A stretch of DNA of 64,000 bases, taken from Maribacter aquivivus (GTDB lineage Bacteria; Bacteroidota; Bacteroidia; Flavobacteriales; Flavobacteriaceae). A program made the translations under genes and the position numbers. Position 1 is the first letter of the stretch. Each line of letters starts with the position of its first letter. The notes under the pieces are model-generated. The model did no database searches, was not told the DNA's origin, and was given only the letters and a program-made list of their open reading frames with translations. This document shows positions 1 to 64,000 of the stretch, piece after piece. The DNA is taken from NCBI RefSeq assembly GCF_900142175.1, contig NZ_FQZX01000002.1:124001-188000 (forward strand), read 5' to 3'.

Positions 1-312
1 AATACTACTGGACTAGGAATTTTTGATGTTGATGTTGTAAAGTTTGATAGCACAGTAAAGGTTCCACAGATCGGATGGAATCAGATTACCAATCTTAAAT
101 CTGAATTATTTAATAGTATTGAAGAAAAAGAGCATATTTATTTAGTGCATAGTTTTTATGCACCATTGTGTGATGAAACTATCGCAGAATGTTCTTATGG
201 AGTTGATTATAGTGCAGCTTTACAAAAAGATAATTTCTATGGTACTCAATTTCACCCTGAAAAGAGTAGTGATGTTGGGCAGCGAATTCTAGAGAATTTT
301 TTAAAAATGTAA
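1..312 (+). CDS. hisH: Imidazole glycerol phosphate synthase glutaminase subunit HisH, 3' part
   Basis: The window opens inside this frame; 103 C-terminal residues are visible. HisH releases ammonia from glutamine and feeds it to HisF for ring closure in histidine synthesis. The visible part carries the class I glutamine amidotransferase signature YGTQFHPEKS, whose His and Glu complete the Cys-His-Glu triad, and the upstream stretch LVHSFYAP typical of HisH. The nucleophile cysteine lies before the window. The stop codon shares one base with the next gene (TAATG), so translation is probably coupled. hisA, hisF and hisIE downstream confirm the pathway. Confidence 0.95.
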   Translation, partial: NTTGLGIFDVDVVKFDSTVKVPQIGWNQITNLKSELFNSIEEKEHIYLVHSFYAPLCDETIAECSYGVDYSAALQKDNFYGTQFHPEKSSDVGQRILENFLKM

Positions 313-734
313 TGGAGCAAAATTATTTTATTTCAACTGATAAAAACCTTTTGAACGTAGATGCAATTCAACAGTTTATTGCTAATTCATATTGGGGTGA
401 TAATAGAACATTAGAAGAAGTAAAAATAACGATTGAAAACTCTTACTGTTTTGGAATATATACACTTAAAAATGAACAAATTGGCTTTGCTAGGGTAGTT
501 ACCGATTATATTTACTTTGGATATTTCATGGATGTGATTATTCTAGATAAATTTCAAGGTCAAGGTTATGGTAAGATTTTGGTGAAAGAGATATTAGAAG
601 ATGCTACCATTAAAAAGCTAAAAACATTAGCATTAAAAACTAAGGATGCCCATTTGTTATATGAGCGTTTCGGATTTAATAAAATAGGAGATTCACCATT
701 GTGGATGTCTGTTGATAAACAAATTTTAGATTAA
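312..734 (+). CDS. GNAT family N-acetyltransferase inside the his operon
   Basis: A 140-residue single-domain acetyltransferase of the GCN5-related family, which moves an acetyl group from acetyl-CoA to an amine. The acetyl-CoA binding motif A is visible as KFQGQGYGK at about residues 80-88, followed by the usual C-terminal motif LLYERFGF at about 115-122. The substrate cannot be read from the sequence. The ATG overlaps the hisH stop and hisA starts 3 bases after its stop, so it is an operon member although it is not a histidine enzyme. It may be an unrelated gene carried in the operon. Confidence 0.88.
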   Translation: MEQNYFISTDKNLLNVDAIQQFIANSYWGDNRTLEEVKITIENSYCFGIYTLKNEQIGFARVVTDYIYFGYFMDVIILDKFQGQGYGKILVKEILEDATIKKLKTLALKTKDAHLLYERFGFNKIGDSPLWMSVDKQILD

Positions 735-737
735 AGA

Positions 738-1466
738 ATGAGAATTATTCCTGCTATAGATATCATTGATGGTAAATGTGTTCGTCTTTCAAAAGGTGAT
801 TACGATACTAAGAAGATATATAATGAAAACCCTTTAGAAGTAGCCAAAGAATTTGAGGCACACGGTATTAAGCATCTACATTTGGTGGATTTAGATGGTG
901 CAAAATCAAAGCATATTGTAAATCATAAAGTACTGGAGCAAATTGCTTCACAAACGAATTTGAATATTGATTTTGGAGGCGGATTAAAAACTGATGATGA
1001 TTTACGTATTGCTTTTGAAAGTGGAGCAAAACAAATTACAGGTGGTAGTATCGCTGTAAAAGATTCAGATACTTTTATTGGATGGATTGAAAAGCATGGT
1101 GCGGATAAAATTATTCTTGGCGCAGATGCTATGGATGAAAAAGTAGCAGTTTCTGGTTGGTTAGAAGAGTCAAAGGAAGAATTAATTCCGTTTATACAAT
1201 CGTATCAACAAAAAGGAATTCAATATGTAATTTGTACAGATATCAGTAAAGACGGTATGTTAGAAGGTCCGTCGTTTGAATTATACAAACGTATTTTAGA
1301 GCAGACCAATGATTTAAAGCTAATTGCTTCCGGAGGTATTTCTACTTTTGATGAGCTGCCTAAATTAGACGAAATGGGTTGTGAAGGTACAATCATAGGC
1401 AAAGCTATTTATGAAAATAGAATTAGTCTTAAACAACTAGAATCTTATATTTTAAGCAATGGATAA
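738..1466 (+). CDS. hisA: Phosphoribosylformimino-5-aminoimidazole carboxamide ribotide isomerase HisA
   Basis: HisA catalyses the Amadori rearrangement of ProFAR to PRFAR, the step before HisHF. The 242-residue length is normal. The half-barrel signatures are clear: [15 protein letters not shown] at the N-terminus with catalytic Asp8, [11 protein letters not shown] in the first half and [13 protein letters not shown] in the second; the second catalytic aspartate is Asp130 in LGADAMDE. It is cytoplasmic. It lies 3 bases after the GNAT gene and its end overlaps the next start by 8 bases, so it is tightly coupled in the operon. Confidence 0.97.
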
Positions 1467-1974
1467 GGAAGAACGCTTAGTGGAAGAAATTGTTGAAAAT
1501 GCGATGTATCGCATGGATGAAAGTACGCGTATGATCAAAAAAAGTTTTGCTGAAATATCGGAAGAAGAAATTTGGCAGAAGCCTAATCCTTCTTTGAACA
1601 GTATGGCGAATCTCATTTTACACCTGTGTGGTAATATGACACAATATGTGATTTCTTCCATAGGCGAAATCGATGATAATAGAAATAGAGATGCCGAGTT
1701 TTCTGTTGGCTCAGGACTAACGAAAGCGGAGTTATTACATAAATTAGAAGATACGGTAGACTCCGTTAAACGTGTTATTTTTGATTCAACAGTAGATAAG
1801 TTGATAAAAGTAAGATCAGTACAAGGAATGTCCTTTTCGGGAGTTGGAGCAATTATGCATGCTGTAGAACACTATTCTTATCATACTGGTCAGATTGCTT
1901 TTTATGTAAAACTCATAAAGGAAAAAGACTTGGGGTTTTATGATGGAGTCGATCTGAATATTAAAAATGAGTAA
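1459..1974 (+). CDS. DinB-like / DUF1572 family protein in the his operon
   Basis: A 171-residue protein of the DinB/YfiT-like four-helix fold, a superfamily that usually binds a divalent metal through three histidines. Candidate ligands are the His of LILHLCGN near residue 57 and two histidines in [13 protein letters not shown] near residues 135-143. Members include thiol-dependent transferases, but most are uncharacterised; the substrate here is unknown. It begins 8 bases before the hisA stop, so it is translated with the operon. Its position between hisA and hisF is unusual for a histidine operon. Confidence 0.82.
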
Positions 1975-2080
1975 AATTTATCAAGTACAAAGTATTAAGT
2001 AAAAAGTGCAGCTTGATATTATGTGCGATATTTATTGAATACTTAGTACTATTTAGGTAGTACTTAATACTAGAAAAAAT
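1975..2080. repeat. Repeat-rich gap between the DinB-like gene and hisF
   Basis: This gap is made of variants of AAGTAC/AAGTATT on the left and TACTTAGTACT/TACTTAATACT on the right. An exact 11-base inverted repeat, AGTATTAAGTA at 1991-2001 and TACTTAATACT at 2061-2071, brackets it. It has the look of the low-complexity intergenic repeats common in flavobacterial genomes. It could fold in the operon mRNA; there is no T-tract, so it is not an obvious terminator. Confidence 0.6.
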
Positions 2081-2836
2081 ATGCTTGCTAAGAGAATAAT
2101 ACCTTGTTTAGATATCAAAGATGGTAGAACTGTAAAAGGTGTCAATTTTGTTGACTTACGTGATGCAGGGGATCCTGTTGAGCTGGCTGAGATTTATAGT
2201 CGCGAAGGTGCCGATGAATTAGTGTTCTTAGATATATCAGCTACAGAACAGAAAAGAAAAACATTAGCAGATTTAGTATACCGGGTTGCGGAAAAAGTAA
2301 ATATTCCTTTTACGGTTGGTGGCGGAATCTCATCTGTTGAAGATGTTGATGTTTTGCTGCATAACGGAGCAGATAAGGTTTCCATTAATTCATCTGCTGT
2401 GAAGAACCCACAGTTGATTAATGATTTGGTTGCCAAATTTGGATCGCAGTGTATTGTTGTTGCAATAGACGCTAAACAGATTGATGGAGAGTGGATTGTT
2501 CATTTGGTTGGAGGAAAAGTACCTACCGAACGTAAATTGTTCGAGTGGGCAAAAGAAGTGGAAGAACGCGGAGCAGGAGAAATTCTATTTACCTCAATGG
2601 ATAATGATGGTACTAAAGACGGATTCGCAAATCAAGCATTGGCGAAATTGTCTACGGAGTTAAATATTCCGATAATTGCCTCGGGTGGTGCTGGTAACAA
2701 ACAGCATTTTACTGATACCTTTGTTGAGGGTAAAGCAGATGCAGCTTTGGCGGCAAGTGTTTTTCACTTTAAAGAAATTGGTATTCAAGAATTGAAAACT
2801 GAGTTAAAAGAAAATGGTATTCCTGTTCGAATATAG
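2081..2836 (+). CDS. hisF: Imidazole glycerol phosphate synthase cyclase subunit HisF
   Basis: HisF takes ammonia from HisH and cyclises PRFAR to imidazole glycerol phosphate and AICAR. The 251-residue length is typical. Catalytic Asp11 is in [11 protein letters not shown] and Asp130 in VVAIDAKQ, both at the classical positions. The phosphate-binding loops TVGGGIS (about 78-84) and IASGGAG (about 199-205) are intact. The ATG is preceded by an A-rich stretch. It follows a 106-base repeat-rich gap instead of being tightly packed like the upstream genes. Confidence 0.97.
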
Positions 2837-3000
2837 TTTACAGTTTTGACAAACGAAATTTGACTTCGACTAGGCTTAGTGACCAAATTAGAATTATTAA
2901 ACTAGGTATTATCCTAAGCGCAGTTGAAGGTTTGGGACCACGATAAGTATATTGCCTTTTAAGAAAATGATCAATAGAATTGAAATTGAATAAAGAGAAT
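2837..3000. repeat. Gap between hisF and hisIE with a palindromic repeat
   Basis: Two arms face each other at about 2864-2886 (core TTCGACTAGGCTTAGTGACC) and 2911-2940 (core ATCCTAAGCGCAGTTGAAGG). They are imperfect reverse complements. The core resembles another element in this window at 56169-56193, TCTTCGACTGCGCTCAG. I read it as one copy of a dispersed flavobacterial palindromic repeat inserted in the operon. There is no T-tract at its end. Confidence 0.5.
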
Positions 3001-3609
3001 ATGGAATTTAATACACCCAATTGGGAGAAAATGAGTGACGGACTAGTGCCTGCAATTATACAAGACGCACGTACGAAGAATGTATTGATGCTTGGCTATA
3101 TGAATGCCGAAGCTTTAAAGAATACTACTGATAGTGGTAAGGTTACATTTTTTAGTCGTTCTAAGCAGCGTTTATGGACTAAAGGTGAAGAAAGTGGAAA
3201 TTTTTTGAATTTAGTTTCCATTAAAAATGACTGTGACGATGATTCTCTTTTAATAACTGTTAACCCTGTAGGTCCTACATGCCATACTGGTACAGATACA
3301 TGTTGGAAAGAAGAAAACAATTCACAATTCGGGTTCTTTTCTGAGTTAGAAGATACTATTAAAGAAAGAAGAACTACTGCTGATGATAGCAAATCTTATG
3401 TAGCTTCATTATTTAAAAAAGGAATCAATAAAATTGCCCAAAAAGTAGGGGAGGAAGCCGTTGAAACTGTTATTGAAGCAATGGATGATAATGATGAGCT
3501 ATTTCTTTATGAAAGTGGCGATTTACTGTTTCACTATTTAATGCTGTTACAGGCAAAAGGCTTTACGCTTAAAGATATTGAAACTGAATTAATGAAAAGA
3601 AAGAAGTAG
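3001..3609 (+). CDS. hisI: Bifunctional phosphoribosyl-AMP cyclohydrolase / phosphoribosyl-ATP pyrophosphatase HisIE
   Basis: This fusion performs steps 2 and 3 of histidine synthesis. The N-terminal HisI domain (about residues 10-105) has FFSRSKQRLWTKGE and the metal/zinc motifs DCDDDS and GPTCHTGTDTCW. The C-terminal HisE domain (about 110-202) has KVGEEAVETVIEA and the GDLLFHYLMLL helix. I start at ATG 3001, giving MEFNTPNW; a TTG at 2980 in frame would add seven residues and seems less likely. It is the last his gene seen here; the next gene is convergent. Confidence 0.95.
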   Translation: MEFNTPNWEKMSDGLVPAIIQDARTKNVLMLGYMNAEALKNTTDSGKVTFFSRSKQRLWTKGEESGNFLNLVSIKNDCDDDSLLITVNPVGPTCHTGTDTCWKEENNSQFGFFSELEDTIKERRTTADDSKSYVASLFKKGINKIAQKVGEEAVETVIEAMDDNDELFLYESGDLLFHYLMLLQAKGFTLKDIETELMKRKK

Positions 3610-3623
3610 ATGTTATAAGTTCA

Positions 3624-3679
3624 AATGATACGTTAACTGCTTTTCATGCAGTTTATCATTCTGCAGTAAACGTATCATT
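3624..3679. terminator. Inverted repeat between convergent hisIE and DJ-1-like gene
   Basis: AATGATACGTTAACTGC (3624-3640) and GCAGTAAACGTATCATT (3663-3679) are reverse complements apart from one base. A smaller ACTGC/GCAGT stem lies between them. The right arm is the last coding segment of the minus-strand gene. The position suggests a two-way terminator or 3' processing hairpin, but no long T-tract follows, so this is uncertain. Confidence 0.45.
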
Positions 3680-4354
3680 GTCCTTGTCTTCTATCCAGTT
3701 GTATTCTATTTCCCAAGCTACATTTCTAGCAAAATCTAAACCGTGTCGGTCGGCTAAAAATCCTAAAGCCATATCCATACCTGCACTTACACCTGAAGAA
3801 GTATAATAATTTTCGTCTACCTTCCAACGAGCTTCTTTATCCCATTGTACCTCTGGTCCGTTGGTAATGACCCATGCAAACGCACGTTTGTTTGAAGTAG
3901 CCTGCCTTTTGTCTAAAAGTCCTGTTTTTGCTAAGAGCGCACTTCCTGTACATACGGTCATTACAAATGTGCTAGTTAGGCTTATATCTTTAATAGAAGT
4001 TATTAGCTTATCGTTATTTACTTCTACTCTTGTTCCTAAACCACCAGGAATCAAAAAGGCAAATGGCTTCTTATTGATATCTGCTAGTTTTTCTGTCATG
4101 ATTGGGACTTGATGTCTATTGGTCACAATACCACCTTCTAATGAATAGAATTTTAAAGTATATAAGTCGGTTAATCGTCCAAATATTTCAGCAGGTCCAA
4201 ATACATCAAGGGTTTCATAATTGTCGAAAAGCAAGAATGCAATTTCTTCTTTTTCAGTTGAACTCATTTGGCTGGAATTTTCTTGGGCAGTTACACTTGA
4301 ACTGAGAATTAATACAACTAATATAGATTTTATAAGCTTAGTAAACATCTGCAT
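3656..4354 (-). CDS. Exported DJ-1/PfpI family protein
   Basis: A 232-residue class I glutamine-amidotransferase-like protein of the DJ-1/PfpI superfamily, closest to the GlxA N-terminal or isonitrile-hydratase-like group. A signal peptide (about residues 1-23, ending SSSVTAQ) precedes the domain, so it should act in the periplasm, which is uncommon for the family. FLLFDNYETLDVFGPAEIF marks the first strand and helix, FLIPGGLGTR the second, and TVCTGSALLAKTGLL carries the nucleophile-elbow cysteine. No AraC-type helix-turn-helix follows, so it is not a regulator. Reaction and substrate are unknown. Confidence 0.85.
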   Translation of the reverse strand: MQMFTKLIKSILVVLILSSSVTAQENSSQMSSTEKEEIAFLLFDNYETLDVFGPAEIFGRLTDLYTLKFYSLEGGIVTNRHQVPIMTEKLADINKKPFAFLIPGGLGTRVEVNNDKLITSIKDISLTSTFVMTVCTGSALLAKTGLLDKRQATSNKRAFAWVITNGPEVQWDKEARWKVDENYYTSSGVSAGMDMALGFLADRHGLDFARNVAWEIEYNWIEDKDNDTFTAE

Positions 4355-4506
4355 AACTGTTAATTAAATAATTACCTAAAAGAAAATTTCATTCTAGAAT
4401 AAGATAATTATTAAATGAATCTATGAGATTACTTGCTGGTATTGTTTATAACTAGTATTATTATCAATACCATAATAAACCGGAAGGAATTTTCAGAAAT
4501 AAGCTA

Positions 4507-4917
4507 TTAAAATATCCGTTCCATGATTTCATAATCTACATCACCTTTTATAAAAATAGTGTTAGTAGCTACCAAACCAAACTTCCTATAAAATTCAGAT
4601 TTGTTTCTTCTGGCATTACACCAAATTCTTTTTAAAGATTGCTTATCGGCAATTTGCATAATTTCATTTAGAAGTATACTGCCATATCCTTTGCCTTGGT
4701 AATTTTCCAATGTAGCAAATTTTCTAAATTGAGCCTCTCCGTCATTAATAAATAAAGAGATTACCGAAATTAATTTTTTATCTATAAAGAGTCCGAAATG
4801 TAGACCTTCATTGTCATTATTTAACTTTACGTAATCTAAAGGTTTAGTTGGCCACATTACCTGATGTCTAATGGGTAATGTTTCATCGGCTGTTATCTCA
4901 ATTATTTTTGTGGTCAT
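4507..4917 (-). CDS. GNAT family N-acetyltransferase
   Basis: About 136 residues of a GCN5-related acetyltransferase. Motif A is NYQGKGYGSILLNEI, and the C-terminal motif is NKSEFYRKFGLV. The middle strand FGLFIDKKLISVISLF is typical. I start at ATG 4917 (MTTKIIEI); the longer frame to 4938 would need a TTG. It stands alone between two minus-strand genes, about 150 bases upstream of the DJ-1-like gene. The acyl acceptor is unknown. Confidence 0.85.
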   Translation of the reverse strand: MTTKIIEITADETLPIRHQVMWPTKPLDYVKLNNDNEGLHFGLFIDKKLISVISLFINDGEAQFRKFATLENYQGKGYGSILLNEIMQIADKQSLKRIWCNARRNKSEFYRKFGLVATNTIFIKGDVDYEIMERIF

Positions 4918-4958
4918 AAATAGTATAGTTGACCCCAAATGTAGGTAGCTTTTATAGT

Positions 4959-5150
4959 TTATTCAAGTACTAAAGAATCTTGAACGTTTGCAACAGATAC
5001 CCATGTAAATTTTATAGGTGACCATTCTTCTTTTGGGTTGGACCTAACAGAAGTTTTCTTCTTTATAAAAACTTTATTATCCTCTGTAAAGACATGTTGC
5101 GTGTCTATAACTTCTTGAGAATAAACTTTATTGGATTTCTTTTTTCTCAT
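4959..5150 (-). CDS. Small hypothetical protein, 63 residues
   Basis: A short, lysine-rich, hydrophilic protein with no signal peptide, membrane segment or recognised domain. It overlaps the stop codon of the upstream barrel gene by one base (TAATG), which suggests translational coupling and supports it as a real gene. I do not recognise the family. Function unknown; it may work with the outer-membrane protein encoded before it. Confidence 0.55.
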   Translation of the reverse strand: MRKKKSNKVYSQEVIDTQHVFTEDNKVFIKKKTSVRSNPKEEWSPIKFTWVSVANVQDSLVLE

Positions 5151-5818
5151 TATTGTACGTTTTTCTTATAACGGTTTCTGCCCATATTAAATATGCCTAC
5201 TTTAATTCCTATGCCAGCGGTAAAACCGTTAATACGTGTAATACGCGTAGGAGGTAGGTCTATTTTACTTGAGAAGCGATATTTTACACCAGCTTCTATT
5301 TGTAGATATCTTGATATGTTAAATAGTGCGTTAACGCCAGGTTCTGCAACGAATACGGCATCAAAATCATCTTCAGTAAGTTCTTCTTCAAAATCATCAT
5401 CATGCCTAAATTTATTGTCTACATAACCTACGGCTCCAGCACCTAATAAAAGAGGGAAACTTAAATTGACGCGATTTTTACTAAATAAAATAGGCTCTAA
5501 ATGCAAGCCACCATAAACGGCAATTAAATCTTCATACCTAGATAAGCTATTATTGTATATATCTTGTTCGGAGTAAAGAAAATTACTGGCAAATCCGACT
5601 TCAAATTGCTGATTGGCTACGTATGCTATTTTTAGTCCGCCCATATATGCGTTTTCGCCATCTATTTCTCCCACACCCATGTTTATACCTACGTAAACAC
5701 CATGTACAACATTATTACGGTCGTTAAATTCTAGGTATTCATTAGTTTCTTCTTGTCCGAAGCTATCCAAACAGGATACAAGTGATAATAGGAGAAGAGT
5801 TAATTTTAGTGGTTTCAT
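5150..5818 (-). CDS. Outer-membrane beta-barrel protein, hypothetical
   Basis: A 222-residue protein with a signal peptide (MKPLKLTLLLLSLVSC...FGQ) followed by alternating aromatic/glycine strands such as GVYVGINMGVGEIDG, MGGLKIAYV, FEVGFASNFLY, AVYGGLHLEPILF and FTAGIGIKVGIFNMG, the pattern of a small OmpA/OmpW-like eight-stranded barrel. A Cys at residue 16 could look like a lipobox but the AxFGQ site is the better cleavage. Role unknown. It leads a two-gene unit with the 63-residue protein. Confidence 0.72.
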   Translation of the reverse strand: MKPLKLTLLLLSLVSCLDSFGQEETNEYLEFNDRNNVVHGVYVGINMGVGEIDGENAYMGGLKIAYVANQQFEVGFASNFLYSEQDIYNNSLSRYEDLIAVYGGLHLEPILFSKNRVNLSFPLLLGAGAVGYVDNKFRHDDDFEEELTEDDFDAVFVAEPGVNALFNISRYLQIEAGVKYRFSSKIDLPPTRITRINGFTAGIGIKVGIFNMGRNRYKKNVQ

Positions 5819-5951
5819 TACTGTTCGATTTTTGATTGATTACCTAATAGACAACCTAACTAACAAATAGTTGCACCAAAAACCTATATTTTTTAAATAA
5901 AACCCAAAATTTCGTTATTTGTTGTGTTGGACTATTCTAATTACTTATGAA

Positions 5952-6266
5952 TTAGCAATTTGAAGCATCATTTGCACCCCAAGAATCTAAACTTAGCAGA
6001 ATGCTTTTAAGAGATTTTCCACGTTCGCTTAAAGCATATTCTACCTTTGGTGGTACAACGGGAAACACTTCTCTAATCACCAATCCGTCTTTTTCTAATT
6101 CTCTTACGGTTTGGGTGAACATTTTATTTGAAATACCTGGCACTTTCTTTTGAAGAATTCCTGAGCGTAGTGGTCCTTCTAGAAGGTGAAAGAGAACTAT
6201 TGGTTTCCATTTGGTGCCAATTAAATTCATTGTATAGTCTAAAGGGCAATATTTTTTTAAACTCAT
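5952..6266 (-). CDS. HxlR family transcriptional regulator
   Basis: A 104-residue winged-helix regulator of the HxlR/MarR-like family. The hallmark start MSLKKYCPLDYTMNLIGTKWKPIVLFHLL carries the conserved Cys7, which in YodB/HypR-type members senses electrophiles or disulfide stress. Recognition region: GISNKMFTQTVRELEKDGLV; wing: KVEYALSERGKSL. It is divergent from the VOC-family gene at 6382 with a 115-base gap containing repeated GGTAA/GGTAC half sites, so it probably controls that gene and itself. Confidence 0.92.
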   Translation of the reverse strand: MSLKKYCPLDYTMNLIGTKWKPIVLFHLLEGPLRSGILQKKVPGISNKMFTQTVRELEKDGLVIREVFPVVPPKVEYALSERGKSLKSILLSLDSWGANDASNC

Positions 6267-6306
6267 ATAGAATTAAATAACTGATAATTAGCAATTAACC
6301 CTTTTT

Positions 6307-6354
6307 GGTAACTATGGTACTTTTAGGTAAGTTATTGCTAATAAGGCAAATATA
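6307..6354. promoter_or_regulatory. Divergent promoter region with probable HxlR operator
   Basis: Three GGTA half sites (6307, 6316, 6326) are spaced 9-10 bases apart, one helical turn. A partly inverted pair, TTAGCAATTAAC near 6281-6300 and GTTATTGCTAA at 6331-6341, flanks them. On the minus strand CAAATATA at 6347-6354 reads TATATTTG, a full TAnnTTTG -7 box for the regulator gene. For the plus-strand gene, TTG at 6335 and TATGTTTA at 6353 form a weaker pair. The operator role is inferred from position. Confidence 0.5.
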
Positions 6355-6381
6355 TGTTTATTTTACAGTAAAATTAGAACT

Positions 6382-6894
6382 ATGAACAAGAATAATAAAT
6401 ATCCAAAATCATTTTCACATATAGGTATTACAGTTCCTAATCTAGAAAAAGCAGTAGAATTCTACGCTGAAGTAATGGGATGGTATGTGATAATGAAACC
6501 ATCTAAAATTAAGAAGGAAAAAGAAACTGCCATAGGGCAAATGTGTATCGATGTTTTTGGTGATGACTGGGAAGAATTTGAAATTGCCCACATGTCTACT
6601 TCCGATGGTATTGGTGTAGAGTTGTTCTGTTTTCCGCATGGCATAAAAGAAGCTCCAGAATTTAATCCGTTTAATACGGGATTATTTCACTTTTGTATCC
6701 AGGATCCTAATATTGAAGAATTGGTTGCTAAAATTGTATCACATGGTGGTAAGCAACGTATGCCAATTCGTTCTTACTACCCAAACGAGAAACCCTATAA
6801 AATGTGTTATGTAGAAGATCCCTTCGGAATCGTTTTTGAAGTCTATACTCACAGTTATGAATTAACGTATTCTTCTGGTGCTTATACAGAATAG
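6382..6894 (+). CDS. VOC superfamily (glyoxalase/dioxygenase-like) protein
   Basis: A 170-residue vicinal-oxygen-chelate fold protein with two beta-alpha-beta-beta-beta units. SHIGITVPNLEKAVEFYAEVMGW gives the first metal-ligand His (about residue 13), IGVELFCFP gives a Glu ligand region, LFHFCIQDPN a second His, and DPFGIVFEVYTHS the last Glu. Such proteins include lactoylglutathione lyase, thiol-dependent transferases and dioxygenases; substrate unknown. With an HxlR regulator divergent from it, detoxification of a reactive electrophile or carbonyl is a reasonable inference. Confidence 0.85.
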   Translation: MNKNNKYPKSFSHIGITVPNLEKAVEFYAEVMGWYVIMKPSKIKKEKETAIGQMCIDVFGDDWEEFEIAHMSTSDGIGVELFCFPHGIKEAPEFNPFNTGLFHFCIQDPNIEELVAKIVSHGGKQRMPIRSYYPNEKPYKMCYVEDPFGIVFEVYTHSYELTYSSGAYTE

Positions 6895-6910
6895 TTTGTG
6901 TAAAAATTAA

Positions 6911-6955
6911 AAAGCGATTGATTATTAATTTGTAATCAATCGCTTTAATAGTATA
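6911..6955. terminator. Bidirectional rho-independent terminator
   Basis: A perfect 14-base stem, AAAGCGATTGATTA (6911-6924) with TAATCAATCGCTTT (6933-6946), and an 8-base loop lie between the convergent VOC and GH2 genes. A-rich sequence precedes and T-rich sequence follows, so it can work on both strands. Confidence 0.88.
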
Positions 6956-6971
6956 GTTTTAAAGATCTATA

Positions 6972-8780
6972 TTATTTCTTATCCATATCAAGGTAATATT
7001 CCTGTAAAGTATAAAAAGCTTTCTTTTTCATCCCTTGCTCTGAAATAAGTCCTTTTCTGTTGAAATCATCTTGAATTCTACGTAATGGTCGTCTAGATGA
7101 ACGAAAGTCCATCAAAATCCAAGGAGAAAGACCTGCCATAAATTCTATATTTTCCATCATTTCAATGTTAGATTTAAAAAGAGCGTCTTGGTATTCTTCT
7201 GTCCATCTTTCATTCTTATCGCCATGTTTACCATATAAAGCTCCGCCACCGATTTCACTCATAATCATTGGTTTATTATATGCACTTGCCCATTTAATAC
7301 TGCTGCATGAATCTACATCGCCATAATACCATCCACAATAATTATTAATACCAATAACATCAACAACTTTACCTAATGGGTCCTCTATTAAATTACCATC
7401 ATCTCCTTTACCTTGGGTGTCCAAAGCTGCAGTTATTAATCTAGAATTATCTAAGCTACGTGCCTTTTCTGCCAAATTACTTATGAAAGACAAACGTGGT
7501 TCGCTCTCTGGTGTTTCATTCGCCATTGACCATAACACTACAGATGCTCTATTTTTATCGCGAGAAATCATTTCGGTTAATTGATTTTCCGCATTTGCAT
7601 ATGTGTCTTCATTTTCGAATTGAATAGTCCAATATACCGGTATTTCAGACCAGATTAAAAAGCCCATCTTTTCAGCTTCTTTCACCATAGCTTCGCTATG
7701 TGGGTAGTGCGCTAACCTCAAGAAATTACAACCTAGTTCTTTTGCCCAATTTAAAAGTACTTTACACTCTTCAACAGAAATTACACGACCTGTCTTAAAT
7801 GCTGCTTCTTCATGTATACTAATACCTTTTAGGAAAGTTTCTTTTCCATTTACAAGTATTTTAGAGCCATCTGTTGTTACCGTTCTAAAGCCTATATTAT
7901 CTACAACTTCATCTGTTTTGGTTTTTATAACTACCTCATAAAGTTTTGGAGAAGTTGGAGACCATAAGCTAGGTTTAGCATTGATTAGAAATGATGCTTT
8001 TCCATCATTTAATTTTGTTTTTATAGTTTTCTTAAGCTCAGGTATCTTAATGCTTACTTCGTCTCCGTTAGTTGCATTTTCTACAGCTACCCACCCTTTA
8101 ATTTTACCGGTTTCTCCTTTTTCTAATTGAACATAATAATCAGATATATGAGTTTTAGGTACGCTTATTAAGTGGACAGATCTAGTGATGCCACCATAGT
8201 TCCACCAATCTTGGTTTACTGTAGGTACATTTTCTTTTTTACGTTTATTATCAACTTTTACAACAACAAAGTTATTTCCGTCAACAAGTTTATCCGTAAC
8301 ATCAAACTGAAAAGGAGTATAGCCACCAACATGTTTGCCAATTTTTTCTCCATTCAAATAAACAATAGCCTCGTAATTTACCGCTTCAAAATATAGATAA
8401 GTTAATTCGTTGGAAGTAGGCGTATAGTCAAAGTCCTTTTTATACCAAACTGTGCCTTCATAATAATAAAGCTTGTCCATTTGTGTATTCCAATCACCTG
8501 GTACATCTAACTGTAAACTGGTATCAAAATCATACTCAATAAGGTCAGAAGGAGATTGCATTTTTGCATTCCTAAAATATCCTTTATCATATTCCTGTAA
8601 CCTATGGTTGTAAAACCCATTTTCAAGGGGATCTACAATCATATCCCATTTTCCATTTAATGAAGTCTTTTCTCTGGAATCTATATTCTGAAGAAGATTT
8701 GCATAATTAGCATCTTGTGCTGTGCTTGTTATGCTTAAAAAAATAAAGAGAATGAACGTTAAATTACTTATTCCTTTCAT
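6972..8780 (-). CDS. Secreted glycoside hydrolase family 2 protein (beta-glucuronidase-like)
   Basis: A 602-residue GH2 enzyme with a signal peptide (about 1-21, ending ITSTAQ). The N-terminal jelly-roll sugar-binding domain has WYKKDFDY and YLNGEKIGKHVGGYTPFQFDVTD; a short immunoglobulin-like domain follows (about 210-310); the TIM barrel starts near KGISIHEEA. The acid/base Glu is in WSMANETPES and the nucleophile Glu in IMSEIGGGA. The length and the LRLAHYPHSEAMVKEAEKMG segment fit beta-glucuronidase or beta-galactosidase relatives. Exact sugar unknown. It likely trims exported glycan fragments in the periplasm or at the surface. Confidence 0.9.
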   Translation of the reverse strand: MKGISNLTFILFIFLSITSTAQDANYANLLQNIDSREKTSLNGKWDMIVDPLENGFYNHRLQEYDKGYFRNAKMQSPSDLIEYDFDTSLQLDVPGDWNTQMDKLYYYEGTVWYKKDFDYTPTSNELTYLYFEAVNYEAIVYLNGEKIGKHVGGYTPFQFDVTDKLVDGNNFVVVKVDNKRKKENVPTVNQDWWNYGGITRSVHLISVPKTHISDYYVQLEKGETGKIKGWVAVENATNGDEVSIKIPELKKTIKTKLNDGKASFLINAKPSLWSPTSPKLYEVVIKTKTDEVVDNIGFRTVTTDGSKILVNGKETFLKGISIHEEAAFKTGRVISVEECKVLLNWAKELGCNFLRLAHYPHSEAMVKEAEKMGFLIWSEIPVYWTIQFENEDTYANAENQLTEMISRDKNRASVVLWSMANETPESEPRLSFISNLAEKARSLDNSRLITAALDTQGKGDDGNLIEDPLGKVVDVIGINNYCGWYYGDVDSCSSIKWASAYNKPMIMSEIGGGALYGKHGDKNERWTEEYQDALFKSNIEMMENIEFMAGLSPWILMDFRSSRRPLRRIQDDFNRKGLISEQGMKKKAFYTLQEYYLDMDKK

Positions 8781-8860
8781 GTGGTAAACCTAGTTTTAAT
8801 TTAAGCTTTCAATTTACCGTTTTATTTAAAAATGGATGCAATTATAAGTCAATCTTATTC

Positions 8861-9949
8861 TTAAATTTCTTTCAATAGAACTACTCCCTTTTTACCTGAA
8901 ATGATAATATGCCCTTTTCCGCCTTTACCATAGGTAGCTTTTATTTCTCGTAGCTTCTTACCTTTATCTTGTATTTTTGAATCTACATTCTGAAATGATT
9001 TTGGCAAACGAACCAAACCTTCTTCTAATATAGCAGAGAAACTATGTGGAAAGTTTAAAATATTTATACTCACTTCAGAAGATTCCTGTTCAATGGTAAT
9101 CTTTGAATTTGGAGAAACAACATGGTCTATCCAAAAATCTGAAATCTTCAAATTTAAATCAATGTCTTTATTTAAGTGTCGTATACGTAATTGACTGAAT
9201 TTAAGATTACCATATAGTGTACTTATATCTTTAATATCCGCTTCATCTTTATTAGCGTAATATTCTAAAGATTCAACTTGTTGTATATCTATTGTACTAC
9301 CACTACTATTTAACCTCATAGTATTAGCATGGTCTATATCTAAGCCACCATTATTTAAGTCTACGTTGGCATAGTTGATGTTCTTAGCTCTTAACTTGCC
9401 ATATTTCATGCTAATATCTGCTTTGTTCAAATTATCATTTATCCACATATCGCCATGTTGTACATCTGCTTTTAATATACCTACCCAATCTTCTATAAAT
9501 ACGTCACCAAATTTATTGACGATTTCCAACTCTACCTTTTTAGGGATATAGATTTTGTAATCTATTTGAACATTACTACGATCAAAATCAAACGGATTGG
9601 CTTTTTCAAATAAATTAGAAAAGAATCCGGTACTCTTTTCGCCAATTTCATAATTCACAGAAATGAATTTTTCACTTTGTCTTATTATTGGTTTTATACG
9701 CCCCAATAAGTCTTTAGCATTTTCTTTTTTCTTGTCGGTAACAGTAATACTAACCGTTATGGAAACCTCTTCTTTTGCCCATCCATATACATTAATATTA
9801 CCATATTTATTTTCTAAATGTAATTCCCCTGTATTATCGAAAGGGTAGGTTTTAGTGGTCTCTTTAGACACCTTTTCTTGCGCCAAAACGGTAAAGCCGA
9901 CAAAAATTGCAAGGGCGAAAAGGAACAGTTTTTTACAAAGTATATCCAT
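8861..9949 (-). CDS. Secreted adhesin-like protein (DUF4097-type beta-helix)
   Basis: About 362 residues with a signal peptide (MDILCKKLFLFALAIFVGFTVLAQ). The body is a repetitive right-handed beta-helix-like pattern with motifs such as LHLENKYGNINVYGWAKEEV and DVFIEDWVGILKADVQHGDMWINDNL, typical of the putative auto-transporter adhesin/DUF4097 group. I start at ATG 9949 because the signal peptide then begins normally; ATG 9976 would add nine residues and overlap the upstream gene more. It is the third gene of a sigma/anti-sigma/effector unit and is probably an envelope protein of that stress response. Confidence 0.75.
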   Translation of the reverse strand: MDILCKKLFLFALAIFVGFTVLAQEKVSKETTKTYPFDNTGELHLENKYGNINVYGWAKEEVSITVSITVTDKKKENAKDLLGRIKPIIRQSEKFISVNYEIGEKSTGFFSNLFEKANPFDFDRSNVQIDYKIYIPKKVELEIVNKFGDVFIEDWVGILKADVQHGDMWINDNLNKADISMKYGKLRAKNINYANVDLNNGGLDIDHANTMRLNSSGSTIDIQQVESLEYYANKDEADIKDISTLYGNLKFSQLRIRHLNKDIDLNLKISDFWIDHVVSPNSKITIEQESSEVSINILNFPHSFSAILEEGLVRLPKSFQNVDSKIQDKGKKLREIKATYGKGGKGHIIISGKKGVVLLKEI

Positions 9950-10472
9950 AATCTTCGTCTTTAATTTTAGATTCATTAAGCTGTTGTAATAGGTTTTCTA
10001 TAAGTTCTATTCGTTTTTTATAATTGCCTATTATCGCTTCAAGTACGAGCTCATTATCTAAGTTGTTCTGCATTTCAATTTTCAACTGTTGGTATTCTTT
10101 ATCTAGTTCTACCATAAAGGATAGAAATTCTTCTTTATCAGATTCTGACAATTGCTGGTTGCTTTTTACCAATTGAACTTGATATGACACCAAACCTTGG
10201 TAATGCATATCTATATCCTGCAATTCTTGGGAAACATAATTTGTTTCTGCAGTTACGCCACTATACGCAGAAACACCAATAAGACCTAAAATACCAATTA
10301 CTAAAACTATGCTAGCAGCAATACGAAACATAGGAGATTTCCAAAGCGGAATAACTTTTGGTTGGTTACTGTTTAATTCCGCTTCTATATGCGCCCACAT
10401 TTTGGCACGGTCTGCCTTTTGGTCATCAAAGACCGATTTATTTTCTCTTATATTTTTTTCAAACTGATCCAT
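9933..10472 (-). CDS. Membrane protein, probable anti-sigma factor
   Basis: A 179-residue single-pass protein: a cytoplasmic N-terminus with the segment KADRAKMWAHIEAEL, one transmembrane helix (about residues 48-68, IAASIVLVIGILGLIGVSAY), then a periplasmic helical region rich in Gln/Glu/Leu (about 75-175) that looks like a coiled coil. Its start overlaps the sigma gene stop by one base, the usual arrangement for an anti-sigma factor. No zinc-binding HxxxCxxC motif is present. Function is inferred from position and topology. Confidence 0.72.
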   Translation of the reverse strand: MDQFEKNIRENKSVFDDQKADRAKMWAHIEAELNSNQPKVIPLWKSPMFRIAASIVLVIGILGLIGVSAYSGVTAETNYVSQELQDIDMHYQGLVSYQVQLVKSNQQLSESDKEEFLSFMVELDKEYQQLKIEMQNNLDNELVLEAIIGNYKKRIELIENLLQQLNESKIKDEDYGYTL

Positions 10473-11014
10473 TATAATGTGTTTATAATTTCTACTAATT
10501 TCTTTTTTGCTCTGTGGTATTGAGATTTTGAAGTTGATGTTGTTATGCCCAATACTTCGCTTATTTCGTTATGGTCAAACCCTTCAAGTAGGTATAAGTT
10601 GATAATTTGTCTGTAACCTTGGGGAAGTTTTTCTATTCCTGTTTTTACCTTTAAAATATCTACTGCAGCAACCCTTTCATATGCTACCTCTTCGGTTAAG
10701 TGAAACTCATGATCATTTATGGTACTTAGTGGTAACCGTTTAACTTTTAAGTGATTGATACATTTATTAATTACAATTCGCTTTAACCATGCCCCAAATG
10801 TGCTTTCATATTTAAATTTATGAAGGTTTTTAAAAGCATCAATGAAACTATCTTGTACAACATCTTCTGCATCTTCCTTACAACCTAAAAACCGCATACC
10901 AATATTGTACATAGCATCAACATAAAGCTCGTACAGTTGGTACTGCGAGTTTCTGTCGCCAGACTTGCTGTTTTCAACAAGAGACTTATGTGTAAAACGT
11001 ATTTCGGTTTCCAA
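10472..11014 (-). CDS. ECF-type RNA polymerase sigma factor
   Basis: A 180-residue extracytoplasmic-function sigma-70 factor. Region 2 is visible as YELYVDAMYNIGMRFLGCKEDAEDVVQDSFIDAFKNL with the FGAWLKRIVINKCINHL segment; region 4 as LPQGYRQIINLYLLEGFDHNEISEVLGITTSTSKSQYHRAKKKL, a clear helix-turn-helix. It heads a three-gene minus-strand unit with a membrane anti-sigma candidate and an adhesin-like protein. It is divergent from the TonB receptor at 11240 with a 225-base gap. Its target promoters are unknown. Confidence 0.93.
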   Translation of the reverse strand: METEIRFTHKSLVENSKSGDRNSQYQLYELYVDAMYNIGMRFLGCKEDAEDVVQDSFIDAFKNLHKFKYESTFGAWLKRIVINKCINHLKVKRLPLSTINDHEFHLTEEVAYERVAAVDILKVKTGIEKLPQGYRQIINLYLLEGFDHNEISEVLGITTSTSKSQYHRAKKKLVEIINTL

Positions 11015-11239
11015 TTAATTAAAGAGGTTGATTGTACTCTAAATTAGGTTTCTATATAAAGACAGTTGAAAATGTTGATGGTTGCATATCACCAACAATT
11101 TTTAGAAAAATTAGCGTTATGAAGGTACAGTGATTAATGAATATCAATGTTACTTTTTTGCTAAATATTTAGATACATGCAACCTTTTAAAAATTAAGTT
11201 GTCAATTAGTGGCATTCATCAATCATTCAAATAAATAAT

Positions 11240-13648
11240 ATGACAAGAAGAAGAAAAGAGAAAGTACGATTAAGGTGGTTAAACTTAATTACCACTCTAA
11301 CTTTATTTCTAACTACTACTTTCTTAATTGCCCAAGAAAGTTATACCATTAGCGGTAAAATTACAGATATAGATAATGGAGAAACGCTTTTTGGGGCATC
11401 TGTATTTTTAGAAGGAACATCTATAGGTGTTGTTACCAATGAATATGGATTTTATTCCATTAGTGCACCTAAAGGAGAATATAGTTTGCTAATTACCTAT
11501 ATGGGGTATTCTGATATTAAGCAGGAGGTGAACCTTAACAAAAACCAACAATTCGATTTCGAAATTTCTGAGGTGTCTACCAAATTAGATGAAGTTGAAG
11601 TGGTTGCAGAAGAGTCTGAAATTGCGGTGTTAAGAAAACCAGAAATGAGTGTTCTTAAAATGAATATTGAAACCGTAAAACAGATGCCTGTTGTTCTTGG
11701 CGAAGTAGATATTTTAAAGTCGTTACAGATGTTGCCAGGTGTCACCAATAACGGAGAAGGCACCGGCGGATTTCATGTACGTGGGGGAGCGGGCGATCAA
11801 AATCTGGTTTTGTTAGATGAGGCTATTATTTACAATACATCGCACATGTTCGGGTTTTTCTCTGTATTTAATGCTGATGCTATCAAAGATGTGAAATTAT
11901 ATAAAGGCGGAATTCCTGCGCGTTATGGGGGTCGTGTTTCATCTGTGTTAGATGTGCGTCAGAAAGACGGTAATAGTAAACGGTTTGCTGCTACTGGAGG
12001 TATAGGTATAATTTCTAGTCGTTTAGCTCTTGAAGGTCCGTTATTTAAGGAAAAAGGATCCTTTTTAATTGCTGGTAGAAGCTCATATGCCAATCTATTA
12101 TTAAAAGCGGCTGGGGAAGATAATAGTGTTGGTTTTTACGACTTAAACCTAAAGACCAATTATAAGATCAATTCGAATAACAGACTTTTTCTATCTGGTT
12201 ATTTTGGAAGAGATTCTTTTGAACTAGGGGATACTTTCAGTAATTCTTACGGTAACTCTACCGGAAATCTTCGTTGGAATCATATTTTTAACGACAAGCT
12301 TTTTTCAAACCTTTCTGTTATCTATAGTAAGTACGATTATAAGTTAGGTCTTACTTTTGCTGAGTTCGACTGGGTTTCATCTATTACCAATTACAACCTT
12401 AAATATGATCTAAAATACTATTTCAGCGATAAATTTAAATTAGATTTTGGTGCAAGCGGAATATATTATGAGTTTGATCCAGGTGAGATAAAACCAACTT
12501 CTGAAACCTCGGCGGTTAATCCGTTACTGCTAAATCAAAAAAAAGCTGTCGAAAGCGGAGTCTATGTAAATGCTGAACATAAATTGACAGATAAACTTAC
12601 GGCTCAATACGGGTTGCGTTATAGTGCGTTTACTAGAATGGGTGGTCAACCAATGACGGAATATGAAAATAACCAACCAGTAGTCTATAATTCAGACTTA
12701 GGCATTTATGAGCGTGGAATGGCAGTAGGGGAGACTGTTTACGAAAATGGTGATGCCATTAAATCTTTCGGAAATATAGAACCTAGAGCTTCTTTAGCCT
12801 ATACGATTGATGATAACTCTTCTTTAAAAGCCGGTTTCTCTAGAGTGGCGCAGTACATTCATTTATTATCGAATACTTCTTCTGCAACACCTTTAGATGT
12901 ATGGGCACCAAGCGGACAGTATATAGACCCGCAATTATCTAATCAATATGCACTTGGGTATTTTCGAAACTTTAAAAACAAGGCGTATTCTATGGAAGCT
13001 GAAGTGTATTATAAGAATACCGATAATAGAATTGATTATATAGATGGTTCAGACCTTATTGGACAAAATACAATTGAAACCGAAATTTTAACTGGGGAAT
13101 CTAGAGCATACGGATTAGAGCTATTATTCCGTAAAAATGAAGGGAAATTTACAGGATGGATTGCTTACACTCTTTCCAAATCTGAACAAAGAACTCCTGG
13201 TGGTACTGCTGGCGGACTAGGTATTAACGATGGTAATTGGTATAATACTCCGTATGATAGAACTCATGATATTTCTATCTCTGGATCTTATCAATTAAAT
13301 GACAAATGGAGTTTTGGAACCAACCTTGTTTTTCAAACAGGTAGACCGGTTACATACCCTAATGGGCAATATGAGTATGAAGGTATTTCAGTGGCAAGCT
13401 ATGCCAATAGAAACTCTGATCGTTTACCTGCTTATCATCGTTTAGATCTATCAGTCAATTATAAACCGAATAAAAAACCAAATGCGAAACTAAAAGGAGA
13501 ATGGGTATTAGGTATTTACAATGCGTATAACCGTAAAAATGCGGCTTCCATTTCATTTGGTCAGAATATAGAAACAGGAGCTAATGAAGCTACTAGAACT
13601 GCAATTTTCGGTATTGTGCCTTCATTAACCTATAACTTCAAATTTTAA
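11240..13648 (+). CDS. TonB-dependent receptor with carboxypeptidase-like regulatory domain
   Basis: An 802-residue outer-membrane receptor. A signal peptide (to about residue 31, FLIAQ) is followed by a CarboxypepD_reg-like domain (about 35-115, SYTISGKITDIDNGETLFGASVFLEG), a plug (about 125-235, PGVTNNGEGTGGFHVRGGAGDQNLVLLDEA) and a 22-strand-type barrel ending in ..PSLTYNFKF with the terminal Phe used for barrel assembly. No TonB box can be fixed with certainty. It is followed 3 bases later by a DUF4249 lipoprotein gene, a common flavobacterial pairing. The substrate is unknown; no SusD partner is present, so glycan uptake is not implied. Confidence 0.92.
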   Translation: MTRRRKEKVRLRWLNLITTLTLFLTTTFLIAQESYTISGKITDIDNGETLFGASVFLEGTSIGVVTNEYGFYSISAPKGEYSLLITYMGYSDIKQEVNLNKNQQFDFEISEVSTKLDEVEVVAEESEIAVLRKPEMSVLKMNIETVKQMPVVLGEVDILKSLQMLPGVTNNGEGTGGFHVRGGAGDQNLVLLDEAIIYNTSHMFGFFSVFNADAIKDVKLYKGGIPARYGGRVSSVLDVRQKDGNSKRFAATGGIGIISSRLALEGPLFKEKGSFLIAGRSSYANLLLKAAGEDNSVGFYDLNLKTNYKINSNNRLFLSGYFGRDSFELGDTFSNSYGNSTGNLRWNHIFNDKLFSNLSVIYSKYDYKLGLTFAEFDWVSSITNYNLKYDLKYYFSDKFKLDFGASGIYYEFDPGEIKPTSETSAVNPLLLNQKKAVESGVYVNAEHKLTDKLTAQYGLRYSAFTRMGGQPMTEYENNQPVVYNSDLGIYERGMAVGETVYENGDAIKSFGNIEPRASLAYTIDDNSSLKAGFSRVAQYIHLLSNTSSATPLDVWAPSGQYIDPQLSNQYALGYFRNFKNKAYSMEAEVYYKNTDNRIDYIDGSDLIGQNTIETEILTGESRAYGLELLFRKNEGKFTGWIAYTLSKSEQRTPGGTAGGLGINDGNWYNTPYDRTHDISISGSYQLNDKWSFGTNLVFQTGRPVTYPNGQYEYEGISVASYANRNSDRLPAYHRLDLSVNYKPNKKPNAKLKGEWVLGIYNAYNRKNAASISFGQNIETGANEATRTAIFGIVPSLTYNFKF

Positions 13649-13651
13649 GAC

Positions 13652-14497
13652 ATGCAAAATTCAATAAAATTTATAGCACTTTTGTTTTTATGTACTCTAG
13701 TTTCATGTACAGATGTGATTGATGTTGATGTACAGACAGATACCATACGCTTGGTGGTAGAAGCTTCTCTAGATTGGGAAAAAGGTACTACCGGTAATGA
13801 GCAAACCATAACGTTACGTACTTCTACACCATTTTTTGATACCCAAAGTACAGATGTAGTTGGGGCACAGGTTTCTGTAACCAATGATGTTAATGGAGAA
13901 GTTTATCTGTTTACAGACCAAGCTGATGGTACTTATACTACTGATACATTTAATCCGCAATTGAACGCTAGTTATACCTTAGAAATTATTTATGACGGAC
14001 AAACATATACTGCAAATGACACTATGAATCCGGTGGCAGATATTATAGATGTATTTCAAGATACGGAAGATGGTTTTGATGATGAAACCATTGAATTGCA
14101 TATTGTTTTTAATGATTTTGAAGCGGAAGGTGATAATTACTTTTTTAAGTATGAAAGACCACAAGATCTTTTACCAATACTAGAATCAGGTGATGATGAA
14201 TTTATAAACGGTAACGAGGTAGATTGGTGGTTCGAGATAAATGAAGATGATGATGAAGAAGGAGAAATAAAACCATTAGCCCCAGGTGATGTGGTAACTA
14301 TTAATATGCACAGTATTTCTAGACCCTATTACAATTATATTGATATTGTAATTGACCAACTTGGTGGTGTCGGTATTTTTGAATCTACGCCCGTAGCAAT
14401 AAAAGGTAATTGTATTAATACCACAAACCCAGATAATTATGCACATGGCTATTTTAGGGTTACTCAGAAAAATACTGTAATCTATACAGTAGAGTAG
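13652..14497 (+). CDS. DUF4249 family lipoprotein
   Basis: A 281-residue lipoprotein: lipobox in FLCTLVSCTDVIDVDVQ, with acidic residues soon after the Cys, as in surface-exported Bacteroidetes lipoproteins. The mature part has beta-sandwich features (TIRLVVEASLDWEKG, VVGAQVSVTNDVNGEVYLF, YTLEIIYDGQTYTANDTMNPV) that match DUF4249, a family usually found next to TonB receptors with a CarboxypepD_reg domain. An acidic segment lies at about 205-212. Probably the surface partner of the receptor encoded just upstream; biochemical role unknown. Confidence 0.85.
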   Translation: MQNSIKFIALLFLCTLVSCTDVIDVDVQTDTIRLVVEASLDWEKGTTGNEQTITLRTSTPFFDTQSTDVVGAQVSVTNDVNGEVYLFTDQADGTYTTDTFNPQLNASYTLEIIYDGQTYTANDTMNPVADIIDVFQDTEDGFDDETIELHIVFNDFEAEGDNYFFKYERPQDLLPILESGDDEFINGNEVDWWFEINEDDDEEGEIKPLAPGDVVTINMHSISRPYYNYIDIVIDQLGGVGIFESTPVAIKGNCINTTNPDNYAHGYFRVTQKNTVIYTVE

Positions 14498-14517
14498 AAA
14501 TTTTTAAATGTAGTAGC

Positions 14518-14555
14518 AGAAAAGCCAAGCCCTAATAGGACTTGGCTTTTTTATT
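14518..14555. terminator. Bidirectional terminator
   Basis: AAAGCCAAG (14521-14529) pairs with CTTGGCTTT (14541-14549), with CCTAATAGG in the loop, followed by a T run. It separates the convergent DUF4249 and ThuA-like genes and has A- and T-runs on either side. Confidence 0.85.
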
Positions 14556-14586
14556 TCTAAAGCAGTCTTTCAATTTATTAATACCA

Positions 14587-15348
14587 CTATTGTTTCATTT
14601 TGCCTTTAGCCGCCCAATAGATTCCGCCGAATAGATGGTCTAAATACTTTTTATTTTGAAAAGCTTCTGGTTTATGACCAAGTGTTGTATAGAATGAGCG
14701 TCCCCCGTCGTATATTTGATACCAAGCTATAGGGTGATTTTTGCCCATACCTTCAAGGGGAATTTCATCATACCCTTTTTGGTAATCATAAGTGCTTTCG
14801 TCTACGGAAAGCAGTACTGTGATTTCATCTGATTTTAATAATTTAAAATTGTACCACTCCTCACTCCATAACCATTTTTCCGGTAGGTGCAAGTTTGAAG
14901 GGAAATTTGAATCATGATTGGTTAATATAGCTGCCTGAAACTGAGGATGATCTTTAAAAACTCCGCCTATAAGATTATCAAACCAAATATTTCTAATCTC
15001 ACTATCAGAAGTGGAATGGACTCCCACAAAGCCTTTACCATTGTGTATGTGCGCTTTTAAAACATCAAGCTGTTCATTGTTTAAATTGTCTGTATTAGCA
15101 TTTAAAAATACAACCACATCGTAAGATGGTAATTTTTTGGCAAGGTCTTCTGGGTTTTGGGTCCAATCGAATTTAAACTGTTGTTCTGCTGCCATTTTAT
15201 GGAAAGCATCTACCGCACTGGGTATGCACTCATAATGCCAAGTATCCTGCACGGTGAATAACAACACCTTAAATTGATCTTGGGCAAAAGCCATAGTGTT
15301 GAAAGTTAAAATGAGAAAACATGATAATAGTAAAATTCTGATTTTCAT
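14587..15348 (-). CDS. Secreted ThuA-like domain protein
   Basis: About 253 residues. The signal peptide MKIRILLLSCFLILTFNTMAFAQ identifies ATG 15348 as the start; the longer frame to 15447 would run into the upstream gene and bury the signal. The ThuA (trehalose-utilisation, class I amidotransferase-like) fold shows in FKVLLFTVQDTWHYECIPSAVDAFHKMA, YDVVVFLNANTDNLNNEQLDVLKAHIHNGKGFVGVHST and HPIAWYQIYDGGRSFYTTLGHKPEAF. The last motif is the family hallmark. Such proteins sit in carbohydrate-use clusters; activity is unproven. It follows the TIM-barrel gene by 25 bases. Confidence 0.87.
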   Translation of the reverse strand: MKIRILLLSCFLILTFNTMAFAQDQFKVLLFTVQDTWHYECIPSAVDAFHKMAAEQQFKFDWTQNPEDLAKKLPSYDVVVFLNANTDNLNNEQLDVLKAHIHNGKGFVGVHSTSDSEIRNIWFDNLIGGVFKDHPQFQAAILTNHDSNFPSNLHLPEKWLWSEEWYNFKLLKSDEITVLLSVDESTYDYQKGYDEIPLEGMGKNHPIAWYQIYDGGRSFYTTLGHKPEAFQNKKYLDHLFGGIYWAAKGKMKQ

Positions 15349-15373
15349 AATGTCAAGTGTTGCTGGTGAATTG

Positions 15374-16678
15374 TTATAGTATATTAAAGTATAAATAGTT
15401 CCATGCAGAATTGATGCTATACCATACTGGGTAATTAAAGGCTTCAACTTCTGCTACAGTATATTTAAGACCGGCGGTTTTTGCGTATTTAAAGTATAGT
15501 TCAAAGTCCATTTTACCACTCTGCCCTAGTTCTTTGTAATCTTTTACATGCCAGCTTATAAAACGGTTTTCATACTTTTTGAAGTAATCAACTGGGTCAA
15601 CTTTTGAAAAATGCATCCAATACAAATCGGCTTGAAAACTAACGTATTCCGGATCGGTGTTTTCTAAGAAGTAGTCATAAACTACCTTGTTCTCTATAGT
15701 CTTAAACTCATCTGAGTGATTGTGGTATGCAAATCTAATCCCTCTTTCCTTACAAAGTTTTCCAATGGCATTGTAATACTCAGCATACCTTTTTAGTTCA
15801 GAAAGGGTAGTGATTTCTTTAATTTGATTGTTAGATATGGTCAGGTATTCTACACCTGCTTGTTTATGGTCTTCTATACATTCTCGCCACCATTGCATCG
15901 CTTCTTTCCAAGCTTGACCATCATCAGAAGGGAGGTCGTAAAAGGTCATTGATCCTGTGAATTTCAGGTTGTTATCTTCTACCAATTTTTTGAAATCTAA
16001 TGGGGACAATCCATAAAAAGAGTGGTCTTTATAGACAAAGGTTTCAATATAACTATAACCCATTCTATCAAGATACTTCAAGGTCTCTTTAGGGTTTTGC
16101 TGCATTTGTTTATGTACCGACACCAGTTGAATACCAATATTTTTATCCTTTGGATTTTTCTTAATATAGCGGGTTTGCCAAAGAATTTTGTTCTGTGGGT
16201 TTACTCCCTTTAAATGAACATCGGTTTGATTTTTAAAATCAAAAGTAACCGTCATAGTTTCTTTACCTGTAAAGTCGCGATCTCTCATTATCCAATCCGT
16301 ATCGCTGGTAAACCCTCCTTTACCCAAGAACATATCACCTTGTGCACTTTTACCCAATGCAAAAATTGAATCGGTCTTTGCGTCGTAACCAATAAGTTCT
16401 GTTAAGGTATGATTGTATGTTTTGCCATCTTTATGAAATACATCAACTGACATTGCGGTATTATCTATTTTAGGATAATTGTTCATTTTTATAAGGGGTG
16501 TTTTGCCGATACTATCTGTTGTATGATCAATAGAACTGACCCAGAACCCTAAATACTGCTGTAACCTATCTGCTTGTTTTGGAATATTCGTTTGTGCGAA
16601 AACAGTACTTGTTCCTATTAAAATGAGCAGTAATATCATTTTATTGGTAAACCTTAGTATGCTTAAATTGTGAGCCAT
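15374..16678 (-). CDS. Secreted sugar phosphate isomerase/epimerase-like protein (xylose isomerase-like TIM barrel)
   Basis: A 434-residue protein in two parts. After a signal peptide (about 1-29, ...STVFAQ), residues 30-175 form a lipocalin-like or DUF-type beta domain of unknown role. Residues 180-434 form an AP-endonuclease-2/xylose-isomerase-like barrel: GIQLVSVHKQM, YIETFVYKDH, metal-ligand-like segments VEYLTISN, FAYHNHSDEF, VSFQADLYWMH, ISWHVKDYK and VAEVEAF. Family members isomerise or epimerise sugars and polyols. Being exported is notable. It lies between ThuA-like and SMP-30-like secreted genes, which supports a shared carbohydrate role. Confidence 0.85.
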   Translation of the reverse strand: MAHNLSILRFTNKMILLLILIGTSTVFAQTNIPKQADRLQQYLGFWVSSIDHTTDSIGKTPLIKMNNYPKIDNTAMSVDVFHKDGKTYNHTLTELIGYDAKTDSIFALGKSAQGDMFLGKGGFTSDTDWIMRDRDFTGKETMTVTFDFKNQTDVHLKGVNPQNKILWQTRYIKKNPKDKNIGIQLVSVHKQMQQNPKETLKYLDRMGYSYIETFVYKDHSFYGLSPLDFKKLVEDNNLKFTGSMTFYDLPSDDGQAWKEAMQWWRECIEDHKQAGVEYLTISNNQIKEITTLSELKRYAEYYNAIGKLCKERGIRFAYHNHSDEFKTIENKVVYDYFLENTDPEYVSFQADLYWMHFSKVDPVDYFKKYENRFISWHVKDYKELGQSGKMDFELYFKYAKTAGLKYTVAEVEAFNYPVWYSINSAWNYLYFNIL

Positions 16679-16750
16679 TCTTTGATATTTATTTTAGTAA
16701 AATATAAGTTCTATAGCCATGAAGACCTATTTGAACTAGGATCTTGTTAA

Positions 16751-17650
16751 CTAATTTTTAAGTGGTACCGAATATATTTTTCCTGCCATCATATCTGGCA
16801 CCAATAATCTGTCCTTTTCTTCTTCCAAATAAAAATCTGCGGCAGATTCTAACCCTTCAATAAGTACAGTAGACGCTTCTGTTTTGGGGTCAATTTTCCA
16901 AACTTTTCCAGTGACCCAACTACTAACATAATAATTGCCCTTACTATCTTGTTCTACGGCGTCAGCTCCTCTAAAAAGACCTTTTAGCGGACTAAGAACA
17001 CCATTTTTAGTAACCAAGAAATTACCATTAAAAAAAGATGCTACCATAATATTACCATCATTGTCAACACCTACGCCATTAGGGTTTAACATTAGGGGTG
17101 AAGTATCTTGTTTTATAGAAATATGTCCATCTAAATCTACATGGTAAATACGCCCTAACTCAGGAACTTTCTTGGCTTCTTCGCTATCTAGTGGCCATAA
17201 GTTATTGTTAGTGTCACGCATGTATTGTGTAGCGCCCATATCGGCTATATACATTCCGTTCCCGTTCTTATCTAATGAAACATCGTTTAAGTAGAGTACT
17301 GTTTCGTGGAAATCGGCTTTATCAACAAAAATGCTGGCTTTCCCTTCTTTATCAACGCGCCAAATTCTCGTAACATCAGAGAAATATAGATACCCATTTA
17401 GGTAAACAATTCCTTTAGGTTCATCAAAACCCTTGGCAAAAACCTTGACACCGTTTTTGGATATCTCTACCAATTCGCCATCACCTGATTCTTTTGCGTT
17501 CATAAGAGTTACATAATAATTGTCTTGGAACCCTTTTGTAATACTTTCAGGTTTCATGCCCACTTCAATAGGAAATTCTATCTCAGATTGCGCATTACAT
17601 ATTAAAGCGAATGTAAAGGCGATTATGAATGCGATTAGTTTAGTTACCAT
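16751..17650 (-). CDS. Secreted SMP-30/gluconolactonase-like beta-propeller
   Basis: A 299-residue protein with a signal peptide (about 1-21, FALICNAQ) and six repeated strands with the NHL/SMP-30 pattern: GFDEPKGIVYLNGYLYFSDVTRIWRVDKEG, LNDVSLDKNGNGMYIADMGA, LNPNGVGVDNDGNIMVASFFNGN and GADAVEQDSKGNYYVSSWVTGKVW. The DVSLD, NPNGV and D residues at the bottom of the propeller fit the metal site of lactonases. Actual activity is not shown. It probably belongs with the two genes downstream on the same strand. Confidence 0.82.
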   Translation of the reverse strand: MVTKLIAFIIAFTFALICNAQSEIEFPIEVGMKPESITKGFQDNYYVTLMNAKESGDGELVEISKNGVKVFAKGFDEPKGIVYLNGYLYFSDVTRIWRVDKEGKASIFVDKADFHETVLYLNDVSLDKNGNGMYIADMGATQYMRDTNNNLWPLDSEEAKKVPELGRIYHVDLDGHISIKQDTSPLMLNPNGVGVDNDGNIMVASFFNGNFLVTKNGVLSPLKGLFRGADAVEQDSKGNYYVSSWVTGKVWKIDPKTEASTVLIEGLESAADFYLEEEKDRLLVPDMMAGKIYSVPLKN

Positions 17651-18070
17651 ACCTATAGTTTTAAGGTTGAATTATTGGTATGATGTAAATTTATCATCCA
17701 TTAATTTATGATTATGGCAATTTTGAAGCAGATGCTGTCAAATTTGTAGCGAATATGGTTTTAGTTATGGCAAGTGGGGTAGGGCAGGAAACTTTTCGTT
17801 TCGATTTATTACTTAGTTAAATATGAATATTTTGCTTTGTTATACGCCAAATTTTAAATTTGACGGACTTTAAAAATAAAAACAGACCTTTTAAATTTTG
17901 TACATACGCACTTTGTTTTTTACACCTTGCTAGTCACTGGCATTTTTATGGTTTACCCTTTATTATTTTTCTTTTATTACAACGTCTAAAATTTTAGGTT
18001 TTGTGTAGCTCAAATTATGTATAATTTAATTGTTATAAATTCGTTTTTATAGTAATTAAACCAGAATTAT
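17651..18070. other. 420-base gap before the DUF285 gene
   Basis: No gene is supported here. It holds a hairpin, GGAAACTTTTCGTTTC at 17787-17802, which matches the core of the elements at 19741-19801 and 58597-58665, and a palindrome CAAATTT-T-AAATTTG at 17848-17862. The rest is AT-rich and probably includes the promoters of the two divergent genes, though I cannot place convincing boxes. Confidence 0.6.
17787..17802. repeat. Degenerate copy of the GAAACTTTTCGTTTC hairpin repeat
   Basis: The core stem GAAAC/GTTTC with loop TTTTC is the same as in the fuller element at 19741-19801. The outer arms are not conserved, apart from a possible AAGT/ACTT pair. It lies on the other side of the DUF285 gene from the fuller copy. 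Confidence 0.5.
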
Positions 18071-19666
18071 ATGTCAAATAAAATAGCATTAATACTTCTA
18101 TCGATTATTTTAATATTATCATGCAATAAATCAGAAGAAGATGTACCACAAATAAAACCCATTGCAACTTACACGGTAATTTTTGACACAAATGGCGGTA
18201 ATACAATTGATCAATTAAATGTAAAAGAAGGCAATTATATACTTAAGCCAACTGACCCAACTAAAGCATGCCTTGATTTTGATATTTGGTACACTAATCA
18301 AGATTTAACCAATGTATTTGATTTTGCTGCGCCAATAACTAATAATATAACATTGTATGCGGGTTATAAAGAAAATTTGAGTCCTATAGATAGACTTAAG
18401 CTAATCGAATTAATAGAATGCGGTGTTGAACTAGATTTGATTAACACGAGTAATGTAACCGACATGAATCGACTTTTTTATGGTGACAAAACACTGAATG
18501 GTAGTATAGCCGATTGGGATGTTTCTAATGTTACCGACATGTCTGAAATGTTTTCTAAAAATGAGGCTTTCAATCAAGATATAAGTAATTGGAATGTTTC
18601 TAAAGTGGTAGATATGTCTGAAATGTTCGGAGAGGCGAAAGCTTTTAATCAAGACCTTAGTAATTGGGATGTGTCTAATGTTGTAAACATGAATCAAACA
18701 TTTTCACGAGCTTATATTTTTAATCAGGATATAAGTGGCTGGGATGTTTCTAAGGTTCAAGACATGTCGTATTTGTTTAATCAAGCATATGTTTTCAATC
18801 AAAATATTAGTGCTTGGAACATTACTAAAGTTAAAGACATGTCTGGAATGTTCAGTAGTGCAAACGCCTTTGAATATGATATTACGAATTGGGATGTGTC
18901 TAATGTAAATAATATGCATAGCATGTTTTCATTTAATACGACATTTAATCAAGATATTGGGGGGTGGAACGTATCTAATGTGACTAACATGGCTAGTATG
19001 TTTTTGGGTGCTGAAATTTTCAATCAAAATATCGGTAATTGGGATGTTTCCAATGTTGAAAATATGAATGTAATGTTTGCTCAAACTGATGAGTTTAATC
19101 AAGATATTGGTGGTTGGAATGTTTCTCAAGTAATTGGAATGAACGGCACTTTTTTTAAAGCTAATTCCTTTAACCAAGATTTAGGTAATTGGGATGTTTC
19201 TAGTGTTCGCTACATGCCAGAAATGTTTAAAGGCACTCCATTTAATTTTGATATTAGTGGTTGGAATGTATCTAATGTTGAGAATATGTTTGAGATGTTT
19301 CGTCAAGCGGTATCTTTTAATCAAGATTTAAGTACTTGGAATGTTGCCAGTGTTCAGAATATGTCTGGTATGTTCTCTCAAACAAATGAATTCAATCAAG
19401 ATATTAGTAATTGGGATGTGTCTAATGTTACAAATATGCAATTCATGTTTTCTGAAGCTAAGGCATTTAATCAAGACCTTAGTGATTGGGATATGGTTAA
19501 TGTTGGTAACATTGCGAGAATGTTTTCAGAAGCTTCTAATTTCAATCAAGAAAATATAAAATCTTGGAATATTCAAAATACAACATTAATTGAAAAGTCC
19601 CTATTTGGAACAGCTATGCCCTTGACTTTTCGATACGATATCAGACCAGATGAAAGTCCATTTTAA
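18071..19666 (+). CDS. BspA-like / DUF285 repeat lipoprotein with InlB-B domain
   Basis: A 531-residue lipoprotein: lipobox in ILILSCNKSEEDVP, whose acidic tail fits a surface-export signal. Residues 33-100 are an InlB B-repeat-type domain (YTVIFDTNGG...ITLYAGY). From about residue 115 to 500 there are some 15 units of about 25 residues of the form W-D/N-V-S-N-V-x-x-M-x-x-M-F-x-x-A-x-x-F-N-Q-D-I-S, the DUF285 repeat known from mycoplasma and Bacteroidetes surface proteins. No C-terminal type IX sorting domain is present. A cell-surface binding or attachment role is likely; the ligand is unknown. Repeat palindromes flank the gene. Confidence 0.9.
   Translation: MSNKIALILLSIILILSCNKSEEDVPQIKPIATYTVIFDTNGGNTIDQLNVKEGNYILKPTDPTKACLDFDIWYTNQDLTNVFDFAAPITNNITLYAGYKENLSPIDRLKLIELIECGVELDLINTSNVTDMNRLFYGDKTLNGSIADWDVSNVTDMSEMFSKNEAFNQDISNWNVSKVVDMSEMFGEAKAFNQDLSNWDVSNVVNMNQTFSRAYIFNQDISGWDVSKVQDMSYLFNQAYVFNQNISAWNITKVKDMSGMFSSANAFEYDITNWDVSNVNNMHSMFSFNTTFNQDIGGWNVSNVTNMASMFLGAEIFNQNIGNWDVSNVENMNVMFAQTDEFNQDIGGWNVSQVIGMNGTFFKANSFNQDLGNWDVSSVRYMPEMFKGTPFNFDISGWNVSNVENMFEMFRQAVSFNQDLSTWNVASVQNMSGMFSQTNEFNQDISNWDVSNVTNMQFMFSEAKAFNQDLSDWDMVNVGNIARMFSEASNFNQENIKSWNIQNTTLIEKSLFGTAMPLTFRYDIRPDESPF
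18440..19610 (+). repeat. In-frame 75-base tandem repeat array within the DUF285 gene
   Basis: The protein repeats of about 25 residues appear in DNA as diverged units of about 75 bases with the common core GATTGGGATGT/TCTAATGTT and TTTAATCAAGAT. Because the period is divisible by three, several antisense frames are also open across the array; those are not genes. Such arrays can change copy number by recombination. Confidence 0.85.
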
Positions 19667-19740
19667 ATATAGAAATATTTTAAATTCTTTTATTAAACTA
19701 TTACTAATTCGAGCAAAATATACTTGTATCTAAAAGTTCG

Positions 19741-19801
19741 GCTAAGCGTAGTGCGGTAAGTAAGGAAACTTTTCGTTTCCGTCAGCGCACGAAGCTAAAG
19801 C
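19741..19801. repeat. Imperfect palindromic repeat, 61 bases
   Basis: Nested arms: GCTAAGC / GCTAAAGC at the ends, GTGCG / CGCAC inside, and GGAAAC / GTTTCC around the TTTTC loop. The same design recurs at 58597-58665 and in part at 17787-17802, so it is a dispersed intergenic element. It lies about 75 bases after the DUF285 stop and may also act as a transcript end. Confidence 0.65.
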
Positions 19802-19936
19802 TTATTGTTTAGTTTAATTTTTCTTGTCCAAAGCTAAATCCATAAGATTTATCAACCTTATAAATATACGTAGACCTTAGCGTTTAAACCCGAAGCCTAC
19901 ATTGTTTATAGGTTGTGTTGTGTCCAGTTATTATTT

Positions 19937-20536
19937 TTACGCTTCTTTTAATACTCTTTTTAGAACATTTAATCGTCTGATATATTCAGTTTTGAATTCC
20001 GAATCCCAATTAGGTTTTAACTCAGCCCATATTTTTTGACGTTCAATTGCACGTTGAATTAAAGGTTTATTTTTCTTATCAATTTCACCATCGTCTACTA
20101 ATTGTCCAAATCCAGTTGCAATTGCACAAATATCAACTGTAAATATGTAGTAATGGTCATCAAAATTTTCATCAGATATTTGAGACTTTATTAATTTTCT
20201 GTCAAGAATTTCATCGTTGAAATCTACTATGCTTAGTTCTCCCAAACTTTCAATAGTCCACTTTAAACATTCATAAGTCGGGATATTTGGATTTAACTTT
20301 TTCCATTCTCTGAATTCAGCTAAAGCTAAATCACCTTCATCTGAGCCAAATGAAGCAAATTCATCTATACTATTCCAAAAAAAATCTTCTGGAATTAGTT
20401 CGATTGCCTTTTTATGGGCATGCTCTTTATCAATTCCGTAAACTTCCTCTTTTATTTTGTTTACCTTTTCTTTTGAGATACTTGTTTTACAAGAAAATAT
20501 TACTGAGGCTACTATAAATAGAACTAGGGTCTTCAT
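19937..20536 (-). CDS. Hypothetical lipoprotein, 199 residues
   Basis: A lipobox in VASVIFSCKTSISK shows export as a lipoprotein. The mature part is helical, with many Glu/Lys and Trp residues (EFREWKKLNPNIPTYECLKWTIESLGEL, RQKIWAELKPNWDSEFKTEYIRRLNVLKRVL). I do not recognise the family and cannot give a function. Palindromic elements stand on both sides (19741-19801 and 20560-20668), which suggests that this is a gene of a variable, exchangeable region. Confidence 0.7.
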   Translation of the reverse strand: MKTLVLFIVASVIFSCKTSISKEKVNKIKEEVYGIDKEHAHKKAIELIPEDFFWNSIDEFASFGSDEGDLALAEFREWKKLNPNIPTYECLKWTIESLGELSIVDFNDEILDRKLIKSQISDENFDDHYYIFTVDICAIATGFGQLVDDGEIDKKNKPLIQRAIERQKIWAELKPNWDSEFKTEYIRRLNVLKRVLKEA

Positions 20537-20559
20537 GGTTTAATTGGCTACAAAGTTAA

Positions 20560-20668
20560 GTGTATGGTGTCGTAAGGGATTTCGGGCTTCAAATCTATCA
20601 AGTTACGTCCCAAAATTGATGTGGGTGAAATTGCAAAAAAAACTCTGAAACCCTTATGCAATATACAC
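20560..20668. repeat. Intergenic inverted-repeat element, about 109 bases
   Basis: The left arm begins GTGTATGGTGTCGTAAGGGATTTC's first 20 bases at 20560 and ends at 20583; the right arm, GAAACCCTTATGCAATATAC and on to 20668, is its imperfect reverse complement. About 60 bases lie between. It sits between two orphan lipoprotein genes on the minus strand. The size is in the range of integron attC sites, but the conserved end bases of attC are not met on both sides. Confidence 0.55.
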
Positions 20669-20687
20669 ATTGTTGCCATTTCGTTTT

Positions 20688-21767
20688 TTATTGGAAAAGG
20701 TATAATGCATCCCCAATTCCACTCTTAATCGATTCTTTATTTAAGTTTTTCAGAATCAAATCAATTCTTTCTAATTCTGCACTTTTATCAAGTTTGTTTC
20801 CATTACCATCTAAAATTTGTCCGCCAAGCCTTTTCTGTGCATAATCTGTCACTTCGCACATTACATTGAAAACCTCTTTTGGTGCAACAGAACGCGGTAT
20901 TGAAAATCCAAAAATTAAATCCTCTGTTTGAACATTACCTTCAGCAATTTCTTCAGGGAAAAAGTATCCTGGCTGAGTACTTGTCCAAACACTTAATAAT
21001 TGGTCATCTCCAACTTCACGGTTGTCATTATTCCAGTGAAATAAATCCATATCACCCCATCTTAAACCAACAGACATCATAACATCCCAAATTTCTTTAC
21101 CTTCAAATTCCTTATCAGCTTTAAGTACAATAATAGCCCACTGATTATTTTGTGTCACAAAACTCGATAATCCATTGGAGATAGCAGAAGCCTCTTGAAT
21201 TGGAAAGTTATAATCTAACTTGCTTGCTTTAAGTTTTTTCATTCTCTTTTTCACCAATTTATCAAATTTTGAAAGAGACTTTTCGTTATAGACTGTTGGG
21301 GGTTCATCGATAGGGTCATATAGTTTCCACGCTAATGCAAACTTTTTAAAAGTATTTGCTTCATTGTCTCCAGCGAATAAATAAGTCCAATTATTACTTT
21401 TTTCAGGCAGACAGTAAACCGTAGGATACATTACCTTTTTGCGCCAATCATTACTAATATATTTTTCAACTGAGTCTCTATGAAACATTTCAGAGGAATT
21501 TGCTTCAATAGTAAGTATCCAATCATATTTTGCATTGCCAAAAAATCTAATCGAATCAGGTTCTTTAAGAATCTCTGGAATATTAATGTTTAGTTTTAAA
21601 ATATCACTTTTATCCTCTGACCCTTCAACCGGCAATGCTTTTTTTGCTCTTTCGTCACTTTCACTTGCGGTTGATATAGTATAATCAGAATTCATATTCT
21701 TATTTGTTTTTGATTTACAACTTATTAAAGTCAAAATTATCAATATCGCTATACTATAGTTTCTCAT
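20688..21767 (-). CDS. Lipoprotein with a ZipA-C-like (FtsZ-binding-type) domain
   Basis: About 359 residues from ATG 21767 (MRNYSIAILIILTLISCKSK, a clear lipobox); the longer frame to 21824 is unlikely. Residues about 35-190 are a globular region of unknown type. Residues about 205-350 follow the ZipA C-terminal domain pattern: WAIIVLKADKEFEGKEIWDVMMSVGLRWGDMDLFHWNN, SVWTSTQPGYFFPEEI, LIFGFSIPRSVAPKEVFNVM, AQKRLGGQILDGNGNKL. In Gammaproteobacteria this domain binds the FtsZ tail on the cytoplasmic face; here the lipobox places it outside the inner membrane, so FtsZ cannot be the partner. Function unknown. Confidence 0.75.
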   Translation of the reverse strand: MRNYSIAILIILTLISCKSKTNKNMNSDYTISTASESDERAKKALPVEGSEDKSDILKLNINIPEILKEPDSIRFFGNAKYDWILTIEANSSEMFHRDSVEKYISNDWRKKVMYPTVYCLPEKSNNWTYLFAGDNEANTFKKFALAWKLYDPIDEPPTVYNEKSLSKFDKLVKKRMKKLKASKLDYNFPIQEASAISNGLSSFVTQNNQWAIIVLKADKEFEGKEIWDVMMSVGLRWGDMDLFHWNNDNREVGDDQLLSVWTSTQPGYFFPEEIAEGNVQTEDLIFGFSIPRSVAPKEVFNVMCEVTDYAQKRLGGQILDGNGNKLDKSAELERIDLILKNLNKESIKSGIGDALYLFQ

Positions 21768-21880
21768 TGTACTGCGGTTTCTTAAAATGAATGGCAACGT
21801 ACGAATATGTAAACAATCACACATATTTCCATTTTAAAAGTAATATAATTTGTAAATAATCTAAAACCATCCTTTCAACA

Positions 21881-22690
21881 TTACCACCAAACCACAAAAA
21901 ACTTTTCGAACTCCATATCATTTTTCTTCATCCAAACTAATGGAGATCTTTGTTTAGTTAGTTGTAGTTTAATACCTAATAGTATATCGGTATATGAAAT
22001 CCAACCTAAGGTTAAATCTGGGGTTAATGCCCATTCCTTTTTATTTGGAATATAGAATTGGCAGGTGGTAAAAGCATCCGTAGTAAATTCTTTTAACCGT
22101 AACCAATAGCCAACAATACAATTTTTGTTTAACGGTTCTAAATATAATTTGTCTGTTTTATAAGGCTTAAAGAGTTGCGCCTTAAAACAAGTTTTATGTT
22201 GCAGGTTAGAAGCATCAATATTTAAACTGGATAATGCAGCTGTACCAGCTTCTGAATGTAATAATGCAAATTGCTTGTTTTTTATTTTCTCCATCTTCAT
22301 AAAGAATGCATCACTTTTATTGGGTCCTATTAATTGGTGTATAGGCTCTGTTATATCTGGGTTTATGATATAGAATTTATACGTTAATTCTACATGTATA
22401 ACCTGTTTGGTAGTAGCATCTTTCAGTATAAAATCAATTTCACCAAGGGTTTGTTTCCCCTCTCGTATAGGTAAATTATACACCAAAATCTCAAACTGTG
22501 AGGAATGCGCTAACAACTGTTTACAGATTAATTCCATCTGGTGCCCTAATCTTAAATTATAAGGTATTGGAGCGGGAGAGAAGCTTTCTAAATCTACCAC
22601 TGGAAAATTAAACTGTTCTATTCCAAACTGTTCATTAGTCCATATTGGTGGAGTATTTAAAAAACTTTGATACTGCTTAATCAATGTCAA
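21881..22690 (-). CDS. DUF1853 family protein
   Basis: A 269-residue cytoplasmic protein with no signal peptide. It has the DUF1853 pattern: FSPAPIPYNLRLGHQMELICKQLL, ILVYNLPIREGKQTLGEIDFILKD, VIHVELTYKFYIINP, CIVGYWLRLKEF and a C-terminal FEKFFVVWW. The core GEIDFIL...VHVELTYKFY resembles a PD-(D/E)XK nuclease-like core, so a nuclease fold is possible but unproven. No partner gene is evident; a repeat-filled gap follows upstream of it. Confidence 0.85.
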   Translation of the reverse strand: MTLIKQYQSFLNTPPIWTNEQFGIEQFNFPVVDLESFSPAPIPYNLRLGHQMELICKQLLAHSSQFEILVYNLPIREGKQTLGEIDFILKDATTKQVIHVELTYKFYIINPDITEPIHQLIGPNKSDAFFMKMEKIKNKQFALLHSEAGTAALSSLNIDASNLQHKTCFKAQLFKPYKTDKLYLEPLNKNCIVGYWLRLKEFTTDAFTTCQFYIPNKKEWALTPDLTLGWISYTDILLGIKLQLTKQRSPLVWMKKNDMEFEKFFVVWW

Positions 22691-22740
22691 TTCTTGGTTG
22701 ATAGTTTTGCTTTTGCTCGAAGTTACTTTAATTAAACGTT

Positions 22741-22825
22741 ATTGCGAGCACAGCGAAGCAATCTGCACCTTTGAAACAAGAAGCAAACAGATTGCTTCGT
22801 CGCTAAAATGCTCCTCGCAAAGACG
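22741..22825. repeat. Palindromic repeat, ATTGCGAG...CAGATTGCTTCG type
   Basis: The arm ATTGCGAGCACAGCGAAGCA (from 22741, running on to 22765) faces the arm CAGATTGCTTCGTCGC (from 22788). They are reverse complements with small insertions. This is a widely scattered intergenic repeat type in flavobacteria and other bacteria. It lies between divergent genes and is not coding. Confidence 0.75.
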
Positions 22826-22836
22826 AACTTGAGAAC

Positions 22837-22908
22837 GCGATGCGCCATTCGCTAAACGCATAGGATATAGCGAATTGTGTCATGCGCTTAGCGTCTAGCG
22901 AAAAGCGA
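22837..22908. repeat. Second palindromic repeat rich in GCTTAGCG/TAGCGAAA
   Basis: ATTCGCTA (22847-22854) pairs with TAGCGAAT (22868-22875), and GCGATGCG/ATGCGC and GCGTCTAGCGAAAAGCG extend the repeat. It directly follows the element at 22741-22825, so the gap is almost wholly filled by repeats. Confidence 0.55.
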
Positions 22909-22977
22909 ACATTAAACAACAACGTTAACATTTCTTAAATACTACGGCATCCACCGTAAAAGTGTTAATTTTATACT

Positions 22978-24129
22978 ATGGCTATGAATGAAAGAAAAGG
23001 ATTCCGCTTTGAAACTTACGAAGCACCCGAACAATCGATTTTTGATAGGCTATTTGATATTTTCCAAGAGCTTATTACACACACTTCTGGAGATTTTGAC
23101 GAAGCTATTGATTGGTTACGCGAATTGGACAAGGAGTATGAACTTACTACTGAAGATTACACTATTGAAGACTTTATTGAAGAATTAAAGGCGAAGGGCT
23201 ACATACGCGAAGAGTTTAAAGATGGCGGTGGCGACGCCCAAGATGGGGAAGAAGGTTCTGGTGGTGGAGACATTTCTATTACCGCAAAAATGGAACGTAT
23301 TATTCGTCAGCGTGCTTTAGATCAAATTTTTGGTAAACTAAAAAGGAGTGGTGCTGGTAATCATAAAACCGGTAAATCTGGACAAGGAGATGAGCATACG
23401 GGAGACTTGCGAGAGTACCGTTATGGTGATGGTCTAGAAAACATATCTATGACAGAGAGTATTAAAAATGCTCAGATTAATCATGGTATGGGTAGTTTTC
23501 AGTTGAGTGAAGATGACCTTGTTGTTGAAGATACGCAGCACAAAGCGCAAATGAGTACTATTCTAATGATAGACATTAGCCATAGTATGATTTTGTATGG
23601 TGAGGATCGTATTACTCCGGCTAAAAAAGTAGCGATGGCGCTGGCGGAATTAATTACGACCAGATATCCTAAGGATACTTTAGATATTTTGGTTTTTGGT
23701 AATGATGCCTGGCCAATACCTATTAAAGACCTTCCGTATTTAAAAGTTGGTCCATATCACACCAATACCGTTGCCGGATTGCAATTGGCGATGGATATGC
23801 TTCGTAGAAAACGGAATACCAATAAGCAGATTTTTATGATTACCGATGGTAAGCCAAGTTGTCTTCGCATGCCAGACGGTACATATTACAAGAACAGTGT
23901 TGGTTTGGATGATTTTATTGTGGAGAAATGCTATAATATGGCGAGACAGGCACGAAAACTTCATATACCTATAACGACTTTTATGATTGCGCAAGATCCT
24001 TATTTGATGCAGTTTATTCGTCATTTTACTGAAGCGAATAAAGGAAAAGCATTCTTTACCGGATTAAAAGGATTAGGAGAAATGATTTTTGAAGATTACG
24101 AGGCTAATAGAAAAAAAAGATTGAAATAA
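22978..24129 (+). CDS. VWA domain protein, partner of a ChlI/MoxR-type AAA ATPase
   Basis: A 383-residue cytoplasmic protein. Residues 1-80 are an acidic helical region, 82-97 a Gly/Asp-rich linker, and about 190-370 a von Willebrand factor A domain with a complete MIDAS motif: Asp199-Ile-Ser201-His-Ser203, a Thr in HTNTVAGL and Asp in MITDGKP. The arrangement resembles BchD/ViaA/CoxE-type proteins that work with an AAA+ motor to load a metal or remodel a client complex. The AAA gene starts 15 bases after the stop. The client is unknown. Confidence 0.9.
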   Translation: MAMNERKGFRFETYEAPEQSIFDRLFDIFQELITHTSGDFDEAIDWLRELDKEYELTTEDYTIEDFIEELKAKGYIREEFKDGGGDAQDGEEGSGGGDISITAKMERIIRQRALDQIFGKLKRSGAGNHKTGKSGQGDEHTGDLREYRYGDGLENISMTESIKNAQINHGMGSFQLSEDDLVVEDTQHKAQMSTILMIDISHSMILYGEDRITPAKKVAMALAELITTRYPKDTLDILVFGNDAWPIPIKDLPYLKVGPYHTNTVAGLQLAMDMLRRKRNTNKQIFMITDGKPSCLRMPDGTYYKNSVGLDDFIVEKCYNMARQARKLHIPITTFMIAQDPYLMQFIRHFTEANKGKAFFTGLKGLGEMIFEDYEANRKKRLK

Positions 24130-24144
24130 GACTAAGAAAATTTT

Positions 24145-25614
24145 ATGAAATTAGATTATAAAAAAATACATACACTAGGGGAGTTAAAAGCTGCCGGATA
24201 TAAAACAAAGAGTGTAAAAGACGAGTTACGAGATAATCTCATTGAAAAAATAAAAAAGGGCGAAGATGCTTTTCCTGGAGTTTGGGGATATGAAGACACC
24301 GTTATTCCAGAGTTGGAACGTGCTATTCTATCTCGGCATAATATTAATTTATTAGGATTACGTGGTCAGGCGAAAACACGTTTGGCGCATTTAATGGTGA
24401 ATCTGTTAGATGAGTATATCCCTGTTGTAGAAGGTTCTGAAATTAATGATGACCCTATGAAACCGATGTCTAGATATGCGATGGAATTAATCAAAGAAAA
24501 AGGCGATGATACTCCCGTTACTTGGATGCATAAAGACGAACGTTTTGCTGAGAAATTAGCTACTCCTGATGTAACTGTTGCAGATTTAATTGGTGATGTC
24601 GATCCAATTAAAGCGGCGAATTTAAAATTATCATATGCAGATGACAGGGTAATACATTTCGGAATGATACCTCGTGCCAACCGTTGTATTTTTGTTATCA
24701 ACGAACTACCAGATTTACAGGCACGTATACAAGTATCCTTATTTAATATATTGGAAGAAGGAGATATACAGATTCGCGGCTTCAAACTGAGATTACCGTT
24801 AGATATTCAGTTCGTATTTACTGCAAACCCTGAAGATTACACTAATAGAGGTAGTATCGTTACTCCGCTGAAAGATAGAATTGGGTCGCAAATATTGACG
24901 CATTACCCAGATGATATTGAAATAGCTAGAAAAATTACCGAGCAAGAAGCTAAGCTAGATTCACGACAAACAGATGCCGTATATGTACCGGACTTAGCGA
25001 AAGACTTACTTGAACAAATTATTTTTGAAGCACGTGAAAGTGAATATGTAGATGCTAAAAGCGGTGTAAGTGCCCGAACCAGTATTACTGCGTTTGAAAA
25101 CTTGTTAAGTACAGCGGAGCTAAGATCATTGTTAAACGGCGGAGATCATACGATGGTGCGCTTGAGTGATTTCTTGGGTATTATTCCTGCAATTACCGGT
25201 AAAATAGAATTGGTGTATGAAGGAGAGCAGGAGGGAGCTGACGGCGTTGCTGCTATATTGATAGATGATGCTGTAAAGTCTTTATTCCCAGAATATTTTC
25301 CTAAAATAAATAAGCTGGAGCGTAAAGATGAAGAAACCGTTTATGACGAATTATTACATTGGTTCTTTCAAGGAGATGGAATTGAGTTAATGGACGATTT
25401 TACTGATGAAGAGTATAAACGTGCCTTAGATAGCATACCAGCTTTGAATCAATTATTAAAAGATCATCAACCAGATTATGACGCTAAAGATGTTTATTTC
25501 TTAAAAGAACTCTTACTTTGGGGATTGGTTTCTCACAAAAAATTGAACAAACAACGTTTCACTGATGGGTTTGAGTTTAAAGACCTCTATAGCAGTTTCT
25601 TAAAAGATATTTAG
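24145..25614 (+). CDS. ChlI/MoxR-type AAA+ ATPase
   Basis: A 489-residue AAA+ protein of the magnesium-chelatase subunit I/MoxR class. Walker A is GLRGQAKT at 71-78; the Walker B position reads CIFVINELPDL (Asn186-Glu187, not Asp-Glu); sensor 1 is VFTANPEDYTNRG, and the arginine-finger region is PLKDRIGSQI. A C-terminal helical lid (about 270-360) is followed by an acidic tail domain. With the VWA protein immediately upstream it forms a motor-adaptor pair of the RavA-ViaA/BchI-BchD kind. A terminator follows after one base. Confidence 0.92.
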   Translation: MKLDYKKIHTLGELKAAGYKTKSVKDELRDNLIEKIKKGEDAFPGVWGYEDTVIPELERAILSRHNINLLGLRGQAKTRLAHLMVNLLDEYIPVVEGSEINDDPMKPMSRYAMELIKEKGDDTPVTWMHKDERFAEKLATPDVTVADLIGDVDPIKAANLKLSYADDRVIHFGMIPRANRCIFVINELPDLQARIQVSLFNILEEGDIQIRGFKLRLPLDIQFVFTANPEDYTNRGSIVTPLKDRIGSQILTHYPDDIEIARKITEQEAKLDSRQTDAVYVPDLAKDLLEQIIFEARESEYVDAKSGVSARTSITAFENLLSTAELRSLLNGGDHTMVRLSDFLGIIPAITGKIELVYEGEQEGADGVAAILIDDAVKSLFPEYFPKINKLERKDEETVYDELLHWFFQGDGIELMDDFTDEEYKRALDSIPALNQLLKDHQPDYDAKDVYFLKELLLWGLVSHKKLNKQRFTDGFEFKDLYSSFLKDI

Positions 25615-25615
25615 T

Positions 25616-25649
25616 AAAAAAGCCCTTTCATTCTTGAAAGGGCTTTTTT
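25616..25649 (+). terminator. Rho-independent terminator of the VWA-AAA operon
   Basis: AAAAAGCCCTTTCA and TGAAAGGGCTTTTTT form a perfect stem with a TTCT loop and end in a T run. It starts two bases after the AAA stop codon. Confidence 0.95.
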
Positions 25650-25813
25650 ATTGCTCTAAATGTGAAAAAATTAACGATTTGTTATATTTTGATTTTCAGG
25701 TAGTTAAACATATTTTGTAAGATAATACTAACAAGAACTTTTTATTATCGTTTTCGCTTATAAATGTATTAACATACCTTTAACTCAAACATTATATAAA
25801 ATCATTAATTATT

Positions 25814-27001
25814 ATGAAGAATATTAGAAAACCCCTGATGTATTTATCAGTTGCTGCTTTGCTATTTTCGTGTACCAAAACCGAAGAAGTAGAAGTAGAA
25901 AGAATTGTGGAAACAGAAGTAGAAGTAGAGAAAATAGTAGAAGTGCCAACGGCAATTGATTTATCTCAAGTTTCTCTTGCATCAAGTGCATCGATGACTA
26001 CAGAATCAGAAGCACAAGTTATTATTATTTCTGCTGCAATAGAAACGGCACAAGAAGAAGATGCTGTTATTCAATTAAACTTTGCAGGTTCTGCAGTTTT
26101 AGAATCTGATTATACTGTGAGTTCAAGTTCAATAACTGTTGCTGCTGGTGAACTTACCGGTACAACAGAACTTACTATTATATCTGATGGTGTGTTTGAA
26201 AGCGGTATAGAAAATATTGTAATCAGTTTAGCAGAATTATCTAATACTATTACACCTAGTGCAGACGGTAGTATATTACAAATAGATATTACAGATGGTG
26301 AAGCAATAATAGGTTTTAATTCTTCAACTATAACTATAGAAGAAAACTCGTTCTACCAATTAGAGATTGTTCTTAGTAAAGCTTTAAATGAAGACATTGT
26401 AGTTTACTTTAGCGGAGAAAGTAACAACGGAAGATATAGCGTTTATTCTGGTGGTGAAGTTATCATAAAAGCAGGTGAAACATCTAAGTTTGTTTCTGTT
26501 GATGCCGATGACAACCAATTAACATCTGAAGGTGATAATGTAATTACGGTTTCTATTGACAGTGTTGAAAATGATGACATTATTATTGGCTCTGTAGGGT
26601 CTATTGCAATTTCAACTACTGAAATTAGTGAAGGTTTACAAATTACTAGTACTTGGACAACTCAAGATGATTTATTTGATTTAAGGGTTTACAATTCTGC
26701 AGGTGAAGTGGAAGAATCTACGCTTACCGGTACTAATGGTTCTGAAGAGCTATTTATAAATAAATTAGATTTTTCTCCATTAGCAAACGGTACTTATACT
26801 ATAGAATTGATTGCTTATGACTTTGATGGTACAGCTTCAGAAACGGTAACGTTCAGTTTCCTTGATGAAAATGGTGGTACATATGATGGACCTTATACTT
26901 TTATAGCAAACAATGCACCTTCAAATGATAGAATACCAGTTTTTGAATTAGAAGTATTAGATGGTGTGTATACAATTACACAAACCAGCACTTCTAACTA
27001 A
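25814..27001 (+). CDS. Calx-beta-like lipoprotein
   Basis: A 395-residue lipoprotein (lipobox AALLFSCTKTEEVEVE, with acidic residues after the Cys). Residues 22-48 are a Val/Glu/Lys repeat stalk (EVEVERIVETEVEVEKIVEV). Two Calx-beta-type domains follow: about 50-155 (LNFAGSAVLESDYTVSSSSITVAAGELTGTTELTIISDGVFE) and about 160-265 (FNSSTITIEENSFYQLEIVLSKAL). The C-terminal part looks like another beta sandwich. Calx-beta modules bind calcium and mediate surface contacts. A cell-surface structural or adhesive role is likely. Confidence 0.82.
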   Translation: MKNIRKPLMYLSVAALLFSCTKTEEVEVERIVETEVEVEKIVEVPTAIDLSQVSLASSASMTTESEAQVIIISAAIETAQEEDAVIQLNFAGSAVLESDYTVSSSSITVAAGELTGTTELTIISDGVFESGIENIVISLAELSNTITPSADGSILQIDITDGEAIIGFNSSTITIEENSFYQLEIVLSKALNEDIVVYFSGESNNGRYSVYSGGEVIIKAGETSKFVSVDADDNQLTSEGDNVITVSIDSVENDDIIIGSVGSIAISTTEISEGLQITSTWTTQDDLFDLRVYNSAGEVEESTLTGTNGSEELFINKLDFSPLANGTYTIELIAYDFDGTASETVTFSFLDENGGTYDGPYTFIANNAPSNDRIPVFELEVLDGVYTITQTSTSN

Positions 27002-27012
27002 GAATGTTATTT

Positions 27013-27080
27013 TAGATAGTTTTATTTTAACTATCTACTTTATAAAAAAAGCCCTATCCAATTTGGATGGGGCTTTCTCT
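27013..27080. terminator. Double hairpin between convergent genes
   Basis: First hairpin: TAGATAGTT (27013-27021) with AACTATCTA (27029-27037). Second: AAAGCCCTATCCA (27048-27060) with TGGATGGGGCTTT (27064-27076), allowing one G-T pair, followed by T-rich sequence. Together they end the Calx-beta lipoprotein transcript and, on the other strand, the histidine kinase transcript. Confidence 0.85.
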
Positions 27081-27100
27081 TTTTCACAGCAAAATTAAAA

Positions 27101-28597
27101 TTATTGTAATTGATAAGCAGGCAGTTTAAATATAAAAGAACTTCCTTCATAGGGTTTACTTAAAACTACTATGGTTGTATCATGTAAATCCATTATTTTT
27201 TTGACGATAGCCAAACCTAATCCAAGTCCTTGTTTCTTGGTATGTTCATCAACTTGCTTGTAGCGATCAAAAATAAAGGGTTGATCATTTACAGGTATAC
27301 CGTTGCCAGTATCGGTTATATTTATTTCAATCTGTTTGCCCATTTTTACAAGACTTAAAGTAACCTTACCATTAGGCTCAGTGTATTTGATAGCATTTTC
27401 AATTAAATTCTGTAATGCTCTTTCTACTAAACCTATATCTGCATAAACCATATAGTTTTCTTCAGGGTTCTCTAATTGTAACTGTATTTGTTTCTGTTCA
27501 GCCAATAGCTTGAATTTAGCTATTAGATCATGAGATAGTTCTGTAATTGAAAATGGCTCTTTAATAGGGGTTACTTGTTCTGCCTCTAATTTAGAATATT
27601 CAAATAGCTGGTTAATTAGACTTGAGAGCTTATCTATGTTATTATGGGTAATCTGTAAATATTCTTCTTTTTGAAGTTCTGTAAGCGAGTCTTTCTTAAT
27701 CTGTAGTGTTTCAATATACCCTTTTAAAACAGCTAATGGCGTACGTAAATCGTGAGAAACATTTGCAATTAATTCTCTACGTAGATTATCTACAGATTTC
27801 ATTTTATCCATGTTATCTACAATGGTATCTGCCATTTCATTAAAAGACAAGGCAACCACCTCAATATCTGATTGTTCAGGATTCTCTATTCTAATATCTA
27901 AATCACCTTCTTGAAATTTGCGTACTGTCTGGGTAATTAATCTAAGATTTTTAGTCAAGAACCAAATACTTAGAATTCCGATCAATGCAGAAAATAGCAT
28001 GGTCAGTACTATAGCACCGATACTTAGTTTGGTAAAATATGTCCCGAAAAGGCTATCGCTTATTAGTGCTAATTCTTTACCTGCTACTATAATATAAATA
28101 TAGCCTTCATGACCATCTACAGAAAATGGTGCAGCAGAAAATATGTTTTGTTCTTCACGATTTAGTGGGTCATCACCTAAAATGAATTCTTCACCCTTGG
28201 TTTCTATAAACTTATTGATAGGATCTAGAGAAACCGATTTCATCGGCTCATTATCATTGTGTTCGAGCACTACAGAATATAGAATGTCACCAGATTTGTC
28301 TAGAAGATAAACTTCGATACCACGATTTACTGCCATCATATCGTGCATAAGATCTCCGAAAAGTGCTTTGTTAACGGTACCATCTTCTAAAAACGGAGCG
28401 GCATTTTGAAATTTTTCTTGAATTACATGGTTTGCCACATTCGCATTTATGCGCTGTGTAATAGCTTGGTTATAATTCAGGGTTAGGTAACCTGTAATGA
28501 AAATATATGAGGCTCCCATTAATACTATCAGAAATATGAAAGCTATCCATAATTTCTTAACCAATTTTGGAGTAAGGGTTTTACCGTTATCTATCAT
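27101..28597 (-). CDS. Membrane sensor histidine kinase
   Basis: A 498-residue kinase: transmembrane helix at about 14-34, a periplasmic sensor of about 145 residues, a second helix at about 185-213, HAMP (about 213-265), HisKA with the phosphorylated His in NVSHDLRTPLAVLKGY, and HATPase with NLIENAIKY, DTGNGIP and QGLGLGLAIVKKI. All catalytic boxes are intact. Its start overlaps the end of the response regulator gene by 4 bases, so the two form a pair. The signal is unknown; there is no obvious target gene nearby. Confidence 0.95.
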   Translation of the reverse strand: MIDNGKTLTPKLVKKLWIAFIFLIVLMGASYIFITGYLTLNYNQAITQRINANVANHVIQEKFQNAAPFLEDGTVNKALFGDLMHDMMAVNRGIEVYLLDKSGDILYSVVLEHNDNEPMKSVSLDPINKFIETKGEEFILGDDPLNREEQNIFSAAPFSVDGHEGYIYIIVAGKELALISDSLFGTYFTKLSIGAIVLTMLFSALIGILSIWFLTKNLRLITQTVRKFQEGDLDIRIENPEQSDIEVVALSFNEMADTIVDNMDKMKSVDNLRRELIANVSHDLRTPLAVLKGYIETLQIKKDSLTELQKEEYLQITHNNIDKLSSLINQLFEYSKLEAEQVTPIKEPFSITELSHDLIAKFKLLAEQKQIQLQLENPEENYMVYADIGLVERALQNLIENAIKYTEPNGKVTLSLVKMGKQIEINITDTGNGIPVNDQPFIFDRYKQVDEHTKKQGLGLGLAIVKKIMDLHDTTIVVLSKPYEGSSFIFKLPAYQLQ

Positions 28598-29292
28598 GCC
28601 ATTATCTCTTCATTAAATTTATAACCAACGCCCCAAGTTGTCAAAATGTAATTGGGGTTTGCCATATCAGATTCTATTTTGGCTCGTAACCTGTTTATAT
28701 GAGAATTTACAGTGTGTTCGTAACCTTCAAAATTATATCCCCATATAATATTTAGTAATTCGGTTCTGGTATAGTTTCTACCAGGGTTAGAGGCCATTAG
28801 CACCAATAATTCAAACTCTTTGGGTGATAATTCTATTTTGTAGTCACCTAATACAACTTTTCGTTTATCAATATCAATAGAAAGTCCTTCTGCCAAAATT
28901 ATTGAGGTGTCTGGCTGTTTCGTTTCCACTTTATTTGATCTTCGAAGCACCGCTTTAATTCTTGCCAAAAGCTCTCTAATACTAAAGGGCTTCGTCATAT
29001 AATCATCTGCACCTATCTCTAAACCTAAGACACGATCTATCTCTTCAGATTTTGCAGTTAGCATAATTACGGGCGTATTTTTAGTAGCACGTAGCCTTCT
29101 GCAAATTTCAACTCCATCTAAGCCAGGTAGGGTAAGGTCTAATAGAATTAACGAGTAATCGTTCTCAATGGCTAAGTTTAGCCCTTCGTTGCCATCCATC
29201 GCCATAGTGGTTTCATAACTAACATCAGAGAGATGTAGTTCTAATAGCTTAATGATTTCAGGATCATCCTCAATAATAAGTATACGTTTCAT
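28594..29292 (-). CDS. OmpR/PhoB-type response regulator
   Basis: A 232-residue regulator. The receiver has acidic residues in IIEDDPEI, phospho-acceptor Asp in LILLDLTLPGLDG (about residue 52) and Lys in MTKPFS. The C-terminal winged helix has ELSPKEFELLVLMASNPGRNYTRTELLNIIW and the recognition helix HTVNSHINRLRAKIE. It is transcribed before the histidine kinase, which it overlaps by 4 bases, and is therefore the partner of that kinase. Confidence 0.96.
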   Translation of the reverse strand: MKRILIIEDDPEIIKLLELHLSDVSYETTMAMDGNEGLNLAIENDYSLILLDLTLPGLDGVEICRRLRATKNTPVIMLTAKSEEIDRVLGLEIGADDYMTKPFSIRELLARIKAVLRRSNKVETKQPDTSIILAEGLSIDIDKRKVVLGDYKIELSPKEFELLVLMASNPGRNYTRTELLNIIWGYNFEGYEHTVNSHINRLRAKIESDMANPNYILTTWGVGYKFNEEIMA

Positions 29293-29471
29293 AATCAGTT
29301 ACGAATAAAGAAAAAAAGTATCACAGAAGAATCACATTTAAAGAAAAACAGTTCTTACAAGGTGATTTTGCTTCGTAGTAGGTCGCATAATATTTTGATA
29401 ATTACATGAACCTCAAATAATTATTTCCATTTATGGGCATGTAATCATAGCGTAGTCAAAAAATATAAGAC

Positions 29472-29502
29472 AAAAAAAACCTCGATAATTGCTTATCGAG
29501 GT
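29472..29502 (-). terminator. Terminator of the four-helix membrane protein gene
   Basis: ACCTCGATAA (29479-29488) pairs with TTATCGAGGT (29493-29502) around TTGC. Read on the minus strand it ends in a run of eight T. It separates the membrane protein gene from the response regulator gene downstream. Confidence 0.88.
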
Positions 29503-29521
29503 CTATATATTTTATGGATTC

Positions 29522-30007
29522 CTAATTATTCCAATGATCCACATGTTGGTTCATGTCGTCAAATATGTAAGTACCTACCATTTCTTTTCTATACAAAACG
29601 GCTAAAAATGTTACTAATAATAACACAGCATATAAAGCTATCATTAAATATCCCAGAGGTAAAAATGTACCCGGTATAAGATGATTTTCAAAATCAGAAT
29701 AGCTAGACAATACTATTATTGTCTCTACCATTTTATAAATATATACTAATGATATAGCATAAAGAACATATTCTAAGGTTCGCATTGGTGGGTCACTCAA
29801 TTCCTTCTCACTAATTTTAAACCACAGTACATATAAAAATACTAAGTGAATAACTGATAAAATAGGAAAGATGTAGTTTTCGACTTTGAAAAAATAAAAC
29901 TTATTGGTGTATAGCCCGTAAAAACTAAAGATATTCAATAAAAACAGTACAACAATAGAAACAATTAATGTTCGTTTCCAAGTAAATAATCCTTTAATAG
30001 AATTCAT
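29522..30007 (-). CDS. Four-helix integral membrane protein, hypothetical
   Basis: A 161-residue protein with four transmembrane helices at about 12-33, 44-63, 78-103 and 115-140. The short C-terminus is charged (KEMVGTYIFDDMNQHVDHWNN). No conserved catalytic motif or known family is visible. It is a single-gene unit with its own terminator. Function unknown. Confidence 0.72.
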   Translation of the reverse strand: MNSIKGLFTWKRTLIVSIVVLFLLNIFSFYGLYTNKFYFFKVENYIFPILSVIHLVFLYVLWFKISEKELSDPPMRTLEYVLYAISLVYIYKMVETIIVLSSYSDFENHLIPGTFLPLGYLMIALYAVLLLVTFLAVLYRKEMVGTYIFDDMNQHVDHWNN

Positions 30008-30285
30008 AAAATTTAGTTTTCATTGGTTCGGGAGAACCTTAGTTTCGATGCAATTACGGGGAAGCTGTTGTATTACTTAAAACAATTCGATGAACGGTTA
30101 ACTTTGTTGTTCAAGACCCTGATTTTAAGTAAACCATACTTTAATATTACTATTTTTTATGAACATTAACAATAATTTACCTATAATAATAGTGTAGGAA
30201 TGTATAATGTATTTACCACGTAAAATAAAGAATGTAATTAAAAGTAAATGAAGAGAATTTAAACGAGTTGTTTAGTAATGATTAT

Positions 30286-30299
30286 AATGTAATTACATT
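30286..30299. promoter_or_regulatory. Perfect 14-base palindrome next to the TruA-like start codon
   Basis: AATGTAATTACATT lies 6 bases before ATG 30306, over the ribosome-binding region. A half copy, AATGTAATTA, occurs about 55 bases upstream near 30233. This could be an operator for a dimeric regulator or a start-masking hairpin; no regulator can be assigned. Confidence 0.4.
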
Positions 30300-30305
30300 T
30301 ACATA

Positions 30306-31091
30306 ATGAAGAAACAGCGTTTTTGTTATTTGGTACGTCTGCAGTATTTGGGCTTTAGATTTAATGGTTGGCAAGTGCAACCTAAGCTACGTACTATTGT
30401 AGGTATGCTCAATAAAACATTTACCTTTCTATACACTGATAGTCCCTTTAAAATATTGGGTGCCGGTAGAACCGACGCTAAGGTTTCTTCATTAGATGGT
30501 GCATTTGAACTTTTTGTTGAAGAACCATTATTAGACTTAGATCTTTTCTTAAAAGATTTTAATAAAAATCTACCTTCAGATATTCGGTTACTTTCAATTG
30601 AACCTATTGGTCAAGATTTTAATATTATAAAGGATAGTAAAACGAAGGAATATAATTACTTTTTTTCCTTCGGATGCAAGAATCACCCGTTTAGCGCACC
30701 TTTTATAACCAATTATATAGATGAGCTAGATTTGGAGTTAATGAAACAGGCTGCTTCTCTGTTTGTAGGCACCCATGATTTCAGTGTTTATACAGCATCT
30801 TTAAAACCCACTACAATTGCCGTTCGTGAAATTGAAGGATGTACTATTGTAGCTAATGATATTTTAACAGCTAATTTTTTTCCAGAGCATAGTTATATCT
30901 TAAAAATTAAAGGAAAGGGATTTATGAGATATCAAATTAGAATGATAATGGGGGCGCTAGTGCAACTTGGTAAACACGAACTTAGCATTGAAGAAATTAA
31001 GGCTTCTTTAGTTACTGGTTCTGATCATAAACTAAATTCCATAGCACCTGGTTCTGGCTTAATTTTAAACAAACTTGACTTTAATAAGTAG
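30306..31091 (+). CDS. TruA-family tRNA pseudouridine synthase, divergent
   Basis: A 261-residue TruA-fold enzyme, which converts uridine to pseudouridine in the tRNA anticodon arm. The catalytic Asp57 lies in GAGRTDAKVSS; the normal motif is GRTDAGVHA, so the Gly-Val-His part is changed. Other family marks are present: YLVRLQYLGFRFNGWQVQP, SFGCKNHPF, FVGTHDFSVYTAS, GKGFMRYQIRMIMGALVQLG. It may be a paralogue with an altered target. CorA follows 34 bases later and could be cotranscribed. Confidence 0.88.
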   Translation: MKKQRFCYLVRLQYLGFRFNGWQVQPKLRTIVGMLNKTFTFLYTDSPFKILGAGRTDAKVSSLDGAFELFVEEPLLDLDLFLKDFNKNLPSDIRLLSIEPIGQDFNIIKDSKTKEYNYFFSFGCKNHPFSAPFITNYIDELDLELMKQAASLFVGTHDFSVYTASLKPTTIAVREIEGCTIVANDILTANFFPEHSYILKIKGKGFMRYQIRMIMGALVQLGKHELSIEEIKASLVTGSDHKLNSIAPGSGLILNKLDFNK

Positions 31092-31125
31092 TTTATAGTT
31101 TTAATATATTTATAAAAAATTATTC

Positions 31126-32220
31126 ATGGCTGTAAATAAGAAGCTCAACTTCCCTAAACGTAAAAAGAAAAAGTCTCGCCAGCATAATAAGCTAGGTAAA
31201 GCACCAGGAACCATAAGTTACATGGGTGATAAGGAGCTAAGTGACAGTTTAATCTATAGTACTACCTATAATGCTGATGGCTTTGAAACTAATGAATTTG
31301 AAAGCTTAGATCAGTTTTTTAAAGAAGAGCGAGCCGACAAAATTTCATGGATCAATGTAGTTGGTATTACAGATGAACCATTTATTGAAAGAATAGGCAA
31401 GCATTTTAACTTGAATCCACTGGTGCTTGAAGATATTGTTAATACTGAACAGCGCCCTAAAATAGATGAATACGACGATTATATTTTTGGAATCTTTAGA
31501 ATGCTATACATTTCTAATGAAGATGAAATCATTGGTGAACATATAGCACTTGTCTTACATGAAAATACCGTTCTGGTTTTTCAAGAAGTTAAAGCTGATG
31601 TTTTTGACGGTTTACGAGATCGTATCACCGGTAAACTTGGTCGTATAAGAACTAGGGGAGCAGATTACTTATTTTTCGCCTTACTTGATGCTATCGTTGA
31701 TAATTACTTCTTAGCCATAGAAAACCTTAATAATAGAATTGAAAATTTAGAAGAAGAGGTATATCAAAATCCTGAGCCGATAGTTGCTAAAAATATACAG
31801 CAGTTAAAAAAAGAGGTTTTAAAGATTAGGCGTTGGGTGTTCCCTGTCAAAGAATTGATCAGTAGATTAATTGACACAGAAAATCAATTAATTACCAAAG
31901 ACACTAAGTTATTCTTGCGCGATGTATTGGACCATACCATTGAAATAAATGAAAGTTTACAGATTTATCGTGAAATGTCTATGAGCTTAATGGAGATGTA
32001 CATGAGTAATATGAGTAATAAGATGAACGAGGTCATGAAGGTTCTGACCATAATGGCATCTATTTTTATTCCGTTAACGTTTATTGCCGGTGTCTACGGT
32101 ATGAATTTTGACCATATGCCAGAGCTTCATTATAAATATGGATACTACGTGGTTTGGGCTGTAATGATTATTCTTTTTATAGGAATGATGTTTTATTTTA
32201 AAAAGAAAAAATGGCTTTAA
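31126..32220 (+). CDS. corA: Magnesium/cobalt transporter CorA
   Basis: A 364-residue CorA-type divalent cation channel. The long N-terminal cytoplasmic domain (about 1-300) ends in helices rich in Glu, with EEVYQNPEPIVAKNIQQLKKEVLKIRRWVFP. Two C-terminal transmembrane helices (about 303-322 and 336-356) flank the selectivity signature GVYGMNFDHMPE. The Lys-rich tail FKKKKWL is normal for the family. The N-terminal 30 residues are unusually rich in Lys/Arg. No metal riboswitch is visible in the short leader. Confidence 0.94.
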   Translation: MAVNKKLNFPKRKKKKSRQHNKLGKAPGTISYMGDKELSDSLIYSTTYNADGFETNEFESLDQFFKEERADKISWINVVGITDEPFIERIGKHFNLNPLVLEDIVNTEQRPKIDEYDDYIFGIFRMLYISNEDEIIGEHIALVLHENTVLVFQEVKADVFDGLRDRITGKLGRIRTRGADYLFFALLDAIVDNYFLAIENLNNRIENLEEEVYQNPEPIVAKNIQQLKKEVLKIRRWVFPVKELISRLIDTENQLITKDTKLFLRDVLDHTIEINESLQIYREMSMSLMEMYMSNMSNKMNEVMKVLTIMASIFIPLTFIAGVYGMNFDHMPELHYKYGYYVVWAVMIILFIGMMFYFKKKKWL

Positions 32221-32407
32221 TAGTTATTCAGAAACTTTCTACTTTATATAGCGCTACAATGCATTTCCATTAAAGATTAAATGTAACGGGTCATTGCTAA
32301 TAGTACATTTCATATATCTTGCTTATATCTAAAACATTAGATATAAGTGATTTAGATACATTATACAATACTGTGTTTAAGTCTATTATTAACTTAAAAT
32401 AATATAT

Positions 32408-32950
32408 ATGAAAATGAAAACTATTTATATGTCAATTGCCGGACTATTTTTAACGACTGGTACTTTGTTGGCACAAGAAAACAATCAAGAAATATTAGAT
32501 ACCAAAATTTCTAAATCGTACACAATTGATGACGGAAAAAAATTAGTAAAGAATACGGTAGTTATAACTACGAGGAGATTAAATACTGTAGAAAATGCGG
32601 AAAAAGATCAAGGGAAAGTAAATCAAGATAGAGTAGTGGATAGTGTTTCTACCATTATCAAAACAGTACAAATAGATAATGACGATGACGATGCCTTTGA
32701 CGAAAAAATAGTCTTTAGTTATGAGTCCAAAACTCCAGAAGATTTTGTTTTAGTTTCTAAGAATGATGAATTGGTTGTTGCTATGAACGAAGGTGAAAAC
32801 TTGAAAATAGTTGAAAACTTAAGCTTAAAAAAGAAAGAGGCAGCTGAAAACAAGACCACTTATATATTCACCAATGAACATGGTGAAAATTTAGAGTTCT
32901 TAGTGCAAGAGTATAGTAAGCCTATTGATACTGCAATGTTAGAGAAATAA
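32408..32950 (+). CDS. Hypothetical exported protein, 180 residues
   Basis: A signal peptide (about 1-22, TTGTLLAQ) is followed by a hydrophilic beta-rich domain with an acidic stretch (about 93-103, DNDDDDAFDEK). Alternating strands such as KLVKNTVVITTRRLN and KTTYIFTNEHGENLEFLVQEY suggest a small periplasmic beta fold. I do not recognise the family. It is a single gene with a strong terminator behind it. Confidence 0.72.
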   Translation: MKMKTIYMSIAGLFLTTGTLLAQENNQEILDTKISKSYTIDDGKKLVKNTVVITTRRLNTVENAEKDQGKVNQDRVVDSVSTIIKTVQIDNDDDDAFDEKIVFSYESKTPEDFVLVSKNDELVVAMNEGENLKIVENLSLKKKEAAENKTTYIFTNEHGENLEFLVQEYSKPIDTAMLEK

Positions 32951-32970
32951 TATTGCTATCATGTTAGAAC

Positions 32971-33005
32971 AAAAAAGAGCCGTTTACACGGCTCTTTTTT
33001 TTTAT
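32971..33005. terminator. Bidirectional terminator
   Basis: AAAAGAGCCG and CGGCTCTTTT form a perfect stem around TTTACA, with A and T runs on the two sides. It lies between the convergent exported-protein gene and cysM. Confidence 0.95.
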
Positions 33006-33023
33006 ATACTATTTTATAAAATA

Positions 33024-33911
33024 TTATAGTTCAAATAAATCTGATGATAAGTAGCGATCACCTCTGTCACAAACTATTGAAACAATAACACCATGATCTA
33101 TTTCTTGAGCCAAACGTAAAGCTACTGTAGCCGCACCGCCACTGCTCATACCTGAGAATATTCCTTCTTCTTTAGCCAGTCTTCTAGCCATTGTCTTAGC
33201 TTCCAATTCATTGACTTCCATAATACGGTCTACTTTCTTTGGATCAAATATTTTTGGCAAATATTCTTGAGGCCATTTTCTAATACCTGGTATACTTGCA
33301 TTGTCGCTTGGTTGTACGCCAACTATTTGTATGTCTTTATTTTGTTCTTTTAAATAGGTAGAAGTCCCCATTATAGTACCTGTTGTACCCATTGAAGAAA
33401 CGAAGTGGGTAATTTCACCATCGGTATCTTTCCATATTTCAGGACCTGTAGTTTTATAATGAGCTTTCCAGTTATTTTCGTTTCCAAATTGGTTCATCAT
33501 TATATAACCTTCGTTAGTAACCTTACTTTCTGCATAATCTCGTGCACCTTCAATACCTACATTTGAAGGGGTTAAAGTTACTTTGGCTCCATACGCTCTC
33601 ATGGTCTGTACGCGTTCTTTTGTAGCATTCTCTGGCATTACCAATTCAATATCAAGACCGTAAACACCAGCAATCATAGCTAAAGCAATACCAGTATTTC
33701 CACTGGTGGCTTCTATTAGTTTGTCATTAACGGTAAAATCGCCATTATCATAGCCCATTTTAATCATGTTATATGCTGCACGATCTTTTACACTACCACC
33801 TGGGTTGTGACCTTCCATTTTAAAATAAACAGAAACATTTGGGTTGGTATTTAGTACCCTTGATTTTACCAGCGGTGTATTGCCAATAAGTGATAATAAA
33901 GTATTAGACAT
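33024..33911 (-). CDS. cysM: Cysteine synthase B (O-acetylserine sulfhydrylase)
   Basis: A 295-residue PLP enzyme that makes cysteine from O-acetylserine and sulfide or thiosulfate. PLP lysine is Lys42 in NPGGSVKDRAAYN; the substrate loop is EATSGNTGIALA and the phosphate-binding loop SSMGTTGTIMG. MSNTLLSLIGNTPLVKS sets the start at ATG 33911; the longer frame to 33998 overlaps the upstream gene. It overlaps the serine acetyltransferase gene by 8 bases, making a two-step cysteine operon. Confidence 0.94.
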   Translation of the reverse strand: MSNTLLSLIGNTPLVKSRVLNTNPNVSVYFKMEGHNPGGSVKDRAAYNMIKMGYDNGDFTVNDKLIEATSGNTGIALAMIAGVYGLDIELVMPENATKERVQTMRAYGAKVTLTPSNVGIEGARDYAESKVTNEGYIMMNQFGNENNWKAHYKTTGPEIWKDTDGEITHFVSSMGTTGTIMGTSTYLKEQNKDIQIVGVQPSDNASIPGIRKWPQEYLPKIFDPKKVDRIMEVNELEAKTMARRLAKEEGIFSGMSSGGAATVALRLAQEIDHGVIVSIVCDRGDRYLSSDLFEL

Positions 33912-34695
33912 GCGGTAATGTTTTAATTTTAATTTCAGGTGTGTGAAAAACTGTTGAATGTGGTGGTACAGATGATGTAATCCAAGCGTTTCCGCCAATT
34001 ATACTATTTGCGCCAATAATAGTTTCGCCTCCTAAAATAGTGGCATTTGCGTAAATGGTAACGTTATTATCTATGGTTGGGTGACGCTTGGTTTGCTGTA
34101 ATTTTTTAGCAACAAAGAGTCCGCCTAAGGTAACGCCTTGGTATATTTTTACATCATTCTTAATAATAGCGGTTTCACCTATTACAACTCCGGTACCATG
34201 GTCAATATGAAAAGACTTTCCTATTTGTGCTCCAGGGTTAATATCGACACCCGTTTGCCTATGTGCATATTCTGTCATTAATCTTGGTACTAAAGGAAAA
34301 CCTGTTTTGTATAACTCGTGAGCTAATCTATATACTGAAATGGCATAAAAACCAGGGTAGGCCATATAGACTTCTTCTATAGATAATGAGGCTGGATCAC
34401 AGTTAACCGTCGCTTCAGCATCAAGATTTAGGCTCTCAAGAACTAAAGGAAGTTTCTCTACATAATTTTCCCAAACCTTTTTACATGGTTTATCGCTTTC
34501 CCAACATGCTAAATCTACAAGTTCATCAAATTGTTTTTCAAGTTTATCTAAACTTTCTGCTACTGGTGTTTCAATATCAAACAACATATAAAAAAGAAGG
34601 TCGGTGAATTTCTCCGTATTCTTTTTTAAGCGAAATCTTAAATTCGGTTGTTTTTTGTGGGTATTAATCTTTTCGATTATAGATCGATGGTCCAT
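33904..34695 (-). CDS. Serine O-acetyltransferase (EpsC/CysE type)
   Basis: A 263-residue enzyme that acetylates serine with acetyl-CoA for cysteine synthesis. A long helical N-terminal domain (about 1-140) is followed by a left-handed beta-helix of hexapeptide repeats (TGVDINPGAQIGKSFHIDHGTGVVIGETAIIKNDVKIYQGVTLGG). The catalytic His is in HIDHGTG, and the family segment MAYPGFYAISVYRLAHEL is present. It resembles EpsC-type enzymes. The C-terminus overlaps cysM. On the minus strand, 34714-34721 reads TAATTTTG, a possible -7 box. Confidence 0.93.
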   Translation of the reverse strand: MDHRSIIEKINTHKKQPNLRFRLKKNTEKFTDLLFYMLFDIETPVAESLDKLEKQFDELVDLACWESDKPCKKVWENYVEKLPLVLESLNLDAEATVNCDPASLSIEEVYMAYPGFYAISVYRLAHELYKTGFPLVPRLMTEYAHRQTGVDINPGAQIGKSFHIDHGTGVVIGETAIIKNDVKIYQGVTLGGLFVAKKLQQTKRHPTIDNNVTIYANATILGGETIIGANSIIGGNAWITSSVPPHSTVFHTPEIKIKTLPHV

Positions 34696-34789
34696 GGGTT
34701 TTCATTAGTTCACCAAAATTAACCAAATAAGTAAAAGTACTTCTCATCTAATGGTTAACTTTAGCTTAAAATCACAACAGCTAAGTCGA

Positions 34790-35470
34790 ATGTTAGAAAC
34801 GAAGATTACAAAAAGCACTTTTCAATTCTTAAATAAGCTAAAGAAAAATAATAATCGAGATTGGTTTACAGAACATAAAGCGGAATTTAAAGCGGAGGAA
34901 ACTAAAGTAAAAAGCTTTTTCAATCTTGTACTTGAAAAGCTAAAGACACATGATGAAATTGAAAAATTAAAAGTATTTAGAATTTATAGAGATGTTCGCT
35001 TTTCTAAAAATAAAACTCCTTATAAAAGTAATTTATCAGCCTCTTTCTCTAGGGCGGGTAAACATCGTAGAGGTGGGTATTACCTACAGGTAGAACCTGG
35101 TAATAGCTTTATTGCGGTAGGATTCTGGAACCCAGAAAAAGAAGATTTATTGCGTATTAGAAAAGAGTGGGAGTTAGACACTACCGAATTGACAGCTATT
35201 ATTGATAATAAAAAATTTAAGTCTATTTGGGGACCAATAGTTGGCGATGAATTAAAAACTGCCCCTAAAGGTTTTGATAAGGAAGACCCTAACATTGAAT
35301 TTATTCGCAAAAAGCAATTTATTTTCGTGAAGAACTTTACGGATAAGGAAGTCTTATCGGATGATTTTGCCGATAAGGTTAACGAAAGTTTTATAGCAAT
35401 ACGCCCTTATTTCGATTTAATGAGTTCTATTCTAACCACTAATCTAAATGGCGAATCTTTACTTGACTAA
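34790..35470 (+). CDS. DUF2461 family protein
   Basis: About 226 residues of the DUF2461 family, recognised by STFQFLNKLKKNNNRDWFTEHKAEFKAEE near the start, FRIYRDVRFSKNKTPYKSNLSASFSRAGKH in the middle and GGYYLQVEPGNSFIAVGFWNPEKEDLLRIRKEW. It is cytoplasmic, and its function is not known. I prefer ATG 34790 (MLETKITKS) to ATG 34751 because TAACTTTA at 34756-34763 looks like a -7 box inside the longer version. The end overlaps the convergent gene by 12 bases. Confidence 0.85.
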   Translation: MLETKITKSTFQFLNKLKKNNNRDWFTEHKAEFKAEETKVKSFFNLVLEKLKTHDEIEKLKVFRIYRDVRFSKNKTPYKSNLSASFSRAGKHRRGGYYLQVEPGNSFIAVGFWNPEKEDLLRIRKEWELDTTELTAIIDNKKFKSIWGPIVGDELKTAPKGFDKEDPNIEFIRKKQFIFVKNFTDKEVLSDDFADKVNESFIAIRPYFDLMSSILTTNLNGESLLD

Positions 35471-35869
35471 TTCGTATTTATCAAAGTACTGAATTTGATC
35501 TTGAATTCTTTTTACGACCATATTCATCATTCTCTTATTTAGTGCTGAAGAGTTTTTGATATAAATATCATATTCTTCAACTGTAAATTGACCTATGATC
35601 ATTCCCTTAAGGGAGTTTCTGAATTTAATATCTTTTTGAATTGATTTCGCGATGTAATCTATACGTTTTTCAATCTTTAACTCATAAAAACTATTCTTCA
35701 TTTTTTTGATATAATTCTGAAAAGAAGCGAGAAGTAAATCATTTTGAAGTTTAAGAATTGGGCGTAACGTTTCATTCTGAAATCGTTCGTCTTCGCTCAT
35801 GTTGGGCATTATTTTGGCAGAGGCAATTGTTGGTCTTATTGATTGTAGTTTCTGTGTCCTGTCCATCAA
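35459..35869 (-). CDS. Conserved hypothetical protein, about 136 residues
   Basis: A helical, basic cytoplasmic protein with the conserved-looking run FRNSLKGMIIGQFTVEEYDIYIKN followed by SSALNKRMMNMVVKRIQDQIQYF. I recall similar flavobacterial proteins labelled as glyoxalase in databases, but no VOC repeat or metal ligand pattern is present, so that label is not supported. Function unknown. Its 3' end overlaps the DUF2461 gene tail to tail. Confidence 0.72.
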   Translation of the reverse strand: MMDRTQKLQSIRPTIASAKIMPNMSEDERFQNETLRPILKLQNDLLLASFQNYIKKMKNSFYELKIEKRIDYIAKSIQKDIKFRNSLKGMIIGQFTVEEYDIYIKNSSALNKRMMNMVVKRIQDQIQYFDKYELVK

Positions 35870-36087
35870 ATTTTGATTTTACTTAAAGGTACGTATTAGA
35901 TAAAATGTCTGCTTAACCGTTTAAATAAGTTTTTAACCTGTTATGAACAAAGTCTTTCAAGACAAAATATATGGATAGAAATTAGGGTTTTCATAATTCT
36001 CTCTAGAGACAATTGTTAATATGTAAAGTATTAAATACGCAATTGTTACAATTGGTAAATCGCTCTGCTTATAACTGCAAAATTGTG

Positions 36088-36115
36088 TTGATGAGAATTT
36101 TTAGACATAACTTTG
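36088..36115 (+). promoter_or_regulatory. Promoter of the acyl-CoA thioesterase gene
   Basis: TTG at 36088-36090 and TAACTTTG at 36108-36115 are separated by 17 bases, matching the Bacteroidetes housekeeping promoter (TTG, then TAnnTTTG). Transcription would begin about 36122, which rules out the TTG start at 36113 and supports ATG 36143. Confidence 0.7.
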
Positions 36116-36142
36116 CAAAGTAAATTTTCAAAAAAAGAAACT

Positions 36143-36547
36143 ATGAGATTTCATACTAGAAAATTAGTAAAACCTGGTGATTTGAATTCTAACGGAACGT
36201 TGTTTGGAGGTCGATTATTAGCTTGGATAGATGAAGAAGCAGCACTTTACGCCATAATTCAGTTAGAAAATGGTAAAGTGGTTACCAAATATATGTCAGA
36301 AATTAATTTCATGAGCGCTGCCGTTAAAGGCGATGTTATTGAAATTGGTATTGAAGTGGTTAAGTTTGGTAAAACTTCATTAACCCTTAACTGCGAGGTT
36401 CGTAATAAAATGAACCATGAAACAATTGTTACTGTAGATAACATCATTATGGTAAACCTTGGTGAAAACGGAAAACCTGCAGCACACGGTAAAACTAAAA
36501 TAGAATTTGTAAAAGATCGCCTAGCGGCAATGGGTGAGGATCATTAA
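36143..36547 (+). CDS. Acyl-CoA thioesterase, hotdog fold (YciA/BFIT-like)
   Basis: A 134-residue hotdog thioesterase hydrolysing acyl-CoA. The family motif NSNGTLFGGRLLAWIDEEAALYA contains the conserved Asn/Gly-Gly and the catalytic Asp/Glu region; the second strand set is GDVIEIGIEVVKFGKTSLTLNCEV. The start at ATG 36143 follows an AAAAAAGAAA stretch and agrees with the predicted promoter. Chain-length preference cannot be read. Its end overlaps the convergent dipeptidase gene by 4 bases. Confidence 0.92.
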   Translation: MRFHTRKLVKPGDLNSNGTLFGGRLLAWIDEEAALYAIIQLENGKVVTKYMSEINFMSAAVKGDVIEIGIEVVKFGKTSLTLNCEVRNKMNHETIVTVDNIIMVNLGENGKPAAHGKTKIEFVKDRLAAMGEDH

Positions 36548-37833
36548 CTCTCACCCATTTCTTTAGCAATTTCTTGTACTTGGTCAAGTACTCTCATAAG
36601 GTTACCGCCCCATAATTTAGCAATATCTTCTTCAGTATAGCCACGTTCTACAAGTTCTAGGGTTACATTGAAGGTTTCAGAAGCATCGTTCCACCCCTCA
36701 ATACCACCGCCACCATCAAAGTCAGAGCTGATACCAACGTAGTCAATGCCTATTAGCTTTACTATATAATCTATATGGTCTACGAAATCTGAAACATTTA
36801 CTGCTTCAGGAGCGTAAGACTTGTTAGCAACTAATTCTTTTCCTATTTTTAAAACCTTTGGATAGTTTTCCATAAAGGCTTCTTTATCAGCGTCAGATAG
36901 GCTTGAGAACTGAGATCGCTCATACCAAGCTATATCTAAAGAATCAGCTACTTTTTCATAAATAGATTTCATGTAGGCAGCTCTAGCATCATGTTTTTCA
37001 GTATTTAAGTATGAGCTAAACGCAACGGTTTGTACTACGCCGCCATTTTCTTTCATCATCATTAACTGCTCATCATCTAAGTTTCGACTATGGTCACATA
37101 ATGCTCTTGCAGATGAATGAGATGCTATTATTGGTGCTTTTGATAATGCTATCATTTGTTTCATAGCTTCTTTTGAAGGGTGAGAAACATCTATCATGAT
37201 ACCTAACTTATTCATTTCTACTACAGCTTCCTTGCCCAAATCGCTTAATCCGTTATGCAACCAAAAATCATCGGCTTCACCGGTATTAGAATCTGAAAAT
37301 TGACTATGGCCATTATGAGCCAATGAAATATAACGGGCACCTAAATCATGGTAGGTTTTAAACTGCGTTAAATCTGTTCCGATCGGGTAGGCGTTTTCAA
37401 CACCGATCATTGCAGCTTTTTTTCCAGCCCCAACAATTCGTTGTACATCCGCAGATGTTAACGCTAATTCTATTTCTTCAGGAGCAATATCTTCGCACAA
37501 TTTATGGATAGCTTCAAATTTTGACATGGCGTTCTCCTTTGCCTTGGCATAACCTTCATCTGTCAACGTATCTTGTCCTGTATAAACGATGAGCCAAGTG
37601 ACGTCTAAACCACCTTCTTTCATCTTAGGTAAATTAACTTGGTTATCTAACCTCTGACTGTAATTTACACTGTCTACAAAGTTTTTGACATTGATGTCAT
37701 TATGTGTATCAATAGTAATAACAGCATCATGAATTCGATGTGCTTTTTCTAAGGTAGTTTCTTCAATTTTCTCTTTTTTTTCTCCGCAAGAGATTACGGT
37801 TATAGTACATAATAAATAGATGAACTGCTTCAT
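36544..37833 (-). CDS. Membrane dipeptidase, M19 family lipoprotein
   Basis: A 429-residue zinc dipeptidase of the renal dipeptidase family. It begins with a lipobox (TITVISCGEKKE), so it is membrane-anchored in the envelope. Metal ligands: HND in TIDTHNDINV, Glu in IGVENAYPIG, His in IDVSHPSKEAM and His in IIASHSSARALCDHSRN; Asp in GISSDFDGGGG. It cleaves dipeptides, perhaps from imported or cell-wall peptides. It is monocistronic. Confidence 0.93.
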   Translation of the reverse strand: MKQFIYLLCTITVISCGEKKEKIEETTLEKAHRIHDAVITIDTHNDINVKNFVDSVNYSQRLDNQVNLPKMKEGGLDVTWLIVYTGQDTLTDEGYAKAKENAMSKFEAIHKLCEDIAPEEIELALTSADVQRIVGAGKKAAMIGVENAYPIGTDLTQFKTYHDLGARYISLAHNGHSQFSDSNTGEADDFWLHNGLSDLGKEAVVEMNKLGIMIDVSHPSKEAMKQMIALSKAPIIASHSSARALCDHSRNLDDEQLMMMKENGGVVQTVAFSSYLNTEKHDARAAYMKSIYEKVADSLDIAWYERSQFSSLSDADKEAFMENYPKVLKIGKELVANKSYAPEAVNVSDFVDHIDYIVKLIGIDYVGISSDFDGGGGIEGWNDASETFNVTLELVERGYTEEDIAKLWGGNLMRVLDQVQEIAKEMGES

Positions 37834-37974
37834 GTAGTAAGTTTAGACCTACAATTTAAGTGTATTCACAACAAATAACCACTCTTAGAGAACATTTTAT
37901 TGTTCTCGCAACTGTATTGATGCATTTTTAGATAAATATTAACAAAACCCCCATAAACTAAAGAATACCTATTT

Positions 37975-39735
37975 ATGTCAATTTCAAAAACTAAGGATTT
38001 ACTTGGTCAATTATCTCAACTAGAAAGAACAGTTAGCGAATTCTCTTTTGAAGAATTAAATGCTAATGAAGCTAAAGAGTTAAAAAGCTCTTTTAATATT
38101 TTTCGATCTAGTTTAGAAAGACATATTTATACACCTAAATCGGATCAAAGTGTTTCTGAAAAAACAGAGGTTCCTGCAATAGAAAATCAAGAGATTTCAG
38201 AAAAGCAGTTTATAACTCATGTTAGTCACGAAATTAGAACTCCGTTGAATAGTATAATTGGGTATGCAAATCTTTTAAAAGAAGAAAAGCTAACTCGTGG
38301 TCAACATAAAAAAGTAGATGCCATACAATTTGCATCAAATACACTTTTGAAACTGATCAATGAAGTTTTAGAATATTCTAAATTATCTTCTGGTAACAAC
38401 AATTTTGAAACGGTAGATTTTAATCTACATAGTTTACTTAAAGATGTTATGTTCTTATGTGAAACATTGATTTTAGATCGCAAAATAGAGCTATTAATAG
38501 ATATCGACGAGAACGTACCTAAAATTATTAAGGGGGATCCATCTAAGCTATCTCAAATACTACTTAACCTTTTAGGTAATTCAGTAAAGTTTGTACATCA
38601 AGGATTTATAAAATTAGAGGTTTTTACTAAAGAACAAATTAATAATGAATGTCTTATAGAATTTTCTGTTGCCGATACTGGTATTGGCATCTCTAGTGAA
38701 AAAATTAAGACCATATTCAACAGTTATACACAAGCAGAAAATGATACTTCTAAAAAATATGGTGGTACAGGACTTGGATTGACCATAACTAAAGAAATTA
38801 TAGATAAGCTGAACGGCGAAATAGAAATTGATAGCACTATAGATAGCGGAACAACTGTTCGGTTTAGAATGCCTTATGCTATTGGTAACGCCACTACGGC
38901 TTCACGTAAATCTTTAAAGAAGGATACAAAAAAGAAGAATAGCGGATTATTAGCAGGTACTGAGATATTGATATTTGAAGATAATGAAATGAACCAACAT
39001 TTAATTGTTGAGCAATTGACAAAATGGGGCTGTAAAGTTCATGTAGATGTTGATTTAGACAAAGGCTTGTACTTACTGTCTTCTAGAAAAATTGATCTTA
39101 TTTTGATGGATTTAAAAATGCCAAATCAAAACGGATTTGAAGTGTCTAAAGAGATACGAAAACATAAAAACAAAAAAGTAAATTCAGTTCCAATTATTGC
39201 CTTTAGTGCAGATTTTACCGAGCAAGACAGTAAAGAATGTAAAGAAATAGGAATTAATGATTTTCTATTGAAACCCTATACCCTAGATGATTTAATGGCC
39301 ACCATTGTAAAGAATAAAAAACTAAATACAAATACTGCAGATTTTGCCTCAATACTTCAAAAACCAATGATAGAATTAAAAGAAACCACGGTTGTAAATC
39401 TAGATAGTCTGATGAAAGATTGTTTCGGAGAAATTGATATGCTAAATGAATTAGTAAAGTTGTTCAAGTTGAACGCAATTGAGTTCATTGGTAATGTGAA
39501 AATTCATCTAAAGACTGAGAATTTAAAGGAAATTGCTTTATCTGCACATAAATTAAAAGCTGGTTTTGCAATGATAAAAGCTGACGGCATGCGAAAGTTA
39601 ATTGTTGAGCTAGAGAATAGTTGTAAAACAAATCAACCTGAAAAAGTAAAAGAGTTGTATAAAATTTTCTTGACCGATTATCCATTATTAGAAGAGAATT
39701 TGAGCAATGAACTAGAAAAAATGAATAAAAAGTAA
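37975..39735 (+). CDS. Cytoplasmic hybrid histidine kinase (HisKA-HATPase-REC-HPt)
   Basis: A 586-residue protein with no transmembrane helix. A short N-terminal helical region (1-75) precedes HisKA with His85 in FITHVSHEIRTPLNSIIGY; HATPase (about 185-300) has NLLGNSVKF, DTGIGIS and YGGTGLGLT. The receiver (about 328-448) has Asp379 in LILMDLKMP and Lys in LLKPYT. The HPt domain (about 475-580) has His525 in SAHKLKAGFAMI. A full internal phosphorelay is therefore possible. A stand-alone receiver gene follows after one base, its likely final acceptor. It leads the glycan operon. Confidence 0.94.
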   Translation: MSISKTKDLLGQLSQLERTVSEFSFEELNANEAKELKSSFNIFRSSLERHIYTPKSDQSVSEKTEVPAIENQEISEKQFITHVSHEIRTPLNSIIGYANLLKEEKLTRGQHKKVDAIQFASNTLLKLINEVLEYSKLSSGNNNFETVDFNLHSLLKDVMFLCETLILDRKIELLIDIDENVPKIIKGDPSKLSQILLNLLGNSVKFVHQGFIKLEVFTKEQINNECLIEFSVADTGIGISSEKIKTIFNSYTQAENDTSKKYGGTGLGLTITKEIIDKLNGEIEIDSTIDSGTTVRFRMPYAIGNATTASRKSLKKDTKKKNSGLLAGTEILIFEDNEMNQHLIVEQLTKWGCKVHVDVDLDKGLYLLSSRKIDLILMDLKMPNQNGFEVSKEIRKHKNKKVNSVPIIAFSADFTEQDSKECKEIGINDFLLKPYTLDDLMATIVKNKKLNTNTADFASILQKPMIELKETTVVNLDSLMKDCFGEIDMLNELVKLFKLNAIEFIGNVKIHLKTENLKEIALSAHKLKAGFAMIKADGMRKLIVELENSCKTNQPEKVKELYKIFLTDYPLLEENLSNELEKMNKK

Positions 39736-39736
39736 G

Positions 39737-40102
39737 ATGGGAAAAAGTGTACTATTAGCAGATGACGACCAACTTTTAGCCTCTTTATTAAACTTTAGGC
39801 TAAAAAAAGGAGGCTATACAGTACATCATTCCGTTAACGGAAAAGAAGTAAAAGAGTATTTAGAAAATACAATGCCCGACATAATCGTGAGCGATATTAT
39901 GATGCCATATTTTTCTGGTATTGAGCTTATAGATTATGTGCGAAATGAACTTAAATCAAATACACCTATAATTATTATATCATCGGCCGGTAATGAACAG
40001 AACGTTCTCACCGCTTTTGAATTAGGTGCAAATGATTTTATTACGAAACCAGTAAGTCCAACAGAATTATTAGTTAGAATAGCACGAGAAATAAATAAGT
40101 AA
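39737..40102 (+). CDS. Stand-alone receiver (response regulator) protein
   Basis: A 121-residue single receiver domain: acidic pocket Asp9-Asp10-Asp11, phospho-acceptor Asp53 in IIVSDIMMP, Thr/Ser in IIISSAG and Lys104 in FITKPVSP. There is no output domain, so it must act by protein contact or by phosphate transfer. It lies one base after the hybrid kinase gene and 12 bases before the HEAT-repeat gene, so its target is likely one of the glycan-synthesis proteins encoded next. Confidence 0.94.
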   Translation: MGKSVLLADDDQLLASLLNFRLKKGGYTVHHSVNGKEVKEYLENTMPDIIVSDIMMPYFSGIELIDYVRNELKSNTPIIIISSAGNEQNVLTAFELGANDFITKPVSPTELLVRIAREINK

Positions 40103-40114
40103 ATAAGATAAAAT

Positions 40115-42466
40115 TTGTTGATTCCCCCTAATCAAATCAAAATATCGATAATAACTGCACCAGAATTCAATTTAGAATATCTCTGGTGGCTGACTATACT
40201 GTTTTTTGTATTGTCTGTAATATATTTTATTGGTGTATTTATAATCAGAAATAGAATTACATCTACCAATAGTCGAACAAAAAATAAGAAGGTCGAGTTT
40301 TCCCCCATGATCAATGAATTTCTATTCTATGAAGATTCAAATACTAAGGAGGAAAAAATGAATTACTTAAATCTAAAAGTTCAGATTAGAGAATTGATTA
40401 AGAATAATTTCGATAGAGATGTTCTTACAGAGGTTTTGCTTGATTTACGAAAAGATTTATCTGGGCAGTCTCAAGCTGTTTTAATAGAACTTTATACTGA
40501 TTTGGGACTACATCATGACGCTTATGAAAAATTAGGCAGCAGAAAATGGCAAGTAGTTTCTAGCGGAATAGTAGAATTGACCACGATGGAGGTTGATGAG
40601 TCGTATGGCTTAATTATAAAATTCATTAACCATAGGCAAAGTACCATTCGTAAACAGGCAGAAATTGCGGTAGTAAATCTTCGAGAAGAGGGTATTAAAT
40701 ATTTTCTAGATAATACCAAGTTTAAGATTGCTGAATGGCAACAATTGAAGTTGTTAGATGTACTTAGACATAAACCTAATTATAATCCGCCTCAATTCGC
40801 ACTATGGTTGACTTCTACCAATACTCACGTGGTGTTGTTCTCCTTACGCTTGATCAAATATTATAGTCAGAACGGTGCTGAAGAATCTATTATAACGCTT
40901 TTAAAGCATAAGAACCGGGATATACAGGCAGAAGCTATTGAATGCATTAAAGATTTTTATTTTGTGAATGCTTTAATCACTTTAAAATTGGTGTATTCCA
41001 AGACTAGTCATGATATCAAAATAGCAATTTTAGATGCCATTGGTGAATTGGGTACAAAGGCAGAAGTCTCCTTCTTAGAAAATCTGCAATTAACAGAACG
41101 TAATTTTAATATCAAAAGCAAAGTAATAGGTACACTCAACAAAATTGATCCTGAAAGAGTTTTACCTACAAAGAATATTTCTAAGCCAGATTTTTATGAT
41201 GTTAAATGGGATGATGCAATGCAAGAAGAAGAGCATGCAATAATTGACAATCATGAAGATATAGTACTACATAATGGTATTGCAGATGTTTCTACTGAGA
41301 TAGATTCTGAACCTATACTTACTGACGAAACAAGCGAAATATCATCTTCCTTTGAAGAAGAAATAATATCTAAAGAAACTGAAGAGGTAATGAATGAAGA
41401 GTTTGTTAATGAAGAGCACACTGAATTTGAAGCAGAATTGCAACAAAATGGTACAGAGAAGGTCAGCTCTTTAGAAGATATCGATTTAAGTTTTTTACCT
41501 CATATTAAAGAGGAAGAAGCATTAGAGGAAAGACTAGAAAAAACTGGGGTAGTTGTAGACAATGAGCAAGAACAAGATGTAGAAGAAGAATTTACTTTTA
41601 GTTTTCTGCCATTTGTGGTAGAAGAAGATGTTATTGAAGAAGTAACCACTTCTTATGATGATGACGATTTTAAACCATTGTTTGAATTAGACAATGAATT
41701 AATGGGAGAAGTACAAGAAGAAAGTGCTGTTAACCCTCTAGATAATGCTTCTACGAATTTAACTCATGATTTTGATTGGACTACTTTAAATTCAGAAAAC
41801 GAAGAGCGGAATAAAAAAGTCGTTGTTAGTGTAACCGATTCGGCTGAACCTCTTATTTCTTTTGAAAACGATAATGTTTCATTCGCGGCAAACTTTATGC
41901 CTCAAGAAGAGCTTGATGCAATGGTAATGTTAGAAAATATTTCTGAACTGGGTGACTGTCGCGAACTCATATTACTATATCAAATTATAGAAAAAAATAG
42001 TTCTAAAGTGGTTATTGAAAGAGCGAATGAATTAATTCAGAAATTCTCTTATCAATCACCACGACCTAATGAGTTGTTTTCAGATGATAATGACCTTTCA
42101 GAAAGTGTATTTACCGACATTTATAATCTAGCCGATTATGAGACTAAACTTATGCTTATTGGTGAAATAAAAAAGGTAGGTGACGAGAAAGAAATTGATT
42201 TATTGGAAAGCGTTATTCAATCTGAATCAAAAAAACTTGTAAAAAAGGCCACCGAGGCTTTAGAATTTATAAAGTCGCAGTTATTAGAACTTGATGATAA
42301 ACCTAGTAGCACTTCAGACGAAGATTCTATTTTAGATGTTGCTTTTGAGTTAGAATCAAATAATTCTATAAAATATAAGGGAACAGTTTCAAACGAAAAT
42401 GGTTCTACCTTATTTGATCAGTTATGTTCCATGTCTAACTCCTTATACAGAAAAAAGGATGGATAG
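40115..42466 (+). CDS. Membrane-anchored HEAT-repeat protein
   Basis: A 783-residue protein. A transmembrane helix (about 22-45, LWWLTILFFVLSVIYFIGVFII) is followed by cytoplasmic HEAT-type helical repeats (about 80-335), a long acidic low-complexity linker (about 360-590) and a second HEAT pair (about 610-690). The start must be TTG 40115 or 40118, because TAA lies in frame at 40109 and the first internal ATG comes after the helix. It sits between a receiver gene and the glycosyltransferase gene, whose ATG overlaps its end, so a scaffold linking phospho-signal and synthase is likely. Confidence 0.82.
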   Translation: MLIPPNQIKISIITAPEFNLEYLWWLTILFFVLSVIYFIGVFIIRNRITSTNSRTKNKKVEFSPMINEFLFYEDSNTKEEKMNYLNLKVQIRELIKNNFDRDVLTEVLLDLRKDLSGQSQAVLIELYTDLGLHHDAYEKLGSRKWQVVSSGIVELTTMEVDESYGLIIKFINHRQSTIRKQAEIAVVNLREEGIKYFLDNTKFKIAEWQQLKLLDVLRHKPNYNPPQFALWLTSTNTHVVLFSLRLIKYYSQNGAEESIITLLKHKNRDIQAEAIECIKDFYFVNALITLKLVYSKTSHDIKIAILDAIGELGTKAEVSFLENLQLTERNFNIKSKVIGTLNKIDPERVLPTKNISKPDFYDVKWDDAMQEEEHAIIDNHEDIVLHNGIADVSTEIDSEPILTDETSEISSSFEEEIISKETEEVMNEEFVNEEHTEFEAELQQNGTEKVSSLEDIDLSFLPHIKEEEALEERLEKTGVVVDNEQEQDVEEEFTFSFLPFVVEEDVIEEVTTSYDDDDFKPLFELDNELMGEVQEESAVNPLDNASTNLTHDFDWTTLNSENEERNKKVVVSVTDSAEPLISFENDNVSFAANFMPQEELDAMVMLENISELGDCRELILLYQIIEKNSSKVVIERANELIQKFSYQSPRPNELFSDDNDLSESVFTDIYNLADYETKLMLIGEIKKVGDEKEIDLLESVIQSESKKLVKKATEALEFIKSQLLELDDKPSSTSDEDSILDVAFELESNNSIKYKGTVSNENGSTLFDQLCSMSNSLYRKKDG

Positions 42467-43889
42467 TGAACTATTTGGTGTGGTATTGGAATACATCAAT
42501 TTTGTATTCTTTGTTTTTACCTTAATTCTGTTTGTACTGTTTTCATTAATGGCGTATTTCTCTACAAAGAACTCTCTTCATTATAGAAATAAAAACAGCT
42601 TTACAGATATCACCAAAATAATGGCTTCACCTTTGGCGCCAACAATCACTATTATAGCTCCTGCTTATAATGAGGGGTTAACCATTGTAGAAAACATTCG
42701 TTCGTTATTATCACTTCAATATGTCAATTATGATGTAATGGTGGTAAACGATGGTAGTAAAGATGATACTTTACAAAAATTAATAGATTCTTACGACTTA
42801 GAGAAAATTGATGTTGAAATGGATCCCGACTGGAAATCTAAACCAGTTCGCGGTATCTATAAATCAAAAAATAGGGCTTTTGAAAAGCTTACCGTTGTAG
42901 ATAAAATGAACGGTGGTAAGTCTGATGCTTTAAATGCCGGTGTTTCTTTATCTACCAGTAAATATGTTGGTTGTATTGATGTAGACTGTCTTTTACAACC
43001 AGATGCTTTATTACACGTTGTCAAATCATTTTTTCAAAGATCTAAGAAAAGAGTGATTGCGGTGGGCGGCGTAATTCGTGTAGCCAACTCTTGTATTATA
43101 CAAGGTGGTCAGCTTGAAGAAATTAGACTGCCTACAAATTGGTTGGCTAGATTTCAACTTTTAGAGTATACCCGTTCCTTCATTTTAGGTAGAATGGCGT
43201 GGGGTAGAATTGATAGCCTTCTTATTATTTCTGGTGCTTTTGGTTTTTTTGAACGTGAAATTGCATTAGCGGTGGGTGGGTATGATACCGACACTGTTGG
43301 TGAAGACATGGAAATTGTCTTTAAGATGCGTCGGTATATGCATGATAGAAAAGAACCGTATACGATAGAATATATTCCTGATCCATTGTGCTGGACCGAG
43401 GTTCCTGAAGATCTTAATATTCTTGTAAACCAAAGAGACCGTTGGGCTCGTGGTAACTTAGAAACATTGTTCAAGCATAAAGACATGTTGTTCAATTCTA
43501 AATATGGTAGACTTGGTTTATTAAGTTATCCATATTGGTTTTTCTATGAGTGGCTTTCTCCGTTATTAGAGTTTTTTGGCTTTTTTACCATTTTACTTTT
43601 TGCCTACTTAGGAATTCTTAATTGGGAATTCTTTTTCATGATTACGTTGGCGATATTTCTGTTTTCTATTATGATTTCATTCTATGCCATTCTTTGGGAT
43701 GTGTATTCATATAATCAATACCGAAAAACAAAAGACATTTTAATATTAATGGGTCTGGCAATTCTAGAGCCTTTCATTTTTCACCCAATAGTAGTGTACG
43801 CTGCAGTTAGGGGTAACTATAAAAAATTATTCAAAATAAAATCTGGTTGGGGATCCCAAGTTAGAAAAGGTTTTGCAAAAGCATCATAA
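42459..43889 (+). CDS. Processive family 2 glycosyltransferase (PgaC/BcsA-like)
   Basis: A 476-residue polysaccharide synthase. An N-terminal transmembrane helix (about 10-33) precedes the GT-A domain with all processive motifs: Asp98 in VVNDGSKDDT, DxD at 174-176 (CIDVDCLL), GED at 281-283 and QRDRW at 325-329. Three or four helices follow (about 350-440), forming the channel. It resembles poly-N-acetylglucosamine and hyaluronan-type synthases; the sugar is unknown. ATG 42459 with AAAAAAGG before it is chosen over 42399, which would overlap the HEAT gene more. It overlaps that gene by 8 bases. Confidence 0.93.
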   Translation: MDSELFGVVLEYINFVFFVFTLILFVLFSLMAYFSTKNSLHYRNKNSFTDITKIMASPLAPTITIIAPAYNEGLTIVENIRSLLSLQYVNYDVMVVNDGSKDDTLQKLIDSYDLEKIDVEMDPDWKSKPVRGIYKSKNRAFEKLTVVDKMNGGKSDALNAGVSLSTSKYVGCIDVDCLLQPDALLHVVKSFFQRSKKRVIAVGGVIRVANSCIIQGGQLEEIRLPTNWLARFQLLEYTRSFILGRMAWGRIDSLLIISGAFGFFEREIALAVGGYDTDTVGEDMEIVFKMRRYMHDRKEPYTIEYIPDPLCWTEVPEDLNILVNQRDRWARGNLETLFKHKDMLFNSKYGRLGLLSYPYWFFYEWLSPLLEFFGFFTILLFAYLGILNWEFFFMITLAIFLFSIMISFYAILWDVYSYNQYRKTKDILILMGLAILEPFIFHPIVVYAAVRGNYKKLFKIKSGWGSQVRKGFAKAS

Positions 43890-43895
43890 AAAGCA

Positions 43896-46277
43896 ATGAA
43901 CACAAGTCAAATAGATAGATATTCCTTAAAGCAGTATACCCGGCTTATGATATCCTTTTTCGGATGTTTGTTCGTGTTGACGCTTTTTCAATACGGCATG
44001 CTGTATTACAAAGGGGTTATCGATACTATTTTTTCGGTAAGCTTTTTAAAGGCTATTGTTCATCAAATAGGTTTTACTGCATTAATGGGTATTGTGATGG
44101 TATTTCCTTTCAATTTTTGGGAAAACTTGCGCTCCAAATACGGCTTTAACCTTGTCTTTGTTTTATTGAGTTTTGTACTCATATTCGAAGCACTACTAAC
44201 TGCATATTACTGTACTACTTTAGTGCCTTTAGGCTCAGATATTTTAGGATATAGCTATTCAGATATGAAAATAACGATAGCTAATTCTGGCGGATTCATG
44301 ATTTCAATTTATCTGTTAATAGGTATATCTATATTAATAAGTCTATTTTTAATACTGTACAGAGTCACTTCTAAAGTCTATCATCGTATTAGCAAAATGT
44401 ACCCGTTTACTATTGTTTTGTTCAGTCTTTTTATGGCTTCTTTATTTACAGACGGTAAACCTATTAATCAGAATAAAGTACAATACCTGGCTGTTAATGT
44501 ATACAACACAAGTACCGAAGACAATTCGTATACCTCAAATGAAGAATATCCTTTGGTGCAAAGCGCAAATGTAGAAAATGTGTTGGGTGAGTATTTTCAG
44601 CTAAAAGAAGAGAAACCCAATATCGTCTTTATAATGGTTGAAGGTTTAGGTAGGGATTTTGTTGGGGAAGGTGCCGAGTACGGCGGTTTCACTCCGTATC
44701 TAGATTCTCTAACCACAAAATCATTATACTGGGAAAATTTCCTGAGTAATACCGGTAGAACTTTTGGAGTGTTGCCATCATTATTAGGCTCATTGCCTTT
44801 TGGCAAAAGCGGATTCATGGAACTTGAAGAATATCCAAACAAACTTACCATGTTCAGCGTTCTTAAAAATAATGGGTATCATACGTCATTTTATCAAGGC
44901 ACCAATAGTTCTTTTGATAAGGTAGATCGATTTCTAACTAGTGAGAATGTTGATTTTGTATTAGATAAATCAGGATTCGGAAGTAAATATCAAAAACAAG
45001 CTGAAGATGCCGCTGGTTCTTCTTGGGGATATCCTGATATGGAATTGTTCAAGAAAAGCCTAAGTTTTGAAAGAAGTGAAAATCAACCACGCTTAGAGGT
45101 GTACATGACTATTAGTACGCATGAGCCTTTTATTCCACCTAATCAAGATTTATTTGAAGGTAAAGTAAAAAATATATTAGCAAATGGTGATTTTGACTCA
45201 AGAGTAGAGAAAATCATTGAAAAAAATGATAACGTTTTTGCTACACTATTGTATACCGATGATGCTATAAAATGGTTTATGCAATCATACAAGACGCAGC
45301 CAAATTACGAGAATACTATTTTTATAATTACTGGCGACCACAGGCTTATACCAATTCCACAGCGTAATAATATTAGCCGTTTTCACGTGCCTATGATTAT
45401 GTACAGCCCAATGTTGAAAACGACTCGTAAAATGAGTTCTGTTTCTTCACATTTTGATGTTACTCCGTCTATATTGGCTTTGCTATCCAATTCTTACGAA
45501 TTGAAAATGCCTAAAAAGGTGGCGTGGATGGGTGGTGCACTTGATATGGAAACTGCATTTAGGTCCACAAAGAATATTCCGTTGATGCGTAATAAGAATG
45601 AATTGAAAGAATATATCAGTGGAGAAAAACTCTACACCGATGGCGATATCATGGAGCTTGATGAAGATATGAATATCAGTTCTGCTTTTGGCGGTGGCGC
45701 TATTGAATCTACTTTAGAACGATTTAAATCTGTCAATCATTACGTTACTACAGAGAACAAGATAATTCCTGATAGCTTGGCAATATTCACGATTCAAAAA
45801 GAACAATTTACGGATAGTGAAACGGTATGGCTGAACAGTGTTTACGATGGTAAAGATTCTGACAAGGGATATTTTAAGGCGAGGGATTTAGCATGGAATA
45901 AAAAATGGGACAAAGCCTTGTTACTATGCCGTTATAACCTTTCTGGTGCTCCTAGTCATATAGATACTAAAATATTAATGGGAAGAGTTAATTCATGGCA
46001 AGGTAACCATGAAAAGGCTGCGGAGATATTACAAGAATGTATTTCTATTAATCCCAATTATATAGATTCTTATGCTGCGCTTTTCGATGTTTACTATTGG
46101 TCAGATAAATTAAAAGAAGGTTTAGCGCTAATTGATAAGGTTGAAGCAAATAGTTCTAGTGCCAATGAAATTGCAGATAAAATTTCTAGGGCACGAACAA
46201 TTGCAAGAAATGCCGGTATTGAAGTTCACAAACCAAAACAAGAAGAACCTGCTAATACTATTGCATCCATCAAATAA
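43896..46277 (+). CDS. LTA-synthase-like sulfatase-fold transferase with TPR tail
   Basis: A 793-residue membrane protein. Five transmembrane helices (about 15-37, 50-72, 85-108, 133-155 and 168-185) precede an alkaline-phosphatase-fold domain: Glu249 in IVFIMVEGLG, Thr289 in SNTGRTFGVLPSLLGS (the nucleophile position of LtaS) and the metal motif ITGDHRLIP. Relatives (LtaS, OpgB, EptA) move phosphoglycerol or phosphoethanolamine to glycans or lipids. Residues about 660-785 are TPR-like helices, an unusual addition. It lies 6 bases after the glycosyltransferase and overlaps the YaiO gene by one base. Confidence 0.88.
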   Translation: MNTSQIDRYSLKQYTRLMISFFGCLFVLTLFQYGMLYYKGVIDTIFSVSFLKAIVHQIGFTALMGIVMVFPFNFWENLRSKYGFNLVFVLLSFVLIFEALLTAYYCTTLVPLGSDILGYSYSDMKITIANSGGFMISIYLLIGISILISLFLILYRVTSKVYHRISKMYPFTIVLFSLFMASLFTDGKPINQNKVQYLAVNVYNTSTEDNSYTSNEEYPLVQSANVENVLGEYFQLKEEKPNIVFIMVEGLGRDFVGEGAEYGGFTPYLDSLTTKSLYWENFLSNTGRTFGVLPSLLGSLPFGKSGFMELEEYPNKLTMFSVLKNNGYHTSFYQGTNSSFDKVDRFLTSENVDFVLDKSGFGSKYQKQAEDAAGSSWGYPDMELFKKSLSFERSENQPRLEVYMTISTHEPFIPPNQDLFEGKVKNILANGDFDSRVEKIIEKNDNVFATLLYTDDAIKWFMQSYKTQPNYENTIFIITGDHRLIPIPQRNNISRFHVPMIMYSPMLKTTRKMSSVSSHFDVTPSILALLSNSYELKMPKKVAWMGGALDMETAFRSTKNIPLMRNKNELKEYISGEKLYTDGDIMELDEDMNISSAFGGGAIESTLERFKSVNHYVTTENKIIPDSLAIFTIQKEQFTDSETVWLNSVYDGKDSDKGYFKARDLAWNKKWDKALLLCRYNLSGAPSHIDTKILMGRVNSWQGNHEKAAEILQECISINPNYIDSYAALFDVYYWSDKLKEGLALIDKVEANSSSANEIADKISRARTIARNAGIEVHKPKQEEPANTIASIK

Positions 46278-47584
46278 TGAGAAAAATATATTTACATATC
46301 ATTCTTTTGATTCTATTAACCAGCGTATTTCGCGTCAGTGGTCAAGATGTTACGGGTAATTTCGATACTGCATATGCATTGGCATATGAAGGCAAAACCA
46401 ATACAGCACATAATATGCTGTATTTAATGATTAATAAGCCTGCTACAGATATTGATACTTCAATATTATGGGCGAGTACGTTAAGCTGGCGTGGTGATTA
46501 TGATTTAGCACGTGCTGAATTCAATGCTATATTATCAACTACTAAGAATAATAGAGAGGTTTGGATTTCTGCGGTTAAAAACGAACTGTATGCAAAAAAC
46601 TATGCTACAGCATTGGGACTGTCCAATAAAGGTTTAGTGCAGATAGAAAATGATAAAGAACTAATAAGGCTTAAAGCTATAGCTACTGAAGGTGTTAGTG
46701 GTTTGCAGTATGCAGATGATGGTTGGTATAATGTAGATAGTGCTGTGAAAACGAAACTAGTAACAGGAAAAAAACAAAAACCAACAGTAGCGAAGAATAT
46801 TGAAGATAAGAATGAAGAATTGGAAAGAAAAACACCGGTTACAGAAGAGAAGTTAAAGAACTCTGTAATGGTAAATAGTTCCGTAACTGTTTTTGACCAG
46901 CGTTTTGATCCCATTACCACATCAAGTATTGCTTATAAAAGACAGACTCCCTTTGGGTCTATTATTCCAAGAATTAATAATAGTAATAGAGTAGGTAAAA
47001 ACGGTATTCAATTAGACCTAGATCTGTACCCAAAAATTGCAAAAGGCTTCTACGCTTACGTCAATTACGGTTATTCAGAATCAGATCTGTATCCTAATCA
47101 TAAGGTTGGTGGCGATATTTACTACAACCATAAAAGTGGTTTAGAATTCTCTGGCGGTGGTAGATTTATAAACTTTACAACTAGAGATATAAAATCCATT
47201 ACCAACTCAATAGGCTATTATAAGGGCAACTATTATTTCTCGTTACGCTCATATATAACACCTGAGTCTAATAATCTCACTAGGGTCTCGGGTAACTTGT
47301 TAGTACGTAAATATTTAAAGGATGCTGAAAATTATATGGGCTTAAATGCAGGTTATGGCTTTTCACCGGAGTTGAGACAATTTACTTCGGGCGATCAATT
47401 GTTGGCAGAAACACTACTGTATATAGAATCGCAACGATTAAGTTTTGAATATCAATTCACTAGTAAGAATAATTTAAGTGCTTACAGAACTAATGTGGGT
47501 GTTTTGCGTCAAGAACAATCTTTTGATCCTGGCAGTTATTTTTATTCTATCTCTGCAGGTTTAACCTATGAGTTTAATTTCTAG
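46277..47584 (+). CDS. YaiO-family TPR / outer-membrane beta-barrel protein
   Basis: A 435-residue exported protein. A signal peptide (about 1-22) leads into TPR-like helices (about 25-140), a charged linker (about 150-195), and a YaiO-type barrel (about 200-435) with strands such as GIQLDLDLYPKIAKGFYAYVNYGYSESDLYPNHKVGGDIYY and a terminal YEFNF. In enterobacteria yaiO lies near a glycosyltransferase gene, and TPR/barrel proteins export polysaccharides. Here it probably carries the product of the upstream synthase through the outer membrane. The start overlaps the previous stop (TAATG). Confidence 0.88.
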   Translation: MRKIYLHIILLILLTSVFRVSGQDVTGNFDTAYALAYEGKTNTAHNMLYLMINKPATDIDTSILWASTLSWRGDYDLARAEFNAILSTTKNNREVWISAVKNELYAKNYATALGLSNKGLVQIENDKELIRLKAIATEGVSGLQYADDGWYNVDSAVKTKLVTGKKQKPTVAKNIEDKNEELERKTPVTEEKLKNSVMVNSSVTVFDQRFDPITTSSIAYKRQTPFGSIIPRINNSNRVGKNGIQLDLDLYPKIAKGFYAYVNYGYSESDLYPNHKVGGDIYYNHKSGLEFSGGGRFINFTTRDIKSITNSIGYYKGNYYFSLRSYITPESNNLTRVSGNLLVRKYLKDAENYMGLNAGYGFSPELRQFTSGDQLLAETLLYIESQRLSFEYQFTSKNNLSAYRTNVGVLRQEQSFDPGSYFYSISAGLTYEFNF

Positions 47585-48866
47585 ACTTCATAGCAGGTAT
47601 CCACTTATCGGCATACATTCCATAAACCAATCCCAACTCATTATCATAAACATATTGCTCATCTTTACCTGTATCGAAGTTTACGTTGAAGACATATACT
47701 TTAATACCTGCGTCTCTTAATTGTATCATCAATTTTTTCTGGCTTGCGATTATTCTTCTTGATACCGCTACGTGACTAACATTATTTACTCTAAGAAAAT
47801 TTACTTTGTCTCCTTTAATCGCCATTAATGGCTCTTGAGAAATCATTGTATGTATACCGTGCTCAGAAGCCTTTTCTACTGCCATAACACTAAAGAGTTC
47901 CATAATAAGACGGTCTTTATCTATAAATGCATCAGCGAAGGCAATTGGATCATTAACCTTATCTGTAATTAGGGTTGCATCAGGGTGATTCTTAAACCAA
48001 GCATTTATTCCATCCATATCTAAGGTAGTATAATCACCATAAATTTTCTGTTCCATAAATTGGGCGTGAGTAGGAGGTAAGCTTCCCGTAAAATCTGTAA
48101 AACGTGCCCACATATTCCAATCATGTGCGGCTACCAATTTTCCGTCAGATGTTTCTATAATGTCCAATTCAAAATTCCGGAAACCCTTTTTATAATTTTC
48201 GTCTAATGCGTGTTTAGAGTTGGTAGATTTTACGCCGTTAATCTCTCCACCTGCATGGGCAATGTACCTATCTATATTTGATTCAAATTCATACACCTCT
48301 TTTGGAAAGTAAATTGCTGTACTGCCAATGCTTGATGTAATACTTAAGGTTTCTGTGACGGAATTATCATTTACCTGTTCAACGATAACACCATTTATAT
48401 TATGCATAGTATATGCTTGTCTTCCTTTTAATGCGCTTAATTGTAGAAAACCTAAATCAGATAACTGTTTTTCAAATTCTGATAATTGTGCTGCTGCAGA
48501 ATCATGTGCCAATATTGCAAAAATTGCATTAGACGCTTTCATCTGAGTTAGTACTTCTAATAATTCTTTTACATCTTCTTTACTACCATAAGTGTCAAAA
48601 GTCTTGAACTCAATTTTATTATCGGCTTGTAGATGCACAATAGTTAATCCGCGTTCTATTGATTCGGTTTGTGAGTCGTACGTAAATGTACTTCGCTCAT
48701 GTGTATTAAAACTATGACTGTTTAGTACTAGTTCTATTGAGCTCAAATCTTTAATAGGGAAATCTATCGTATTTACATTCTCGGCTTTTGTCGAAGTCAA
48801 TGTAAAAAGGAAAAGTAATAGATATATAACTTTGAAGTTAAATAGCATAAGGGGGAATCTCTTCAT
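47574..48866 (-). CDS. Exported glycerophosphodiester phosphodiesterase-like protein
   Basis: A 430-residue protein with a signal peptide (about 12-28) and an N-terminal domain of unknown type (about 30-180). The GDPD barrel starts at YIAHAGGEINGVKSTNSKHAL; FRNFELDIIETSDGKLVAAHDW gives the catalytic Glu/Asp and second His. GDPD enzymes release glycerol-3-phosphate from glycerophosphodiesters. The gene faces the glycan operon and overlaps its last gene by 11 bases. Because the operon encodes a phosphoglycerol-transferase-like protein, this enzyme could trim such groups. Confidence 0.85.
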   Translation of the reverse strand: MKRFPLMLFNFKVIYLLLFLFTLTSTKAENVNTIDFPIKDLSSIELVLNSHSFNTHERSTFTYDSQTESIERGLTIVHLQADNKIEFKTFDTYGSKEDVKELLEVLTQMKASNAIFAILAHDSAAAQLSEFEKQLSDLGFLQLSALKGRQAYTMHNINGVIVEQVNDNSVTETLSITSSIGSTAIYFPKEVYEFESNIDRYIAHAGGEINGVKSTNSKHALDENYKKGFRNFELDIIETSDGKLVAAHDWNMWARFTDFTGSLPPTHAQFMEQKIYGDYTTLDMDGINAWFKNHPDATLITDKVNDPIAFADAFIDKDRLIMELFSVMAVEKASEHGIHTMISQEPLMAIKGDKVNFLRVNNVSHVAVSRRIIASQKKLMIQLRDAGIKVYVFNVNFDTGKDEQYVYDNELGLVYGMYADKWIPAMKSRN

Positions 48867-49128
48867 TATAATTTAATTAAAGCCTTTATTAAAGATATAT
48901 ATTTCTATACCTCTATTATAAAACGTTACTACTTAAATGGTATTGTAGCACTAAAACCTTCTTTTTCTCGGTATTAACTTGTTATGACTAAGAACATCCT
49001 TATTTCTTATACTAGATATGAAGATTCTTACGCTCATTTCAATTTCTAAAAGGTATTGATGAAATTATAAAGAGCACGTTTTCATAGGCTTATCGTTAAA
49101 ATACCAATAAACAGGATGAAATACACCT

Positions 49129-49209
49129 TTGTAAAACCCTGTAAAATATGGTATTGAGCGAGTTAATATGCTTTACAACACCTTTTCAAGGGTTTTACAA
49201 CATATTTAA
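49129..49209 (+). other. Inverted repeat overlapping a 13-codon ORF
   Basis: TTGTAAAACCCT (49129-49140) and AGGGTTTTACAA (49189-49200) are perfect reverse complements. Between and over them runs ATG 49168 to TAA 49209, coding MLYNTFSRVLQHI. Its first codons match those of the ORF at 49308 (ATATGCTTTAC-R-ACACC), so it looks like a truncated or leader copy of the same unit. Confidence 0.45.
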
Positions 49210-49228
49210 ATTGGTTCACCACATTTTG

Positions 49229-49259
49229 TTGTCACACCCTTATCATCAGTATATATTTA
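49229..49259 (+). promoter_or_regulatory. Candidate promoter of the small-peptide locus
   Basis: TTG at 49229-49231 and TATATTTA at 49252-49259 are 20 bases apart; the second differs from TAnnTTTG in the last base only. Transcription would start about 49266, some 40 bases before the ORF at 49308. Confidence 0.45.
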
Positions 49260-49307
49260 CTTCAAGATATGAATGTCCAAATTAAGATTAACTTTTAAAC
49301 CTACAAT

Positions 49308-49406
49308 ATGCTTTACGACACCTACGGTGAAGAATACCTTGTGTTTCTTCAAGATTTAAATGAGATTCTTAGTATCAACGAATTAGCTGAGTTGGACTAT
49401 ATGTAA
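49308..49406 (+). CDS. Small peptide A, 32 residues
   Basis: An ATG ORF coding a short acidic peptide MLYDTYGEEYLVFLQDL followed by NEILSINELAELDYM. It shares the pattern Y-x-x-F-(L/I)-Q-D-L-N-x-I-L with the second ORF at 49442, at the same place in the chain, so it is probably a real and duplicated gene. A helix with hydrophobic faces is likely. No known family; function unknown. Confidence 0.5.
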   Translation: MLYDTYGEEYLVFLQDLNEILSINELAELDYM

Positions 49407-49441
49407 AAGTCAAATAAACCAAAACCAAAAAAAATAATCCC

Positions 49442-49543
49442 ATGGCACACCAAAATCAAGATTTTTCATCTTATCAAAACTTTATTCAGGATCTTAATAG
49501 TATCCTTGTAAATTTTAATATCAACAAATTAACCTATTCATAG
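49442..49543 (+). CDS. Small peptide B, 33 residues, related to peptide A
   Basis: Codes MAHQNQDFSSYQNFIQDLN then SILVNFNINKLTYS. The shared core with peptide A is Y-x-x-F-I-Q-D-L-N-x-I-L at residues 11-22, while the DNA around it has diverged, as expected for selection on protein. An A-rich stretch (CCAAAACCAAAAAAAATAA) precedes the ATG. A strong terminator follows 17 bases after the stop. Function unknown. Confidence 0.5.
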   Translation: MAHQNQDFSSYQNFIQDLNSILVNFNINKLTYS

Positions 49544-49560
49544 TGTTTCAAAACATTAAG

Positions 49561-49600
49561 AAAAAAGAAAGCGCCCGTATAAACGGGCGCTTTCTTTTTT
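49561..49600. terminator. Very strong bidirectional terminator
   Basis: AAAAAAGAAAGCGCCCG (49561-49577) and CGGGCGCTTTCTTTTTT (49584-49600) form a perfect 17-base stem with a TATAAA loop. It ends the small-peptide transcript on the plus strand and rpoD on the minus strand. Confidence 0.96.
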
Positions 49601-49617
49601 TAAAATAATACTAAGGT

Positions 49618-50481
49618 CTATCCTAAATATGTCTTTAACAATTTACTTCTAGAGGCATGACGTAATTTACGAATTGCCTTTTCGCGAATTTGTCTTACAC
49701 GTTCTCTTGTTAAATCGAATGTCTGTCCAATTTCTGCTAAAGTCATTGATTGTTGATCACCGATACCATAATAAAGTTTAACAACATCTGCCTCTCTTGG
49801 CGATAATGTATCTAAAGCTCTATTGATTTCAGTATTCAAAGACTGTTGTAATAAAACATTATCTGGTCTTGGAGATTCACCTGAACGTAAAACGTCATAT
49901 AGGTTAGAATCTTCGCCTTCACGTAAAGGTGCATCCATAGATACGTGTCTACCTGAATTCTTAAGTGATTGCTTCACTTCAGAAACTGTCATTTCTAATT
50001 CTTTTGCAATTTCTTCTGGAGAAGGCGGACGTTCGTGTGCCTGCTCTAAATAAGAAAATGTCTTTTTTATTTTATTTATTGAACCAATTTTGTTCAACGG
50101 TAAACGAACTACTCTAGATTGTTCAGCTAAAGCTTGTAATATAGATTGTCTGATCCACCATACGGCATAGGATATAAACTTAAATCCTCTAGTTTCATCA
50201 AATCTTTTTGCTGCTTTAACTAAGCCTAAATTTCCTTCATTAATTAAATCTGGTAATTTAAGACCTTGATTTTGATATTGTTTTGCTACTGAAACTACGA
50301 ATCTTAAGTTTGCAGTGGTTAATTTTTCCAAAGCTGCTTGACTACCTTCGCGAATCTTCTGCGCTAGTTCTACCTCTTCATTCGCTGTAATCAAATCAAT
50401 TTTACTGATATCTTGCAAATATTTATCCAGTGATTTCGACTCACGATTCGTTACCTGCTTGATAATCTTTAGTTGCCTCAT
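49618..50481 (-). CDS. rpoD: Primary RNA polymerase sigma factor (short Bacteroidetes type)
   Basis: A 287-residue sigma-70 factor. Region 1.1 is absent, as usual in this phylum; region 1.2 starts at [27 protein letters not shown]; region 2 has [57 protein letters not shown]; region 3 has [22 protein letters not shown]; region 4 ends in [19 protein letters not shown]. It directs transcription from TTG/TAnnTTTG promoters, examples of which are listed in this window. Single gene with its own terminator. Confidence 0.97.
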
Positions 50482-50625
50482 ATGTGTGTATGGAATTTAG
50501 AAGTTGTACAAGTTTACAACATACCGCTTTTTATCCGTATATCCTAATCAATTACACTATACTTCTACAGCATTTATTAGCTTTAACAAAGATTTAAGCT
50601 TTTAGGACTTTCTTTCTGTAAAGCG

Positions 50626-50633
50626 TATTTTTG
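50626..50633 (+). promoter_or_regulatory. Candidate -7 box of the DUF6155 gene
   Basis: TATTTTTG matches TAnnTTTG exactly and lies 20 bases before ATG 50654. No TTG is found at the expected distance upstream, so the promoter call rests on one box. Confidence 0.4.
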
Positions 50634-50653
50634 AATATAGACACTGAATTTTT

Positions 50654-51163
50654 ATGAGTAAACGGGCCTTAAAAACATACCTATCCAAGCTTCCAAAAAA
50701 GGCTTTGGAAGAACAAATAGTAGAGCTATACGAGAAATTTCCGACCGTAAAAACCTATTATGATTTTGCATTTAACCCTAAAGAAGATAAATTGGTGCAA
50801 GATGCAAAAGCTAAAATATCTAACGAATATTTTCCGCTAAAGCGAAGAAGACCTAAAGCAAGACGTTCTGTTGCTCAAAAATTCTTAAAGCATTTTATTA
50901 AGTTGGGGGTTGACCCACATTTAATTGCTGATGTTATGTGCTATAATCTAGAAATTGCACAAACCTTTTCGATGGAGAAGAATGTTCCCGATTCCTTTTA
51001 TAGAAGCATGCTAAATTCATTTAACGAGGTTATTCAATTTACTACCGTGCAGGGTGTCTTTCCTGAATTTAGAGAGCGAATTTTAAAAATATATACCGAA
51101 ACACAAAATCAGAAATGGCTTTTTGAAGAAGAATTCTCAAAGGCATTGGACATTATAGATTAG
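50654..51163 (+). CDS. DUF6155 family protein
   Basis: A 169-residue cytoplasmic, basic, helical protein starting MSKRALKTYLSKLPKKALEEQIVELYEKFPTVKTYYDF, with KRRRPKARRSVAQKFLKHFIKLGVDPHLIADVMCYNLEIA in the middle. The pattern fits DUF6155, a family of unknown function; the Arg/Lys cluster suggests nucleic-acid contact, which is inference. It lies 3 bases before the dehydrogenase gene and is probably cotranscribed with it. Confidence 0.78.
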   Translation: MSKRALKTYLSKLPKKALEEQIVELYEKFPTVKTYYDFAFNPKEDKLVQDAKAKISNEYFPLKRRRPKARRSVAQKFLKHFIKLGVDPHLIADVMCYNLEIAQTFSMEKNVPDSFYRSMLNSFNEVIQFTTVQGVFPEFRERILKIYTETQNQKWLFEEEFSKALDIID

Positions 51164-51166
51164 CAT

Positions 51167-52096
51167 ATGGCGATAGTAGTTATTAGACAGGATAATAAAA
51201 TAGAACTTTGGAAAAATGCCTTACAAAAGGCAGATAGCTCTTTAAAGGTGTATAGTTATTTAGAAGATCACCCAAAAGACGAAATAACCATGGCGGTCAT
51301 CTGGAAGCATCCTAAAGGTACACTTGCCAATTACCCTAATTTAAAATGTATTGCTTCTGCCGGTGCTGGGGTAGATTATATTTTTGAAGATGAAACACGT
51401 CCTAAGAACATTCCTATTACACGCATTGTAGATCCTTTTTTAGCAGGTGATATGTCTGAGCATGTACTAAGTGTTATTCTCGCTCATCTAAAGAATTTAA
51501 ACGTTTATAAATTAGACCAGGTTGCCAATGTATGGGAACCAAAGGAGTACTTAAGAATAAAAGATGTTACCGTAGGGATCCTAGGTCTTGGTGAATTGGG
51601 AGCACTTACAGCTACTGATCTTACCAGATTCGGATTCAAGGTACAAGGGTGGAGTAGGAGTAAGAAAAATATTAATGGTGTTAAGACCTTTTCTGGTGCT
51701 GATGAACAACAAGAGTTCTTAAAAACTACCAATGTTTTAGTATGTTTATTACCATTAACTCCCGCAACCGAAGGTATTCTAAACAAAGAGCTATTGTCTC
51801 GACTTCCTAAAAATGCATATGTTATTAATGTTGCCCGTGGCGGCCATTTAGTGGACAAAGATTTAATTGAGTTATTAGATGCAGACCATTTATCTGGGGC
51901 TTGTTTAGATGTATATCATACAGAACCATTACCTAAAACACACCCTTTTTGGAATCATAGAAAAGTGCATATGACTCCGCATTATGCCAGTGTTTCAGAT
52001 ACCAATTCTGTAATTCCGCAGATTGTTGAAAATTACAAAAGGTTAAACTCTGGAGAAAAACTGCAAAATTTGGTAGATTCTGACAGGGGCTACTAA
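51167..52096 (+). CDS. D-2-hydroxyacid dehydrogenase (glyoxylate/hydroxypyruvate reductase A-like)
   Basis: A 309-residue NAD(P)-dependent oxidoreductase, which reduces glyoxylate or hydroxypyruvate in the GhrA group. The Rossmann motif is GILGLGELGALTATDLTRFGF with WSRS after it, which favours NADPH. Catalytic residues: Arg in INVARGGHLVDKDL, Glu in VYHTEPLPKTHPFW and His in MTPHYAS. Its start lies 3 bases after the DUF6155 gene. Confidence 0.9.
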   Translation: MAIVVIRQDNKIELWKNALQKADSSLKVYSYLEDHPKDEITMAVIWKHPKGTLANYPNLKCIASAGAGVDYIFEDETRPKNIPITRIVDPFLAGDMSEHVLSVILAHLKNLNVYKLDQVANVWEPKEYLRIKDVTVGILGLGELGALTATDLTRFGFKVQGWSRSKKNINGVKTFSGADEQQEFLKTTNVLVCLLPLTPATEGILNKELLSRLPKNAYVINVARGGHLVDKDLIELLDADHLSGACLDVYHTEPLPKTHPFWNHRKVHMTPHYASVSDTNSVIPQIVENYKRLNSGEKLQNLVDSDRGY

Positions 52097-52195
52097 TATT
52101 GTTTTTTTCAAGTTTTTTATTTCCTAGACCCATAAAAATCTCATAATTTTATAAGGTTTTTGCATTATTAACATAAATAAACGCCTACAAACCTT

Positions 52196-53707
52196 TTGAA
52201 GCTACATAACGATACTACTGAGAAGACCCTGTACGATTATCAAGAGGAGGATCTACATTCCATTTTTAAATATTTAGATGAGAATGGCGATAATTCTAAT
52301 TTGTTATACCAATTGCCTACCGGTGGTGGTAAAACTGTAGTATTTTCTGAAATTGCCAAGCGCTACATTGCAAGAACTAATAAAAAGGTAATTGTACTTA
52401 CACATCGTATAGAGTTAAGTCAGCAGACGTCTAGAATGTTGAACGGCTTCGGTGTTAAGAATAAAATCATAAATAGCGAAGTAAAAGAGTGGCAAGATCA
52501 AGATGAGTTTATGTGTTTTGTGGCCATGGTAGAAACGCTGAACAATCGTTTACAAGAAGAGAAAATCGAGATTAATAATATCGGACTCGTTATTATTGAT
52601 GAAGCGCATTACAACTCGTTTCGTAAGCTCTTTAAATTCTTTGAAAACTCCGTTATTCTTGGGGTTACCGCTACTCCGTTAAGTTCTAATATTAAACTAC
52701 CCATGAAAGACAACTATAAAAAGTTGATCGTGGGCGAGTCTATAGAATCGTTGATTCAGAAAAAGTTCTTGGCAAAGGCAAACATGTATAATTATGATGT
52801 TAGCCTACAGACCCTAAAACTTGGTATTAGCGGTGATTATACGGTAAAATCTTCTGATGAATTATATGGTAACCACAGCATGCTTAACAAGCTTGTTTCT
52901 GCCTATAATGAAATAGGTAAAGGCACAAAGACCTTAATTTTCAATAATGGTATTAATACGTCCAGGTATGTTTGTGAGACTTTTAAAAAGGCAGGTTATA
53001 ACATTCGCCATTTAGATAATAAGAATAATGCTACGGAGCGAAAAGAGATACTAAAATGGTTTAAAGAAACGCCCGATGCTATTTTGACATCGGTAAGTAT
53101 TTTGACTACGGGTTTTGATGAACCTAGTGTAGAGACTATTATATTGAACCGTGCTACACGTTCTTTAACGCTCTATTTTCAAATGATCGGTCGTGGATCT
53201 AGATACCTACCTCATAAAGAAGAATTCAACGTTATTGATATGGGGAACAATGTTGCCCGTTTTGGATTATGGAATGCAGGTATCGATTGGCAAGAAATCT
53301 TTCATTTTCCTGATTTCTATCTAGAGAACATTAAGAACGACGAAGAGATTGAACGGGAATTCGTTTACGAAATGCCGGCAGATCTTCGTGCTGAATTTGC
53401 TAAGTCTACAGACATTGACTTCGATATAAAAGCAGAATACAAAAAGAGTTTTGCTAACGGCGAAAAATCTAAATTGGTTCTTGAAAGAAGTATTCAGCAA
53501 CATGCCAAAATATGTGTAGAGAATTCTGAAGATGTTTTTGATGCTCGTATTCTAGCCAAAAAATTAAAAGAGGAAATCAAATATCGTGTACGCCAATATT
53601 CGTATTGTATTATGAACAATACAAAGAATTACAAAGAATGGCTAGAAGAAGATTATGAGCGAAAATTGCGTTCTAAAATTTCTAAAATGTTTGCGGCGAA
53701 AATGTAA
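52196..53707 (+). CDS. SF2 DEAD/DEAH-type helicase
   Basis: A 503-residue superfamily 2 helicase or translocase. Motif I is QLPTGGGKTVVF (Lys46), motif II VIIDEAHYNS, motif III GVTATPLSS, motif V TTGFDEPSVETIILNRAT and motif VI QMIGRGSRYLP. The C-terminal 120 residues are charged and helical. It resembles the UvrB/RecG-RAD25-type group of stand-alone helicases. The start is TTG 52196: a TAA lies in frame at 52178 with no ATG between. No nuclease or restriction partner is adjacent. Confidence 0.9.
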   Translation: MKLHNDTTEKTLYDYQEEDLHSIFKYLDENGDNSNLLYQLPTGGGKTVVFSEIAKRYIARTNKKVIVLTHRIELSQQTSRMLNGFGVKNKIINSEVKEWQDQDEFMCFVAMVETLNNRLQEEKIEINNIGLVIIDEAHYNSFRKLFKFFENSVILGVTATPLSSNIKLPMKDNYKKLIVGESIESLIQKKFLAKANMYNYDVSLQTLKLGISGDYTVKSSDELYGNHSMLNKLVSAYNEIGKGTKTLIFNNGINTSRYVCETFKKAGYNIRHLDNKNNATERKEILKWFKETPDAILTSVSILTTGFDEPSVETIILNRATRSLTLYFQMIGRGSRYLPHKEEFNVIDMGNNVARFGLWNAGIDWQEIFHFPDFYLENIKNDEEIEREFVYEMPADLRAEFAKSTDIDFDIKAEYKKSFANGEKSKLVLERSIQQHAKICVENSEDVFDARILAKKLKEEIKYRVRQYSYCIMNNTKNYKEWLEEDYERKLRSKISKMFAAKM

Positions 53708-53871
53708 ATTTCTTAGAAGTTAGATATTCAGAATTATGCCAGGTCTCATTATCAATTCTATATTCTAAGTTGGTCATTATTAGCGGATAGTCAAAAAGAC
53801 TTCGTACGTTATTTATATCCACTTAAGTTATTTAAATTCAAGTGCTAGAACCACCAGAATTTATCCTTTTA

Positions 53872-56085
53872 ATGAAAAACCGCTTATTCTCCCTCATATT
53901 ACTTCTTACCCTTGTCTTTTATGCAATTGCCGGCTATCACTTTTTAACTGGTTGGCACCCCATTGTAATGATGCTTATAGCTATTCTTATAGGGGTGGTC
54001 ATCAACTTAGTAGTTTATATAGTAATTAATTTTTTAGGGAAAGGAATCAGAAGTATTCCTCTGAAATCTATTACTGCTATTCTAAGCGGTATCGTAGTTT
54101 TTATCATTTTAAAATATTTCGGTTTCGGTTGGCCAACAATACTCTATAGCGGTATTGCTACAGTGGGTATATTATTATGTATTGCTATTTATAGATTTCA
54201 ATTAAAAAGGACCTTCTCATCAAACGTATTTTTAATTATCACGCTAATCGCTAGCGGTTATATCCTATTCATTTTGGCTGATAACGGCACTGATCCTTAT
54301 GATAAGGAAGTACCTTTGGCTTTCTCTGAAAATGAAAACTTTTTACCTTCATCATTACCATTAGAAAACCCTGCTGCTGTTGGTACTTATACTGTTAAAG
54401 CATTTACTTATGGTAGTGGAACCGATGAGCAACGAGCGGAGTTCTCTACAGGAGTCACCTATACAACCAATTCCGTAGATGGTACCTGGCTAATTCCCGA
54501 TTGGAAAGACAAAAAGAAAAAATGGCGTGAACGTTACTGGGGTTTTGGTGCCGAGAACTTTCCTTTAAACGGTAGGGTATATATGCCCGAGGGCGATGGT
54601 CCATTTCCATTAACGCTTATTGTTCACGGCAACCATAGCATGATTGATTACTCTGATGATGGTTATGGCTATCTGGGCGAGCTTTTGGCAAGTAGGGGAA
54701 TCATAACTGTTTCAGTCGATGAGAATTTTTTAAACGGTCATTGGTCCGGCGATTTTATGGGTAAAGAAATGCCTGCTCGTGCTTGGCTGCTTCTAAAACA
54801 TTTAGAGCAGTGGAGAAACTGGAATGCTGAAGATGATCACGAGCTTGCACATAAAGTAGATATGGATAATATTATGCTCGTTGGGCATTCTCGTGGTGGA
54901 GAGGCGGTTTCTATCGCTGCTGCTTATAATCCGTTACCCCATTTTCCTGATCAGGCGAAACAGAAATTCGATTTTAATTTTAATATTAAAAGTGTCATTG
55001 CACTAGCGCCAACAGATTATAGGTATGATCGCAAGATCATACTCAACAACATTAATTTCCTTAGTATACAAGGTTCTTACGATTCAGATGAAGTTAGTTT
55101 TTGGGGCATGAGACCGTACCGCCGTTTGCAGTATACAGATACTATTAATCAATTTAAATCGGGCGTGTATATTCACCATGCAAATCACGGTCAGTTTAAT
55201 TCTACTTGGGGTAATTCAGATTTTGGCGCACCGGCAAAGTGGTTGTTAAACATAAATCCGTTATTGAAAGAAGAACAACAGCAAGAAGCTGCCAAGGTTT
55301 TTATTAGTGCATTTGCCGAAGCTACTTTGAAAGATAACCATGAAAATCGATCTATTTTCAAGAACGTTTCTGTAGCCAAACAATGGTTGCCTATAGAACA
55401 TTATTTAACTTCTTTTGAGTCCTCTAATTTTCATACTATTGCCGATTTTGAGGAGGATTTAGATATTACTACAGCAAAAAATAATACTCGTATTAGTACT
55501 AGCAACTTAGCTTTATGGAAAGAGCAATACTTGCCAACTCGTGATAAAGGCAGTCAAGAGAATAATGCTGTTATCTTAGGATGGGATTATGAAAATACGA
55601 TTAGTTCTTCGGATAAGGCAATATATGAAATGATGCTTTCTGCGGATGATTCCATTCCGTTTTCCCCTAATTCAAGTTTACAATTCACCCTAGGATCAGG
55701 AAATCATGAATGGCTAGATATCAATTTAACAGAAGCCCAAAAGGAAGCTAAAAAAGATAAGGAAGAACGGGAAGTGCCACAATTAGATTTCAGTATTCAA
55801 CTTACCGATGCCGCGGGACAAATAAGTACTTTGAAAATAAGTGAGATTAAAGGCATAACGAAACCATTAAAAACTAGGTTTACCAAATTCGCATTTTTAG
55901 ATAAACAAATGATTGGTGCAGATTGGGAAGTACAATTACAGACCTACCATTTTCCTATAGAAACCTTCACCACTATAAACTCAGAGTTTAATATAGATGC
56001 CATAAGTTCCATAAAATTCATTTTTGATAAAACGAATTATGGGGTAGTGGTGCTTGATGAAATTGGGGTTTCGGGGGATGATTAG
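53872..56085 (+). CDS. Membrane alpha/beta hydrolase
   Basis: A 737-residue protein from ATG 53872 (MKNRLFSLILLLTLVFY); the GTG at 53842 is less likely. Four or five N-terminal transmembrane helices (about 5-145) are followed by an alpha/beta-hydrolase domain with FPLTLIVHGNHSMIDYSDDGYGYLGELLASRGI, the nucleophile elbow VGHSRGGEAVSI and a possible His in YIHHANHGQFNS. The C-terminal 250 residues are beta-rich and unassigned. It could be a membrane-bound esterase or chlorophyllase/BAAT-like hydrolase; substrate unknown. Confidence 0.85.
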   Translation: MKNRLFSLILLLTLVFYAIAGYHFLTGWHPIVMMLIAILIGVVINLVVYIVINFLGKGIRSIPLKSITAILSGIVVFIILKYFGFGWPTILYSGIATVGILLCIAIYRFQLKRTFSSNVFLIITLIASGYILFILADNGTDPYDKEVPLAFSENENFLPSSLPLENPAAVGTYTVKAFTYGSGTDEQRAEFSTGVTYTTNSVDGTWLIPDWKDKKKKWRERYWGFGAENFPLNGRVYMPEGDGPFPLTLIVHGNHSMIDYSDDGYGYLGELLASRGIITVSVDENFLNGHWSGDFMGKEMPARAWLLLKHLEQWRNWNAEDDHELAHKVDMDNIMLVGHSRGGEAVSIAAAYNPLPHFPDQAKQKFDFNFNIKSVIALAPTDYRYDRKIILNNINFLSIQGSYDSDEVSFWGMRPYRRLQYTDTINQFKSGVYIHHANHGQFNSTWGNSDFGAPAKWLLNINPLLKEEQQQEAAKVFISAFAEATLKDNHENRSIFKNVSVAKQWLPIEHYLTSFESSNFHTIADFEEDLDITTAKNNTRISTSNLALWKEQYLPTRDKGSQENNAVILGWDYENTISSSDKAIYEMMLSADDSIPFSPNSSLQFTLGSGNHEWLDINLTEAQKEAKKDKEEREVPQLDFSIQLTDAAGQISTLKISEIKGITKPLKTRFTKFAFLDKQMIGADWEVQLQTYHFPIETFTTINSEFNIDAISSIKFIFDKTNYGVVVLDEIGVSGDD

Positions 56086-56351
56086 TTGTTGGCTGTTGGC
56101 TCCAATTGCGAGCAAAGCTCGGCTATCTGTTTGTTTGGAACACCAAATGATTCTTTTAACTAGCAAGGGTCTTCGACTGCGCTCAGACTGACAGTGTAGC
56201 TGAAAACTAAGACTGCCTACTGAAACTGATCACTGAAACTGCCTACTGATACTGAGAACTGCTAACTGAAAACTTGCCAACTCACTGCCATTTCCCGTAC
56301 TTTGTCCATAATATTTATAACTCAATACAGAACACCAATAACTAATCAACC
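56086..56351. repeat. Low-complexity repeat gap
   Basis: The gap holds TCTTCGACTGCGCTCAGACT (56169-56188), a palindromic flavobacterial repeat core, then a run of ACTGNNNACTGA-type units at about 56209-56275; ACTGCCTACTGAAACTGA and ACTGCCTACTGATACTGA recur 28 bases apart. No gene is supported. Confidence 0.65.
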
Positions 56352-57590
56352 TTGACCAACACAAAACAACTCCTCGTAATCGCTCTAGTTTGGCCAGAAC
56401 CTGCTTCTACGGCTGCAGGTGTTCGTATGATGCAGTTATTAGACGTATTTCAAAAGCAGGGATATTCGATAACTGTTGCTTCTGCAGCTTCTAAATCAGA
56501 TTTTTCGGCAGATGTTGAACTTTTAGGATACCACTCGCAGGATATTAAAATGAACGATAGTTCTTTTGATGTTTTTATTACCGAATTGAATCCCGATGTG
56601 GTGTTGTTTGATCGGTTTTTGAGCGAAGAACAATTTGGATGGCGAGTGGCTGAAAACTGCCCAAATGTGTTACGAATTTTAGATACCGAAGATTTACATA
56701 GTCTTCGTCATGTGCGAGAACTATGTTTTAAAAAAGAAATTCCGTTTACTACAGATGCTTGGTTAGCAGATGATAAAACCAAACGAGAAATTGCCAGTAT
56801 TTATCGGTGCGACTTGTCTTTAATTATCTCTAGTTACGAATTAGAATTATTGACCGATGTTATCAAAATAGATAAAAGTCTATTGTTGTTACTTCCTTTT
56901 ATGGTCGATGAAATTACCAATGAAACTACTTTGAAAACTTTTGAGGATAGAAAAGATTTTATATTCATAGGTGGCGGAAAACATGCGCCTAACATAGACG
57001 CGGTTAAATATTTAAAAACTACTATTTGGTCACAAATTCACACTCAATTACCAGAAGCCAAATTACATATTTATGGTGCGTATTTGCCACAGCAAATTTT
57101 AGAAATGAATAACCCTGCAACGGGATTTCTAGTACATGGCAGGGCAATAGATGTTGATGAAGTTATGAGTTCCGCTAAAGTGTGTTTAGCTCCGCTACGT
57201 TTTGGTGCAGGAATAAAAGGGAAACTACTTTCTGCCATGCAAAATGGTACGCCTAGTGTTACCACAACCATTGGTGCGGAAGGTATGCACGGTATTTTAG
57301 AATGGAACGGTTATATAGAAGATGACCCTTCTAAATTTGCTAATGCCGCTGTACGTTTGTACTCAACGGAACCTGAATGGCAAAATGCTCAAAAGCAAGG
57401 CAAAACTTTGATTAATACTTTATATGCTAAAAGCAGCTTAGAAAGTATTCTTATAGAAAAAATATACCAACTTCAAAAAGGGATGAAAACTCACAGAACA
57501 CAGAACTTTACGGGAGCTTTATTGCAACATCAAACTATGACTGCTACCAAATTCATGAGTAAGTGGATTGAGGAGAAGAATAGGGGATAG
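56352..57590 (+). CDS. Glycosyltransferase (GT4-like, GT-B fold)
   Basis: A 412-residue protein starting MTNTKQLLVIALVWPEPASTAAGVRMMQLLDVFQKQGY, typical of a GT-B N-terminal domain. The C-terminal domain has DFIFIGGGKHAPNIDAVKYLKT, AKLHIYGAYLP and the donor site APLRFGAGIKGKLLSAMQNGTPSVTTTIGAEGM, which matches GT4-like transferases. Donor and acceptor are unknown. The start must be TTG 56352, since TAA lies in frame at 56343 and no ATG is in between. It is preceded by a repeat gap and stands alone. Confidence 0.87.
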   Translation: MTNTKQLLVIALVWPEPASTAAGVRMMQLLDVFQKQGYSITVASAASKSDFSADVELLGYHSQDIKMNDSSFDVFITELNPDVVLFDRFLSEEQFGWRVAENCPNVLRILDTEDLHSLRHVRELCFKKEIPFTTDAWLADDKTKREIASIYRCDLSLIISSYELELLTDVIKIDKSLLLLLPFMVDEITNETTLKTFEDRKDFIFIGGGKHAPNIDAVKYLKTTIWSQIHTQLPEAKLHIYGAYLPQQILEMNNPATGFLVHGRAIDVDEVMSSAKVCLAPLRFGAGIKGKLLSAMQNGTPSVTTTIGAEGMHGILEWNGYIEDDPSKFANAAVRLYSTEPEWQNAQKQGKTLINTLYAKSSLESILIEKIYQLQKGMKTHRTQNFTGALLQHQTMTATKFMSKWIEEKNRG

Positions 57591-57640
57591 TTGCTTAGTT
57601 TCTTTTTTAAACTAGTAAAATATGTTAACTAGCAGATTTA

Positions 57641-57648
57641 TATCTTTG
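57641..57648 (+). promoter_or_regulatory. -7 box of the hydroxyacid dehydrogenase gene
   Basis: TATCTTTG matches TAnnTTTG exactly, 20 bases before ATG 57669. A TTG at the usual distance is missing. Confidence 0.5.
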
Positions 57649-57668
57649 CACTAAATAATGAAACAAAT

Positions 57669-58550
57669 ATGAAAAACCCTACTATCGGATTTATAGGACT
57701 CGGCCTAATGGGCGCCAACATGGTTGAGAACCTACAAAAAAGAGGATTCCAACTAAATGTAATGGACCTTAACAAAGATGCAGTAGCAACTGTTATCGCT
57801 CGCGGTAATGCTAAAGAAGCTGCCTCTCCAAAAGAATTAGCAGAAAATAGCGACATTATCATGTTCTGTTTAACGACTTCTGCTGTTGTTGAAAAAATCG
57901 TTTACGGTGAAAATGGTATTCTTGCTGGAATTAAGGAAGGTTCCGTTTTAATCGACTTTGGAACATCGATTCCTGCATCTACACAAAAAATTGGTAAAGA
58001 CCTTGCTGCAAAGGGCGCTGGTATGATCGATGCTCCGCTTGGTCGTACACCGGCTCACGCAAAAGACGGATTGCTAAACATAATGGCTGCTGGCGATAAA
58101 GATACCTTTGAGAAGGTAAAACCTATATTGGATCAACAAGGGGAACATGTATTTCATTTAGGACCTCTAGGTGCAGGGCACACTACGAAGTTAATCAATA
58201 ACTTTATGGGGATGACTACTGTTGTAGCTATGTCACAAGCTTTTGCAGCGGCTAAACTTGCTGGTGTAGACGGACAACAACTTTTCGATATTATGTCTTC
58301 TGGACCATCGAATTCGCCGTTTATGAAGTTTTGTAAAAACTACGCAGTTGATAATGTAAGTGATTTAGGTTTTTCTATTGCTAATGCTAATAAGGATCTT
58401 GGTTATTTTGTACAAATGATGGATGACCTAGGTACAGAATCTAAGGTTGCTTCTGCTACTTCTGCTAGCCTACAGGCTGCTTTTGATGACGGTATGGCAA
58501 GTGCAAATGTCCCTGAAATCTTTGATTATTTCGTGAAGTTGAAGAAATAA
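57669..58550 (+). CDS. NAD(P)-dependent beta-hydroxyacid dehydrogenase
   Basis: A 293-residue member of the 3-hydroxyisobutyrate/6-phosphogluconate-like dehydrogenases. The nucleotide site is TIGFIGLGLMGANMVENLQKRGF; the substrate-binding motif is MIDAPLGRTPAHAKDGLLNIMAAG and the catalytic Lys is in GAGHTTKLINNFMG (about residue 171). Candidate substrates are tartronate semialdehyde, succinic semialdehyde or hydroxyisobutyrate; these cannot be told apart here. Codons are richer in GC than in neighbouring genes, as expected for high expression. Confidence 0.92.
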   Translation: MKNPTIGFIGLGLMGANMVENLQKRGFQLNVMDLNKDAVATVIARGNAKEAASPKELAENSDIIMFCLTTSAVVEKIVYGENGILAGIKEGSVLIDFGTSIPASTQKIGKDLAAKGAGMIDAPLGRTPAHAKDGLLNIMAAGDKDTFEKVKPILDQQGEHVFHLGPLGAGHTTKLINNFMGMTTVVAMSQAFAAAKLAGVDGQQLFDIMSSGPSNSPFMKFCKNYAVDNVSDLGFSIANANKDLGYFVQMMDDLGTESKVASATSASLQAAFDDGMASANVPEIFDYFVKLKK

Positions 58551-58570
58551 TAGATTTACTGATATTTTAA

Positions 58571-58592
58571 TTGTGTGATATCTTGCACACAA
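58571..58592. other. Small hairpin after the dehydrogenase gene
   Basis: TTGTGTG and CACACAA pair around ATATCTTG. There is no T run, so it may only stabilise the 3' end of the transcript. Confidence 0.35.
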
Positions 58593-58596
58593 TATT

Positions 58597-58668
58597 AAAG
58601 CTAAGCTTTATGTGCAGACAAAGAAACTTTTAGTTTATGTCTGTTCACGAAGGTTAGCTTTTTTTGTT
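58597..58668. repeat. Palindromic repeat ending in a T run (possible terminator)
   Basis: AAAGCTAA at the left end pairs with TTAGCTTT at the right; GTGCAGACA pairs with TGTCTGTTCAC inside; AAACTTTTAGTTT is the tip. This is the same design as the element at 19741-19801. A run of seven T follows, so this copy probably also terminates the dehydrogenase transcript. Confidence 0.65.
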
Positions 58669-58785
58669 TAAACCTTAATCCACAGTCCTAACTGGTACTA
58701 AGTTTATAGATAAATGGATAGAGGAGGAGAATAGGGGGTAGGTTGGTGTTGTTTTGTTATTGCTTGTAGGTTTTGTGGTCTTTTT

Positions 58786-60216
58786 TTAAAACTCAATAGT
58801 TAATTGTTCCGGTTCTTTGTCATATTTTTTACCAGATTTTCTCCAAGTCGAAGAACGTCCCTTTTTATCAGGTGTACGTTCTAATAAGCCTACTTCAGCG
58901 AGTTTTACGAATATTTGCTTCATCACATTTTCAGAATCAACCCCGCAGACATCTCGAGCAATTGAATTTGATATTTCTTTATGACTTTCTAGATAACGTA
59001 AAACCATTTCTTCAGGTGAAGCCAGTGGCTCGTGATATATTACAACTTTGACTCCATTGGCTGTTTCTAATACTTCAGGTTCTTTCAGCCGAAGTTTGCG
59101 CATTGCATTAAATGCAGTATTTAAACCTTCTCCGACATCCTTATTTGGAGGATTTGGAAACTTATTAATAATTCTAACAAGTGCTCCATTTCGAGCAAGT
59201 TGTTCATCCAAAATGTTCTGGGGAGTAATATGACCAGGTAATCTACCTGGGCTATGAATTTCAACTCGATTATCAAAAATTATTACCTGTGTATCTGATT
59301 TTTTACTGTAATCCCTGTGAAGAACGGCATTGGTTAAGATTTCATGTATTGCTTCTACTGGATATTTAATTTTTTCCAAGCCCTTCTCACCAAGAATTTT
59401 GATTCCCTCAACTATTTCAACGGATTTGGAAACAGCTTCAGAAATTTGATTGTAGATATCACCTTCAATTGTAATCGGATTAAAAGCTAGAGTCTGACGA
59501 GTACCTTCTTTATCTCTTGTTTTATAGCGGTAAATCTTAATTCCACTTTGCTTCGGTAAAGCTGCTTGTGGTTCTTCTGCAAAAAGAAGTACCCCCGCTA
59601 CAGTTGGTTTGTTAGATTGAATTAGCAATTGTTTTTTTAACCAAGCCTCTGGAGTAGTAGTTGGTATCACTTCTTGAATGAAGTTTTTAATTACATCTGA
59701 TTCCGTGATTATCTCTTTTGGAATATTAAGCACCTGTGTCTCGAACGAAGCGATTCCTTTATCAAATTCAAGTTTTTTAAGAGACTCATGGTCTTTTATT
59801 GGAAGGTTTTGCGCTCCTCTTCGGACATAAGGATGCTTATCAGAAGCATATAGAATTTCTTTGGTCTTGTTAATTTGAATATGTAAAACAAATCCTTTGA
59901 GGTCTGATGTTTTAAAAAACGAAATTGAAATATACTGCTCAAAAGGAAATAGCTCTTGAATAAGTTGAACGTGCGCATTTGCGTCTTCAGGGTCTATAAA
60001 ACCATTCCAATTTCTTTCTTTTGATTTATCCGGTTTCTCAACTTCACCAATCCCTACATATATGTCTCCTCCGTCCGCATTAGCCATGGCAGATATTGTT
60101 TGACTTAGTTTACTAGGTTTAATAGCCTTTGCTTTTAAATCCGTAAAATGACCTTCATGCACTTGAAGAATCTTTGTAGCCTGTGTTGTAGATATTTCGA
60201 AAGTGTCTATTGTCAT
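58786..60216 (-). CDS. AlbA_2/Schlafen-type ATP-binding regulator
   Basis: A 476-residue protein. The N-terminal AlbA_2 domain (about 18-135) has EGHFTDLKAKAIKPSKLSQTISAMANADGGDIYVGIGE and a GFVLHIQINKT strand. A GHKL-like ATPase module follows with AIHEILTNAVLHRDYSKKSDTQVIIFDNRVEIHSPGRLPG (about 290-330). The C-terminus (about 405-460) is a winged helix. Such proteins are DNA- or RNA-binding regulators, and relatives occur in defence islands and mobile regions. The gene is flanked by palindromic repeats (58597-58668 and near 60230-60270) and could have been acquired. Role unknown. Confidence 0.85.
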   Translation of the reverse strand: MTIDTFEISTTQATKILQVHEGHFTDLKAKAIKPSKLSQTISAMANADGGDIYVGIGEVEKPDKSKERNWNGFIDPEDANAHVQLIQELFPFEQYISISFFKTSDLKGFVLHIQINKTKEILYASDKHPYVRRGAQNLPIKDHESLKKLEFDKGIASFETQVLNIPKEIITESDVIKNFIQEVIPTTTPEAWLKKQLLIQSNKPTVAGVLLFAEEPQAALPKQSGIKIYRYKTRDKEGTRQTLAFNPITIEGDIYNQISEAVSKSVEIVEGIKILGEKGLEKIKYPVEAIHEILTNAVLHRDYSKKSDTQVIIFDNRVEIHSPGRLPGHITPQNILDEQLARNGALVRIINKFPNPPNKDVGEGLNTAFNAMRKLRLKEPEVLETANGVKVVIYHEPLASPEEMVLRYLESHKEISNSIARDVCGVDSENVMKQIFVKLAEVGLLERTPDKKGRSSTWRKSGKKYDKEPEQLTIEF

Positions 60217-60394
60217 CTTTTAATTGAGCCTAACGTAGGGCTAAAAGGAGTTTCAATTCCTTATAACAGTTTTAATTATTATGTTTCGGGGAGAAAAAGC
60301 TAAGTTCTATATTTCAATAGTTGTACGCAAGTACTTACATAAAGAGTTGTGACCAAGTTATTAACGAAAAGGGTAATTATAATGTAGTTCTAAA

Positions 60395-61582
60395 TTACTT
60401 TTCAAAGCTACCTTTCACCAAATTCATTAAATCTTGGCCATGCAAATTTTTGGCAATGACCACTCCGTTACTATCCAAAATAAAGTTTGCAGGAATGGTA
60501 CGAACACGTATTTTCTTTAAAAAAGGGGCATCGTCACCTTGTAAATCTGAAGATTGTAACCAACCATCTGCTCCATCTCGCGTTGCAGCTGCTTTCCAGG
60601 CTGCTTCATCACTTTCTAAGGCATATGCAACAATTTGTAAACCTTGGTCATGATATTCATTATAAAGCGGCACTAGAACCTTACGGTTCTCTAATCTGCA
60701 AGGGGCACACCAAGATGCCCATAAATCAATAATAGTAAGTTTTTTACCTAATACATCTTTGATATATACGGTATCTTTTGACAACAAAGGAAATTGAATG
60801 TCTGGAAATTTATCGCCGATTAATACAGGTAAATTAGTCGGCTCACTTTTTTTGCAAAGTTGTTTTACCCACGGGTGATCGGCTTCTTTTTCTTTCCACT
60901 TCGCACATTGATTCACTAAAAATTCAGGCACGCGTTCATAATCGTTTTCTGGACTTACCCATCTTAACGCTACCAATGCCGGCAGTAGATAGGGAGTGCT
61001 ATCTGCAAACTCCATTAAAGCTGACTTGTATTGTAAAGTGGCATGTTCTTTTGCCATTAATTCATCGCCGTCTTCAACATTCCAATGCTTATCGGCAAGA
61101 TAGGTTTGGTATGCTTTTGCTTTAATATCTCTTACCGCTAACAAAGCGCTATTCAAATCTGAAGGATTTTCTATCGTAAAAGTTTTTTGAAATTCATTAA
61201 ACCGCGCTGTTATTAGAAATGATTCTCCAGATTGCCAAACAATAGGCATATAGTTAGCCTTGTTAGGGTTATCTGAATTTAGATAATTGCCTGCTTTATT
61301 GGTAGGCTGCACAGCTAATTCTAATAAAACCGGTTCTTTAGTAGTTGGTAGGTTTTGGAACTCAAAACTACCATCAGCATTTACAATGGCAGAGTCTATT
61401 ACTTTACCTAAATAAGATGCCGCTACTTGTTGTAAGGTTTCAGGTTGAATTAAGTATATTTTAGTGTTTTCTTTTTCTAATCCTGCTAACGTACCCGATA
61501 TAGCTGCAGGTGAATTACAAGCGGTTAAGCTTAGAACCAATAAGATAATACTGGTGATTATTTTTAAAGGGGTAGTGCTCAT
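60395..61582 (-). CDS. TlpA-like thiol-disulfide oxidoreductase lipoprotein
   Basis: A 395-residue lipoprotein (lipobox LSLTACNSPAA). The N-terminal domain (about 25-130) is a DUF4369-like beta domain (GTLAGLEKENTKIYLIQPETLQ). A helical middle region (about 135-245) follows. The thioredoxin fold (about 255-395) has the active site IDLWASWCAPCRLENRKVL and the cis-Pro loop VRTIPANFILDSNG. It faces the periplasm and should reduce or isomerise disulfides of exported proteins or cytochromes. It is monocistronic. Confidence 0.9.
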   Translation of the reverse strand: MSTTPLKIITSIILLVLSLTACNSPAAISGTLAGLEKENTKIYLIQPETLQQVAASYLGKVIDSAIVNADGSFEFQNLPTTKEPVLLELAVQPTNKAGNYLNSDNPNKANYMPIVWQSGESFLITARFNEFQKTFTIENPSDLNSALLAVRDIKAKAYQTYLADKHWNVEDGDELMAKEHATLQYKSALMEFADSTPYLLPALVALRWVSPENDYERVPEFLVNQCAKWKEKEADHPWVKQLCKKSEPTNLPVLIGDKFPDIQFPLLSKDTVYIKDVLGKKLTIIDLWASWCAPCRLENRKVLVPLYNEYHDQGLQIVAYALESDEAAWKAAATRDGADGWLQSSDLQGDDAPFLKKIRVRTIPANFILDSNGVVIAKNLHGQDLMNLVKGSFEK

Positions 61583-61823
61583 TTATATCAAATTAATTTC
61601 AACGATAAATCATTTGAGTTTTATTTTTTTAGTCAACCATAACTAAGTTCGTTTTTTCAAAAATAGCATGCAATTGTATTAAGAGGAATTGTAAAATAGC
61701 GAACCACGAATTAGGTGATAAACACATCCTATTTTAAAGGTATTTAACCAGGGGTGGCTACCAATTTTCGTCTAATAAAAGCAATAATTAAAATTGTTTA
61801 GTAATATAATTTAAAACGTATAT

Positions 61824-62420
61824 TTAATGTATTAACTTCCTTTTTAGCGCAGCAAACTCTTCATTCGTAATGATTCCCTCACTATGCATATGGGCTAATC
61901 TCATTAGCTCGCTTGATATGTTTTCAGTTGTGCTTACGTTACCACTAACTCTTACTTTATTTTCATTCTTATAATTAGTCATTGCTTCATTTATAGCAAC
62001 CGTGATTTTTTTATGATTTGTCATTGAAAATCCGAAAGTTTGGGAAGTAACACCATCGGTCTGTCTAACATGTAATGTTCCATACCCTAAAATGGTACCC
62101 ATGAAATTGTTTTTGTAATACATTTCATAAATTTTAGAAATATCAATACTAAAATTAACCCTATGCCATGGTAATAATCCAGATTTAACTATCAATTCTT
62201 CATCGTCGAATAACCATTCAACTCTTAGGTTTAAAATAATAGCTCTCAGGTTTTTGTACAATATAAATATCCCGAATATTAAAACACCATAATCAATATA
62301 GGGGTTTGTATTAGGTGAATTACGAGAACTTATGAAATAGGCTATACAGGGTATTGCAATAATTAGAATTAATATTACATTCATTACATATGAAAACCAG
62401 TGTTTTTTTGATATGATCAT
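61824..62420 (-). CDS. Membrane protein with bacterial PH-like and SHOCT domains
   Basis: A 198-residue protein: two transmembrane helices (about 8-32 and 42-62), a PH-like domain (about 70-145, EWLFDDEELIVKSGLLPWHRVNFSIDISKIYEMYYKN...GYGTLHVRQTDG) and a C-terminal SHOCT motif (about 172-198, MRLAHMHSEGIITNEEFAALKRKL). SHOCT is a short oligomerisation or tethering motif. The function is unknown. It lies 50 bases downstream of the next minus-strand gene and may be cotranscribed. Confidence 0.82.
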   Translation of the reverse strand: MIISKKHWFSYVMNVILILIIAIPCIAYFISSRNSPNTNPYIDYGVLIFGIFILYKNLRAIILNLRVEWLFDDEELIVKSGLLPWHRVNFSIDISKIYEMYYKNNFMGTILGYGTLHVRQTDGVTSQTFGFSMTNHKKITVAINEAMTNYKNENKVRVSGNVSTTENISSELMRLAHMHSEGIITNEEFAALKRKLIH

Positions 62421-62470
62421 TTTAAACGATTAAATAATAATAGAATCTTTTAGTGGAATTACAATAAGAA

Positions 62471-64000
62471 TTATTCTTCTAATTTGTCTCTGCTTTGCTC
62501 TGCTATTTTATTGTCGGTATTCATAGTACCTCTGGTCATTTCATTCAATTTATGAAAGTCCATAGATTTTTCAATATCTCCTTGTGTACTAAAACCGACA
62601 ATATGTTTTCTGTCTTTTAAGTAATTAGTAAATCCGGAGACTAAATCATCCAGAAATTCATCATTCTTATACATTTCTAAAATATGTCGTTCACCCTCTA
62701 AGTTTTTAGTAGATGAATCTGCGAGTGTAGATGTAATTATTTTACTTGTCAATATCCATGGTGTGGCGCTAGTATTAACAACCGTATTTTCACTACGATT
62801 ACTGTCATATACTGACATACCTGAAGATACTTTAGATTCGGTATAGGTGCCATCTGAAAAAAAATGGACTAGAGTAGATGAGAATAGAATTTCAGAATAA
62901 AAAATATGGGCAATTCTTATCAAATAATATCCAAAGAAAGACACCAAAATTGGATAATAAAAAGTGTTGAAAACAGTACTAAACGATGTATCTAAATAAA
63001 ACTCTTTGACCATAAAGAATAAATACAAAAAACTTAAAAACACCAGTGCCCTACCTATTATTGCTAAATAGAAACGTACCGTTTTAGATATACCCGATAC
63101 TTGGCCAGGCACATATATTGGCTGTGTTTCTTGAACAGTATCACCTTTGAATGCACCTTTGTTTTCACTACCTTCTAAAAACAGAAATGGTTTTTCATCT
63201 ACATACTTTCTGTTCGGCATTTCTTTATATCTCTTGTTTGCCATTTCTATTTCAAAACAACGGAAAATATCTTTTGGATGAACAGCAACTTGAATATGCT
63301 CTTTATACTCGCTTACCGAGGTTTCCGGATTTAAAACATCAAGTCTTTTAATACATAAAAAAACTGTAATTGCCACTAAGGCTCCTGAAAGTAAAAAGAG
63401 TAGGGCAATTGGTAAAAATGTATTTATATCTAAATTAGGTAGTATACCACCGTTTCTAACATACATTTCAAGACTAATAGGTGCTAGTATAGCAAGTATC
63501 ACATTAACAATTATTTTACCATAACTATAAACACTTGCGTCTGAACTAGAAATGCGCTTTTTGTTGGGGCGATAAAAAAACCAAACTATAATTTGTTTTA
63601 CAAGAAATATAACTCCATAAATGGTAATGATTTCATCTTTTTCTGTTACACTTATTAAGCCTAATGAAATAGAAAAAACAGAGAGTAGATATACAATTAG
63701 AAAAATTACGAAACTAAAGAATAGAGATGAAACGCTTTCTAAAAGAATTCTAAAACCTTTTGGCAGAAATATAAAACGCTCATATATACTAATTAATAAG
63801 CGAGAGAGAAATCCATCTTTTTCCTCAAAAGTAGGATTGACTCTTTTCATCAATACTTCTTTTATTTTTTTCTTGATTTTCGCAGTAATTTTCTGATCCT
63901 TAACTTTAGTAAAGAGATTTAAAGGTATTTCTCTACCTACCAAAAACCTAAATAGTTTAATACTGCCTAGAATTATAGCTCTTAAACCAACGGTCAAAAA
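62471..64000 (-). CDS. Multi-pass membrane protein, 5' end outside the window
   Basis: At least 508 residues are visible; the frame is open to the right edge, so the start is not seen. Transmembrane helices lie at about 85-125, 130-142, 165-180, 195-215, and 310-365 of the visible part. A cytoplasmic or periplasmic segment (about 225-300) and a hydrophilic C-terminus (about 395-508) with no known motif follow. I do not recognise the family. It may form a unit with the PH-SHOCT gene. Confidence 0.7.
   Translation of the reverse strand, partial: FLTVGLRAIILGSIKLFRFLVGREIPLNLFTKVKDQKITAKIKKKIKEVLMKRVNPTFEEKDGFLSRLLISIYERFIFLPKGFRILLESVSSLFFSFVIFLIVYLLSVFSISLGLISVTEKDEIITIYGVIFLVKQIIVWFFYRPNKKRISSSDASVYSYGKIIVNVILAILAPISLEMYVRNGGILPNLDINTFLPIALLFLLSGALVAITVFLCIKRLDVLNPETSVSEYKEHIQVAVHPKDIFRCFEIEMANKRYKEMPNRKYVDEKPFLFLEGSENKGAFKGDTVQETQPIYVPGQVSGISKTVRFYLAIIGRALVFLSFLYLFFMVKEFYLDTSFSTVFNTFYYPILVSFFGYYLIRIAHIFYSEILFSSTLVHFFSDGTYTESKVSSGMSVYDSNRSENTVVNTSATPWILTSKIITSTLADSSTKNLEGERHILEMYKNDEFLDDLVSGFTNYLKDRKHIVGFSTQGDIEKSMDFHKLNEMTRGTMNTDNKIAEQSRDKLEE

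Follow-up and report, generated by a model that had tools for sequence, protein, structure and literature searches.

Exopolysaccharide synthases are usually explained in terms of c-di-GMP, which in Proteobacteria is sensed by parts such as PilZ and PgaC/PgaD. Among the described systems closest to the operon reported here are the poly-N-acetylglucosamine systems Pga/Hms/Ica (pgaABCD), which share with it a PgaC/IcaA-like processive GT2 in the membrane, and in which PgaA, an outer-membrane protein combining TPRs with a barrel, has the role that our YaiO-family protein would have. They differ in that the present operon has HEAT and phosphorelay genes instead; neither the deacetylase PgaB nor PgaD was found by Pfam in the proteins of the operon or of the gene on either side of it (8 in all), nor in 10 neighbours. 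The yaiO-yaiX-yaiP-yaiS locus of Escherichia coli likewise has YaiO near a GT2 (YaiP, 26% identical to our GT2 over 229 columns), but by annotation it carries a deacetylase and an acyltransferase gene that is interrupted; the 10 kb inspected contained no HEAT, REC or LtaS-like gene. The third point of comparison is the LtaS/LtaP/OpgB group, in which an LtaS-type catalytic domain lies behind a multi-helix membrane part, as in the LtaS-like protein of the operon; the latter differs by its TPR tail, by other residues near the donor site and by its setting in a GT2 operon. We would call the operon a variation on synthase-dependent polysaccharide systems.

A description of this gene set was not found in the literature searched, which consisted mostly of open-access journals. 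The available sections of a study of Maribacter dokdonensis mention lineage-specific exopolysaccharide clusters, with these genes not among them (PMC8072126), and the available sections of a further article held nothing relevant to the gene set (PMC12419801).

Operon layout and gene products

The window, a 64,000-nucleotide stretch of the 4.58 Mb genome of Maribacter aquivivus, contains six operon genes and an associated convergent neighbour (Table 1). The earlier note had described six closely set genes on one strand, and the strand, the gene order and the gaps and overlaps are as it stated: the successive operon ORFs are spaced by 1, 12, −8, 6 and −1 bases in the ORF list. The start of the GT2 gene was set by choice at the ATG at 42459, the mechanical ORF start being 42399. 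Pfam and NCBIfam agree in outline with all six family assignments. The intact catalytic motifs claimed earlier were confirmed by residue alignments for the Hpt, receiver, GT2 and LtaS-like proteins of the window, with the kinase core judged by Pfam only. No Rfam or tRNA match was obtained in the window. A scan of the operon for sigma-70-type promoters returned 48 sites (47.6 expected) and that for terminators 2 (4.8 expected); a flavobacterial promoter pattern had 0 sites upstream of the operon and 3 in the window, against 3.8 expected.

Table 1. Features of the operon and its downstream neighbour, with positions in the window
Feature	Position	Strand	Domains and evidence
Hybrid histidine kinase, soluble-looking	37975..39735	+	HisKA-HATPase_c-REC-C-terminal Hpt (His 525), Pfam
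Single-domain response regulator (REC, Asp 53), without output domain	39737..40102	+	Pfam
Membrane-anchored HEAT solenoid protein	40115..42466	+	Pfam HEAT_2
Processive-type membrane GT2 synthase, PgaC/hyaluronan-synthase-like	42459..43889	+	Glycos_transf_2 and relatives, Pfam/NCBIfam
Membrane protein of the alkaline phosphatase superfamily, LtaS/OpgB-like, with a TPR tail at the C-terminus	43896..46277	+	PF00884, TPR_19
YaiO-family protein: signal peptide (by eye), N-terminal region, outer-membrane beta-barrel domain	46277..47584	+	PF19413 (E=1.8e-60), TIGR04390
GDPD-like protein with ILEI-like N-terminal region; operon-associated, not an operon member	47574..48866	-	Weak GDPD match, sub-cut-off ILEI

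The GT2 protein shares 100% identity with its counterpart in Maribacter sp. 1_MG-2023 and 98% with the one in M. spongiicola. It carries the residues of a processive GT2 (D, DxD, ED, QxxRW), and D99, D175, D177, E283, D284, Q326, R327, R329 and W330 were invariant in all 111 aligned rows. Identity to E. coli PgaC was 28% over 321 columns; assignment to the PgaC equivalog (TIGR03937, PgaC_IcaA) was rejected, with 150.7 bits against a cut-off of 422.3. GT2-type fold matches of a natural GT2-LTA fusion from a relative (L086) included an archaeal mannosyltransferase as well as synthases of hyaluronan and of chitin.

The YaiO protein, the sole YaiO match in its genome, scored well above the family cut-offs (PF19413, 204.3 against 23.9; TIGR04390, 172.5 against 32). 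BLASTP gave no meaningful match of this protein to E. coli YaiO or to PgaA; the family profile does match E. coli. We regard it as a putative exporter on account of its family and its position beside the synthase. The earlier note inferred that the glycan is exported and named this TPR/barrel protein beside the GT2; a YaiO gene near that of the synthase recurs in most relatives (see below), and the export itself is suggested by family and position.

Gene order in relatives

In a survey of 120 genomes of the family, with GT2 called at E ≤ 1e-60 and HEAT at E ≤ 1e-5, the two proteins occurred in the identical 32 genomes. YaiO was found in 31 of these 32 (absent from G030) and the LtaS-like protein in 26 (absent from G007, G021, G030, G031, G042 and G080). 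Gene neighbourhoods were compared for 113 GT2 genes, namely those of the window, of the 31 other family-survey genomes and of 80 named GT2 relatives, the top 80 among 414 from a scan across genomes. Removal of 3 duplicates and of 8 genes with less than 3 kb on one side left 102 loci; one of the eight short-flank genes is a second copy in L081. A gene was counted as near the GT2 when it lay within four genes of it, with YaiO called above 100 bits and the LtaS-like protein above 300 bits (57 loci), to which a short copy in L070 was added.

Conserved synteny in relatives, proposed in the earlier note as a check and its absence as one refutation, was found. The HEAT gene lies directly upstream of the GT2 gene in 102/102 loci, and a single-REC gene lies within four genes of it on the same strand in 95/102 (94 above 75 bits; L032 at only 23 bits), as against 0/538 among genes more than five genes away. 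Four of the seven loci without a counted receiver do carry one on re-inspection of their ORFs (L077, L080, L093 and L106), L088 encodes a REC-Hpt-REC protein, L053 has a degenerate REC in a longer ORF, and L034 has no receiver in the 18 kb of the locus. YaiO is near the GT2 in 92/102 loci (on the same strand in 78) and missing in 10, of which L035 and L036 have a YaiO elsewhere in the genome. The LtaS-like gene is near in 58/102 and is fused to the GT2 gene in 8. The commonest same-strand order is receiver-HEAT-GT2-LTA-YaiO (41/102), followed by receiver-YaiO-HEAT-GT2 (17/102).

Selection in the reverse direction, by HEAT, gave 46 matches in 40 of 296 genomes of the phylum, from which 30 loci were returned. 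GT2 follows just downstream in 30/30 of them, and a receiver lies at most 1.5 kb upstream in 24/30; three of these loci belong to genomes already present in the GT2 set. Named genomes that carry the gene set include those of Maribacter, Flavobacterium, Chryseobacterium, Empedobacter, Sphingobacterium, Pedobacter and Chitinophaga. Flavobacterium johnsoniae CI04 (L107) has the kinase, receiver, YaiO, HEAT and GT2 genes, and the LtaS-like gene is absent at its locus.

The conserved core is thus receiver, HEAT and GT2, usually with YaiO, whereas the input kinase, the LtaS-like protein and YaiO are variable parts and the LtaS-like gene is optional. Because gene order is conserved across loci, a chance grouping of the six genes is excluded. 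The earlier proposal of a set of exactly six therefore holds for its receiver-HEAT-GT2 core and gives way for the kinase, LtaS-like and YaiO parts.

Phosphorelay, HEAT protein and proposed control of the synthase

All elements of a phosphorelay are present in the window (HisKA, HATPase, REC and Hpt domains and a receiver, with His and Asp intact). The kinase begins with a stretch of about 75 amino acids without a Pfam domain, has no Pfam sensor domain and, by eye, no obvious membrane stretch. Across loci, the Hpt His was kept in 58/58 rows above 30 bits and the receiver Asp in 100/102 REC rows above 85 bits (three of these rows come from proteins other than stand-alone receivers); beside HEAT-GT2 the acceptor Asp is replaced by Ser in L053 and by Thr in L141. 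The input side is diverse. The kinase core is lost or degenerate in L040 and L043, where the N-terminus and Hpt still match, and the kinase is split in L041; a lone Hpt takes its place in L028, L050, L051, L058 and L059, and PAS- or GAF-rich hybrid kinases do so in L035, L052 and L086. Since the input parts differ between loci and the Hpt His and receiver Asp are conserved, we read these genes as a putative Hpt-to-receiver relay with exchangeable input. An Hpt profile match is near the GT2 in 54/102 loci and an Hpt or hybrid kinase in only 61/102, which means that in many loci the receiver must draw its phosphate from a more distant source.

The HEAT protein consists of an N-terminal hydrophobic helix, a HEAT domain, a long, acidic, poorly conserved tail and a second HEAT-like stretch. 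A model of residues 1–390 (mean pLDDT 92) has a long helix at 20–70 followed by a helical solenoid. This helix is first hydrophobic and then basic, which by the positive-inside rule would place the solenoid on the cytosolic side. The 50 Foldseek matches listed for the HEAT domain were all generic repeat folds, the best being designed repeat proteins with a TM of about 0.3. No REC fusion occurred in 109 HEAT ORFs or 113 GT2 ORFs, and contact between REC and HEAT therefore remains a prediction.

The earlier statement that control does not run through c-di-GMP agrees with the near absence of GGDEF domains from the family. A profile search gave 0 matches in the M. aquivivus genome, and the same profile matched 8 of 14 control genomes. 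Only 2 of the 120 family genomes had a GGDEF domain over the cut-off, one of them (G093) among the 32 with the module; another module-bearing genome (G104) had a match below it.

From these observations we consider it probable, though by no means certain, that the operon encodes machinery for synthase-dependent exopolysaccharide production, and that a phosphorelay acting through the HEAT protein sets the activity of this machinery. The hybrid kinase would pass phosphate from His to Asp to the Hpt His and on to the stand-alone receiver, which, having no output domain, would dock on the membrane-anchored HEAT protein; this in turn would hold or release the adjoining GT2. The glycan would be extruded by the GT2 and exit through YaiO, and the LtaS-like protein, working at the outer side of the synthase, would either transfer a lipid-derived phospho-group onto the polymer or use its TPR tail to guide the polymer to YaiO. 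The HEAT module would stand in place of the c-di-GMP-sensing parts of Proteobacteria (PilZ, PgaC/PgaD). This mechanism is supported by the invariable HEAT-GT2 adjacency, the same pairing in the loci selected by HEAT and in the 32 family-survey genomes, the linkage of the receiver as compared with distant genes, the conserved acceptor and catalytic residues, the eight natural GT2-LTA fusions, the variable input parts and the scarcity of GGDEF domains. Against it stand the lack of REC fusions among the HEAT and GT2 ORFs, the restriction of a nearby Hpt or hybrid kinase to 61/102 loci, the Asp-less receivers of L053 and L141, the absence of a receiver from L034, the 10/102 loci without a nearby YaiO, the lack of a meaningful BLASTP match of the window YaiO to E. 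coli YaiO or PgaA, and the generic fold of the HEAT domain.

Single-domain receivers can serve as relay intermediates, and the kinase and receiver might thus belong to a wider phosphorelay with other targets, such as gene expression or gliding; HEAT would then contribute to the synthase solely as a structural component. In keeping with such an arrangement, 41/102 loci lack a nearby Hpt or hybrid kinase, and the position of the receiver varies, following YaiO in 5 loci. Nevertheless, we consider it unlikely, because the presence of a receiver near HEAT-GT2 on the same strand in 95/102 loci, and in several Bacteroidota families, is hard to explain for a general intermediate. Control of the synthase by a phosphorelay acting through HEAT is the reading that we prefer. 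The link between phosphorelay and GT2 proposed in the earlier note is borne out by the linkage of Hpt and receiver and by their residues, and synteny lends good support to describing it as a putative polysaccharide operon under phosphorelay control; that the phospho-control would be direct, as also proposed, is suggested by the linkage of the relay genes to GT2.

The LtaS-like protein and the meaning of the operon

The best PDB sequence matches of the LtaS-like protein, in which five hydrophobic stretches were recognized by eye, were VP1736 (3lxq) and LtaS2 of Bacillus subtilis (2w8d), and the third was a sulfatase. Its placement in the LtaS-like superfamily uses the fold of the fusion L086, not of the window protein, together with residues that were aligned with LtaS2 and are intact in the window. 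The fold matches of L086 were headed by VP1736, LtaP and LtaS, ahead of sulfatases, and included PbgA/YejM; the model (pLDDT 85.8, pTM 0.49) does not place its two halves reliably relative to each other. A reading of the PF00884 protein as a sulfatase was rejected: TMt values for L086 were 0.67–0.74 to LtaS/LtaP/VP1736 and 0.40–0.59 to the sulfatases listed, the window protein has Thr where the nucleophile lies, and the sulfatase motif Cys/Ser-x-Pro-x-Arg is absent. The protein missed the cut-offs of the LtaS and OpgB NCBIfam equivalogs (53.8 of 970 and 51.4 of 574 bits). In the pairwise alignment it differs in the stretch that makes the glycerol-phosphate contacts in LtaS.

The roles of the Glu, Thr and Asp-His residues are presumably those in Staphylococcus aureus LtaS. 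Of 64 LtaS-like rows, 52 keep Glu249, Thr/Ser289, His409, Asp481 and His482, with Ser at position 289 in 7. In the other 12, Arg288, Trp377, His409 and Asp481 are all replaced, and the genes still lie beside GT2. These degenerate copies group on a single branch (SH-aLRT 100, in a quick tree rooted at the midpoint), which includes other Maribacter (L065, L066 and L069), the window copy lying outside it. The TPR tail of the window protein and the N-terminal region of YaiO match each other's profiles; the degenerate clade keeps a tail matched by the YaiO profile, and the shorter LTA copies and GT2-LTA fusions gave no such match.

The GDPD-like gene, convergent with the operon and overlapping its end by 11 bases, was seen at 11 of the 14 loci in the intact clade (absent from L038, L040 and L064) and at none of the 12 in the degenerate clade, 11 of which are testable because L073 ends too early; it is also absent from the one locus without LTA (L028). 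Fisher's test (11/14 against 0/11) gave 1e-4 for rows that share descent, with a single origin of the loss on the tree, and the association with the intact LtaS-like clade is therefore suggestive only. In the PDB, the GDPD-like protein had matches only at E 0.17 or worse. Locus L111 has a GDPD protein after GT2, to which the GDPD-like protein of the window gave no phmmer match.

These results bear on two possible functions. The LtaS-like protein may genuinely transfer phosphoglycerol (or phosphoethanolamine) onto the growing glycan, which the GDPD-like neighbour would then trim; we regard this as a serious possibility, to be held tentatively. The leading fold matches of L086, the active-site set kept in most rows, the eight fusions to GT2 and the distribution of the GDPD-like gene between the two clades, together with the GDPD protein of L111, speak for it. 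On the other side, the gene is optional, and a whole clade of copies has decayed catalytically yet stayed in the operon; pgsA, which bears on a phosphatidylglycerol donor, was found in the M. aquivivus genome only below the cut-off (49.3 of 109.1 bits), although 7 of 13 matching control genomes also miss it, and the GDPD link counts related loci with one origin of loss. A function mainly as scaffold or regulator, with the TPR tail linking the synthase to YaiO, is conceivable but somewhat doubtful. YejM/PbgA of enterobacteria, an LtaS-like fold that acts without ordinary catalysis as scaffold or regulator, offers a parallel for the degenerate clade. Retention of gene, position and tail in this clade, the cross-profile matches with YaiO and the presence of PbgA/YejM among the fold matches argue for such a function, whereas the 52/64 copies with their active-site set, and the shorter copies and fusions without a TPR match, argue against it. 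The LtaS-like assignment of the earlier note agrees with the fold of L086 and with the residues of the window protein. Its further proposal, that this enzyme adds phosphoglycerol, is weakened by the optional gene, the differing contact stretch, the sub-cut-off pgsA and the decayed sister clade, and phosphoglycerol decoration of the glycan is only a possibility.

An Hpt-fed receiver and a membrane-anchored HEAT solenoid gating GT2, with many sensors plugged in, may represent a general, previously undescribed post-translational switch by which Bacteroidota control a processive glycan synthase without c-di-GMP, a generalization that we advance with some reserve. The decayed but retained LtaS-like clade is a natural experiment on enzyme versus scaffold, and F. 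johnsoniae carries the core genes in strain CI04, which makes them accessible for testing. In this conserved Bacteroidota gene set, the linkage described here suggests a phosphorelay with a HEAT adaptor rather than c-di-GMP; if true, this would explain the control of surface glycans in such bacteria and would provide a marker for finding these operons.

Rearranged modules and signalling parts

Flavobacterium omnivorum carries the module twice in tandem, in the order receiver-HEAT-GT2-LtaS-like-YaiO followed by HEAT-GT2-YaiO. In two genomes of the family survey (G111 and G100), the LtaS-like gene is grouped with the YaiO gene at a site distant from receiver-HEAT-GT2 (loci L060 and L036, and L061 and L035, respectively). 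At locus L053 the kinase is absent; a degenerate receiver, without the Asp and Lys, is instead joined in one protein to a segment resembling the N-terminal part of the kinase. At locus L034, a 955-aa protein with several weak YaiO-profile matches is encoded downstream of a divergent GT2, near which no receiver was found.

Accompanying genes

In Gillisia, the gene immediately 3' of GT2 encodes a full glycerophosphodiester phosphodiesterase (GDPD), to which the GDPD-like protein of the window gave no match. Outside the clade of the window, a protein of approximately 390 aa with a hydrophobic N-terminal stretch adjoins YaiO or LtaS-like genes. A Pfam scan of its L060 copy gave no match. The four tabulated copies are similar to one another as judged by eye. 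Genes of comparable size are present at L078, L083, L100, L114 and L126.

Locations of the features (positions within each locus or the window)
Feature	Location	Strand
Tandem modules, F. omnivorum	L081:7895-19428	
Kinase-like segment fused to receiver	L053:6384-6983	
955-aa protein	L034:3369-6236	
GDPD protein, Gillisia	L111:10598-12451	
~390-aa protein	L060:7845-8999	
~390-aa protein	L061:7691-8869	
~390-aa protein	L117:11698-12909	
~390-aa protein	L127:12440-13600	
SLFN_AlbA_2 + RecG-C-like protein	window 58786-60216	-
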